The notes beneath the pieces are model-generated. The model was not told the origin of the DNA and did not search any database. It was given only the letters and a program-made list of their open reading frames with translations. Shown here piece by piece: positions 1 to 38,890 of a stretch of 38,890 bases of DNA. Numbering within the stretch: position 1 is the stretch's first letter; every line of letters starts with the position of its first letter. This DNA is from a virus. The translations under genes were made by a program, and so were the position numbers. The DNA is taken from the IMG/VR virus record IMGVR_UViG_3300031772_000108, positions 1-38,890 of that record; one strand, written 5' to 3'.

Positions 1-75
1 TGATACAGTCCAGACACTTGCTTCCTCGTTGAAGTGCAGAACTACCTCTGCTGGATTATGAATTTGTTTAGACAT
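1..75 (-). CDS. First 25 codons of 77-aa late protein (duplicate copy at contig edge)
   Basis: The ATG at 73-75 opens a reading frame that runs off the left edge of the window. It is the same gene as 38618-38851, seen a second time because of the terminal overlap. In the circular genome it directly follows the tail-fibre gene, with an AGGAG-type ribosome-binding site in the short gap between them. Confidence 0.9.
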   Translation of the reverse strand, partial: MSKQIHNPAEVVLHFNEEASVWTVS

Positions 76-114
76 ACTCTCTCCTCCTTAATTCCATCTT
101 GGACTTGGATATCT
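1..114. repeat. Left copy of 114-bp terminal direct repeat
   Basis: Bases 1-114 are identical to bases 38777-38890. This is the overlap expected when an assembler reads past the join of a circular or circularly permuted genome, and it puts the unit length at 38776 bp. The repeat contains the first 25 codons of the 77-residue gene and the last codons of the tail-fibre gene, so it is ordinary coding DNA and not a dedicated packaging end. A true short terminal repeat is possible but less likely. Confidence 0.95.
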
Positions 115-2097
115 TAGCTCCCTCATTATGAACTCCCTACCATCAGGGAAGATAGCAGCAAACTGGACTGTCTTTCTGTCTGGCTTCCTCAATTGTAGTT
201 TCAAGTCAGTCATATCTGGGAACTGGAAGATAGGACTATCTGGCTCTGTTGCTTCCTGAGCGAAGATGTCCACTGTGCCATCCTGAAAGACAGCAGCAAG
301 GTCTGTCAAGGTATCGCCACCGACTACAGCATAGATACCAACTAGGTCTGCCCCAAGTGCTCCGGGAGCTGCTATTTCCTTTAGTCTTATGTAACCAGTA
401 TCCATAATCAAGTTCTGGTCTATCCAGAGAGTACCAGCACCAGAAAGAGTCATGGCATCGTTCCAACCACCAGCATTATATAAGGAGATTCCAAATTTAC
501 AACCTTCTGCGGTTGATGTTGGACTTTCTATCATTGTATAGATATTTGAATACTCTTGCTCATTACCAACACTATCCTTACCGTATCCATAGAAACAAGA
601 TATATAATCATTGGTAGCAGGTGAGGCACTAATGTTTTTGAAATAGATAGCTGCCCCATAAATACCATCATTAGTACATTGAATGGTTAAGCCTTGTAAA
701 GCCCCAGTCGTATTTATCTGAGCACTGCCAGCCCCAGCATCAAAGACATAGCCAGTAACTGTCATATTGCCACCGAGAACTAGACCGACCTGAGTAATGT
801 TTGTCCACGCAGCCACAACAGTAGCAGCTTTACCTCTAATCTCCAGCCTATCTACATCACCAGTTCCAGCAGCATCAGGTGTTCCAAAGACTATCTTGCC
901 TGTTCCAGCCTCACCCACAGCATCCAAGAAGATATAACCACCACCACCAGCAACATTAAGTCCACCTTTCAGATACCAATAGGAATTATTTACAGCTCCA
1001 GTTATCATCCCAGTTGCTGTGATGGCAAGACCTGTATGAGTTATACTTGCCCAAGTAGCTACGGCTGTGGCTACTGCACCAGAAATGTTTAACCTTTGAA
1101 TACCTGAGGTTAAAGCAGCATCAGGAGTTGTTATATACATAGTTCCTGGAATAACTGCATAGGATTTCCCTAAAAGCCATATAGCAGCAGAGTTTCCGTC
1201 TGTTCCTCCAGACACCCAGACGTAAGAATTATCAAAATTACTTAGAATACTTTGCCCGCTAAGAGTTATGTTTCCAGTAATATGTGCAGGGATAGTCCAA
1301 GTTCCCGATGCAGTCCACGTTCCCTTAGCAATGGAAGAGTCCAGAGTACAACCATCCAACTCGCAAACATCTGTGGCTGCAGTTGTAAATGTAATAAAGG
1401 TGGTATCATTCGCTTTGAGCAAGAAGGTATCGGCGTTTGTTCCGCCTGAAGCAAGGATGCTGCCAGCAGCAAAGGTCATATCACCGACATTAGTGAAGGA
1501 CTGGTCGCCACCTGTGATAGCACCGCTGAGGGTAATTGCACCCAGAGTCAATGTTCCTGTGCTGGATATGGTTACATTCTGTTGGAAGGCAAAAGCTCCA
1601 GTGGCATAGTCAAGTAGTTTAGTCCCTGCAATATAGAAATCAACTGAACCACCACTGGCAGCCAAGAGTGCCGTATCTCCAGCAGAGGCATCGGCAAAGA
1701 ACACCATTTGAGAATGACCGCCTTTGTTGACATATAAGGCAATATCGCCACTAGCCGTTATGTTTGAAATCATCAGAGAATTATCTGCAATCGCCTGAGT
1801 TACAGGGGTGCCTATTAGAACACCAGTTACAGCGGTATTGGCATTTAAGGAAGTAGAACGATTGAGGAATACTTGGTCACCGTCAGTCCCAAGGTGTAGG
1901 TGAACATCATCTACTACAGTAATAGCACCAGTAAATGTGCCTCCACTAGCCATCATAACATGGAGACCACCAGCAGTTGAGGCATCACCTATTGCTAGTT
2001 TAAGACCATCGGTTTCCCAAACTGGTTCGCCACTAACAGGAGTAACCGCATCTACTTGGGCAGTAGTACCTCGTCTTAATTGTATTGTAGTTGCCAT
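88..2097 (-). CDS. Tail fibre / receptor-binding protein with Mtd-N type head
   Basis: A 669-residue structural protein. Residues 1-50 (start MATTIQLRRGTTAQV, then GEPVWETDGLKLAIGD) match the short N-terminal domain shared by the Bordetella phage major tropism determinant and many phage fibres, which fixes the fibre to the particle. The rest is rich in Gly, Thr, Ala and Ile with repeated short beta motifs, as in trimeric beta-structured fibres. The last 60 residues are more charged (DLKLQLRKPDRKTV, then DGREFIMRELR) and may be a separate tip or chaperone piece. It is the last of the run of tail genes. Its start overlaps the stop of the 130-residue gene by one base. Receptor binding is inferred. 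No diversity-generating reverse transcriptase is present. Confidence 0.75.
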   Translation of the reverse strand: MATTIQLRRGTTAQVDAVTPVSGEPVWETDGLKLAIGDASTAGGLHVMMASGGTFTGAITVVDDVHLHLGTDGDQVFLNRSTSLNANTAVTGVLIGTPVTQAIADNSLMISNITASGDIALYVNKGGHSQMVFFADASAGDTALLAASGGSVDFYIAGTKLLDYATGAFAFQQNVTISSTGTLTLGAITLSGAITGGDQSFTNVGDMTFAAGSILASGGTNADTFLLKANDTTFITFTTAATDVCELDGCTLDSSIAKGTWTASGTWTIPAHITGNITLSGQSILSNFDNSYVWVSGGTDGNSAAIWLLGKSYAVIPGTMYITTPDAALTSGIQRLNISGAVATAVATWASITHTGLAITATGMITGAVNNSYWYLKGGLNVAGGGGYIFLDAVGEAGTGKIVFGTPDAAGTGDVDRLEIRGKAATVVAAWTNITQVGLVLGGNMTVTGYVFDAGAGSAQINTTGALQGLTIQCTNDGIYGAAIYFKNISASPATNDYISCFYGYGKDSVGNEQEYSNIYTMIESPTSTAEGCKFGISLYNAGGWNDAMTLSGAGTLWIDQNLIMDTGYIRLKEIAAPGALGADLVGIYAVVGGDTLTDLAAVFQDGTVDIFAQEATEPDSPIFQFPDMTDLKLQLRKPDRKTVQFAAIFPDGREFIMRELRYPSPRWN

Positions 2098-2489
2098 CAG
2101 AATGTCCCTCCATCAAAAGTGGTATCTAAACTATCCATAGCCTCACTCATAGCCCCGATTATCCCACCATCTATCAATCCGTTGTGATAAAGGATACCCC
2201 ATCTTAATCCACCCGATTGCCCAGAATCGGCTATTAACACCCTACCATTAGTGCCTACAGATAGAATTACTGGGGTATCAGCAGCACTACCAGTGATTAA
2301 ATCGCCCTTGGCATCAATGATTGCTTTGGCTATAGCGACCGCCGTTACTTCAGAATCAAGGACGTGTTGGTCATCTGCCAACAAACCAGATAATCCAGCA
2401 ACACTAATCTCATCGGTACCACCATCTTCATGTCGTGCCGAATGGTCATTGGGGTTTGCGGCTGTTAAATCTTTAGTCCATCCTGCCAT
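2097..2489 (-). CDS. Small tail-fibre-like structural protein
   Basis: A 130-residue protein starting MAGWTKDLT. Residues 14-42 carry the pattern HSARHEDGGTDEISVAGLSG, a motif common in phage fibre and appendage proteins where it forms short repeated beta or collagen-like units. The remainder (DAKGDLITGSAADTP, then VGTNGRVLIAD) is also typical of fibre shafts. It lies between two tail genes in the same direction, 11 bp downstream of the 284-residue gene. It may assemble with the 669-residue fibre. No enzymatic motif is visible. Confidence 0.6.
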   Translation of the reverse strand: MAGWTKDLTAANPNDHSARHEDGGTDEISVAGLSGLLADDQHVLDSEVTAVAIAKAIIDAKGDLITGSAADTPVILSVGTNGRVLIADSGQSGGLRWGILYHNGLIDGGIIGAMSEAMDSLDTTFDGGTF

Positions 2490-2500
2490 AGTAATATCTC

Positions 2501-3355
2501 CTAAACGGCAGTCCCCTCAATATATCGTTCCTTGCCGTCAGCACCCATATAATGTAATCGAGTTTGAACTACCGCAATGTTACCCGACACTGGGTTTATA
2601 GTATTGCTGGGAGCCCCGTAATAAAAGGCAACATTAACGCCATATACAGTTCCCCCGGTATCAGTGCCATAAGCCCGGCAATAATAGGTTGTGCCTGGGA
2701 GTAATCCTGTTAAACTGGAAGTAAAAGTGCCAAGGGTGGATTTCGCCCCTAATGTAGTTTTACTATCAGCAGTCGTTGGATTTATTGTTGTTCCCCAGCA
2801 ATGTCCATGCTGTGTAACCGCACCATCGGAACCGAAAGCATCTATTCTCCCATTGCCTGTCGCGGTAAGGGCAGCCACCGAAGACATATCAAAAGTAGAA
2901 ATAGCCAGAGTAGCGGAACCAGCCTCATAAATATAGAAGTAGGCAATGTCAAGGACAGTTTCATAAGACCAACTACTCGTCCACTTGCAGTATTTCTCAT
3001 TGGCCTTAATATCTGTATTTTGATAGCGAACATTAACCGTGCCAGTTCCGCCATACTGACAATATATTCTTACCTCTTGATTGATAAGGGTAGGGGTAGC
3101 AAAGGTGGCTTCAATCCAGGTCGGAGTTGTTGTCAGAAGTGAAGCGTCTCCCCACACCTTGCTGACAATAACGCTATTATCGGAAACTTTCCTAATCCCT
3201 AAGGTAATATCGCCAGTTGGAGAACCCGTTTTGCTCAATATAAATCCCAAACTGGATACTACACTATTGGATATCGTTCGTCTCTGCCCAGCTTTTGAAT
3301 AACCAGAAGCACCGAGACTATCCGTGCTATTAGCGGTAATTTGCGATTCAATCAC
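2501..3355 (-). CDS. Tail appendage protein with fibronectin-III-like C-terminus
   Basis: A 284-residue protein with a GTG start; GGAG lies about 7 bases upstream and the preceding gene stops 3 bases away. Residues 1-150 look like a jelly-roll or lectin-like beta domain. Residues about 190-245 (LTGLLPGTTYYCRAYGT, then GTVYG) match the signature of fibronectin type III-like modules in phage tails. The last residues (LHYMGADGKERYIEGTAV) resemble a short terminal motif. Such modules usually bind carbohydrate or stabilise appendages. Exact function unknown. Position within the tail gene run supports a structural role. Confidence 0.6.
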   Translation of the reverse strand: MIESQITANSTDSLGASGYSKAGQRRTISNSVVSSLGFILSKTGSPTGDITLGIRKVSDNSVIVSKVWGDASLLTTTPTWIEATFATPTLINQEVRIYCQYGGTGTVNVRYQNTDIKANEKYCKWTSSWSYETVLDIAYFYIYEAGSATLAISTFDMSSVAALTATGNGRIDAFGSDGAVTQHGHCWGTTINPTTADSKTTLGAKSTLGTFTSSLTGLLPGTTYYCRAYGTDTGGTVYGVNVAFYYGAPSNTINPVSGNIAVVQTRLHYMGADGKERYIEGTAV

Positions 3356-3358
3356 ACC

Positions 3359-4957
3359 TTAACTCCAGACCGGTATTATCATTTGCTCGGCCACAGTCAG
3401 TTTCTTAAACGCAACATCAGTACCGGGAACTAAATAATCATAAAGGGACTTATGGTTGTCTACCATAATATCTTGGTTCTCATAAAGAGTTCTTATATCA
3501 TCGAGCATCAGGTTGATTGCGTCTATCAGATATTGGGGAACACCGGCACCCCCGGCGGCATAAGTATCTAAACCTCCAATAGTCTGAGTGTTCACCCTGC
3601 CAAACCTGATGGTCATATTAAAATAGCCGTCACTGTTCTCAGTGGCTATCTTGCAGTTCCTCTGGATATATTGGACATTCCCAGTCCTTGTTGTGCCTTC
3701 ACTGGAGTCAGTTACCTTGATATAGTCAAAGATTTCCTGACCACAGTTCATCGGGACAACCGCCGAACCTCTTTCGGCATTTAGTTCATATCTCTCTATG
3801 ATAGCCGCAGCAATGAGAGTCCCCTGAGCACTAGAGGTTAGTCGCCGATAAGTAGTATGAGTCTTAGGGGCTAGGGCATAACTGGCAGCACTGGTAGCAC
3901 TACCAGAGTATGAACCCTGCTCAGGCATAGAGGCGACTACTTCTTTATTGGGATTGACAAAGCGGTTTCTTATATTCTTTTGGAAGAAGGTATGATAACT
4001 CGATACATACAGGCGATACTCATAATCGTAGGTCGTGCCAGAGGTTGTGGGCAAAAAGACGTGCATTGCCCCATCACTCCCTGCCCGCCTTTTACACTTA
4101 GTATAATTCAATAACTCCTGAATCTTATCATCCCTATTTTCGTTGACTGAAACAGAGAAGTAGTCCGCAGGGATGAATGAATCTATAATACTGTCATCAT
4201 ATCCTAACGGATAAGAGGCACTGACAGGTTCAAAGGTATAAGTAACGGCCGGATAATTTGTGTATGGGGATAATGTCTTGGCAGCAATCGCCGTTATCAA
4301 GGTCTTGAGGGTATTGGTGTCTGTGCTTTCCTGAGTATATGCCGATTCCGCTTTGTCCTCTCTCATCTGGTTGGGTAGACCGACAAGGTAAAGCCGGCAT
4401 TGTAGTAATGTCTCAGATGATATGAACTCCTGTCCCTCAACCTTTAATGGAGCTCGAGGCGAATATTCATCCCCGGTGTTCCCATCCATCTCCCAGGTAA
4501 CACCCCCGTCTGTCTGCGTAACCCCCAATGCCGTGCCCCAGGTTGGCTCTGTAGTGGCATGGGAAGTTCCCGCAATAGTGCACCTATACTGATAACCAGT
4601 AAGGGTCGTAGGGGTTACTACATTGCCCACAGCATAGGCAGTATTCTTAACCCACTTGGAACGAACAACGCCGGTATTGTAACCGTAATAGATAATGCAC
4701 TGATACTGTTCAAAATCAATACTAGGGGTTTGCAAATACAAAGCGCTTATAACGCCATCCGAATTGTCCAGCAAGACCTCGGCTGTGCCATTATCCTCTT
4801 CCTCGGTATGCTGGATTTGCATTACACGGTTTATATCGTAGCCGCGAGTAGTCTGGCCAGACCTGCTGAGGACTATTTTCCAAATAGAGTCATAGGCAGC
4901 ACCGGTAACACCATAACCTTTCTGCGCAGCCAATAAGGTACTTGTTAATGTTTGCAA
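3359..4957 (-). CDS. Tail protein with carbohydrate-binding-like insert
   Basis: A 532-residue protein with a TTG start at 4955-4957; AGGAG lies about 10 bases upstream. Residues about 103-158 contain the familiar phage module that begins WVKNTAYAVGNVVTP and ends TDGGVTWEM, a small beta domain often inserted in tail proteins and thought to bind sugars. The flanking parts (EEEDNGTAEVLLDNSDGVI near the N-terminus and a long mixed alpha/beta C-terminal half) resemble baseplate or hub proteins. It follows the adaptor-like gene by 9 bases. I infer a central tail or hub component; a catalytic role is not supported by any motif I can see. Confidence 0.6.
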   Translation of the reverse strand: MQTLTSTLLAAQKGYGVTGAAYDSIWKIVLSRSGQTTRGYDINRVMQIQHTEEEDNGTAEVLLDNSDGVISALYLQTPSIDFEQYQCIIYYGYNTGVVRSKWVKNTAYAVGNVVTPTTLTGYQYRCTIAGTSHATTEPTWGTALGVTQTDGGVTWEMDGNTGDEYSPRAPLKVEGQEFISSETLLQCRLYLVGLPNQMREDKAESAYTQESTDTNTLKTLITAIAAKTLSPYTNYPAVTYTFEPVSASYPLGYDDSIIDSFIPADYFSVSVNENRDDKIQELLNYTKCKRRAGSDGAMHVFLPTTSGTTYDYEYRLYVSSYHTFFQKNIRNRFVNPNKEVVASMPEQGSYSGSATSAASYALAPKTHTTYRRLTSSAQGTLIAAAIIERYELNAERGSAVVPMNCGQEIFDYIKVTDSSEGTTRTGNVQYIQRNCKIATENSDGYFNMTIRFGRVNTQTIGGLDTYAAGGAGVPQYLIDAINLMLDDIRTLYENQDIMVDNHKSLYDYLVPGTDVAFKKLTVAEQMIIPVWS

Positions 4958-4966
4958 TCAACTCTC

Positions 4967-6076
4967 CTATGGTAGACAAATGCTTGGGGCGACAAATCCC
5001 CGTAATCCCTCTAGCTCTCTTATTGCCTGGTCGTAATGGAGTTTCCCCCATTCGTATGTATATCGGTAACGATTCGGTCCAGGGCCTATGCTGTTGATAT
5101 ATACCCTGGCTTTGCTCATTGCCATTTTACCAGCTACCAAGTCGGCATAGATTCCTTCCAGTTTGGAATCCAGAGTATTACTGATAAACCTAACCGTGTT
5201 ATCATCAACTGTGGCATCCATAAGGGGTGGATAAAAGGTTACGTCACTTTCGCCACCAGTTAAAGTCATTTGGTAATTCGCAATATATATACCCCTAACA
5301 CCATCAATCTGAAACATCTGGCCTTTGTAGATAATCTCACTAGCCGTCATATCGTCAACATGGATTGAAGTTAGACCAGCCGCATATCCAGCAATCAAAT
5401 CTATCTTACCAAGAAATCCAGTCAATCTTGATAACTGGTGCTGTAAGGCGAAGTAGACCCAAACCTCATCGGGAGCATCGGAATCCTTCGTATTCGGAGG
5501 TTCATCACTTATCTTCAGTCGGATGATATGGTTCTCCTGAAGTTCCCATTGACCAGGTGTGAGATAACTCGGTGGGTCTTGCAAAATAGGATACTCTATC
5601 TTATCAATGTAAATCCAGTCAAAAGCCCTGCTGCCCAATGCGCCATCGGGACCCTGATTGGCATTGATGTTTATTTCCTTGCTGTCGGTACATTCCTTAT
5701 TGAACATCCGATAGCTTTCGCCACTTGCCATGATGCTCTTGGATAGGGTTAAAGTAGTCCCACCTGCTACAAAGGCAGTAACCACCGCCCAGGTGCGGTC
5801 TGTCTCATTGTAAATCCACTTGCCCACATCAGTAGAAAGGAATTGGGCATTGGTGGCATCAACAAGACTGTTGGCAAGAGTGGAGGTAGCCGTTCCTGTC
5901 CTACTCTCAAGGTTGAACTCACACCGATAGACATAGGGATGGAATTGGGAAAGTTGCCTCAATCCCTCGGCCATCCCTTTATCCAGTTTGCCGGTGCTGA
6001 ATACAGATGCTCCACTATCTTCCAGTTTGTCCTGGATTAAAACCTGCATTGTTGCGTAGGTTTCAGGATAAGCCAT
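4967..6076 (-). CDS. Head-tail adaptor / tail tubular A-like protein (putative)
   Basis: A 369-residue protein. The start (MAYPETYATMQVLIQDKLEDSG, then FSTGKLDKGMAEGLRQLSQFHP) has the form of gatekeeper and adaptor proteins of podoviruses: a helical segment that spans one DNA-terminus unit and a bundle of amphipathic helices. Residues about 62-130 (LVDATNAQFLSTDVGKW) look like an inserted beta domain also found in other phage structural proteins. The C-terminal third is again helical (KLEGIYADLVAGKMAMSKAR). It sits between the beta-helix protein and the hub-like protein. The assignment rests on pattern only; a neck protein of another type would fit too. Confidence 0.5.
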   Translation of the reverse strand: MAYPETYATMQVLIQDKLEDSGASVFSTGKLDKGMAEGLRQLSQFHPYVYRCEFNLESRTGTATSTLANSLVDATNAQFLSTDVGKWIYNETDRTWAVVTAFVAGGTTLTLSKSIMASGESYRMFNKECTDSKEININANQGPDGALGSRAFDWIYIDKIEYPILQDPPSYLTPGQWELQENHIIRLKISDEPPNTKDSDAPDEVWVYFALQHQLSRLTGFLGKIDLIAGYAAGLTSIHVDDMTASEIIYKGQMFQIDGVRGIYIANYQMTLTGGESDVTFYPPLMDATVDDNTVRFISNTLDSKLEGIYADLVAGKMAMSKARVYINSIGPGPNRYRYTYEWGKLHYDQAIRELEGLRGFVAPSICLP

Positions 6077-6088
6077 ACTTCACCGCCT

Positions 6089-6991
6089 TTATGTTCCGCT
6101 TGGGTTAGTTGCTGTAACGCCTTTGTAATTGAGTCCCCAGGTATTAGAATTATCGTTATTCAGGTCTCGGAATGGATTATTGGCCATATCGGTTATTCCG
6201 ACATTTGCCCTATTGCCATCTACATAGATGCCACTGGAACCATCGGCTAGGGTTATGGCCATACCAACGGTATTACTCACACAACTGAATCGGTTATCAA
6301 GAATAGAAAAGTTACCAGCGTTGGGACCTCCACTGATTCCTAGTGCGGTAATGCGGGTAAAGACATTCCGCCTAATCATCCCTGCCGTCAGGTTGCCGAT
6401 GTAGATGTTGGCAGTGGTAAAACCAGCAATATCATGCCTGCCAAATATGCAATCTTCAATCAGCAAATAGGGTTGGTCATAGTCAACTTTTATTGCGTAG
6501 GCAGGAACATACTGACTATCAAAAAAGACATTCCTGATAGTAACCCCGAAGTAACTATTAGTACCTAAGAACTCAATAATCCCGCCTGTAGTTCCTGTTG
6601 ATTTGCAACCGAGATACAGATTCTCAATGGTGACATAGCCAGCGGCGATGGTTATGGCTGGAACATTTATAGTGGGAGAACCAAAGCCAGAATCACTGAG
6701 CATACCACGACCCAATAACCCTCTAAGGGTAACTCCGGCCACATCCATAGTAATGGTTAAGGTATCGTTTGGGGTTGAAGGCGAGTTACCGAGAACCTGA
6801 ATTACATCCCCCTTGTTTGCCGTGCATTTATCCATCGCAGCGTTAATTGTGAGAAGTAGGGTTTCAGGTGTTAGACCAGAATTGGTATCACTACCGCCAG
6901 TACCGACATAAAATGTCTTACCTGGCGTCCACACTCCACTAAGTACATTTCTTAGATTGCGTGATATTAAGGCATTTCCTCTTTCAATCAT
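6089..6991 (-). CDS. Right-handed beta-helix (pectate-lyase-like) virion protein
   Basis: I choose the ATG at 6989-6991 because GGAGG lies 7 bases upstream; a TTG at 7018 would add nine residues without a good ribosome-binding site. The protein (300 residues from this start) has the leading motif FYVGTGGSDTNSGLT, with TPETLLLTINAAM following, which opens many phage parallel beta-helix proteins. It continues with about ten beta-helix turns (VTIENLYLG, VTIRNVFFD, LLIEDCIFG, GMIRRNVF, FSILDNRFS). Such folds occur in tailspikes and in some capsid or tail decoration proteins. No catalytic residues can be assigned from the sequence, so depolymerase activity is only possible. Confidence 0.7.
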   Translation of the reverse strand: MIERGNALISRNLRNVLSGVWTPGKTFYVGTGGSDTNSGLTPETLLLTINAAMDKCTANKGDVIQVLGNSPSTPNDTLTITMDVAGVTLRGLLGRGMLSDSGFGSPTINVPAITIAAGYVTIENLYLGCKSTGTTGGIIEFLGTNSYFGVTIRNVFFDSQYVPAYAIKVDYDQPYLLIEDCIFGRHDIAGFTTANIYIGNLTAGMIRRNVFTRITALGISGGPNAGNFSILDNRFSCVSNTVGMAITLADGSSGIYVDGNRANVGITDMANNPFRDLNNDNSNTWGLNYKGVTATNPSGT

Positions 6992-7018
6992 ATCTAGACC
7001 TCCACTGTTATTTCCCAA

Positions 7019-7327
7019 TTAGTCATAGTATTGAATTTTTAGAGTAGCATCAGTAGATACTCTAATGAATTGGACGGTCTTCATTACTGACCGCCAGTTT
7101 TCTCTATTCGTCCAACTATCGTAAGTTAAGACATCACCCGCTTCAAGCAATATCCCTTCACTTGATGTGGGGGCAGTTCCATCTTCACGATAGCGCACCT
7201 GGTCAGTCTCAACAGTGATGAGAGCACCCTTAGCAGCTGATGGAAGAGTAGGACTCGCATCAGTGAGAAGAGAGACTGCTGTGCTGGACACGGTTAGTGT
7301 TGCATAGTCTACTGGATTTTTGGGCAT
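7019..7327 (-). CDS. Small virion structural protein (decoration-like)
   Basis: A 102-residue protein with GGAGG upstream of its ATG. The order of motifs (YATLTVSSTAVSLLTD, then ALITVETDQVRYREDGTAPT, then GILLEAGDVLTYDS) is that of a widespread small phage protein predicted to be all beta. It usually lies among structural genes and probably decorates capsid or tail. It is followed immediately by the beta-helix gene. No catalytic motif. Length is normal for the family. Confidence 0.6.
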   Translation of the reverse strand: MPKNPVDYATLTVSSTAVSLLTDASPTLPSAAKGALITVETDQVRYREDGTAPTSSEGILLEAGDVLTYDSWTNRENWRSVMKTVQFIRVSTDATLKIQYYD

Positions 7328-7340
7328 AATACTTTACCTC

Positions 7341-7505
7341 CTATTTACCTTTCTTTTTACCTTCCGCAATCATCCTTATGAGTTCTGATTGCGGAGTTGT
7401 TTTTGCAATCTTGGCTGCTACCTCACTGTACGAATAAGGAATATCTCCTCGTTGCATCGAGAGGGCAATCCCGAACAATTTGAGTTGTGCTGATGTCCAG
7501 GGCAT
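7341..7505 (-). CDS. 54-aa hypothetical protein
   Basis: A short gene: ATG at 7503-7505 overlaps by one base the TAA of the upstream FmdB-like gene (TAATG), a sign of coupled translation. The product starts MPWTSAQLKLFGIALSMQRG and ends with a basic stretch GKKKGK. It is predicted to be mostly helical (SEVAAKIAKTTPQSELIRMIAEG). Similar short proteins of phages carry a conserved WTSAQ...FG start, but no function is known to me. Confidence 0.65.
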   Translation of the reverse strand: MPWTSAQLKLFGIALSMQRGDIPYSYSEVAAKIAKTTPQSELIRMIAEGKKKGK

Positions 7506-7936
7506 TATCTCATTCCCTCCTTAGTTATTTGCTCAAGAGTTTTCTTTCTCTTACCTGCCGGCGCCTTCTTAGTTTCCGTTACCACATTTCTAAGAGCTAC
7601 GGCACCTAATCTCGGTTCGGCTGTTTTGACCCTTTCCTTTTCCTCAGCTATTGCTTCCTCAGCCACATAATCTACCTCTTCCTTCTCCATAAGACCGAAA
7701 CTGGGAATGAGAATAGATAAGCCACCAGTTTCCTTAGAACTGACGAAACGACCCCTAGATTTACTGCCAAGAGGCAGACGTTCCTTCTCATGAACTACTA
7801 CCCGAGCTGGAATAGAGGGAATCAGATTACAGGAACTACCACAGTCAGGGCAAAAGGCATTACCCCTCATAACGATTGGCTGTAACTTCTCAAAGCAGAG
7901 ACCACATCTAAGGCATTGATATGAATAATTTGGCAT
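7505..7936 (-). CDS. FmdB-like zinc-ribbon protein
   Basis: A 143-residue protein. Residues 1-40 (MPNYSYQCLRCGLCFEKLQP, then CPDCG) are a zinc ribbon of the FmdB regulatory type: Cys pairs at 8/11 and 29/32, separated by a beta turn. The rest is charged and ends in a basic lysine-rich tail (KKAPAGKRKKT). FmdB ribbons are usually taken as nucleic-acid or regulatory modules, but here the gene lies among virion genes, so a structural or packaging role is equally possible. It is coupled to the 54-residue gene downstream through TAATG. Confidence 0.65.
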   Translation of the reverse strand: MPNYSYQCLRCGLCFEKLQPIVMRGNAFCPDCGSSCNLIPSIPARVVVHEKERLPLGSKSRGRFVSSKETGGLSILIPSFGLMEKEEVDYVAEEAIAEEKERVKTAEPRLGAVALRNVVTETKKAPAGKRKKTLEQITKEGMR

Positions 7937-7945
7937 ATTTACTCC

Positions 7946-9415
7946 TTAATACCAAATGTCCCCATCTGTTGGGACTGATGGATTGAAAACCTTAATGTCC
8001 TGACCGGTGGGAGCCATCAATTTCTTTTTACCTACAACTATTATACTGCCCACTCCTGAAAACACTACACGACCGTAGCGAATGATTGCCACTGTAACCG
8101 TAGCCACTGTAGATAAACTCCCGGTGCCCGAGGTAACTATCTTACCAGCGAGAGTCCTTACTCCTTTAGATGCCAGTGAGCCAGTCCCCGCCAGTGTAGA
8201 GGTAACGAATAGTAACTTACTACCTACAGTGGACAAAAGACCAGAGCCAGCCATAGTAGTTGCACTTGTGAATATTCTAACCCCAGAGGTAGCCAGATAG
8301 CCTACACCAGTTAAGGTAGCGGAGCCAAGCTCATAGATAGCTCCTGATATGACTGTTCCTACTGCTGAGACAGAACCTACTCCTGATAATGTGGATACAC
8401 CATTCCTAACCCTAGTCCAGACTCCGGATAAAGTGCTTGAACCTACTAAGGTTGTTATACCATATCTTATCCTTTGAGGGATACCAGATAGTGAACCTGT
8501 ACCAGATAAAGTTACTGTAGCCTTTCTTACATAATGACCTATTGCTGAGGCTAGTCCAACTCCCGACAATGTAACCGTGGCTACCCTTATCCTTCTACCA
8601 ATAGTGGCAATAGTCCCAATACCTGTTAAAGTGGCTAATCCTTTCCTTGTCCTAACCCCAATGGCAGCGACAGTTCCTATCCCTGTCAGAGTGGCAAGTC
8701 CTCTCCGTGTCCTACTGCCTATACCTGCTAGAGTCCCTAATCCAGATAAGGTAGCAGTTCCTATCTCAAATACCCAAGGACGGAGAGCAAGTAAGAACCC
8801 TTCATTGATGCAGGCTGAACTTGGGGTAGCAGTTGAATTTCCTACTACACCATAAGAAGTCTGCAATTTGTCTGCCACAGCTATAGAGCAATAAGTAGAG
8901 TTGGTGAAATCAAATCTTTCATCCAGAGAACCAAGCGTAGTACAGGACTCTGCCGACCAAGAAATACTGGCGGTCTCGGTAGCATAACCAGCAATGACCA
9001 TAGCACCATTGGTGACTGTGGTAATACTTAAAGCCCCATAAGTGCCAGAGGCGTTGCTTCTTTTGGATACGGCTACATCTAGTTGCCCATACCCTGTGGT
9101 ATTGACATTGTAGTAGCCGATAATCATACCCTGAGAACGAGTGGTTAAACCTGTGAATGACCACGAAGTCCCAGTGAGACTATTCTTCCCGACAACAGCC
9201 ATAAAGACCTGAAGTCGCCCAACATGACTAGCAAGATAAGTCCAACCTTGTCCTTGCCATCCTGTTGGAGCCGCTGACTGGGCATTAGTAGTTGCATGGT
9301 CAAAGATAAAGGCAACGAGGACATCATTTGTTGCTGTGCCAGTCGGCTGGGTGACAGTAACAGAGGTTGTTCCATTGCAACTCGCCCCTGCTGCCCTAAG
9401 AGTAATATCAGCCAC
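7946..9415 (-). CDS. Repeat-rich tail/virion protein (12 x 20-aa repeats)
   Basis: A 489-residue protein with a GTG start and AAGGAG 6 bases upstream. Residues 1-210 form a beta-rich head (ITLRAAGASCNGTTSVTVTQ, then PTGWQGQGWTYL) typical of phage jelly-roll modules with a conserved Gly-Trp turn. From about residue 215 to 475 follow twelve tandem repeats of about 20 residues with consensus ATLSGxGxLxxIGxRxRxG. The last 15 residues (GQDIKVFNPSVPTDGDIWY) form a short conserved end. The repeats probably fold as a regular beta solenoid or fibre. The gene lies among tail genes; the function is inferred from this. Confidence 0.6.
   Translation of the reverse strand: MADITLRAAGASCNGTTSVTVTQPTGTATNDVLVAFIFDHATTNAQSAAPTGWQGQGWTYLASHVGRLQVFMAVVGKNSLTGTSWSFTGLTTRSQGMIIGYYNVNTTGYGQLDVAVSKRSNASGTYGALSITTVTNGAMVIAGYATETASISWSAESCTTLGSLDERFDFTNSTYCSIAVADKLQTSYGVVGNSTATPSSACINEGFLLALRPWVFEIGTATLSGLGTLAGIGSRTRRGLATLTGIGTVAAIGVRTRKGLATLTGIGTIATIGRRIRVATVTLSGVGLASAIGHYVRKATVTLSGTGSLSGIPQRIRYGITTLVGSSTLSGVWTRVRNGVSTLSGVGSVSAVGTVISGAIYELGSATLTGVGYLATSGVRIFTSATTMAGSGLLSTVGSKLLFVTSTLAGTGSLASKGVRTLAGKIVTSGTGSLSTVATVTVAIIRYGRVVFSGVGSIIVVGKKKLMAPTGQDIKVFNPSVPTDGDIWY
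8010..8772 (-). repeat. Tandem coding repeats, about 60 bp each (12 copies)
   Basis: Inside the 489-residue gene about twelve degenerate 60-bp units encode the 20-residue consensus ATLSGxGxLxxIGxRxRxG. Central copies (about 8580-8760) are the most alike, for example LATLTGIGTVAAIGVRTRKG and LATLTGIGTIATIG. Outer copies have drifted. The pattern suggests growth by slippage or unequal recombination. Confidence 0.75.
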
Positions 9416-9426
9416 TTAATTCTCCT

Positions 9427-9837
9427 TTAGTCTACAGTTACATCTAGGTCGTGAGCATTTATCTTGAATGTGTCTCCAGCATCTACAGCTTTACTAGCAT
9501 CTAGAATAGACCACATCAGGATATGGACATTAGTTCCCCAGGTAACATTGGATACATGGTCTACTAGAGCTACATGGGTAACTGTTCCCCATCCTGCTGG
9601 AGTTGCTGTGGGAAAAGTAATATCAGCAATGTTGTCACTAACTCCACCCGAAGCAGCACCTAACCCTGCTAGTTGCCTTGCATAGGCGTTACCACTCACC
9701 TCAGCACAGGTTGGGCCGTCTGACTCCAATCCAGTTACAGCGGTAAATAAAGCAACATAGACTGCCACCTGCGGCCCGGCCACATTCCTCATCTGGTTTA
9801 TGATTGCGTTCTCCATGTAAACTGAAAACTCCGACAT
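9427..9837 (-). CDS. Conserved phage tail-associated protein, about 130 aa family
   Basis: A 136-residue protein with AGGAGG upstream. The motif order VAVYVALFTAV, EVSGNAYARQ, ITFPTATPAGWGTVTHVALVD, and GDTFKINAHDLDVTVD is that of a very common small phage structural protein found next to tail-fibre genes. It is predicted all beta and probably forms part of a fibre base or tail appendage. Length is normal. Biochemical role unknown. Confidence 0.7.
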   Translation of the reverse strand: MSEFSVYMENAIINQMRNVAGPQVAVYVALFTAVTGLESDGPTCAEVSGNAYARQLAGLGAASGGVSDNIADITFPTATPAGWGTVTHVALVDHVSNVTWGTNVHILMWSILDASKAVDAGDTFKINAHDLDVTVD

Positions 9838-9848
9838 TTGGTTACCTC

Positions 9849-10436
9849 CTATTGTTCGTGTATTACTACTAGTTCACCCGATATAGGTTCAACATAGATA
9901 TTGGTTACCTTCTTAAAACTAGAATCTGGCACTACTGAAGGAACTTTACTTCCAATTTCATCAAGTTTATCCTTTTGAGATTGGGTCATCCCCTCATTGA
10001 CCATGTAGGTCATCTTTGGTTCTTTCAGTTTAGCATTGTTAATGCGGTCTACCTCAGTAAGAAGCCAGTCAATATCTTTCTTGAGTTCCTTGATGGTTTC
10101 GTTGTTGACACCATCGTCACCGATTTCCTTTACCTTGTCCGTCAGTTCGTTCAGGTTGAGAACTATACCTTGCCCCCTCTCGGATAAATCAGTAACAACA
10201 GCAGATGTTTGAAGTTCAGCATTGATAAGTTGCTTAACAGTGCGATGCAACTCGGAAATATCCCCCCGGATAGTTGTCAGTTCTGTCGCGCTACTATCCT
10301 TAGCAACTTTAGGTTTCTCAATCGTTAGCTTTCTGGTCGTCTCCTTCAGCTTTTTTAAGGTCAGGTCAGGAGCCTCAATAAGACGGCTTTTATTACTTCG
10401 TTTGGTCAAATCTGGTGCTTCAATCAGTTTAGGCAT
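9849..10436 (-). CDS. Coiled-coil structural protein
   Basis: A 195-residue charged protein. It starts with two near-identical copies of LIEAPDLT (residues 4-11 and 19-26). Residues 60-150 are a long predicted coiled coil (ELTDKVKEIGDDGVNN, then IKELKKDIDWLLTEVDRI). The C-terminal 30 residues are beta-like (KVTNIYVEPISGELVVIHE). That plan (N-terminal anchor, coiled coil, beta tip) is common for short fibres or trimerising neck proteins. Function unknown. Confidence 0.6.
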   Translation of the reverse strand: MPKLIEAPDLTKRSNKSRLIEAPDLTLKKLKETTRKLTIEKPKVAKDSSATELTTIRGDISELHRTVKQLINAELQTSAVVTDLSERGQGIVLNLNELTDKVKEIGDDGVNNETIKELKKDIDWLLTEVDRINNAKLKEPKMTYMVNEGMTQSQKDKLDEIGSKVPSVVPDSSFKKVTNIYVEPISGELVVIHEQ

Positions 10437-10452
10437 CTGTTAATCCCCCAAG

Positions 10453-10479
10453 AAGGGAGGGGATTTTACCCCCTCCCTT
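10453..10479 (-). terminator. Intergenic hairpin between structural genes
   Basis: A perfect 10-bp stem (AAGGGAGGGG against CCCCTCCCTT) with a 7-base loop lies between the 248-residue gene and the coiled-coil gene. No T-run follows in the minus-strand reading direction, so it is more likely an attenuator, a processing site or a transcript stabiliser that sets the ratio of capsid to tail products than a complete terminator. Confidence 0.45.
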
Positions 10480-10500
10480 GGATTGACAGGTTTGACTACA

Positions 10501-11247
10501 CTATTCTATCTGTAGCCAGAAGGTCTGGTCACCACCAGCATAAGTCCCGCCAGTTCTCGGTATAAGCCAACCAGCGAGTTGCTGTGAGTTACCAGCATTG
10601 AACGCCTCATCCGCCATAATGAGAGCACCGTCAGTACCCTGAAAGACGATTGCTCTATCGCTGGATGCGGCACCGGGGACTGTGCTGGAAACCACACCGA
10701 ATGTCTCGCCTCTTACCTTACCCCAGGCGTAATAACCACTGGGAACTGCCTGAAGGGGCATACAGCAGACACTCATGTAACCACCAGCAGCAGCAAGTCC
10801 CCTTACGTCATAAAAGCGGTTGTTATTCATGGTCGCCCATTCTGTTCCCGCAATGGCGTAAGTAACTGGATGGTGGAGTTTCAGGGTGGTGGTAGTGGTA
10901 GTCCCCACCGTATTACCTTTGATGTGATAGAACCGTCTATAACCAGACGCAGCCCCGATGATGATAGTTCCATTGGCATAATCATCTTTCACGGCTGTTC
11001 GGGCGGGCGAGCAAGCTGTTACGGCGATAGTCCACGAACCAATGGCGGTAAGTGCTGGTGTGCAATCCGTTGGTTGAGAATATGAACCTGCCCCATCAAG
11101 GGGATTGGTTATGGCTGCCCCTGCCTTGAAATAACGCCACAGACCGCCAAGTGGGTCTGACGCTAATGCGCCGATGGCAGCCTTCTGGGTAGTAGTCGGG
11201 TCAGCGTAAAGTGCGCTGAAAGGTGCTGTTAATGCAAAGTTACTCAT
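10501..11247 (-). CDS. Abundant virion protein (putative head decoration or structural)
   Basis: A 248-residue protein, start MSNFALTAPFSALYADPTTT. It is rich in Gly, Ala and Thr, without charged clusters, and is predicted mostly beta. It lies shortly downstream of the major capsid gene and is followed by a strong hairpin, an arrangement typical for abundant decoration or head-fibre proteins. I recognise the general type of virion protein but no named family. The length would also allow a tail tube role, but nothing supports a tubular tail in this genome. Confidence 0.45.
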   Translation of the reverse strand: MSNFALTAPFSALYADPTTTQKAAIGALASDPLGGLWRYFKAGAAITNPLDGAGSYSQPTDCTPALTAIGSWTIAVTACSPARTAVKDDYANGTIIIGAASGYRRFYHIKGNTVGTTTTTTLKLHHPVTYAIAGTEWATMNNNRFYDVRGLAAAGGYMSVCCMPLQAVPSGYYAWGKVRGETFGVVSSTVPGAASSDRAIVFQGTDGALIMADEAFNAGNSQQLAGWLIPRTGGTYAGGDQTFWLQIE

Positions 11248-11326
11248 TGAAAATCTCCTTATTATTGTTGAAGTGAAGTTGTATTAAGTTCTACCTTACC
11301 CCTTATTTAGGCTCTTCGGCTTTCGC

Positions 11327-11434
11327 CTACTTGTCCTCTTTGGTTGGGGTAGACACTTTCTTCACTTCAGGTTGTTCGGCTATCATCTCCTTGATAGCCT
11401 GTGCTTTCTTTTCCGATGCTGTTTTTTCAGCCAT
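11327..11434 (-). CDS. 35-aa lysine-rich small protein
   Basis: ATG at 11432-11434 with AAGGAGG five bases upstream; stop at 11327-11329. The product (start MAEKTASEKKAQAIKEMIAE, end TPTKEDK) is helical and rich in Lys and Glu. It lies between the zinc-finger gene and the 248-residue virion gene. The excellent ribosome-binding site is the main support. Function unknown; small charged virion or assembly factors often sit here. Confidence 0.6.
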   Translation of the reverse strand: MAEKTASEKKAQAIKEMIAEQPEVKKVSTPTKEDK

Positions 11435-11444
11435 AAAAGCCTCC

Positions 11445-11978
11445 TTATTTCTGGTCGTGTTGACTTCTCATGTGCCTTGCCAGCCCTAGATATGTCGCAA
11501 AAGGTTTTCTGGAATGAGGACAACCCTTAACCTGACAGGCAAGAAGATTTACCTCTTGGATAATACTTGGCTCATTAGCTACTTCTACCTTTGCCGTTGC
11601 TGTCAGTTCTGCCTCAAGTTCCTTAATCCTAGCCTGAAGAGCATCTTGCGTTTCTCGGTTTGGTTCTTGTCCTCTGGCCCAGAGTCTAAAACCTTTCTTG
11701 GTATAATAGTTCATGTGCCAAGCATCGGCTGGCAAGGGTGTCGTGGCGATTTCCACAACTTCTGATTTTTCCTCTACTTCACCGAGAGCCACTCGCCGCC
11801 TTATCTCCTTTGTTATCTCAGAAGTTAGCGGTTTCAGTTCCTTCCCTGTGTTTCTCTCGATGAAGGAGATTTTGGTTGCGTCCCGGTAATAGATACGTGT
11901 TTCCATCGTTCTACCCTGAATGATGTCGTTTGGGTCACGTATATCCCCGATTTGAACTGCGGGTATACTTTGTGTCAC
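11445..11978 (-). CDS. Head-region protein with C-terminal C2H2 zinc finger
   Basis: A 177-residue protein with a GTG start at 11976-11978. The central part (residues 85-140) is charged and helical, with a probable coiled coil (TQDALQARIKELEAELTATA). The last 30 residues form a classical C2H2-type finger: Cys148, Cys153, His169, His174, with hydrophobic residues at the usual finger positions (FATYLGLARHMRSQH). It lies directly after the capsid gene. The finger suggests DNA or protein contact at the capsid or head-tail joint. Finger-tagged phage proteins of this kind are known, but their roles are not settled. Confidence 0.6.
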   Translation of the reverse strand: MTQSIPAVQIGDIRDPNDIIQGRTMETRIYYRDATKISFIERNTGKELKPLTSEITKEIRRRVALGEVEEKSEVVEIATTPLPADAWHMNYYTKKGFRLWARGQEPNRETQDALQARIKELEAELTATAKVEVANEPSIIQEVNLLACQVKGCPHSRKPFATYLGLARHMRSQHDQK

Positions 11979-11999
11979 TTTCTTATTACCTCCGTTTTT

Positions 12000-12053
12000 C
12001 TATATTCGCTTACTGCCAGTAGGAGCAGTTGCATCAAAACTATGGGGTTTAAC
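12000..12053 (-). pseudogene. Possible vestige of a second capsid-protein C-terminus
   Basis: Between the capsid stop and the next gene an in-frame stretch without start codon reads VKPHSFDATAPTGSKRI and then stops. FDATAPTGS resembles the real capsid end FNAAAPTS (six of eight positions). DNA identity is low. This may be the decayed end of an older or duplicated capsid gene, or chance. Confidence 0.25.
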
Positions 12054-12066
12054 TCATAAGTCCCTA

Positions 12067-12927
12067 CTAACTCGTTGGTGCCGCAGCGTTAAAGTAAAGA
12101 AAACGGCCGTATGTGCCACCTTCCTCTACCATTGCGTAGTCGGCCACGATGCCGATTTCCCAGCCTCTCAGAGAATCCTTCCAGACTATCCACGTGTCAG
12201 GCTCCCAACCAACCACATAGATGAAGGCTTCCTTTGAATACAGTGCACTATAAGCGTAAGTAACAGAAGCGATTGGGATATTGGAATCATGGAATACAGG
12301 TATACCGTTCATCTTGATGATGCCGGCAAAGTGATTCTGGAGCACTGCCATCTGGTAATCCTGCGGCATGGTAGCGCTTGAACCCGGTGTCGCAATTGCA
12401 TCCACGATGTCATTTAGTGTGTATGGATGCAGGACGAAAGCCATCGGCATAGGAGCAGGTTCGTCTTGCCCGATGCACTGGGAAACAGCAGCCGCGGCGT
12501 AGCCAAGTCCGAAAGTCGTGCTGCCACTACCTAAGCCACTATCAATCCCAGAGAAAAGGGTCAAGCCGTCTACATCCATCTGTTTGCCCATAGAGTTACC
12601 GATAACCTTACCGGCAGCCCGGGCAACATCCTCGGTGAATTGCTGTTTTAGTTTTCTGGTAACGATGACCTTAGCCCCTGTCTCATTGGTGGTATGGGTC
12701 GTGCCGGTGATGGTCAATGTCTGAGAATTAGTCATATCTATACCATCAGTCAGCCGTTCAGCAACAATCGTCCCGAATTTCGGCACATAGTAACTCTTTT
12801 CACCCTGGGCCATCCGGTGAACACTTACCGTGTTCTTGAAAACTTGGATTGGTTCGTAAGTATATCTGCATGCGCCAATCATGGCTTTCGAACCAGCAGC
12901 CAAATCAGCGCCAGTTGTAGCAGGCAT
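12067..12927 (-). CDS. Major capsid protein
   Basis: A 286-residue protein; it follows a scaffold-like gene by 17 bases, the usual order of scaffold then shell. Features that fit an HK97-fold shell protein are the N-terminal helical arm, the E-loop-like region (KSYYVPKFGTIVAERLTDG), the long spine helix (KLKQQFTEDVARAAGKVIGN), and the P-domain end (GWEIGIVADYAMVEEGGTYG). The segment LQNHFAGIIKMNGIPVFHDSN is the familiar part of such capsid proteins that carries the A-domain strand. No protease is seen, so maturation probably proceeds without head-protein cleavage. Confidence 0.8.
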   Translation of the reverse strand: MPATTGADLAAGSKAMIGACRYTYEPIQVFKNTVSVHRMAQGEKSYYVPKFGTIVAERLTDGIDMTNSQTLTITGTTHTTNETGAKVIVTRKLKQQFTEDVARAAGKVIGNSMGKQMDVDGLTLFSGIDSGLGSGSTTFGLGYAAAAVSQCIGQDEPAPMPMAFVLHPYTLNDIVDAIATPGSSATMPQDYQMAVLQNHFAGIIKMNGIPVFHDSNIPIASVTYAYSALYSKEAFIYVVGWEPDTWIVWKDSLRGWEIGIVADYAMVEEGGTYGRFLYFNAAAPTS

Positions 12928-12944
12928 TGTTTATCCTCCTTGTT

Positions 12945-13748
12945 TTAGATGTTCTTATTGAATCTCTTGGCGGCCTCCTGATACTGCTCAAAGGAGATTT
13001 GTTCGTGAATGAAGGCATCTTCGTAGTCCTCGAATGTTCGGAATCCTCTTGTCGCAGTACGACCGCCAGCACTGGCTGCCCTGGATTGTTGTCCCTTGAC
13101 AGTCGTTTCTTCAACACCTTCTTCCGTTTCTTCCTCTTCGGATTCACCTTTCGGCACGGATTTAGCAATCTGCTTCATCCGTTCCAGGTTATAAGTGGTT
13201 CCACCTTTTTCAGCCGTATCAGTACCGATTTGAAGGATTAGGGTCGCTGTCAGACCACTTTCCTTAGCTAATTCTTTAGCCAGGTCGGTAGCTTCAGACT
13301 TAATTGCTTTATCTATCGCAGTCTGGTGTTGAGCCTTCTCGTTCTCCAGTTCTGAGCGTGCCTTAGTAACTTTTTCCCACTCATCTTCCGCCTGGTGCTT
13401 TAAGCGGACTGAATCCAAGAGGTCAGGCGTTCCTTCGGCATCCTTCAGTTCTCGCTCTCTTTCTTTCTGTTTAATACCACGAAGTGTGTTCTCAAGTTCA
13501 GAAAATCGCTTAACCTGAGAATCGTATTGTGCTTTCAGGGTAGTATGCGCGTCGAGAGTAGTCCTCAAAGTCCTGCCGAGAGTCGCCTTCTCTGCATTGA
13601 CTAGACGGGTTAGTTCCTCCTGAATCTCTGGCGCTAGTTCGTCAACCTCAGCGTCAGTCAGTTCGTCTGGAGTAGTTTCGGGTTCAACCGTCTGGGGGGT
13701 TTCCTCGCCAGCCGTGTCTCCGCCAATTTCGTCCTGTTTCTTAACCAT
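12945..13748 (-). CDS. Scaffolding protein
   Basis: A 267-residue protein, strongly acidic at its N-terminus (residues 1-50: EIGGDTAGEETPQTVEPETT and similar), then a long coiled coil (residues 60-160), then a short charged linker and a helical C-terminus (FRTFEDYEDAFIHEQISFEQ, then EAAKRF). This plan, together with its place between portal-side genes and the capsid gene, is that of phage scaffolding proteins, which guide shell assembly and leave before DNA entry. No conserved protease residues. The C-terminal helices are the probable shell-binding part. Confidence 0.8.
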   Translation of the reverse strand: MVKKQDEIGGDTAGEETPQTVEPETTPDELTDAEVDELAPEIQEELTRLVNAEKATLGRTLRTTLDAHTTLKAQYDSQVKRFSELENTLRGIKQKERERELKDAEGTPDLLDSVRLKHQAEDEWEKVTKARSELENEKAQHQTAIDKAIKSEATDLAKELAKESGLTATLILQIGTDTAEKGGTTYNLERMKQIAKSVPKGESEEEETEEGVEETTVKGQQSRAASAGGRTATRGFRTFEDYEDAFIHEQISFEQYQEAAKRFNKNI

Positions 13749-13783
13749 TGATTTGTAAAACCTCCGTTTATTTATTTACTTTA

Positions 13784-14086
13784 CTATCTGCCTTTACTGG
13801 CAGTCTTGCGTCCTTTTGCCAATGCTCCACGAAACCCCATGACCGCCATCTTCTTAATCTTTGGCCCGAGTTTCCCTGATAGAGCCTCATTGACTTTGGC
13901 TAGAGGGATTGGTTGGTCTTGCGGTACACCAAGTGCTTCATGCAAACCACCCTTCTTAAAAGCCATTGGTGGTTGTCCCTTCTTTTGGATAACCTGCGTG
14001 CCACCCGGTGCTACTGTCTGCCCCGGTGTTGCCTTTGCCCTTGCCGTCTGTAAGAACGGACCTTTCTTCGGTACTTTCTTTGCCAT
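13784..14086 (-). CDS. Small basic head-region protein
   Basis: A 100-residue, strongly basic protein (over 20 Lys or Arg). It contains KKGGLHEALGVPQDQPIPLA near the middle, a motif seen in small basic proteins of many phages, where the LHxxLGVP segment is the conserved part. It ends with KGRKTASKGR. The charge suggests DNA contact inside the head or action with the acidic scaffold encoded next. It lies between the 1926-residue gene and the scaffold gene. Function not established. Confidence 0.6.
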   Translation of the reverse strand: MAKKVPKKGPFLQTARAKATPGQTVAPGGTQVIQKKGQPPMAFKKGGLHEALGVPQDQPIPLAKVNEALSGKLGPKIKKMAVMGFRGALAKGRKTASKGR

Positions 14087-14102
14087 TGTTTAGACCTCCT
14101 TA

Positions 14103-17100
14103 TTATGGTTTCATTGCCGTGAGTTTCCTCTTTATCTCCATTTTGAGTTCATCTATTTCGGCTCTCTTAGCAGCCAACTGCCTACCAACTTTCTCAGCAG
14201 TTGTCATACCAGCCGATACATCATATTCCTCTATGGTCTGGGATACCGCACCAATAAGAACTAACCAGGCATCGAGTCTGGGATTACTCCGTCTGAATTC
14301 TTGCCGGGCTTTAGTCCTCGACATATCGGGAGAGCCAATAATTGCATCGTAAATCTGGTATAACTCAAAGACATCTTTAGGTGGAACCTTACTGAAGTCC
14401 TTGGGTTGCCACTGTCCTTTATCTACCATTGTCTTATAAAACTCTGGATGTTCCAAAAGATACCAGTCATCCTCAAACCAGTAAGTCTGCCCCGAAGGTT
14501 TGCCTTTGCCGACAATCGTGTAGTAACTAACATAGTCTTCTACTTGACTATCAGGTATATAGGCTTGGTAAGCATCCATCCTCAGCAAATCTTCGGGAGT
14601 TTTGTCACGTTTCTCTAACAGGATGTCATATTGCTCTGAGGGAACTTTATCGGGAATCTTTAATCCCAGAGTATTGGCAAAGTCAGGGTTGTTTAATAAG
14701 AACCTGTCCTGTCTATAACCTGTGGTTGGTAACTCATAGTAAGAGACATAGGGTTCAATCAGTCCAGTGTCAAGACCTTTTTGATACGCTTCCCGCCTGC
14801 GTCTGTCCATTCGGTAGGCATCATTGGCAGTAAGATAATCTGCCCGAGCCGTTCCAGTTGACGGTAAATCATCATATTCTGTATCCTGCTTGGCATACTT
14901 AACATCAATCCGCCAGATAGGTATTCTGGTCTCATCAACTGGTTTGAGTGCCTGGTCTCCCCAGATATTAACATCCATTCGCCAAGCGTTGTACTCGGGG
15001 TTATCTACCCGGTATAACATAACCTCCGCAGACGAACTGCCTACACCCGGAGCATCCTGCATCTTCATAAAGGTGACATGGCTATCAATAATCATCTGTG
15101 GAGTAGGCATCTCGTTTGTGCCAGCCTCAATCGCATCTACCCGTCTCATATCATCTACGAAGACAGGATTATCGGTCTTGAACTTCGCAATGACCTCTGC
15201 CCTTGCTTTATCATCAGCGATATAGTTTGGTGATTGGTCATTAGAGAACCCATCCAGTGTGTCATAAAGAGTTCGGTTCTTAACCTTGAGCTCGAGAGAG
15301 GCGGTAGGAGTATCTACCGTGCCTAATGGATTGCCACTCTTGTTTAACCACTCCACCAGTTTCGGGTTATTTGCCCGGAGGAGTTTATCTTCCCAACTAT
15401 TAGCACCCCACTTCGATACAATATCGTTCCTTTCAAAGTAGGATTTGGCAATATCGTCTGGGGGAAGGTATGGAGCCACCGCACTAATGGGTATGTCGTT
15501 CACCTTAATCAAATTCTGGGCTATATCGTAGGCTTTTTGGGTCATTACCTTAACCTTACCCGCCAAAGCCTGTCTAGCATTGTCTTCAGGATGTGATATA
15601 AGCCATTGTTCCCGAGGATTCTGGGAAAGTTCAGGATGATTTGCCAGAAAGTCTGCCTGCTTCTTTTTATCGGTTATTGACCAGTATTCGGTCAGTAAGG
15701 TGAACTGACTTTGTGAGATATTGCCCAAATAGGCTTGGTTATGCCTCTCATCGGCATCAAACGCCGTTAACGCCTTCTCATCACCAGAGTCCACTATCTT
15801 CTGCCTTTCCTGCCATATCTGATAGTAATTGGTAAAGGTCTTCCCCTTGGCAGGGTCGGCGTTCATAGATATTAGCGTTTGATTAGGGATAATACTTGAT
15901 TCATCAAGGCTCCGAGCGGTCTCGACAACAAGTTTTACCTTCGGGGGATAACCTTTCTTTTCTGTTAGGCTTGCTGGGTCTACTCCCTTGAACTGCGATG
16001 CAGTATCGGAGTAAAAATCTGCCCAGTCATACACCGGTTCAGTCATTCCATACCAGACATTATCGGAGTATTTGGGTAGTCCCAGTTTGGGAATGTTTTG
16101 TTTCCAGTCCCCAGTATAGGTTTGAACACCAAAACCTGTGAAACTCAGGATACTAGCGATAACCGTTGTGCCTGGTTGTTCCATAATGGACTCATAAATA
16201 TCCTGAATGGACATTGGTGCTATTCGGTCAGCCCACTGCTTCAGGTTTTTAACGTCTACCTTCTCGCCACCATAGGTCTTGCCGGTCATATATTCTAGGA
16301 AAGCAGCAGCGAGAGGTGCTTCCTTGCTTTTAAGGAAGTTTTCTGTGAGACTCAAAAAGTCAAGTGGGTAGTATGCGCCAGTAGTAGTAGATTTGCCCAT
16401 CGGTTTCTCACCAGTAACAGGTGCGGTCAAAATATATACTACTTTCGCATAGAATACGGCAAATTGCTGAACTCCACCCCAAGGGTCAATATGCAGGTTG
16501 CCGATACGGATTTTCATAAAGTCGGCACTTCTTGGGTCTGTTTCTACATCCCACCAACCAAGTTGTCTGCCAAGCATGACGAATCCGCCAACTACGCCAA
16601 CAAATAATGCCGCATCCTTCCATGCCTGTCTTCTGACATAGGGATTAGATGAAAAGAGATGTCTTGGCCCAATTATTCTACCGACCGCATATCTAGGAGC
16701 ATAAACAAAGGCAGAGATTGCAGGAGCGGCAGGAGATATTTTACCTAATGACGCTCTACCTGTCCAGTCCGCCAACTTTGTAGCCTCGGCATCCATCGCT
16801 CCCATTATGTCAAAAGTTTCGCCTTCTTTAAGTGTGAGTTCCCCTGAAGCATACAATTCTGCCTTGCGCAACATTAGTTTATAGAAACTCTCATAGATGT
16901 TCCAGGTGTCAGAGTTACAACCAGAGACAAAGCCACGGTTAGACCATTTGATTGTAGGTATCTTTGAAGTCAATCTAGGAATTGTTCTATCTTTAGTCAG
17001 ATAACCGAACTCCTCAACTCCTTTCCATTGTGCCGTTCCCTTGGGCAAATCTATCGGTCGCAGGAAGTCTCTACCTTGTTTAACTTGCAACGCATCATAA

Positions 17101-19883
17101 ATCGCATATAGTGGACTTCTTGTAATCCGTAACCATTGAGCCTCGGCACTCTTCTGACTGAATGTTCCTTTCCAAGCATCAACATTAGATAAGGCAAACG
17201 CCACTGGATGGCCAGGAACAAGTGGCATTATCTGTCTCCAGTATGACATATCAACAGATGATTTCATTGCTCTTAAAAAGTTACCAATATCTACTGGACC
17301 CCACGCCATCTCTTTGAGAACTCTGATAACTGCATCTCTGGCGGGTGCGGGCCATAAAGGAACCTGCCTGATAGCCTCTGTAATAGGTGCTTCATAGGGA
17401 ATAATAGGCGTTGGTTCTCTAAATACTGTTGGCTGATATAGAATATCGGTTGATAGACCGCGTAGGTAATCGGCAGTTGCCTGGTCAACTGGTATCGGTT
17501 CCCGTTCTGTTTCGTGATATATACCCTCGACAATATCCTCAAGGGGCTTTTTCTCTTCCGCTATCTTCTCTATGGCTTTCAGAACTTTAGGTTGATTGCC
17601 AAAGACTCTTTGTAATCGAGTGAAAGCAGACCCACCTTTGATGCCAGGTATTCTCGGTATTGCTTTGCCGAGAAGTGCATTTGTCAAAGCCGTAAGGGTT
17701 GAAGCCATCTCTAATGGGTCGTCCTTAAGAGATTCATATACCTTTGTAAATAAAACTGCCCTCATGTGATTGGTCAGGTCATCAAGATAATCAGTCCTCA
17801 TAACAGGCAATTCACCAGATAAGGTTTCCTTGATTGCCTGATTCATTGCCTCTTCGGGTGGCATACCTTTTTCAACAATGAGTTCCTGTGTTCTACCTTT
17901 TAGAAGTTCTACCCTGCCCGAAAGAGTTTCTCGCCTCAATTCCCTAGTCAATTCCCAAGCATTTAAGGTGGTAGGATTCTCTACATATTGACCGAATAAG
18001 TCCAGTGTGCGAGTAACTTGCGCGGGAGTCAACATCCGTTCGCCGGTCGGACTTAGAGTAACATCCCCTGGTTTCGGTTCGGGGAGTGTCTTTAGCGGTT
18101 TCTGAACGAATTGCGTTTTAATCTCGGATTCTAATGCCTTAATTTGCTGGCGTTCCGCCCTTATCGCCATCACCCTATCGGCAATCTGGTCGGTAGTCAT
18201 ACCCCACTTGTCAGCAAGTTCATCAAGAACGGCATCCACTGGAACTTTGTTATAAGTCTTTAACCCTTTTTGCGCATAGCGACTCCAATCAGTATAAGGG
18301 GCTATCATTTGAGCCTGTTTGACAGTAAAATAACTGGGGAAACCTTGCTCTTTAATATCAATAAAAGAGGTTAAGTCAACACTACGTTTTGACTGACTTA
18401 GTTTATAAGTTCCGTCTGATTGTTTAACTTTGCGAGTAACAGTTATCTCAGTTCGCCATTGTGCCACCGGGTCAGTCTCATGTGTGGCTTTTAACCCTTC
18501 AATCTGTGCCTGCGCTTCATAAGCCGCCTTTGTTTCAGGTGGAGCGACTTCGGCTGCCTGTCTTGCCTGTTGGAGTTTGAGTTGTTCCTCCATCGATACT
18601 TGCGTGGGAATACCTTTACCTTGTGGGAAGACTTCTTTAGGAGCAACCACTTCTGGTATCATACTGGGTTGTAGTCCAGCTTCAGGCATCCCGGGTGCGG
18701 CCTTGGGGATTGTAACCTCTGGGATAACAGGTGCCTTGACTTTTGGTGGGGTTACTTTAGTAATCGCGGTCTTTTCGGTAGGGGTCAAAGACTTCCACCC
18801 CTTAGAGGCAACCTTCCCCTCAAGTCCAACAGATTGAACTAGGGAAACCTTATCGGCGATAGACATTGCTGCCCAAGATGCCTCATTGATAGGTAGTCCC
18901 CCGAAAACCATAGCCCCAGTTTGAGTACCAAGGGGAACTAAAGACGGAGCAACTTGACTTACTACTGATAACGCATTTTGTTCAACTGCTTGTGCCCCCG
19001 CCTCAGTTAAAGTAAATCCCGCCTTCGTGGTATTAAATAATGTCTTGATTGTCTCTTTGATAAGAAACTTCGGGGATAGATTTTGAACAGCAGAACGAAT
19101 GAAGTTCTCCTTCACATCTACAGGTATCGGTTCTGGTAAATTGGCACTCTTTTCCCAAGAATCAAGGTTTCTGCGAACTGACCACTCCATAGTAGCATTG
19201 TAGACTTCCTGAACAGTCGCATATCCCGTTAATCCTATCGCTACTACACCAGCAATGGTTTCCGCAGAGATAGGTATTCCAGCGACATTGAATAGTGGTT
19301 TATTTACCGCATCAATAACCGCCTGTCCAATCTGTTCCCACTTTTCTATTGGCCCTTTCTTAGTAGAAACAATCCTTATGAGGTCTTCACCTTTAGAACC
19401 ACGAAAACGCTCAAAATCTTCATTGGCCTTTAGTAAAGTGGCTTGTTGTTCTTTAGGAATGGCAAGAAAATCACCATACCCCATACCTTCCTTCGAGCGC
19501 AATTTAGCACCTTCATAAGACCACGCCAATTCAGGTAGAGGGTATTTCTCTATGCCTTTTAATACCCTTGTGGGCTGAGTAGGAGCAAATGCCCAGTTCA
19601 TGTCGGAATCTGTAAGACCAAGGTTCTTTAATAGTGTCTCAGTGTCCGAGTTTCTACCCTTTGCTATTATATCTTCAATAAAGGCATCAGGGTTTTCATT
19701 TGCCACCTGAGTTACATGTTCCATAGTTATACCCGGCACATCGGGATAGATATTCTTTAGAAAAACAGGAGTCCCCATATTAGTTGCGGGAATCTTCCCA
19801 TACGATACCCCTATCTTTGGGGGAGGAGGTGGCGGTTCTATTTTAGTTACTGGAGCAGGGACTTCTAATAATTTTACAGCCAT
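14103..19883 (-). CDS. Giant virion-associated protein, large-polyvalent-protein type
   Basis: A 1926-residue protein, 15% of the genome, directly downstream of the portal region. It has a proline run at 15-21, a hydrophobic stretch near 205-230, and long linkers. Residues about 900-1262 form a conserved block found in giant phage proteins (large polyvalent protein family): RTRSP-type helix, GRASLGKISPAAP, FVYAPRYAVGRI, VRRQAWKDAALFVG, then DPRSADFMKIRIGNLHIDPW and FGVQTYTG. Within it, about 1085-1105 is a likely membrane-active segment. The C-terminal 450 residues hold imperfect repeats (YVSYYELPTTGYRQDRFLL, with NPDF or HPEF). I see no clear lysozyme or protease site. By position it may be an ejected inner-core protein that helps DNA cross the envelope; this is inference. 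Confidence 0.65.
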   Translation of the reverse strand: MAVKLLEVPAPVTKIEPPPPPPKIGVSYGKIPATNMGTPVFLKNIYPDVPGITMEHVTQVANENPDAFIEDIIAKGRNSDTETLLKNLGLTDSDMNWAFAPTQPTRVLKGIEKYPLPELAWSYEGAKLRSKEGMGYGDFLAIPKEQQATLLKANEDFERFRGSKGEDLIRIVSTKKGPIEKWEQIGQAVIDAVNKPLFNVAGIPISAETIAGVVAIGLTGYATVQEVYNATMEWSVRRNLDSWEKSANLPEPIPVDVKENFIRSAVQNLSPKFLIKETIKTLFNTTKAGFTLTEAGAQAVEQNALSVVSQVAPSLVPLGTQTGAMVFGGLPINEASWAAMSIADKVSLVQSVGLEGKVASKGWKSLTPTEKTAITKVTPPKVKAPVIPEVTIPKAAPGMPEAGLQPSMIPEVVAPKEVFPQGKGIPTQVSMEEQLKLQQARQAAEVAPPETKAAYEAQAQIEGLKATHETDPVAQWRTEITVTRKVKQSDGTYKLSQSKRSVDLTSFIDIKEQGFPSYFTVKQAQMIAPYTDWSRYAQKGLKTYNKVPVDAVLDELADKWGMTTDQIADRVMAIRAERQQIKALESEIKTQFVQKPLKTLPEPKPGDVTLSPTGERMLTPAQVTRTLDLFGQYVENPTTLNAWELTRELRRETLSGRVELLKGRTQELIVEKGMPPEEAMNQAIKETLSGELPVMRTDYLDDLTNHMRAVLFTKVYESLKDDPLEMASTLTALTNALLGKAIPRIPGIKGGSAFTRLQRVFGNQPKVLKAIEKIAEEKKPLEDIVEGIYHETEREPIPVDQATADYLRGLSTDILYQPTVFREPTPIIPYEAPITEAIRQVPLWPAPARDAVIRVLKEMAWGPVDIGNFLRAMKSSVDMSYWRQIMPLVPGHPVAFALSNVDAWKGTFSQKSAEAQWLRITRSPLYAIYDALQVKQGRDFLRPIDLPKGTAQWKGVEEFGYLTKDRTIPRLTSKIPTIKWSNRGFVSGCNSDTWNIYESFYKLMLRKAELYASGELTLKEGETFDIMGAMDAEATKLADWTGRASLGKISPAAPAISAFVYAPRYAVGRIIGPRHLFSSNPYVRRQAWKDAALFVGVVGGFVMLGRQLGWWDVETDPRSADFMKIRIGNLHIDPWGGVQQFAVFYAKVVYILTAPVTGEKPMGKSTTTGAYYPLDFLSLTENFLKSKEAPLAAAFLEYMTGKTYGGEKVDVKNLKQWADRIAPMSIQDIYESIMEQPGTTVIASILSFTGFGVQTYTGDWKQNIPKLGLPKYSDNVWYGMTEPVYDWADFYSDTASQFKGVDPASLTEKKGYPPKVKLVVETARSLDESSIIPNQTLISMNADPAKGKTFTNYYQIWQERQKIVDSGDEKALTAFDADERHNQAYLGNISQSQFTLLTEYWSITDKKKQADFLANHPELSQNPREQWLISHPEDNARQALAGKVKVMTQKAYDIAQNLIKVNDIPISAVAPYLPPDDIAKSYFERNDIVSKWGANSWEDKLLRANNPKLVEWLNKSGNPLGTVDTPTASLELKVKNRTLYDTLDGFSNDQSPNYIADDKARAEVIAKFKTDNPVFVDDMRRVDAIEAGTNEMPTPQMIIDSHVTFMKMQDAPGVGSSSAEVMLYRVDNPEYNAWRMDVNIWGDQALKPVDETRIPIWRIDVKYAKQDTEYDDLPSTGTARADYLTANDAYRMDRRRREAYQKGLDTGLIEPYVSYYELPTTGYRQDRFLLNNPDFANTLGLKIPDKVPSEQYDILLEKRDKTPEDLLRMDAYQAYIPDSQVEDYVSYYTIVGKGKPSGQTYWFEDDWYLLEHPEFYKTMVDKGQWQPKDFSKVPPKDVFELYQIYDAIIGSPDMSRTKARQEFRRSNPRLDAWLVLIGAVSQTIEEYDVSAGMTTAEKVGRQLAAKRAEIDELKMEIKRKLTAMKP

Positions 19884-19887
19884 TTAA

Positions 19888-20037
19888 TCAAACCTTCGGC
19901 AGTTTAGTTTGCCTCTTTGATATGGATTGTCTCAACTTCTCAACTAAAAGATTGGGTTGAGTAGGAGTCTGCTTGTAGATAGCATTATTTATGATTTGTT
20001 TGGATAATTGCTCTAGTTCTTTATCTTTAAAGGGCAT
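19888..20037 (-). CDS. 49-aa hypothetical protein after portal
   Basis: ATG at 20035-20037 shares one base with the portal stop codon (TGATG), and the stop lies 4 bases before the start of the giant gene. The product starts MPFKDKELEQLSKQIINNAI and ends KRQTKLPKV; it is helical and basic. Coupling to the portal gene suggests co-assembly with portal or giant protein. Function unknown. Confidence 0.65.
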   Translation of the reverse strand: MPFKDKELEQLSKQIINNAIYKQTPTQPNLLVEKLRQSISKRQTKLPKV

Positions 20038-21815
20038 CAGATTGTCGCCTCCGGTTGTATTTCACCAGCGCCGGGTGATTCCATTTTCCTTGTCGTTCTA
20101 ACTTGACTTGTCTCTGGAGCGGCAGGGCTTAACTGCAAAGCCTGTGCCTTTTGTTCTGGCGATGCTTGCGGAACTTCCACACCGGTTATCTTGGTTACCT
20201 CTGCTGGTGCAATCCCCTGAAGAGACTGCCCCATTTCAATGAGTAAAACCTTAGCCTCATCCGTCCGCCCCTGTTTATCAAGAGCCTGAGCCATTTGGAA
20301 GAGTCCTAATGCCCGACTGACCTTTTGAGCCGTCTGGATTAAATACTTCTCGTCAATATCGTCATAGTCCCTGTACCTCAGGATATTTTTACGGATACTC
20401 CTATCGTCCATCCAGCTCCGAGCCATAGTAGCCAACCCATAAGCAGCCGCCGTTTCCTCTGGGAGCGCGGTTAAATATTCAAAGTCAACAGTATAATCGC
20501 CAGCAAGGTCGGTGGCCGTATAAGTTCTTTTCTTGCCAGTTCTCCCTATGTTGGCAGACATATCAAATGCCTTGAACTGCCATATAGCCTCACGGCAGAG
20601 CATCCTCTTGAATCGTTCGCCAGTCTTGATTCTTGGAGTAAATACCTGTCTCGAAGCACCAGCAAGGGTGGCAATAGCAACCTGAGATAACTGAAACTGG
20701 AGATTACCCCAGTCTATATTGCTGATTGACCCTCTTTGAAGAGCTCCGTCTAGCATTGCCTGAAAGAATCTGCCTGATGCCTGAATGTCTGGTCCCTCTA
20801 TCTTCTGTAAACCTTCTGTGGTTTCCAAGGCCAGAATACGGCCAAGTCTATAAATCGGTTCGTCAGGTAGTTTCTTACCCGACACACTTTTGAGAACTTG
20901 CGGAGGAGCCAGTGATAACATGTTCATCGTTTCGAGAATTGACGCAATCCTGTTTAGTTCAGGATATAATTCTCTGTTTGCCGAGAAAATAGAATCGCCT
21001 TGCATTCTCAGGGCTCTTGAAGAAGTATCCAAGAATGTGCCTTGCTGACATAACTGGATGACAAAAGGTGGATGAAGTAACTTATTTGGTATCGCCTCGT
21101 AGAATTTGCCGTCAAGGAATATGACTTCCTCAAGATTATCCCAGCAGTCCCATCGTGTTATAGACTCTCCTGTTGGTCTATAATCTGGATATTCTTCACG
21201 GCACATTGTCTTATCAAGAGTATCCCAGAAGGCGACTCTTGATAATCCCCTTCTCCCTACACTATAGACACACTTCCGCATATCAACCGGCAGAATATCT
21301 ACATCAAAACCATTCCTATCTTGCGACAGTAATATCCTTGCTCCCGCTCTACCCCTGATAGAGATTTGCTCCCAGATATAGGTATCAAGGTCCGGCATAA
21401 GGACTTGATTGAGGTTCTCATTGGCGAGATACATCAGGTCATACCACCAATCCTCAATGACCGCGGTTTCATGCCCATCCAGTTCCTTGCCGTTTCTCTG
21501 ACCGTTAATCTCAATGAGTTCCTTTGACTCATTAAGAACCGCCATCACTCTTTCGCCAAAGACCCTGGCATTGTTCATAGTGACGCTGATAACATCATCA
21601 AGGGTTTCACCTTTAGCATCCTTGAGAACATAGGGTTCCTGAGTCCAGAGTTTCTCATCCTCATCCATGCGTTGAAAGATATGCTTGCCCCATTCCATGT
21701 TGACTGAGTTAATCCAACGCATAGTCTCATCATCGGAAATAGGAGGCATTTGTGCCGATAATGAGGTTGATTGCGGAACTGCCTTTCTGCCCTTGAGGTC
21801 AGCGATTTTTGTCAT
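20037..21815 (-). CDS. Portal protein
   Basis: A 592-residue protein located directly after the large terminase, which it overlaps by one base (TAATG). That position, the length, and the composition (helical, many Trp and Arg, with a beta wing region around WDCWDNLEEVIFLDGKFYEA and a long helical segment near 300-420) are those of portal proteins of podovirus or siphovirus type. The dodecameric portal forms the DNA channel and docks the terminase. The last 70 residues are low-complexity and rich in Ala, Gln and Pro, as in portals with a flexible C-terminus. No frameshift or fusion is visible. Confidence 0.75.
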   Translation of the reverse strand: MTKIADLKGRKAVPQSTSLSAQMPPISDDETMRWINSVNMEWGKHIFQRMDEDEKLWTQEPYVLKDAKGETLDDVISVTMNNARVFGERVMAVLNESKELIEINGQRNGKELDGHETAVIEDWWYDLMYLANENLNQVLMPDLDTYIWEQISIRGRAGARILLSQDRNGFDVDILPVDMRKCVYSVGRRGLSRVAFWDTLDKTMCREEYPDYRPTGESITRWDCWDNLEEVIFLDGKFYEAIPNKLLHPPFVIQLCQQGTFLDTSSRALRMQGDSIFSANRELYPELNRIASILETMNMLSLAPPQVLKSVSGKKLPDEPIYRLGRILALETTEGLQKIEGPDIQASGRFFQAMLDGALQRGSISNIDWGNLQFQLSQVAIATLAGASRQVFTPRIKTGERFKRMLCREAIWQFKAFDMSANIGRTGKKRTYTATDLAGDYTVDFEYLTALPEETAAAYGLATMARSWMDDRSIRKNILRYRDYDDIDEKYLIQTAQKVSRALGLFQMAQALDKQGRTDEAKVLLIEMGQSLQGIAPAEVTKITGVEVPQASPEQKAQALQLSPAAPETSQVRTTRKMESPGAGEIQPEATI

Positions 21816-23146
21816 TAAACTCTCCTGCCGACTGGTGCTTTATCAGTATCACCTGGAACTGCTGATAGTTGCCTGAACTGTGTCATCATACCCCTTTCGG
21901 CGTCCATGAAATGCCAAATACTCTTATCCTCGATATTCTCAGTCGGATTGTAATTACTGTCCAGTTCCCAGGAATAAGATTGTTTCTCAGCTAAGTAGTT
22001 CTTGCAAGTCCTGAAAACCTTGTTCTTATGCAACTTATCATAACCGTAGACCCTCAGTATCCCCGATTTCACCCCACCATCTAACGGTTTCTCTATCCTC
22101 CACCCTGCCTGGGTATAATCACCCCGCCAACCATCCTCAGTGGGCGACCCACCATATCTTGTGGCAATCCTTTCACCCTTAGACAACTCAATCCAGTTAG
22201 TAACGTGTTCGTAGGTGGACAATCTGCCCATCGCATAATCGCGGTAGGTGTAGAATATCCCTGTAGATGGGTCGTAAGCCTTCCACAAGGCCACAGTATT
22301 CACCGGCCCGAAGTCATGCCCTACATACCTCGGCCAGTGATTAGGTAAATCAAACGGTTCAATAACATCATTCACCGAATCAAAGGCGTCATAAATTAAC
22401 CCGGCGGGTTTAGAGAAACGACCCCGGTGGAACATATCGAACTTCCAGTCGGGCATTTTACTCTTCATCCTCTGGTATTCGTCCAGAGGAAATGCCGGGT
22501 TATCAATAGAGTCAAACTGGATTACATCAATATCGGGATTACCCTTCAACCACTCATCATAAATATCAGTCTTGAGCCATCCCAGGCAGTAGAGAGTAGT
22601 GGTCATCAGGATTCTGGCCTTATTGATTAGAGTTCTACGTTCTACAGCTTCCCAGGTCTCTCTCTTAAACTGCTTCTGGCCGCACTCATCCAGCCACACA
22701 CCTTTGACAGTGGCCGACTCCATAGACTCAGGATTCTGTGCCGAGCCAATGAATATCTTGGTCTCTATATCCGAATCGGGAAACATTACATAATCGGTCT
22801 TTTTCTTGATGGTCTTCTTGGTATGAAAGGTAAATATCTTCTTGTTATCGTTATAAGTCCCGTAGTGGAACAGGTCTTGAAAAACATAAAGGAACTCAGG
22901 TAGCAACTTCCTATCAAGCAAGGGAAATGTTGAAGTACCAATCAGATAATCCCCGGGTCCGCAGGTTCTTATTTCCCTGTCTAGCCAGTGAGGGCCGAAG
23001 GAAGTCTTGCCCCCCTGGGAACCCGCCTGCATATCTATTATCCGTTTCTTTGAGAGCCACGTCCTGGTCTGACCTGAATGGAAATTAACCTTCAACTTCC
23101 CATCCGATGTTATCTCACGAAACGGTCTAACCGCTACTTGAACCAT
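21815..23146 (-). CDS. terL: Terminase large subunit
   Basis: A 443-residue packaging motor. ATPase part: Walker A AGSQGGKTS at residues 41-49 (Lys47, Thr48), Walker B GVWLDE at 149-154 (Asp153, Glu154), and the coupling motif MTTTLY at 181-186. Nuclease part: YVGHDFGPVNT with Asp278 as first metal ligand. The length is typical for this subunit. The start overlaps the end of the 80-residue gene by 20 bases. It cuts concatemers and pumps DNA through the portal encoded next. The contig is circular in assembly, which fits headful or cohesive-end packaging but does not decide between them. Confidence 0.9.
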   Translation of the reverse strand: MVQVAVRPFREITSDGKLKVNFHSGQTRTWLSKKRIIDMQAGSQGGKTSFGPHWLDREIRTCGPGDYLIGTSTFPLLDRKLLPEFLYVFQDLFHYGTYNDNKKIFTFHTKKTIKKKTDYVMFPDSDIETKIFIGSAQNPESMESATVKGVWLDECGQKQFKRETWEAVERRTLINKARILMTTTLYCLGWLKTDIYDEWLKGNPDIDVIQFDSIDNPAFPLDEYQRMKSKMPDWKFDMFHRGRFSKPAGLIYDAFDSVNDVIEPFDLPNHWPRYVGHDFGPVNTVALWKAYDPSTGIFYTYRDYAMGRLSTYEHVTNWIELSKGERIATRYGGSPTEDGWRGDYTQAGWRIEKPLDGGVKSGILRVYGYDKLHKNKVFRTCKNYLAEKQSYSWELDSNYNPTENIEDKSIWHFMDAERGMMTQFRQLSAVPGDTDKAPVGRRV

Positions 23147-23369
23147 TATCCCCTAACTCCTTACGAATATATGGATAATCTTTTAAGAAGTTGTCATCCT
23201 TCCACATACAAAGGTCACATATTTTCTTCTCGCCTACATATGCGTATTTATGCCAAGGCGTTCCCTCTTCCACACAGTAAAACCCTACTGTGCCTTGAGG
23301 TAAATAACCACCACTTATATCATGATTACCTCTATCGCAATGTATAATGGTCATCATCGTATCAATCAT
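23127..23369 (-). CDS. 80-aa Cys-rich hypothetical protein
   Basis: ATG at 23367-23369 follows the stop of the 31-residue gene without a gap. The product (start MIDTMMTIIHCDRGNHDISG) has CDRGNHD near residue 11 and CDLC further on (53-56), a layout that would bind one zinc ion, plus a charged C-terminus (RKELGDNGSSSG) overlapping the start of the terminase gene. It belongs to the series of small zinc-type proteins before the large terminase. Function unknown. Confidence 0.6.
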   Translation of the reverse strand: MIDTMMTIIHCDRGNHDISGGYLPQGTVGFYCVEEGTPWHKYAYVGEKKICDLCMWKDDNFLKDYPYIRKELGDNGSSSG

Positions 23370-23465
23370 TCACCCCTCCCATAACCTCATTAACCACGCA
23401 ATCCACTCTATCTCCTCTACCATCTCAAGTATCTCGGGGTCTGCCAGTAACTCTTCTACCGTCAT
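23370..23465 (-). CDS. 31-aa acidic mini-protein
   Basis: ATG at 23463-23465 immediately follows the TAA of the 35-residue gene, and its TGA is directly followed by the ATG of the 80-residue gene. The product starts MTVEELLADPEILEMVEEIE and ends WLMRLWEG; it is an acidic amphipathic helix. Exact abutment on both sides supports translation. Function unknown. Confidence 0.55.
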   Translation of the reverse strand: MTVEELLADPEILEMVEEIEWIAWLMRLWEG

Positions 23466-23573
23466 TTATTTCCACGACACCTTAATCCCCAGTGCCACAT
23501 CGCCGTCCAGTGGGTTGATGTCGCACAGGTCAATGGTGATAGTAAATTTCCAGACCTTGAACGAGAATTTCAT
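23466..23573 (-). CDS. 35-aa beta-type mini-protein
   Basis: ATG at 23571-23573 overlaps the stop of the upstream zinc-ribbon gene (ATGA). The product starts MKFSFKVWKFTITIDLCDIN and ends ALGIKVSWK: alternating hydrophobic residues suggest two beta strands. GGAGG lies upstream. Similar short beta proteins appear in other phages near packaging genes, but I cannot name a family. Confidence 0.6.
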   Translation of the reverse strand: MKFSFKVWKFTITIDLCDINPLDGDVALGIKVSWK

Positions 23574-23806
23574 TTAGTGCCTCCCAGTGAGTTATTTAGA
23601 TTTAACCAGTGTTCACCTTGTTTATCTACTATTGGTGTTGCCCGACAAATAAAGGCACAATGAGAACATATCCAACTACCCCCAGCAACCTCCATCGCTT
23701 TCCATAAACATTCAGCGCACAGTGAGTTACCATCAAATATCATTGGGAGTGCTTCAATCTTTCCCAGTAATTCCCTAACAGCTAATTTGGCACTTTCCCG
23801 CGACAT
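23570..23806 (-). CDS. 78-aa zinc-ribbon protein
   Basis: A protein with Cys pairs CAEC (residues 30-33) and CSHC (47-50), giving one four-Cys zinc ribbon, preceded by a helix (MSRESAKLAVRELLGKIEAL). The start overlaps the end of the 48-residue gene by 32 bases; the stop overlaps the next start as ATGA. The role may be nucleic-acid binding or protein contact. No named family recognised. Confidence 0.6.
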   Translation of the reverse strand: MSRESAKLAVRELLGKIEALPMIFDGNSLCAECLWKAMEVAGGSWICSHCAFICRATPIVDKQGEHWLNLNNSLGGTK

Positions 23807-23921
23807 ATCGTCTAGTCACCCTCACAAGTGGAGTCCATCGCCAACCCTGAAAGTATATTCTATCTTGTAAGAACCTACTTCCTGCTGAATGAGACCACCT
23901 ACCGAAGTTAATTGCTATCAT
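23775..23921 (-). CDS. 48-aa basic hypothetical protein
   Basis: ATG at 23919-23921 overlaps the TGA of the DUF1353-like gene (ATGA). The product starts MIAINFGRWSHSAGSRFLQD and is rich in Arg and Trp. Its end overlaps the 78-residue gene by 32 bases in another frame, which is rather long for this genome, so one of the two starts may be wrong. Function unknown. Confidence 0.45.
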   Translation of the reverse strand: MIAINFGRWSHSAGSRFLQDRIYFQGWRWTPLVRVTRRYVAGKCQISC

Positions 23922-24406
23922 TTTGTGCCTCCTTTATAAGAAAAGTAACCAAACCATCTAACCGCCTCATAAAAGGCAAAAGCTATTAAGCCCCCAGTCC
24001 TGTAAGACTTGAACGCCACCAGCATCGCCTCGTAGAATATCAGGTCGCTCATGTGCCGACTATACAGGTGGTGTTGATAAAGAAAATCATGCAGAACCGA
24101 TGGCTTGGAATACTTCGCCCACTTCGGCAGCGCCAGGTATAATATCGCCGGGAATAAGAATACTACGCTCATCCACCAAGGCAAAAAGGTTGAAATGATT
24201 ATGTAAACCAGTAGTAGTATCAGACTAGACAGCCCCCACAGCTCGATAGAGGCGAAGTCCGTCTCAAATCCCCGGTGAACCGATATAATTTCCTTGGAAT
24301 ACTTGCTCCCAACATGATACCGGAACGACCTCGTCAGTCTCCAAAGTCGGCCATTCGGTTCAGGTGTTACATGAAGTTCACTCGTAAAACTGCTGTGCCG
24401 TTTCAT
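23918..24406 (-). CDS. DUF1353-like protein with two inserted membrane helices
   Basis: A 162-residue protein carrying the scattered DUF1353 signature: GFETDFAS at 46-53, VLHDFLY at 104-110 (His106, Asp107), YSRHMSD at 115-121, and EAVRWFG at 147-153. The normal family is soluble and about 100-120 residues; here residues 57-96 insert two strongly hydrophobic helices (LSSLILLLVYIIIS and VVFLFPAILYLAL). DUF1353 genes often stand near lysis or packaging genes, but the activity of the family is not established. With the membrane insert and no visible endolysin, a role in lysis or envelope passage is possible. It is coupled on both sides through ATGA overlaps. Confidence 0.65.
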   Translation of the reverse strand: MKRHSSFTSELHVTPEPNGRLWRLTRSFRYHVGSKYSKEIISVHRGFETDFASIELWGLSSLILLLVYIIISTFLPWWMSVVFLFPAILYLALPKWAKYSKPSVLHDFLYQHHLYSRHMSDLIFYEAMLVAFKSYRTGGLIAFAFYEAVRWFGYFSYKGGTK

Positions 24407-24576
24407 ACCTTATAGTGCTCAACCCCGGCGCACTTAACCCTGCGCCCCAGTATAAACTTCTCACGCCTATGAATTGAGGCATCCCTCTTCCCTTGATAGT
24501 CAAGATGCCCAGCATAGGTCACAAAAGCCCACCGTTTTGTTAAATGCTTCAGAATCCAATGCCATAGTCTCTTCAT
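24403..24576 (-). CDS. 57-aa basic hypothetical protein
   Basis: I place the start at the ATG 24574-24576, which forms an ATGA overlap with the stop of the upstream zinc protein, rather than at the earlier ATG 24615 that would overlap by 43 bases. The product starts MKRLWHWILKHLTKRWAFVT and is strongly basic with many aromatic residues, so it may lie on a membrane or bind nucleic acid. It is coupled to the DUF1353-like gene, again through ATGA. Function unknown. Confidence 0.6.
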   Translation of the reverse strand: MKRLWHWILKHLTKRWAFVTYAGHLDYQGKRDASIHRREKFILGRRVKCAGVEHYKV

Positions 24577-24965
24577 GTTGCCCTGTTCCTTATCATTTTC
24601 CCGATTAGAAGCCATTGTTGCGTAAACTGTTCGTCATCTAACTTTGCCAAATCCGTTTCTGTTATCAGAAAACCAAACTCGCCAAGTTTCCGTTCCGGTT
24701 GATGATACTTGGGGTGATTAGGATGAACTGAAGAGGGTTGTTGTTTCCCCGGTTTCACTTTCCTAGGTTTACCACAATACCGCACATGAACGGAATATCG
24801 GTGTCCGTTCTGCGTCTCAAATACTCCACACTTCTCACATTTCCAGACCTTTTTCTCTGTCACTCCGTCTATCCTTGCTTTGCAGAAGTAGCACCTTTCC
24901 CCCTCACTGCCATCACTTTCTACCTGTCTGCCACATGATTTGCACTCTGTTAAATACAATTTCAC
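24573..24965 (-). CDS. 130-aa double zinc-finger protein
   Basis: GTG start at 24963-24965 overlapping the upstream stop as GTGA. Residues 8-29 hold CKSC and CYFC, one ribbon; residues 43-64 hold CEKC, then His and Cys (VHVRYC), a second CCHC-like site. A basic linker follows (GKPRKVKPGKQQP). The C-terminal part (FLITETDLAKLDDEQFTQQW) is helical. Two metal sites and a basic linker suggest DNA or RNA binding. It lies in the small-gene chain between the terminase subunits. Confidence 0.6.
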   Translation of the reverse strand: MKLYLTECKSCGRQVESDGSEGERCYFCKARIDGVTEKKVWKCEKCGVFETQNGHRYSVHVRYCGKPRKVKPGKQQPSSVHPNHPKYHQPERKLGEFGFLITETDLAKLDDEQFTQQWLLIGKMIRNRAT

Positions 24966-25057
24966 CTCTTGCTATTCCTCCATATCTCTATCATCCACAG
25001 CGACCAGGGGATTACGAATATCAGGCATATTATCAAGGGGATTACCCATTTCATCAT
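24962..25057 (-). CDS. 31-aa single-pass membrane peptide
   Basis: I choose the ATG at 25055-25057, with AGGGG five bases upstream, over a longer frame opening at 25252 whose first 65 residues look noncoding. The product is one hydrophobic helix (VIPLIICLIFVIPWSLWMI) with a basic end (WRNSKR). Small membrane peptides of this kind can be holins, lysis regulators or superinfection-exclusion factors. Nothing decides between these here. Confidence 0.55.
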   Translation of the reverse strand: MMKWVIPLIICLIFVIPWSLWMIEIWRNSKR

Positions 25058-25065
25058 CTTGCCCC

Positions 25066-25176
25066 TCAGTTTAGATAAATTACGAACGTCTCCTCTACAT
25101 CTTCTAAGTAAAACCAGTCTATCCCATAAAGATAACAGACCGACCGCTCTATTACCCACGCACTTAGTATAGGCAT
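25066..25176 (-). CDS. 36-aa mini-protein
   Basis: ATG at 25174-25176 overlaps the stop of the 40-residue gene by one base (TAATG), with AGGAG about 9 bases before it. The product starts MPILSAWVIERSVCYLYGID and ends with an acidic-to-hydrophobic tail (LEDVEETFVIYLN). Ordinary amino-acid composition and exact coupling make it a likely gene. Function unknown. Confidence 0.5.
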   Translation of the reverse strand: MPILSAWVIERSVCYLYGIDWFYLEDVEETFVIYLN

Positions 25177-25298
25177 TACCGTCTTCTCCTGAGTTTTCTC
25201 GACTTCCCCTGACTACGATGCTTGATTCGCTTGTAACCACGACTATCATCAAGTAAGGGAATTCTAAAAGGAAAAAGGTATGAGGGAGGTATTATCAT
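25176..25298 (-). CDS. 40-aa basic mini-protein
   Basis: ATG at 25296-25298 with AGGAG 7 bases upstream. The product starts MIIPPSYLFPFRIPLLDDSR and ends in a run of basic residues (GKSRKLRRRR), which would favour nucleic-acid binding. It is followed by the 36-residue gene through TAATG. The composition is unusual, so I keep moderate confidence. Confidence 0.45.
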   Translation of the reverse strand: MIIPPSYLFPFRIPLLDDSRGYKRIKHRSQGKSRKLRRRR

Positions 25299-25513
25299 AA
25301 CGATACTCCTTTTTCTATTGGAGAAAAACTACAGTGACCTACCATATTTCGGTCATCCTACGATTTACGACCCTACCCCTCGCCTCTCTACGGGTATAAC
25401 GGTCCACTGGATAGCGATGGATGAGGTAGACTAGTGACCAGGGTAATCTCTTTCACGGCTTGCCGATATAGTCAATCCTATCTAGTGGGACGTACTATGT
25501 TTGTTATGTAGAG
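25299..25513 (-). other. Stretch with only micro-ORFs after the small terminase
   Basis: No normal gene is visible in these 215 bases. Micro-frames are chained: GTG 25454 to TAG 25388 (22 residues), GTG 25405 to TAG 25339 (22 residues), ATG 25343 to TGA 25295 (16 residues, overlapping the 40-residue gene as ATGA). One frame reads continuously (RIDYIGKP, stop, KRLPWSLVYLIHRYPVDRY) if a single TGA is ignored, so a broken gene is another reading. Confidence 0.4.
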
Positions 25514-26101
25514 TTATTTAGGCTCGGATTCCTTAATTCTCTTAATTGTCTCACTTAATGGACTGCTGTCCTCGGCTATTTCATGGCTTTCGCCCTCTAT
25601 GATTTGACCCGGTGGGACTCCGGCCAGGTTATACTCGACATGAGTGATAGTGATTTCTCTAGTCTCGTTTATATCTATCCTAGTTCTGTCACGCCTGCCC
25701 CAGCGGTCAGGATGCCGGCGCTCGAGGTACGTGGCAGCCGCCAGCCAGTCGCCCCCGGTCTCAGTAATCTCTATTGATGAGCCTTCGGGTCCGGTCTTTG
25801 TCACTCGTTTGCGTTCCCCGGGCATGGCCCCAGCTAGAAGGCGCTCCGCTATTTTGGCCTCTTGCTCGGCTTCTGCCTTTTTCGTGCCTTCCAGAAAGTC
25901 TGCAAACATTCCCCCGCCGTTATTTACCTCTTCCTCTCCTAATTTCAGCCAAGTATGATAGGTTTGGTCGCTAACATCAACGGCCGCGCAAGCGACCGAC
26001 AGGTAGTTCCCCTCAGCGATATACTTACAGATTTTCTCTTGGAGTTCCGGGGTTAGTTTGGTGGGTCTCCCAATTTTAGGTTTTATCATTTCAGTGGTCA
26101 T
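25514..26101 (-). CDS. terS: Terminase small subunit
   Basis: A 195-residue protein, first gene of the late operon. Residues 11-60 (GRPTKLTPELQEKICKYIAE, then SVACAAVDVSDQTYHTWLKL) form the helix-turn-helix DNA-binding domain usual in small terminases. A helical oligomerisation part follows (FADFLEGTKKAEAEQEAKIA), and the C-terminus is acidic (SETIKRIKESEPK). It recognises the packaging site on phage DNA and loads the large subunit. AAGGTGA lies before the ATG and a good promoter just upstream (26118-26146). Unusually, the large subunit is not next but lies 2.4 kb downstream, behind about ten small genes. Confidence 0.85.
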   Translation of the reverse strand: MTTEMIKPKIGRPTKLTPELQEKICKYIAEGNYLSVACAAVDVSDQTYHTWLKLGEEEVNNGGGMFADFLEGTKKAEAEQEAKIAERLLAGAMPGERKRVTKTGPEGSSIEITETGGDWLAAATYLERRHPDRWGRRDRTRIDINETREITITHVEYNLAGVPPGQIIEGESHEIAEDSSPLSETIKRIKESEPK

Positions 26102-26117
26102 ATAGTCACCTTATAAC

Positions 26118-26146
26118 ATTATGTTAAATTAGTCAAGAGTAGTCAA
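26118..26146 (-). promoter_or_regulatory. Late-operon promoter before terS
   Basis: On the minus strand TTGACT (26141-26146), a 17-base spacer and CATAAT (26118-26123) form a sigma70-like promoter 17 bases before the small-terminase start. The -35 element is itself part of a tandem TCAAGAGT repeat, so a repeat-binding protein would block or recruit polymerase here. Confidence 0.6.
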
Positions 26147-26257
26147 GAGTTACGTTGTCTTTCTCTTTATTTAATTTACTTTGTAGTTCTCTTTAGATAG
26201 AGTTTGTCAAGACCTTGTCAAGAGTAGTCTTGACCTTATCAAGAGTTACTCAAGACC
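26131..26257. repeat. TCAAGA iteron-like repeat cluster
   Basis: Six direct TCAAGA copies start at 26133, 26143, 26207, 26218, 26239 and 26250, and one inverted copy (TCTTGA) is at 26228. Four are extended to TCAAGAGT and two to TCAAGACC. The first two form a perfect 10-bp tandem (AGTCAAGAGT twice). Spacings of 10-11 and 21 bases keep most copies on one face of the helix. This looks like iterons of a replication origin or an operator array. Confidence 0.7.
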
Positions 26258-26295
26258 TACTGGGGTTTATATCTAATATCAGGTAAAGTAGCCCA

Positions 26296-26347
26296 AAAGT
26301 ATCACAGACTGCGACACCGACAAGCCTTGATACTTTGTTGATACTTT
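26296..26347. promoter_or_regulatory. TGATACTTT operator-like set
   Basis: TGATACTTT occurs at 26328-26336 and 26339-26347, exactly 11 bases apart, and its inverted form AAAGTATCA at 26296-26304. A helical-turn spacing plus an inverted copy is typical of a dimeric regulator's binding sites. It lies between the TCAAGA cluster and the plus-strand promoter at 26376. Confidence 0.5.
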
Positions 26348-26375
26348 CTTCCCATCGCTTCCTATTATCTTTCTC

Positions 26376-26404
26376 TTGACTTTCTCTTTACGCTATGGTA
26401 GAGT
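26376..26404 (+). promoter_or_regulatory. Probable promoter of the first plus-strand gene
   Basis: TTGACT (26376-26381), 17-base spacer, TAGAGT (26399-26404). The -10 is weak, so activation or a different -10 is possible. It precedes the 61-residue gene, whose GGAGG site starts about ten bases after it. Confidence 0.4.
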
Positions 26405-26425
26405 TACTGAAGGAGGTAATTTAAT

Positions 26426-26611
26426 ATGAGTAAAGAGTTTGAGGCACTACAAAAGTTAGCCGAACACGACCGGGTGAAAGAGAAGACCCGGCAGAGGGAA
26501 GCATATCGCTATGCCCGGTCTCTCGGGTTCCCCTATGCGATGGCACGGAGACTACAGGGTTACAAGAAAGAGAAAATCTTAGAACTATCTAAAGAGTTAA
26601 AGAGTAGTTAG
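26426..26611 (+). CDS. 61-aa basic helical protein
   Basis: First gene on the plus strand, with a strong GGAGG site. The product starts MSKEFEALQKLAEHDRVKEK and continues with RQREAYRYARSLGFPYAMAR, then KKEKILELSK. It is highly charged, all helical, with a possible helix-turn-helix around RSLGFPYAMARRLQGY, so a small DNA-binding regulator of the adjacent repeat-rich region is plausible. A GC-rich hairpin follows 15 bases after the stop. Family unknown to me. Confidence 0.6.
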   Translation: MSKEFEALQKLAEHDRVKEKTRQREAYRYARSLGFPYAMARRLQGYKKEKILELSKELKSS

Positions 26612-26625
26612 CCCCTAAAATACTG

Positions 26626-26660
26626 AGAGCCCGGGGGAGAGCCACCAGCCCCCGGGCTCT
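26626..26660 (+). terminator. GC-rich hairpin after the first plus-strand gene
   Basis: A perfect 12-bp stem (AGAGCCCGGGGG against CCCCCGGGCTCT) with an 11-base loop, 15 bases after the stop codon. Only TAAA follows, without a T-run, so it may be an incomplete terminator or a transcript-end stabiliser. Confidence 0.55.
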
Positions 26661-26862
26661 TAAAGGAGGTTAGAAAGGAGACAAAATTAACCTTACTTAT
26701 TAGTCAAGCACATAAAACACCTTTTGTCAAGTATGCTTTAGACGTGCGTATAAAAAAAGATGTTTAAAAATATTTGTCCGCACCCCAGATATAAAATAGG
26801 GAAAAACAGTAAAAGGCAATTGTTAAGTTTTGACACTTTAGTATCATCTTGCTTTCGGGGTA

Positions 26863-26891
26863 TTGACAAGTACCAGTAATAGGTATATGCT
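26863..26891 (+). promoter_or_regulatory. Plus-strand accessory promoter (twin of the early promoter)
   Basis: TTGACA (26863-26868), 17-base spacer, TATGCT (26886-26891). From -35 to just past -10 it equals the minus-strand promoter at 37790-37818 except for three spacer bases, including CCAGTAATAGGTATATGC. The shared spacer is more than polymerase needs and suggests a common regulator. Confidence 0.75.
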
Positions 26892-26952
26892 AGAGGCATA
26901 AACTCATAAGCCCTGAGCTGGAGAGCCAGGCAGTCAAAAAGGAAGGGACAAA

Positions 26953-27219
26953 ATGAAAGTCCGGAACATGACCAGCAACAGAAGCGGAAGGGAAGTAGCC
27001 AACCAATTCATTATCTATGGCGACCATGAAACCACATTCCAGAGCTACAACTCAGTGATTGCTACTCGGCGAGATGGTAAGGTTTATCTCGACAAGGAAA
27101 TGTGGGACTACAGCAAGACGACCGGGAAATACCGCAACCAGTTTCTAGGTGAGTCTAGGAAGGAAACCGAGGCCAAGATAAAGAACGGCACCTATATTGT
27201 TACTGACCTGAACAGCTAA
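26953..27219 (+). CDS. Conserved 88-aa phage protein
   Basis: First gene behind the plus-strand promoter. The product has the conserved motif order MTSNRSGREVANQFII, TFQSYNSVIA, DKEMWDYSKTTGKYRNQFLG and ETEAKIKNGTY of a small protein common in phages and mobile elements of many bacteria. It is predicted alpha/beta; no enzymatic activity is known. Full length for the family. Being first in an early accessory operon, it may act on the host early in infection, but this is a guess. Confidence 0.65.
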   Translation: MKVRNMTSNRSGREVANQFIIYGDHETTFQSYNSVIATRRDGKVYLDKEMWDYSKTTGKYRNQFLGESRKETEAKIKNGTYIVTDLNS

Positions 27220-27232
27220 ACGCCCTGGCCAC

Positions 27233-27260
27233 TTGCCCGGGACCCAACCAGCCCGGGCAA
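27233..27260 (+). terminator. GC-rich hairpin after the 88-aa gene
   Basis: A perfect 9-bp stem (TTGCCCGGG against CCCGGGCAA) with a 10-base loop, 13 bases after the stop. No T-run follows. Its stem core and the CCAGCCC at its loop edge match the hairpin at 26626-26660, so both are probably of the same kind. Confidence 0.5.
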
Positions 27261-27297
27261 ACGCAAGGGATTAGTAAATAAAAGGATGGTGAAGGAA

Positions 27298-27432
27298 ATG
27301 AAACATACAGCTAAAGAGTGCCGAGCTAATATAGAAATAACTACTCCCACAAGTGCTGTATGTCGGATATGTGGGCAGTGGTATAAACGAGTTAGAAGAT
27401 GGGGCAAGGATGGATGGCAGAGAATATATTGA
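27298..27432 (+). CDS. 44-aa zinc-knuckle-like protein
   Basis: ATG at 27298 with GGTGAAGG upstream (an in-frame ATG at 27286 would add four residues). The product starts MKHTAKECRANIEITTPTSA and has one CRIC pair followed by basic and aromatic residues (GQWYKRVRRWGKDGW). The first Cys (residue 8) could give a third ligand. Small metal-binding nucleic-acid protein is the likely type. No named family. Confidence 0.55.
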   Translation: MKHTAKECRANIEITTPTSAVCRICGQWYKRVRRWGKDGWQRIY

Positions 27433-27471
27433 GCCTGAATAACATATAAGGAGGAAAGGAGGGGAGAACCC

Positions 27472-27720
27472 ATACTAGTCACTAATGATTGGATAAGAGA
27501 GCATCTTCACGACCTTGACGGCTGGGTGCCGACAATAGAGGTCATCCGCCCCGGCAGCAAGCAGACCATCACCATTAAAAGTGCGGAAGCCGAGAGGGAA
27601 GTCATCAAAATTATGAGAGAGGATAGAAAAAGGAAAGGAGGTCATTATTATTGCGACAAGTTCAGCGCTCATAGCGGCCACTGTGCCAACTTCAAAGAGA
27701 GAACAAAGGAGGTGAAATAG
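27472..27720 (+). CDS. Hypothetical protein with no ordinary start codon
   Basis: The frame is open from 27439 to the stop at 27718-27720, and a strong AGGAGGGG site (27457-27464) points to the codon at 27472, which is ATA. The first ordinary start in frame is GTG 27526, which lacks a ribosome-binding site and would lose residues that look coding (VTNDWIREHLHDLDGW). The product carries a beta segment (TIEVIRPGSKQTITI), a basic helix, and two Cys (YYCDKFSAHSGHCANF) with His between. Possible zinc site. Either ATA is used, or a base error or mutation removed the start. Confidence 0.5.
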   Translation: MLVTNDWIREHLHDLDGWVPTIEVIRPGSKQTITIKSAEAEREVIKIMREDRKRKGGHYYCDKFSAHSGHCANFKERTKEVK

Positions 27721-27721
27721 T

Positions 27722-27874
27722 ATGGTTACAGTCATCAGGATAACCGGCAGGGCCAAGGATGTCTTCCCAAAGATTAAGGAACTAGCGGATTGGGGAGGGA
27801 AGCTAACTATTGACGAGCTGGTCAGGTTAGGACTCAGGTCATACCAAGAAAGAGAACGACAAAAAGGAAGGTAA
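27722..27874 (+). CDS. 50-aa hypothetical protein
   Basis: ATG at 27722 with AAAGGAGGTGA about 6 bases before it. The product starts MVTVIRITGRAKDVFPKIKE and continues GKLTIDELVRLGLRSYQERE; the C-terminal half has the look of a ribbon-helix-helix or small helical DNA-binding protein (TIDELVRLGL). Basic end. Could be a small regulator; the length is short for a full MetJ/Arc fold but possible. Confidence 0.55.
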   Translation: MVTVIRITGRAKDVFPKIKELADWGGKLTIDELVRLGLRSYQERERQKGR

Positions 27875-27880
27875 ACAAAT

Positions 27881-28096
27881 ATGAAATGTCCACTACAAAT
27901 AATTGTTGGGTTGACTCGCGGTGATACACTTAATCCAGCGCCGATGGATTGTATCAAAGAGGACTGTGTCTGGTGGTGTGAGACTCAGCAACGCTGCGCC
28001 ATAGCACAACTAGCCACCGACTCAACAATCATCAGCTCGGAGTTGCACCAACTGGTCGATAAGATGCCCCACGAATTACAATTCAGGAGGTTGTAA
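27881..28096 (+). CDS. 71-aa Cys-rich protein
   Basis: Starts MKCPLQIIVGLTRGDTLNPA, then DCIKEDCVWWCETQQRCAIA: five Cys in one third of the protein with a WWC core. This Cys pattern is typical of small phage and mobile-element proteins that bind zinc or an iron-sulfur cluster; which metal cannot be told here. A helical C-terminus follows (SSELHQLVDKMPHELQF). It lies 6 bases after the 50-residue gene, with AAGGTAA upstream. Confidence 0.6.
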   Translation: MKCPLQIIVGLTRGDTLNPAPMDCIKEDCVWWCETQQRCAIAQLATDSTIISSELHQLVDKMPHELQFRRL

Positions 28097-28097
28097 T

Positions 28098-28292
28098 ATG
28101 TTTCACTCTAGCGAACTTAAAGCACCTAGGGCACTGAGAACACACGGCATTATGGCAGAACTACCAAAAGCAATTCATCTTCTGCTATGCCAGGCTATAG
28201 TTGACGAAATCGTGCCTCAAGTAATCACCATTCAGTGCGCCTATGACTTTGAACAGACCGGGTTATATGAAGTAATACTTTGGGGGGATTGA
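28098..28292 (+). CDS. 64-aa hypothetical protein
   Basis: ATG at 28098, one base after the previous stop, with AGGAGG in the end of the preceding gene. The product starts MFHSSELKAPRALRTHGIMA, helical then beta (QVITIQCAYDFEQTGLYEVI). Ends GD*, three bases before the methyltransferase-like gene. Ordinary composition, no motif recognised. Confidence 0.55.
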   Translation: MFHSSELKAPRALRTHGIMAELPKAIHLLLCQAIVDEIVPQVITIQCAYDFEQTGLYEVILWGD

Positions 28293-28295
28293 GAT

Positions 28296-28844
28296 ATGAA
28301 CGTGCTAGTAGCTTGTGAGTTTTCAGGTATAGTTAGAGAGGCTTTCTCAAGGCGCGGGCACAATGCTTGGAGTTGCGACTTTCTACCCACAGAAATCCCG
28401 GGGAACCATATACAGGGAAACATTATGGATTTAGGTATTGGGGGATGGGATTTAATGATAGCACACCCACCCTGCACTTATCTGGCTTCGAGTGGCGCTA
28501 GGTGGTGGGAAACCAGGCAAGTCGAGCAAAGGAAGGCAATCTACTTCTTCATGTGGCTATGGCAACTACCAATTCCACACATCTGCATTGAGAACCCGAT
28601 AGGTATAATGTCCACTACATTCAGAAAGTCAGACCAAATAATACAACCTTATCAGTTTGGTCATGGTGAAATAAAGTCTACCTGTTTATGGCTTAAAAAT
28701 CTACCCTTGCTTAAACCAACTAACCTTGTAGCAGGTAGAGAACCTAGAGTATGGAAAGAACCACCGTCAAAAGATAGGTGGAAAAATCGTAGTCGAACCT
28801 ATCAAGGAATAGCCGATGCTATGGCAGAACAATGGGGGGATTAA
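28296..28844 (+). CDS. DNA C5-methyltransferase-like protein without target domain
   Basis: A 182-residue protein. Motif I-like VLVACEFSGIVREAF (3-17) and CDFLP, motif IV HPPCTY (57-62, Cys60 at the catalytic position), and motif VI IENP (98-101) follow the order of C5-cytosine DNA methyltransferases. The length is half that of usual enzymes and no target-recognition domain is present, as in a family of short phage proteins often annotated as DNA methylases. The C-terminus (RSRTYQGIADAMAEQWGD) has the helix that closes the fold in such proteins. It could be an enzyme with broad target choice, a modification of a base other than cytosine, or a nonmethylating relative. Confidence 0.65.
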   Translation: MNVLVACEFSGIVREAFSRRGHNAWSCDFLPTEIPGNHIQGNIMDLGIGGWDLMIAHPPCTYLASSGARWWETRQVEQRKAIYFFMWLWQLPIPHICIENPIGIMSTTFRKSDQIIQPYQFGHGEIKSTCLWLKNLPLLKPTNLVAGREPRVWKEPPSKDRWKNRSRTYQGIADAMAEQWGD

Positions 28845-28847
28845 GAA

Positions 28848-29153
28848 ATGACTAAAACTAAAAAACAAGTAGTATCAGGTGGCTATCACAGGCCAGTCTG
28901 TAAGCGATGTAACTGTGAAATGAGGCCGGAGACTAATGGCGTGGGATTGCTTGATATGTTTAGACCATCCGACAAGCCAGAGCCACAACCTTATGAGTTA
29001 TGGGATGCTGACCTGTGGAAATGTGAGAAGTGTGGGTTTGAGATTGTCGGTGGCTTTGGGGATGGTCCCATCTCTGCCCATTACGAGGATGACTTCGAAG
29101 TATGTATCAAGAACTATGAGCGCCAGGGTTTAATCATTATTAACAATGGATAA
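28848..29153 (+). CDS. 101-aa zinc-ribbon protein
   Basis: Two Cys pairs, CKRC (18-21) and CEKC (59-62), with beta strands around them (DADLWKCEKCGFEIVGGFG), form one zinc ribbon with a 37-residue insert. The C-terminal part is acidic and aromatic (SAHYEDDFEVCIKNYERQ). It stands 3 bases after the methyltransferase-like gene. Function unknown; many small ribbons of this type in phages are thought to touch nucleic acid. Confidence 0.6.
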   Translation: MTKTKKQVVSGGYHRPVCKRCNCEMRPETNGVGLLDMFRPSDKPEPQPYELWDADLWKCEKCGFEIVGGFGDGPISAHYEDDFEVCIKNYERQGLIIINNG

Positions 29154-29164
29154 GGAGGTAACTA

Positions 29165-29386
29165 ATGCCGAACATTAAACGAATGCAGGTCGAGTCATCT
29201 AACATTGACTCCTTTGCCTATGATGCAAAGAAAGAGGTTTTGACTATCTGGTTCAAAGGTGGAGCCGAGTATACCTATCCCGGAGTGAAGCAAGATACAT
29301 CCAATGGATTACTGGAGGCTAGCTCGAAAGGTAAATACTTTGCGGAGCACATCAAGGGCAAGTTCACCTATAAGATTATGAACTAG
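29165..29386 (+). CDS. KTSC-domain protein
   Basis: A 73-residue protein that is one complete KTSC domain: VESSNIDSFAYDAKKEVLTI, then FKGGAEYTYPGV, then ASSKGKYFAEHIKGKFTYK. The domain is short, alpha/beta, and appears alone or fused to nucleases, helicases and lysyl-tRNA synthetases; it is thought to bind RNA or DNA. A strong AAGGAGG site precedes the ATG. Its end overlaps the convergent early operon by 11 bases, so no separate terminator lies between them. Confidence 0.75.
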   Translation: MPNIKRMQVESSNIDSFAYDAKKEVLTIWFKGGAEYTYPGVKQDTSNGLLEASSKGKYFAEHIKGKFTYKIMN

Positions 29387-29825
29387 ACCGAGCTTTTCTC
29401 CTGCTAATAAATTCCTTATAGGTAGAGTTCTTGAAGTTTCTCCCACAGACATATCTAAGAGCTCTACCTATCCTTCTGTTCACTTCCCAGATGTCAGTGT
29501 TAAGGCATCCTGCTATGTGCTGTATGACCTGGAGTTCATCTGCCGGGTCTTGGGAATAGAGAAACTCTAAGAGCAAGCCATCTTGGCCACAACGCTCAAG
29601 GCGCATATCAAGCTCAGTGGCTAGTAAAACTGGAGTCTCAAACTTCGCCCCTCTGAACACACGCTTTGAATATATCTTGGAGTCTGTGTAACCTGACTCT
29701 TTAGGATTAGGTGGGTAAAATCCAGAGCGGAGAAGGGGGAGAATACTAATTAACCACTTGACCTCTGCTTTTGAAAATTTAATGGAATGTGGGGAATACC
29801 ATTCCTTCTCTTCCTTCTCAGTCAT
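29376..29825 (-). CDS. Possible late transcription regulator (HTH-like)
   Basis: A 149-residue protein at the end of the early operon, where late regulators such as ArpU or RinA types often stand. It starts with a charged N-terminus (EKEEKEWYSPHSIKFSKAEV). Residues 95-135 (ELQVIQHIAGCLNTDIWEVN, then RRIGRALRYVCG) have the spacing of a helix-turn-helix with a basic second helix like sigma region 4. No catalytic residues. It is coupled to the methyltransferase gene by ATGA. I cannot assign a family firmly; the position is half of the argument. Confidence 0.4.
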   Translation of the reverse strand: MTEKEEKEWYSPHSIKFSKAEVKWLISILPLLRSGFYPPNPKESGYTDSKIYSKRVFRGAKFETPVLLATELDMRLERCGQDGLLLEFLYSQDPADELQVIQHIAGCLNTDIWEVNRRIGRALRYVCGRNFKNSTYKEFISRRKARSSS

Positions 29826-31222
29826 AACCCTGTAGCCTCAATCTGTATACTATTCAGCCTATCCCTTATCATCTGGCAGTATTCAGATGATAACTCATAG
29901 CCGACTGCGTTTCTGCCTAGCTGTAATGCTACCTTCAAGGTAGTGCCAGCTCCAGCGAAGGGGTCAAGGACTATACTTGGAACTTTATCAGCATTACATT
30001 TACAGGTAGGTTGCCATCCTAATGTATTGTCTACTCTTAAAAGATTATTCCCTCGCCATCCGCCATGACCTCTAGCTTGTGATAACCTATCCGCATTTTT
30101 ACTACGCCTATCATCACCAGCCGAAGGTCTATTTTTATTGTAGTGAGTCTCAACTATCCTCACCCACGGCTTACCGCACTTACTACAGCACCCTACCTCT
30201 GGCGTGGCTGCCTTGATACAGATTTCGGGTAGCTTCTCTGGGAAGGTTGCGAAGTGGGCTTCGGGAAATCCTCTTGTCGGGAATGTCCAGACAGAGCGGA
30301 GATTGCGACCACCTTCTATCGGTCTTACTGGGCGACCCTTCCTAAACATACTTGTAGCACCATAGTGTTGTTCACCATCATGTCCACCGAGTTCAATATA
30401 CTTATGGCTACTACCTCTAAATTCGGGACCGCCCCAGCGATTTAGAGGTTCAGTATATTTCTCCCGAACTGCTTCTTGGTCCCAGTAATATCTAGTTGAC
30501 TTCGTAAGCATCAAGATATACTCGTGGCTTTCGGTAGGGCGGTCTCTTACCGACTCTGGCATAGGATTGGGCTTGTTCCAGATGATTACTGACCTCACCC
30601 ACCAGTTATCTTCTTGAGCAGATATGGCTACCCTAAAGGGAATGAGGCAGAGGTCTTTAGGTTTGAGCCCGAAGTTACTTGGGGTATAATGATTGGTCAT
30701 TCCTTCGTTTGCATAATGAGGAACGCCATTTCTTTTGAATGAATTAGATAGCCCGGGGTTAGCGTGATTTTCCTTGTGTGCGCCACCACTTCCCGCATAA
30801 CTATCCCCGATATTCCAAAAAACAACCCCGTCTTTTCTCAATACCCGTCTAATCTCCCTGAGTATCTCAATGGTATGCTGGACATAGAGTTCAGGAGTAG
30901 GCTCTAATCCATAAGCACCACGCCAAGCACCACAGAGAGAACAGGTGTTGCTTATTGTGCCCGGTCTATTCTCATTATTAGTTCTATGAATTGCTATTAG
31001 GGATTTAGCCGATGGTTTATCTCCAGGCGTTGCCATTCTTGGTGGTCTAACTGATTCCCATTGATGCTCGCACTTCTTATCTCCACCCCATATCAAGTCC
31101 TGCTCACCGCTATACTTTCGGAGCCCCCAGTATGGGGGGGAAGTGCAAACCATCTGGACAGACTCATCCTCCAGCTCATACATTGAACGGCAGTCATGGT
31201 TATAAAGTTGATAATCTATCAT
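29822..31222 (-). CDS. Beta-class DNA methyltransferase (N4-cytosine or N6-adenine)
   Basis: A 466-residue enzyme. Motif IV TSPPYW at 28-32 comes first, and motif I DPFAGAGTTLKVALQ at about 418-432 comes near the end; this order defines the beta class. The serine before PPY favours N4-cytosine but does not prove it. Between them lie a target-recognition region and Cys clusters (CSLCGAW, then CCSKCGKPW, then CKC) that probably form zinc ribbons. It transfers a methyl group from S-adenosylmethionine to phage DNA, probably to escape host restriction. No matching restriction enzyme is present. The start overlaps the upstream stop by one base (TAATG). Confidence 0.85.
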   Translation of the reverse strand: MIDYQLYNHDCRSMYELEDESVQMVCTSPPYWGLRKYSGEQDLIWGGDKKCEHQWESVRPPRMATPGDKPSAKSLIAIHRTNNENRPGTISNTCSLCGAWRGAYGLEPTPELYVQHTIEILREIRRVLRKDGVVFWNIGDSYAGSGGAHKENHANPGLSNSFKRNGVPHYANEGMTNHYTPSNFGLKPKDLCLIPFRVAISAQEDNWWVRSVIIWNKPNPMPESVRDRPTESHEYILMLTKSTRYYWDQEAVREKYTEPLNRWGGPEFRGSSHKYIELGGHDGEQHYGATSMFRKGRPVRPIEGGRNLRSVWTFPTRGFPEAHFATFPEKLPEICIKAATPEVGCCSKCGKPWVRIVETHYNKNRPSAGDDRRSKNADRLSQARGHGGWRGNNLLRVDNTLGWQPTCKCNADKVPSIVLDPFAGAGTTLKVALQLGRNAVGYELSSEYCQMIRDRLNSIQIEATGL

Positions 31223-31419
31223 TACTTCACCATCGCTGGCTGATGCGGTCTCTGCCTCATTAAGTGGTCTATCTCTTTCAGACTCTCTATCTTAACTTCA
31301 GTCTTTCCCCACTCAATAAACTCTAATCTAGGGCATACCCAGTCTTTGGAAAGAAGGGGAAGCAATCTCCTTTGTGTTTCCCCCTCTATACAATGCCAGA
31401 CCGGCAACGACATTATCAT
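31222..31419 (-). CDS. 65-aa hypothetical protein
   Basis: Starts MIMSLPVWHCIEGETQRRLL. Ordinary composition, with a basic C-terminus (MRQRPHQPAMVK). It overlaps the upstream gene by 4 bases and is coupled to the methyltransferase by TAATG. No motif recognised. Confidence 0.5.
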   Translation of the reverse strand: MIMSLPVWHCIEGETQRRLLPLLSKDWVCPRLEFIEWGKTEVKIESLKEIDHLMRQRPHQPAMVK

Positions 31420-31769
31420 ATCAGCCTTCCCTGTTTTTCACTATTAAGATACTGGCTGCCAAGCACTCTGTAATTTCGCAGGACAATGCACTCTTGGATT
31501 ATATAGCTCCTCATCTTGTCCATGCCCTCTTTGAGTTCAGCCAGTGTCTCAGGCAGATAGTATCCCCCAGGTTTCTCAGTGGCAAACATCACTGGCAATC
31601 CTTCACGCCTCAGTTCCGCTACTAGGAGTCTTAGTTTTCTATCCTCTTTATTATCAAGGTGTAATTTGTTTCTTATTTCACGCCGGCTAATGGCACTGTG
31701 CCGACCATGATGACGCTCAAGAAGATTCGTTACTTTATACTTGAGGCTAGGTTCCGCGATGATTACCAT
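31416..31769 (-). CDS. Winged-helix DNA-binding protein (putative)
   Basis: A 117-residue protein. Residues 1-80 form a probable winged helix: SAISRREIRNKLHLDNKEDR, then KLRLLVAELRREGLPVMFAT and KPGGYYLPET as the wing. This layout is typical of small phage and mobile-element winged-helix proteins close to replication genes. The C-terminus is a long helix (ELKEGMDKMRSYIIQECIVL). It may act in replication or in control of the operon. The ATG is directly next to the stop of the zinc-ribbon gene upstream. Confidence 0.6.
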   Translation of the reverse strand: MVIIAEPSLKYKVTNLLERHHGRHSAISRREIRNKLHLDNKEDRKLRLLVAELRREGLPVMFATEKPGGYYLPETLAELKEGMDKMRSYIIQECIVLRNYRVLGSQYLNSEKQGRLI

Positions 31770-31949
31770 TCACTTATCCTTCAACAGCCCCTGTTGTTGA
31801 TTCTGGTGCGTCTGGTTTGGTTGGGGATGGCATTTCCCACATAACCACTCACCATAACCCCAATTATTAGACTCTCTCCACCAATAGTCAATACTGCCAC
31901 AATTATAACAATAACAAGGCTTATCAGGCTTTGGTGGTATGTCAGGCAT
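31770..31949 (-). CDS. 59-aa zinc-ribbon protein
   Basis: ATG at 31947-31949; stop abuts the next start. Residues 1-41 (MPDIPPKPDKPCYCYNCGSI, then DYWWRESNNWGYGEWLCGKC) form a zinc ribbon with two Cys pairs and the WWWR-type aromatic loop seen in many small phage and plasmid zinc proteins. A Gln-rich tail follows (QTHQNQQQGLL). AGGAG lies about 6 bases upstream, inside the end of the decayed gene. Confidence 0.65.
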   Translation of the reverse strand: MPDIPPKPDKPCYCYNCGSIDYWWRESNNWGYGEWLCGKCHPQPNQTHQNQQQGLLKDK

Positions 31950-32124
31950 TTGGCATCTCCTGCCTTAATATAGTTCTCTTACTAAAAGCCCATTCTGGTA
32001 TCTTAAAAGCATAGGGTTTATCAGGCACTTGAAATAAAGACTTCAAGTTATCTTTCAGGAACACAGGCACCCTCGCCTTATCACACGCCTCAACAATATT
32101 CCTAACCCACTCTATTTTAGTTTT
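31942..32124 (-). pseudogene. C-terminal remnant of a Gp37/Gp68-like (DUF5131-type) protein
   Basis: After the stop at 32125 the frame continues for 60 residues without ATG and ends at 31942-31944. The text IEWVRNIVEACDKARVPVFL, then KDNL, and the end LRQEMPNA are what one sees at the C-terminus of phage Gp37/Gp68 family proteins. All N-terminal parts (including any radical-SAM-like Cys motif) are gone. A GTG inside (CGAGG just before it) could still start a 40-residue piece. I read it as a deletion scar. Confidence 0.5.
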
Positions 32125-32379
32125 TTAGGATTTTATTTTCCTCCTTATTAGATTTTGCCTAGCTTGCGGAGTAACCACACCCGTCTCTTTGCCATCACTT
32201 ATTCTTTTCCCACACCATCTGCAATAGTAGTCATTCTCACCTATCTCTTCTCCACATTCACACTTAAGTGGTTCTGGGAGTGATATAAGAACACTACCAC
32301 AAGTATGACAGAACTTCCCATAATGTTTAGTGCCACATAGGGGACATTCAGCTATCACCATCTCCAGTTCATCGCTCAC
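32125..32379 (-). CDS. 84-aa double zinc-ribbon protein
   Basis: GTG start at 32377-32379 overlapping the upstream stop as GTGA. Two ribbons: CPLCGTKHYGKFCHTCG (residues 12-28) and CECGEEIGENDYYCRWCGK (39-57). A basic end follows (NLIRRKIKS). Double ribbons of this size are common in prokaryotes and are usually taken as nucleic-acid or protein-binding. It stands next to the VRR-NUC gene, so it may assist the nuclease. No direct proof. Confidence 0.65.
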   Translation of the reverse strand: MSDELEMVIAECPLCGTKHYGKFCHTCGSVLISLPEPLKCECGEEIGENDYYCRWCGKRISDGKETGVVTPQARQNLIRRKIKS

Positions 32380-32666
32380 TTTAATACCTCCTCTAAGTCC
32401 TCAACAGATTTTATAACATAATAAGGAATAGAGTCTAACCGGCATTGCTCCTGAAAGGCTAACTGGTAGTCAGACATCTTGCCTTTGGGTAACTTTATTT
32501 CCAGGTAGTGAACTCTATCTTGGTAGTGCATAATCCTGTCTGGTGCACCCCGGTATGAGCCAAGCCCCTGCGTTATGGGGAAACTGTATATGCCATGATA
32601 CGCTAGGTAATCCTTAACTTGGGATTTCAACATAGATTCTGAAACCTTTATTAAACCTCTAGTCAT
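32376..32666 (-). CDS. VRR-NUC domain nuclease
   Basis: A 96-residue stand-alone VRR-NUC. Active-site pattern of the PD-(D/E)xK type: Gly40-Ala-Pro-Asp43, then Glu56-Ile-Lys58 in YLEIKLPKGKMSDYQLAFQE, with Gln68 and Gln72 following as usual. An N-terminal Glu10 is the fourth likely ligand. Length is normal for phage versions. The family cuts branched DNA, such as Holliday junctions, so it fits repair or resolution of replication intermediates together with RecT upstream. GGAGGTGA precedes the start. Confidence 0.85.
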   Translation of the reverse strand: MTRGLIKVSESMLKSQVKDYLAYHGIYSFPITQGLGSYRGAPDRIMHYQDRVHYLEIKLPKGKMSDYQLAFQEQCRLDSIPYYVIKSVEDLEEVLK

Positions 32667-32680
32667 TGTGCATCACCTCC

Positions 32681-32860
32681 CTAGAAAGATATACCAGCTT
32701 TCCTTAACTTCTTATTCTCTTCAGCTTTATAGAAGGTATCATATTCTACTTCAATTTCATTGAATAACTTTCTGTCTTCTTCTGATTGAATCCGTGCCTT
32801 AGTAGCATACCACCCTATAAGTCTAATAGATTTTTTAATTTGTTCTCTTCTATTTTTCAC
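32681..32860 (-). CDS. 59-aa basic helical protein
   Basis: GTG start at 32858-32860 with a near-perfect GGAGGTGA site 4 bases before it; stop at 32681. The product starts MKNRREQIKKSIRLIGWYAT and continues with a charged coiled coil (EEDRKLFNEIEVEYDTFYKA). It stands between the 65-residue gene and the VRR-NUC gene. Function unknown. Confidence 0.65.
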   Translation of the reverse strand: MKNRREQIKKSIRLIGWYATKARIQSEEDRKLFNEIEVEYDTFYKAEENKKLRKAGISF

Positions 32861-32863
32861 GTA

Positions 32864-33061
32864 TCACCTCCCTCTTGGTACTCTAGGTATAGTAGATTCG
32901 TGGTATGTCGAGTCTTCTATATTAGTCTTCTTGAAGTTAAGTAACTTAGCATCTGGAATCCTGTTTTTCAGCCAAATTTCAGAGGTTACTTTCGCTTCCT
33001 GTAGACTAACATTATCAGGGACATTCAATAATGGTATTTCAACTATCATTTTATAATCCAT
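32864..33061 (-). CDS. 65-aa hypothetical protein
   Basis: I choose ATG 33059-33061, with AGGAAGGAG seven bases upstream, over an earlier ATG (33088) that lacks such a site. The product starts MDYKMIVEIPLLNVPDNVSL and has alternating beta and helical segments and a basic end (IPRVPRGR). It overlaps the upstream gene by 11 bases. No family recognised. Confidence 0.6.
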   Translation of the reverse strand: MDYKMIVEIPLLNVPDNVSLQEAKVTSEIWLKNRIPDAKLLNFKKTNIEDSTYHESTIPRVPRGR

Positions 33062-33431
33062 TCTTATCTCCTTCCTTGATAATTTCATAGATTGCCCAGA
33101 ATAGAGCTAGGGTTGGGTCAAACTCACCACTGTAAGTTTCGGTTTCGTCAAATCCTGCCTCACATTCAGTAGTAAGAACGCAGACCAGCCTTGCAGGGTA
33201 GTATCTAAACTCAACACCACCTTGCCCATCCTTAAATAGTTTTGGCACAGCATACTTAAAGAGATTGTTGAGGTCTATTGGCATTTCTGTAGTGTAGCCA
33301 ATATAATAATCTGCTACTGCCGATTCCTTGAATGGAACATACCAACCTACATTATCTAATCTGTATCCAAGTTTGAACCAGAACTCTTTATTCTGCTCAC
33401 TTGTTGGTTGCTTATTCTCTGTCATTCCCAT
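33051..33431 (-). CDS. 126-aa protein, possible phage ABA-sandwich type
   Basis: The ATG at 33429-33431 or the third codon ATG (33423-33425), which makes an ATGA overlap with the upstream stop, may be used. The central order LGYRLDNVGWYVPFKESAVA, VEFRYYPARLVCVLTTE and FDPTLALFWAIYEII resembles the phage ABA-sandwich domain, a small alpha/beta protein of unknown role in many phage early regions. Confidence in the family is low; confidence that this is a gene is high. Confidence 0.55.
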   Translation of the reverse strand: MGMTENKQPTSEQNKEFWFKLGYRLDNVGWYVPFKESAVADYYIGYTTEMPIDLNNLFKYAVPKLFKDGQGGVEFRYYPARLVCVLTTECEAGFDETETYSGEFDPTLALFWAIYEIIKEGDKNGL

Positions 33432-33541
33432 CTTGCTTCACCGCAGATACATTCTTTGTGTCCGAAGTGCCACTCATATTTAAGGTGGACTCCCATACCA
33501 CGTAAGAATTTCCGAAGCCATCTAGGTAACTTTAGTTTCAT
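33422..33541 (-). CDS. 39-aa basic mini-protein with CxC end
   Basis: ATG at 33539-33541; stop overlaps the next gene. The product starts MKLKLPRWLRKFLRGMGVHL, a basic amphipathic helix, and ends HFGHKECICGEARWE with two His and two Cys close together, a possible metal site. It overlaps the end of the helicase-loader gene by 20 bases. Function unknown. Confidence 0.5.
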   Translation of the reverse strand: MKLKLPRWLRKFLRGMGVHLKYEWHFGHKECICGEARWE

Positions 33542-34184
33542 TTCTCAACCCTCCAGTCTTTCTACTCGGTCTATAGTCACTAGCAAAATTTAATACTATC
33601 CTACTATTCACCGTATCCCTGAATCTTGACACAGCCCTGTCAGGCAATTCCTTGATGTCAAGATTAGTAGTGCAGACCGTGAGCAATCCACTGGTGTATC
33701 TCTGGTTTATAAGGTCATCAAAAACTCCCCACTCCCAGTTTGAGCCGGTAGTACCCATGCCCACATCATCCACTATCAACCTTTCTGATTTACAATACCT
33801 GGTAAGTTGAACTTCGTATGAGTCCTTGGCTTCAGAGTTCATACAGTTCTTCAGGATGCTTATTATACTTTCCCAGTTTATGACTGTGGTATATTTACCT
33901 TGCTTCCGTAACTCTAAAGCTAGAGACTGGCACAGATGGGTTTTACCACAGCCGGTCCCACCATAGCAAAGAAGCATATACCATTTAGTCTTGCCTGAAG
34001 ACAGTTGCTTAAACAAAGTTAGTGCCTTCTCACTACCCTTGTTAGGTTTGAACTCATCAAAGGTAGAGTAGTTCAATTTTATCTCAGGTTCCTCATAGAC
34101 TGGTGGGGTCGGTGTAACTTTCAGGTGTTCTGACCTTGCGAGGATTCCCCTTATTGATACTAGACCCCTTTCTCTTTCTGCCAT
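33522..34184 (-). CDS. DnaC-like helicase loader ATPase
   Basis: A 220-residue AAA+ protein. Walker A GGTGCGKTH at 75-83 (Lys81, Thr82), Walker B RLIVDD at 135-140, sensor-like TTNLD, and the arginine-finger region DRAVSRFRD. The first 45 residues are the short linker that contacts helicase or initiator. It loads the host replicative helicase, or acts on the upstream DnaD-like initiator's complex, on the phage origin. No phage helicase is present, so the host DnaB must be used. The start lies 92 bases inside the initiator gene in another frame. Confidence 0.85.
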   Translation of the reverse strand: MAERERGLVSIRGILARSEHLKVTPTPPVYEEPEIKLNYSTFDEFKPNKGSEKALTLFKQLSSGKTKWYMLLCYGGTGCGKTHLCQSLALELRKQGKYTTVINWESIISILKNCMNSEAKDSYEVQLTRYCKSERLIVDDVGMGTTGSNWEWGVFDDLINQRYTSGLLTVCTTNLDIKELPDRAVSRFRDTVNSRIVLNFASDYRPSRKTGGLRNETKVT

Positions 34185-34866
34185 CTAAAGGATTACCCCC
34201 TTCAACTCGCCAGTTCTCCATTATCTTCTCGATATACCGCACCGGAGACTGTGCCTTATTATTAACAGCCTCTTCCAAGGCTTTCTCGAACCACCCATCA
34301 GGATAAGTGTCAGCGAACTCAACGATTGTTTGGAGTTGGTTCGGGGTCAGCATAATACCAACCTGGTCCTCGTAGAGTTTAATCATGTAGGCAACCTTAA
34401 TGTCATCCGTTTCTGTCTTGCCTACAGATTGCTCCTTGCCCCTGGCTATAGTTTCGATTATCTTTTCCTTAGCTCGGTCCATTATCTCTTTAGGCGGAGG
34501 TGGTATGTGGGATGGCGCTTCTCTGATTGACCCGTCTTTATTTCTCATTCTGCCGGCTTGATGCTTCTCAAAGCCCGGCATCCAGATATACTTATGACCA
34601 TTAAGTTCGTAGCGTTCTACGAGTCCCAGATTAGTTTCGTCATCCTTCTGGTCCTGCATCATATCGAGCCACTTATCTACATCTTCATCAGCATAATCGG
34701 ATAGGGGAGATACTATTTTCTTCAGGAGTTTGGGTTCGCCGGGTAGTCTGCCTTCAACATCAGCCCAGAGTATCATCCAGGTAAATAGTTTCTGAGCCGA
34801 GTCGGGAAGTTCGGCTATCCTATAGTTGGTTGATATGTTACGGCTTATTGTCCTGCGCTCTGGCAT
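34093..34866 (-). CDS. Replication initiator, DnaD-like
   Basis: A 257-residue protein. The N-terminus (residues 1-100: NYRIAELPDSAQKLFTWMIL, then PGEPKLLKKIVSPL and GHKYIWMPGFEKHQ) resembles the winged-helix part of phage initiators. Residues 160-225 carry the DnaD/DnaB-II signature with the helix end YIEKIMENW. A basic tail follows (GRKRKGSSINKGNPRKVR), probably for DNA. It binds origin DNA and recruits the DnaC-like loader encoded next; this pair is common in phages of low- and mid-GC bacteria. The start shares a base with the ASCH stop (TAATG). Confidence 0.75.
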   Translation of the reverse strand: MPERRTISRNISTNYRIAELPDSAQKLFTWMILWADVEGRLPGEPKLLKKIVSPLSDYADEDVDKWLDMMQDQKDDETNLGLVERYELNGHKYIWMPGFEKHQAGRMRNKDGSIREAPSHIPPPPKEIMDRAKEKIIETIARGKEQSVGKTETDDIKVAYMIKLYEDQVGIMLTPNQLQTIVEFADTYPDGWFEKALEEAVNNKAQSPVRYIEKIMENWRVEGGNPLDGRKRKGSSINKGNPRKVRTPESYTDPTSL

Positions 34867-35279
34867 TAGAGTTCTACCTCAAAGAATCCCAACTTACCTT
34901 TGCAGGGAATGGGAACTTTGTAAAGCGATGGATTAGCTAGGGTGAAACCATAAACCCCCACGAACCAAGGAGAGTCCGATTTATCAACGCAACCAGTAAT
35001 ATCCACCTCGCCAACAATGGCACCAAGGTCTATTCTGGCATTTAAGTAGGCTATCTTTTGTTTCTCAGATAACCTTTCCAGAATCCAGCACTCATTATCA
35101 CAACCATTCCCGATTTTCTCGACCTCAGAAGTTTTACTGGCATGGATATAGATACGCCTAGAGATGGCAGGATAGTTCAGTAAAGGTGGCATGTGAATAT
35201 GCCAGTTTCTATTTTCAATGTCCTTGAAGCCTTTGCAGATTAGCCATGCCCAAGGTTGTCTAATACTAAGTGCTTTCAT
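34866..35279 (-). CDS. ASCH-domain protein
   Basis: A 137-residue stand-alone ASCH domain: MKALSIRQPWAWLICKGFKD with the family's QPWA motif and ENRNW at 22-26, then the beta-barrel strands (RRIYIHASK, AIVGEVDITGCV, PCKGKLGFFEV). The fold is PUA-related and binds RNA or modified nucleic acid. Some members cut or unmask modified bases, others are RNA cofactors; which applies here is not visible. It stands between recombination and replication genes. Confidence 0.8.
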   Translation of the reverse strand: MKALSIRQPWAWLICKGFKDIENRNWHIHMPPLLNYPAISRRIYIHASKTSEVEKIGNGCDNECWILERLSEKQKIAYLNARIDLGAIVGEVDITGCVDKSDSPWFVGVYGFTLANPSLYKVPIPCKGKLGFFEVEL

Positions 35280-35321
35280 TTTAGCTTACCTCTTCAGTGC
35301 CAAGGTTGCTGTCCTTAGTAG

Positions 35322-35341
35322 ACCAGCCTAAACAGGCTGGT
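35322..35341. terminator. Short perfect hairpin between RecT-like and ASCH genes
   Basis: An 8-bp perfect stem (ACCAGCCT against AGGCTGGT) with a 4-base loop in the 69-base gap between the RecT-like gene and the ASCH gene. No T-run in the reading direction. It probably tunes transcript ends or stability within the early operon. Confidence 0.4.
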
Positions 35342-35348
35342 TATCGGC

Positions 35349-36479
35349 TTACTTCAGTCCTAATTGCTCACCTTTCTCAAAAGCCTTACAGATTTCCTCA
35401 TACTGCCAGACTTTTAAGTCAGTCATCAGTCTTACCTTCCAGACTCTCTCGGCCTTCACCATCCACTTGCCCAAATCACCCACACTCATTTCATTTTTCT
35501 TGAGCAAAGTCATTATGCCCTTCACCTGCTCCGCAGTGATAGGGGTTTCATCCCTATTTGTTGGTTCGGTTCCTTGCTCTTCTACTGACTCATCAGCGGC
35601 AATAGGTTCTTCTCCTATCTCTTTTGTTTCACCCTCAACAATCTCCCCAGTAGTGGCATCAACCTTGCCAATCTGAGGCACTTCAACATAGGCTTCATCA
35701 ATAATCTCAACTTCCGGTGGGATAGAGTCAGGGAATAACCTACTGAAAGCCTGTCTCTCTGACCGGATGAAAGCCATATTCGCCTTAGTGTTGCCCTTGT
35801 CAGTGCCGTATGGATTATCCTTTAGCATATAGTGACCATACCCCTGAGCTTCAAGACCGCCCTTGGTCCTTAGTTTAGTTATGGCTACTATCCTGTCTGT
35901 CTGGACTTCACCAAAAATATCTGTCTGCTCTTTCTCAGTCATCACCCGGGGGGTGTTATCAATATAGGAGAAGGTGCCGTGACGAGCCATCATCTTGCGT
36001 GTGGCATTGATGCCGAGAACTGTGGCGTAGTTAGCCTTGCCACTCTTATCCTTAAATGGGATGAGGTAAACCTCCTTCATGAGAGGGTGTAATCCAAAAT
36101 CGCGACATAGAATAGCACACCTGATAATCTCATCCTCTGGAGCATCAGGATAGACAAGCTGTAGGATGTGCATAGCCTGTGATTGGGTTAGTTGACCTTG
36201 TGTAGGTATCTTCTCGAGTGCGGTAGTAGATGCTTTTCCTTTGATTTGTTCTGCCATGTATTCCCTCCTTGTATTCATATTCATTTCGTCTAGTGTTAGT
36301 GGTGGTCCATATTGTTTGGCTATGCCATTATGCTCAGGATGAGATTTGCATTGAAGAAATGGGAGATGCTTCTCTATATCGTAGAACGACTCAAGTTCGC
36401 TACCACATTCAGAGCAAGTATTCTGCCTCAGGAGTTTTTTGAGTAGTTCTCGGTCATCTTTCTCTAGGTAATACGGCAT
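35349..36479 (-). CDS. recT: RecT-like single-strand annealing protein with N-terminal zinc site
   Basis: A 376-residue protein in three parts. Residues 20-50: Cys22, Cys25, Cys44, His47 form a probable zinc site (TCSECGSELESFYDIEK). Residues 95-265: RecT core (QAMHILQLVYPDAPEDEIIR, CRDFGLHPLMKEVYLIPFKD, then VLGINATRKMMARHG, then FIRSERQAFSRLFPD). Residues 280-315: acidic linker. Residues 318-376: helical end (ITAEQVKGIMTLLKKNEMSV, then YEEICKAF) similar to those of Rad52-type and other phage recombinases. It anneals strands during replication and recombination. The usual exonuclease partner (RecE, lambda Exo) is missing. Confidence 0.85.
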   Translation of the reverse strand: MPYYLEKDDRELLKKLLRQNTCSECGSELESFYDIEKHLPFLQCKSHPEHNGIAKQYGPPLTLDEMNMNTRREYMAEQIKGKASTTALEKIPTQGQLTQSQAMHILQLVYPDAPEDEIIRCAILCRDFGLHPLMKEVYLIPFKDKSGKANYATVLGINATRKMMARHGTFSYIDNTPRVMTEKEQTDIFGEVQTDRIVAITKLRTKGGLEAQGYGHYMLKDNPYGTDKGNTKANMAFIRSERQAFSRLFPDSIPPEVEIIDEAYVEVPQIGKVDATTGEIVEGETKEIGEEPIAADESVEEQGTEPTNRDETPITAEQVKGIMTLLKKNEMSVGDLGKWMVKAERVWKVRLMTDLKVWQYEEICKAFEKGEQLGLK

Positions 36480-36481
36480 CT

Positions 36482-37297
36482 CTACCTCACATTTACAGCC
36501 AGAATCGGCTTGTTAAAGAACAGGACTCCAGGTATCTGCTTCTGGTCGTGGTGCTTTTTAGCAATGGCATTTAGCATTGCTGTATCTGCCACCTTGTATT
36601 CATCGGGAAGTAAAGCAAAATCAGTTACCTCATATTGCCAGTTATCCCTCATACCAACAACCCCGAGGTCCGTTACCATCCTCTTCGTCTCTGGTGTCAC
36701 TTCAACTAAGCCAACCGACTCGGTGAGTTCACCTTTCAGTTTCATCTCCGCTTCGGCTACCTCCATCCGTTTGCGGTTAATCTCTTCCTGTGCTTCCCGG
36801 ATGAGTTTTTGCTTTAGTTGGAAAGTCAGTATCTTATCCCGGGTAACTTTATCGGCAGTTTCAATCGGCTCCGTCAGTGTTCTGAAAGCGTTATTGATAA
36901 CCTTGATATGGTCTTGGAGAGGGTTGATGTATTCCTTACGCTTCTCCTCTATTGCCTTCTTAAGTTTGGCAATAAGGGAGAGGTCATCTGTCGCTGGTTT
37001 CAGGTCATCAACTGTAGTGATAACCCTTGCCTCAGCATACTCCGCAGCCTTGATAGACGCTCCGTAGAAAGCTATAACCTGGGCATCGGCTTCGGGATTG
37101 ATTTTGACTAAAGCGGTTGGGGCCTCAATAGGTTCGCCAGCTTTAGCGAGGGTCAAACCTTCACTGTTCAAACCATCTTCCATCTCATCCTGTTCTGGTC
37201 TTATTCCTGCTACTCGCCTCTCAGCTACGCACTGAGGGCAACCTTCGTGTAGGTCAAACTCACCATGCTTGCAGTGTCCTCGTATTGGCTCTGACAT
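36482..37297 (-). CDS. RecT-associated coiled-coil protein
   Basis: A 271-residue protein. N-terminal HCKHGEFDLHEGCPQC is a possible zinc site. Residues 95-190 are a long coiled coil (LIAKLKKAIEEKRKEYINPL, then HIKVINNAFRTLTEPIETAD). The C-terminal domain is beta-rich (VVGMRDNWQYEVTDFALLPD, then GVLFFNKPILAV). Proteins of this form commonly stand just before RecT-type genes in phages; the role is unknown, perhaps a partner or anti-nuclease. Typical length. The stop is 2 bases before the RecT-like start. Confidence 0.6.
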   Translation of the reverse strand: MSEPIRGHCKHGEFDLHEGCPQCVAERRVAGIRPEQDEMEDGLNSEGLTLAKAGEPIEAPTALVKINPEADAQVIAFYGASIKAAEYAEARVITTVDDLKPATDDLSLIAKLKKAIEEKRKEYINPLQDHIKVINNAFRTLTEPIETADKVTRDKILTFQLKQKLIREAQEEINRKRMEVAEAEMKLKGELTESVGLVEVTPETKRMVTDLGVVGMRDNWQYEVTDFALLPDEYKVADTAMLNAIAKKHHDQKQIPGVLFFNKPILAVNVR

Positions 37298-37312
37298 ATT
37301 ACCTCCTTTCTT

Positions 37313-37422
37313 TATTAACGGCTTGCTGGCTGATAGCCTTTACGACTCTCTTGAGTAGGAGTAGGCTACTACGCTATGCAGGTTCTCATTCCTACTTCCT
37401 CACCCCAGCAAGTCTATACCCA
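37313..37422 (-). ncRNA. Structured leader before the RecT-associated gene (possible cis RNA)
   Basis: A gap of 125 bases with nested inverted repeats: CTTGCTGG (37322-37329) against CCAGCAAG (37405-37412); AGTAGGA against TCCTACT inside; and a competing 11-base palindrome AGTAGGCTACT (37360-37370). A seven-codon frame (ATG 37421-37423, coupled TAATG) enters the outer stem. A regulatory leader RNA is a fair guess; no known riboswitch class is recognised. Confidence 0.35.
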
Positions 37423-37611
37423 TTAAGCCACAATCGGCATTGGGTTCTCTTTTATATCACTAAGGAATGGCTCTTTGCGCGAGAATGTTGTTTCACGAAG
37501 ACAGGTCGGGCAGGTGATTGAATAATTATACCCTGAGTTTGTTCCCTCAATAGGTTCAATCTTAAAGTTATCAGAGATAACACCACAGTAAACACAACAG
37601 AAAAGTCTCAT
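37423..37611 (-). CDS. 62-aa zinc-ribbon protein
   Basis: Starts MRLFCCVYCGVISDNFKIEP. Cys pairs CVYC (6-9) and CPTC (34-37) form one zinc ribbon. The start overlaps the HTH gene's stop (ATGA). As second gene of the early operon it may be a host-directed or regulatory factor; no family name is known to me. Confidence 0.65.
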   Translation of the reverse strand: MRLFCCVYCGVISDNFKIEPIEGTNSGYNYSITCPTCLRETTFSRKEPFLSDIKENPMPIVA

Positions 37612-37763
37612 TGTTCTCTCCCCAGGATTCTGCTGATGCGACTCTGACTAATCTTAAATATCTTAGCCAGGTCTTCTTGCTTGATGCCGGGATGCTTAGA
37701 ATGATAAGATATGAGGTTCTCATTCCGCTTCTTCATCCGCTGTTTATAGTTTTCGTAACTCAT
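37608..37763 (-). CDS. 51-aa helix-turn-helix protein, first early gene
   Basis: ATG at 37761-37763; AAGGAA lies about 6 bases upstream. The product starts MSYENYKQRMKKRNENLISY and holds a clear helix-turn-helix, GIKQEDLAKIFKISQSRISR (residues 26-45), like the minimal DNA-binding part of Xre or resolvase-type regulators. It has no dimerisation or ligand domain. It lies directly behind the early promoter and could act on that promoter and its plus-strand twin. Translation is coupled to the zinc-ribbon gene by ATGA. Confidence 0.75.
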   Translation of the reverse strand: MSYENYKQRMKKRNENLISYHSKHPGIKQEDLAKIFKISQSRISRILGREQ

Positions 37764-37789
37764 TTTATTTCCTTAGCATATATAATACT

Positions 37790-37818
37790 AGCATATACCT
37801 ATTACTGGCGTTTGTCAA
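37790..37818 (-). promoter_or_regulatory. Early promoter
   Basis: On the minus strand TTGACA (37813-37818), 17-base spacer, TATGCT (37790-37795). It starts the replication operon. The whole element, with CCAGTAATAGGTATATGC in spacer and -10, recurs at 26863-26891 on the plus strand. A flanking TAATA/TATTA inverted repeat around -10 could be half-sites of an operator. Confidence 0.8.
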
Positions 37819-37854
37819 GTGTTTTTAATACCCCCGCATAAATATATTTTAGGC

Positions 37855-37897
37855 AATAAAAAACTGCCCTCTTCCCCATAAGGAAAAGAGGGCGGTT
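37855..37897 (-). terminator. Rho-independent terminator of the late operon
   Basis: On the minus strand a 12-position stem (11 pairs, one mismatch; CCGCCCTCTT against AAGAGGGCAG at its core), 12-base loop, and then TTTTTTATT. It ends the late operon after the 95-residue membrane protein and shields the early promoter that begins about 40 bases further on. Confidence 0.9.
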
Positions 37898-37970
37898 GAT
37901 GTTTGCTATTACTTTAAGTGGTAGAGCCACTAGAATCTAATTCTGGTGCGTCTGGTTAAGTTTGTGAGTA

Positions 37971-38258
37971 TTATCCCCGGTTGCCGTTTTTAGCCTTGAG
38001 ATAAGAATATAGTTCTGCATTTACCCGGGTGTTCTCTGTAACAGCTGTATTATAGGCACCAATAACATTTGTTAAGCGGTCTTCCATAAATACCCTGTCC
38101 TCTCGGCTTTTCTTTTCATATTGCATAGATAGATTCAGGACTTCAGCCGCATGTCTATTGCACTCATGTCGGTATATCCAAAAGAGTATGATTGCGAAGA
38201 CAGCTCCAATGCCACCGACTCCGGCTATCCATTGCAGGAAACTAAGCGATTCAAACAT
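37971..38258 (-). CDS. Small membrane protein, holin candidate
   Basis: A 95-residue protein with one membrane helix at 8-29 (LQWIAGVGGIGAVFAIILFW) followed by a basic, then helical coiled-coil part (EVLNLSMQYEKKSREDRVFM, then NTAVTENTRVNAELY). The plan (short N-out part, one helix, long charged tail) matches BhlA/UviB-type or other one-helix holins, and it is the last late gene, as lysis genes often are. No endolysin stands beside it. Spanin-like or other envelope roles are equally open. Confidence 0.5.
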   Translation of the reverse strand: MFESLSFLQWIAGVGGIGAVFAIILFWIYRHECNRHAAEVLNLSMQYEKKSREDRVFMEDRLTNVIGAYNTAVTENTRVNAELYSYLKAKNGNRG

Positions 38259-38261
38259 TGT

Positions 38262-38621
38262 CTACTCCTTCTTCCCAGAAGGTTGATTAGCCTTCTCAAA
38301 TCCTTCACAGATATGCTCATATACTAGATGCCCATTAACTCTAAATAGTGCTGGAGTGAGTTCCTCGGCAATAGGTTTGAGCCAATCGTGAGTACCTTCT
38401 TCTATCTCAATGACTTCTACTCTATCCTTACAGGCGTCCAAGGCGGTAGCCATTAGTGCTCCCTGCTTACAATCCTGCTGAGTCTTGATAGGAGCATTAT
38501 TGAGAATCATCCAGAGTATCTGCTTTAATACCAACTCCTTAGCCTCTGGCTCATTAGGGAACTGCAACTTGATTGGTTCTCCTTTATAGTTTGGTATGGT
38601 GGTGTTCTTAAAGACTTTCAT
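38262..38621 (-). CDS. 119-aa late hypothetical protein
   Basis: Starts MKVFKNTTIPNYKGEPIKLQ; the middle is helical (AKELVLKQILWMILNNAPIK) and the rest mixed. This layout resembles small phage proteins found after tail-fibre genes, which may be fibre chaperones or tail-completion factors. It overlaps the stop of the upstream gene as ATGA and ends 3 bases before the membrane protein. Function unknown. Confidence 0.55.
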   Translation of the reverse strand: MKVFKNTTIPNYKGEPIKLQFPNEPEAKELVLKQILWMILNNAPIKTQQDCKQGALMATALDACKDRVEVIEIEEGTHDWLKPIAEELTPALFRVNGHLVYEHICEGFEKANQPSGKKE

Positions 38622-38851
38622 ATTTCCTCCTCTGATTCTATTTGCGGATAGATAACACTGGAAGCAAAGTTGACTATTGCATCCTTCTCCTGCTGGGTAA
38701 AAACAAGGTCTAGCATCTTGTCCTTACTAATCATATCAGGATACTCTGTGCAGGTCATGTGATACTTTACCCATCCTGATACAGTCCAGACACTTGCTTC
38801 CTCGTTGAAGTGCAGAACTACCTCTGCTGGATTATGAATTTGTTTAGACAT
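38618..38851 (-). CDS. 77-aa late hypothetical protein
   Basis: Starts MSKQIHNPAEVVLHFNEEAS, a beta N-terminus followed by helix (LDLVFTQQEKDAIVNFASSV) and an acidic end (IESEEEI). In the circular genome it directly follows the 669-residue fibre gene, with AGGAG upstream of the ATG. Its 5' part lies in the terminal repeat and is seen again at 1-75. No family recognised. Confidence 0.6.
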   Translation of the reverse strand: MSKQIHNPAEVVLHFNEEASVWTVSGWVKYHMTCTEYPDMISKDKMLDLVFTQQEKDAIVNFASSVIYPQIESEEEI

Positions 38852-38890
38852 ACTCTCTCCTCCTTAATTCCATCTTGGACTTGGATATCT
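38777..38890. repeat. Right copy of 114-bp terminal direct repeat
   Basis: Exact copy of bases 1-114. It closes the circle between the fibre gene at 88-2097 and the 77-residue gene at 38618-38851, making the late operon continuous across the contig ends. Confidence 0.95.

Follow-up and report, generated by a model that had tools for sequence, protein, structure and literature searches.

The window, that is, the whole 38,890-nucleotide stretch of DNA analysed here, from an uncultured phage, encodes a 162-residue DUF1353 protein that is predicted to be a membrane-anchored phospholipase A2 (PLA2). It is a variant, with two inserted hydrophobic helices, of a known enzyme family, and we infer a part in lysis for it. 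The gene comprises 162 codons at 23918-24406 on the minus strand; a preliminary description, made from the sequence alone, had placed it correctly and given no strand. Its start codon, ATG, shares bases with the stop of the preceding gene (ATGA), its stop codon does so with the next start, and the gene lies inside a tightly packed, operon-like run leading from the terminase small subunit, upstream (25514-26101, minus strand; Sf6_terminase, 9.9e-5, below the curated cut-off), to the terminase large subunit (TerL), downstream (21815-23146, minus strand; PHROG 2, 1.2e-17). Between the small terminase gene and the rightward genes there is a region of about 2 kb (26102-28097) with no convincing ORF and a reversed GC skew. 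The viral record has a 114-base terminal repeat and is therefore probably complete.

Family membership and phospholipase A2 homology

The protein matched Pfam PF07087 in two stretches (profile positions 1-30 and 31-77) with a total of 51.5 bits (E 8e-14), the whole-protein score being above the gathering cut-off of 22.5 bits. The domain is not unbroken, being split by 31 residues, and continuity is not part of the family definition. The family signature is intact, as had been described earlier, with GFETDFAS (residues 46-53, 24248-24271, minus strand, from the alignments) directly ahead of the insert, HDFLY at residues 106-110, YSRHMSD at 115-121 and EAVRWFG at 147-153 (23948-23968, minus strand), which in HMMER alignments corresponds to the last helix of bacterial PLA2s (AVKIFG, AVRKFG).

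The DUF1353 protein TtaP of the typhoid toxin islet was experimentally shown to be a PLA2, with H70, D71 and D85 as catalytic residues and with activity abolished by the D85A substitution (PMC11525133). In the window protein, H106 and D107 (24086-24091, minus strand), the catalytic His and its neighbouring Asp, match H70-D71 of TtaP (PMC11525133), and D121 (24044-24046, minus strand), the second member of the catalytic dyad, corresponds to D85, with the same spacing in both proteins. H106 and D107 are each conserved in 109/109 sequences of our homologue alignment (A5), and D121 in 108/109. As these residues lie outside the sequence stretches used to retrieve the 109 homologues, their conservation is not forced by the search. 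The two proteins belong to the same Pfam family and both lack an overt secretion signal. TtaP, however, is a bacterial protein of 125 residues, cotranscribed with cdtB and described in a paper that mentions no membrane insert (PMC11525133), whereas the window protein is phage-borne and carries a two-helix insert.

An hmmsearch of 177,635 PDB sequences with the family profile gave four matches, all PLA2 (best E 0.0034), the aligned region taking in the HD helix, the Asp of the second helix and the final AVRxFG helix. A profile built without the window protein gave three matches, again all PLA2 (E 0.3-0.97), and a single-sequence search with the window protein gave no match. Using Foldseek, the only PDB matches above 0.2 probability for an insert-free relative (model pLDDT 90.1) were two bacterial PLA2s (0.85 and 0.66), and the top probability for the window model was also a PLA2 (0.72); the E-values of these matches are weak (0.67-1.7) and the matches cover the helical core only. 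Among the enzymes concerned, the Group XIV secreted PLA2s of Streptomyces violaceoruber (1FAZ/1LWB) and Tuber borchii (4AUP) and the bacterial 7YGK and 8K1W align with the window protein in the HD..Y helix, the second-helix Asp and the C-terminal AV(R/K)xFG. The window protein differs from them in its N-terminal half, in its membrane insert and in the absence of a signal peptide, there being no N-terminal hydrophobic segment; it also has no cysteine and thus none of the disulfides of Group XIV. Membership of the PLA2 family is very probable, and the window copy is likely to be an active PLA2. In BFVD, Foldseek also matched the window model with A0A481Z3V6, an uncharacterised protein of Pithovirus LCPAC001 (E 5e-3, probability 1.00), which, on the models compared, may represent a DUF1353-like protein from beyond the phages.

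Hundreds of phage records contain a DUF1353 protein, which is usually annotated as hypothetical or as a 'tail assembly chaperone', the latter being the label of PHROG 1158 (E 5.5e-20 for the window protein) that is repeated in many RefSeq phage records. It is extremely improbable that the window protein is such a chaperone, given its PLA2 homology and catalytic residues and the location of its gene between the terminases, in a window where no tape measure protein was recognised; phage SNW-1, moreover, has a separate annotated tail assembly chaperone near its DUF1353 gene. Because of the PLA2 homology, the label is probably wrong for the DUF1353 family and likely to be a widespread misannotation.

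The inserted hairpin and its predicted topology

The residues splitting the domain form a 31-residue insert without Lys or Arg (residues 55-85, 24152-24244, minus strand; ELWGLSSLILLLVYIIISTFLPWWMSVVFLF). Its extent was established by alignment to the four nearest relatives, from viral contigs (41-43% identity over the best segments), all of which lack it, and the gap in the Pfam match falls at the same place. Of 126 parsed homologues, 123 have 20-22 residues between TDFAS and HD, so the insert is beyond the usual variation; its GC3 (0.55) is like that of the flanking parts of the gene (0.52 and 0.57). Together with about eight native residues it makes up a hydrophobic two-helix hairpin (residues 56-93, 24128-24241, minus strand), with a hydropathy of 2.22 over residues 56-74 and 1.89 over 75-93. 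AlphaFold2, run with the 109-sequence alignment (pLDDT 83.5, pTM 0.77), placed the helices at 57-74 and 77-92. The preliminary description had reported two membrane helices splitting the family over 40 residues; the helices are supported by hydropathy and by the model, but the insertion itself is shorter, the second helix being native sequence from P86 onwards. The core was modelled with high confidence (blocks of 95-96 around the HD helix) and the hairpin with lower certainty (69-73), because close homologues that could inform it are absent.

The hairpin is inserted beside the active site, in the loop that connects the conserved GFxTDFAS segment to the catalytic HD helix. With no Lys or Arg in the insert and a net charge of +3 over residues 94-106, the positive-inside rule indicates that the soluble parts are probably cytoplasmic. 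We consider anchoring of the protein in the membrane highly likely. Alternatively, as it sits next to the active site, the insert could have spoiled the enzyme and left a membrane protein without enzymatic function, such as a holin; pairs of helices of similar length are found in holins. This seems very unlikely: the two helices are present, yet on an enzyme scaffold whose catalytic and motif residues are all intact after long divergence and whose core around the HD helix is modelled with confidence.

A survey of homologues for the same insert, proposed in the preliminary description, found no copy of this exact insert among the homologues searched, but at locus L129:5850-6380 it did reveal a second two-helix insert, which adds about 46 residues at this very site. 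Since a long distance (4.57 substitutions per site) separates this protein from that of the window on the family tree, where its closest neighbours lack a comparable insert, the two inserts were probably gained separately, as far as the tree can tell. Helices that lock the protein to the membrane, arising twice independently, would suggest selection for membrane attachment. The L129 gene sits just after one for a 42-residue protein in which a lipobox-like LVGC can be read. Other family members also carry hydrophobic additions. The insert of L171 is shorter and less hydrophobic, and L186:822-1198, a DUF1353 gene seemingly split by a frameshift, encodes a run of hydrophobic residues where the window protein has its insert. 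C-terminal hydrophobic helices were found in L145:3667-4200, L157:696-1304 and L195:2782-3630, and these are a possible alternative route to membrane attachment. In the aligned members from cultured phages (alignment A4), the loop has no insert.

Gene neighbourhoods and the proposed role in lysis

We surveyed 25 cultured phages, hand-picked for diversity and with Sf11 and Bas80 counted once, and in nine of them (FNU1, NrS-3, Bjorn, Sf11, phiRTG5, Carin1, DMCA, ctjLE16 and Seuss) an annotated lysis gene lies at most three genes from DUF1353. The gene order is endolysins-holin-Rz-DUF1353 in Sf11 and Bas80 and lysozyme-DUF1353 in Bjorn, while phiRTG5 has an endolysin and a holin near DUF1353, and in Seuss DUF1353 is followed by holins, an endolysin and spanins. 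These five phages share the DUF1353 family with the window but, in contrast to it, their endolysins, holins or spanins can be recognised. No lysis gene is annotated as close as this in the other 16, several of which have DUF1353 near the terminase, like the window. At 87 environmental loci, which are not fully independent, small hydrophobic proteins account for 28 of 124 immediate same-strand neighbours versus 15 of 208 genes at distance 5-8 (Fisher p 8e-5). In Pfam searches of 140 near and 140 far environmental neighbours, lysis families were slightly more numerous among the near ones (lysozyme, M15 peptidases and GTA holin) than among the far ones (a single holin), the numbers being too small for a decision, and in PHROG and Pfam scans of 140 such neighbours lysis genes were not dominant among the families listed.

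The preliminary description had regarded the DUF1353 protein as a lysis candidate in a genome without an endolysin. PLA2 homology and the position in or beside lysis cassettes in nine of the 25 phages agree with a part in lysis, which we consider reasonably probable; what had been missed is that the enzyme is of a lipid-cutting kind and, acting on the membrane, would be no replacement for an endolysin. Starting from the family, catalytic residues, hairpin and gene context found here, we lean, on balance, towards a scheme in which a DUF1353-type PLA2, expressed from the terminase part of the late gene run, would be held at the membrane by the inserted two-helix hairpin. Both soluble parts would be cytoplasmic, with the active site toward the inner leaflet, if the topology is as predicted. 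Host phospholipids would be cut at sn-2; the membrane, weakened by the lysophospholipids and fatty acids so formed, would give way more easily to lysis and phage release, in which a separate holin-like protein would take part alongside the PLA2.

Two other hydrophobic proteins may be relevant to this last step. A 31-aa peptide encoded upstream in the same gene run (24962-25057, minus strand) is, by its hydropathy and position, a possible holin-like or accessory lysis peptide. A 95-aa protein near the end of the late run (37971-38258, minus strand), with one N-terminal membrane helix and a homologue in the sister phage G003, is a holin-like candidate whose best PHROG matches are weak and include holins (E 0.07 and 0.21). 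The preliminary description had named these two and the DUF1353 protein as the only lysis candidates, and all three are indeed hydrophobic, but one hydrophobic segment each is also present in a 1926-aa protein and, marginally, in a 489-aa protein.

PLA2 domains can also serve at entry, as in parvovirus VP1, where the domain is carried in the virion. A virion-borne DUF1353 phospholipase could likewise open the membrane during DNA delivery: DUF1353 lies among tail fibre or baseplate genes in SNW-1, FLC6 and the locus L003, it adjoins terminase and portal genes in the window, L021 and PhiPA3, and the copy of Salmonella phage Arash is annotated as 'structural protein'. We nevertheless regard such an entry function as distinctly unlikely, as a membrane-spanning hairpin would be odd in a virion protein and lysis genes are close in nine of the 25 phages, three of them with tight cassettes (Bjorn, Sf11 and phiRTG5). 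Somewhat less unlikely, though still improbable, is a remodelling of host membranes or lipids during infection (takeover, lipid scavenging or superinfection exclusion) with no part in lysis. It would fit with large phages whose DUF1353 genes sit amid metabolism genes (by thymidine kinase and DNA polymerase in CP30A, near dihydrofolate reductase in PhiPA3), with TtaP not being overtly lytic and with G003 living without DUF1353, but it leaves aside the small membrane-protein neighbours, the lysis cassettes of many phages and the late position of the gene in the window.

The proposed lysis function resembles that of spanins and disruptins, which disrupt the outer membrane, in being a membrane-breaking step. 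The window protein differs from these in being enzymatic, with no lipobox and no coiled coil, and in not being a cationic peptide; an N-terminal helix, as a further spanin feature, was also not found in it. Strict replacement of spanins by DUF1353 is unsupported because Sf11, Bas80 and Seuss carry both. Among the checked spanin-less phages of Table 10 in PMC6139136, Lu11 has DUF1353. None of the Helicobacter phages KHP30, KHP40 and 1961P appeared in the 60 hits listed for a Helicobacter query.

The missing endolysin and the significance of putative DUF1353 phospholipases

No peptidoglycan hydrolase was detected in the window by Pfam searches of the ORFs examined, PHROG searches of ten or PDB profile searches of the 1926-aa and 532-aa proteins, which bears out the earlier statement that no lysozyme, amidase or peptidase is visible. 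The DUF1353 protein itself had no Pfam or PDB match to such a domain. The two proteins singled out beforehand as places where a hydrolase fold might hide, at 14103-19883 (1926 aa) and 3359-4957 (532 aa), yielded none: a profile from the four-genome alignment of the former had no match in the PDB, and that of the latter gave chance matches only, the best to a chitin-binding domain (E 0.81). The 1926-aa protein is encoded between portal and scaffold, has sister versions of 2243-2398 aa and no significant Pfam match, and is possibly an ejected internal virion protein.

Sister phages carrying the same structural genes were found among viral contigs. One of them, G003, apparently complete at 41.4 kb with a terminal repeat of 127 bases, has a TerL 85% and a portal 82% identical to those of the window, and neither DUF1353 nor a recognisable hydrolase was found in the proteins scanned (all but one of 501 aa, with 25 of 38 Pfam families listed). 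In a second sister, G010 (38.7 kb), there is a DUF1353 gene without the insert, directly after a gene for a 67-residue protein resembling a two-helix holin, and again no recognisable peptidoglycan hydrolase. As the sister without DUF1353 and the one with it both lack a recognisable endolysin, its absence appears to be a trait of the lineage not tied to the DUF1353 gene, and, on these genomes, the DUF1353 protein cannot explain it. Either the hydrolase of this lineage is unrecognised or its host needs none. It is doubtful that the lineage lyses without any peptidoglycan hydrolase, with the anchored PLA2 as main envelope-breaker of the window phage, in a host without ordinary peptidoglycan or one for which phospholipid attack is enough.

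Other differences were seen among the sisters. The structural proteins portal, scaffold and capsid of G010 (L024, L025) share 70-78% identity with their window counterparts, compared with just 28% for TerL, so its terminase has been exchanged. The late gene run of G003 includes a radical SAM protein and a DUF483-like protein (L015:11266-12387), and right after a tail gene this phage, which lacks DUF1353, encodes a lipoprotein-like protein with an LTSC lipobox (L015:13218-13754).

A host without peptidoglycan, for example, Dehalococcoidia, was considered. DUF1353 phages among the matches listed for three queries of the phage collection have diderm or unstated hosts, which weakly speaks against such a host; the pattern is suggestive only because the queries are mutually related and only listed matches are covered. 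At about 24% identity, the window TerL resembles that of Paenibacillus phages, and it also has matches in many phages of Gram-negative hosts. Against cultured phages, the capsid had one match and the portal and tail proteins none, a search for prophages found no relative of portal or TerL in genome contigs, and no tRNA was found in the window.

No spanin was found in 13% of the phage genomes analysed in a 2018 survey (PMC6139136), and the existence of other outer-membrane disruptors in spanin-less phages was still described as an open question in 2026 (PMC12819732). If DUF1353 proteins are lysis phospholipases, a widespread annotation would be corrected and a candidate disruptor for spanin-less phages would be offered. 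They would then be a class of enzymatic membrane disruptors in phages that has so far gone unrecognised, in addition to spanins and disruptins, and the phage-type muramidase TtsA of the typhoid islet, together with TtaP, might be a co-opted phage lysis pair.
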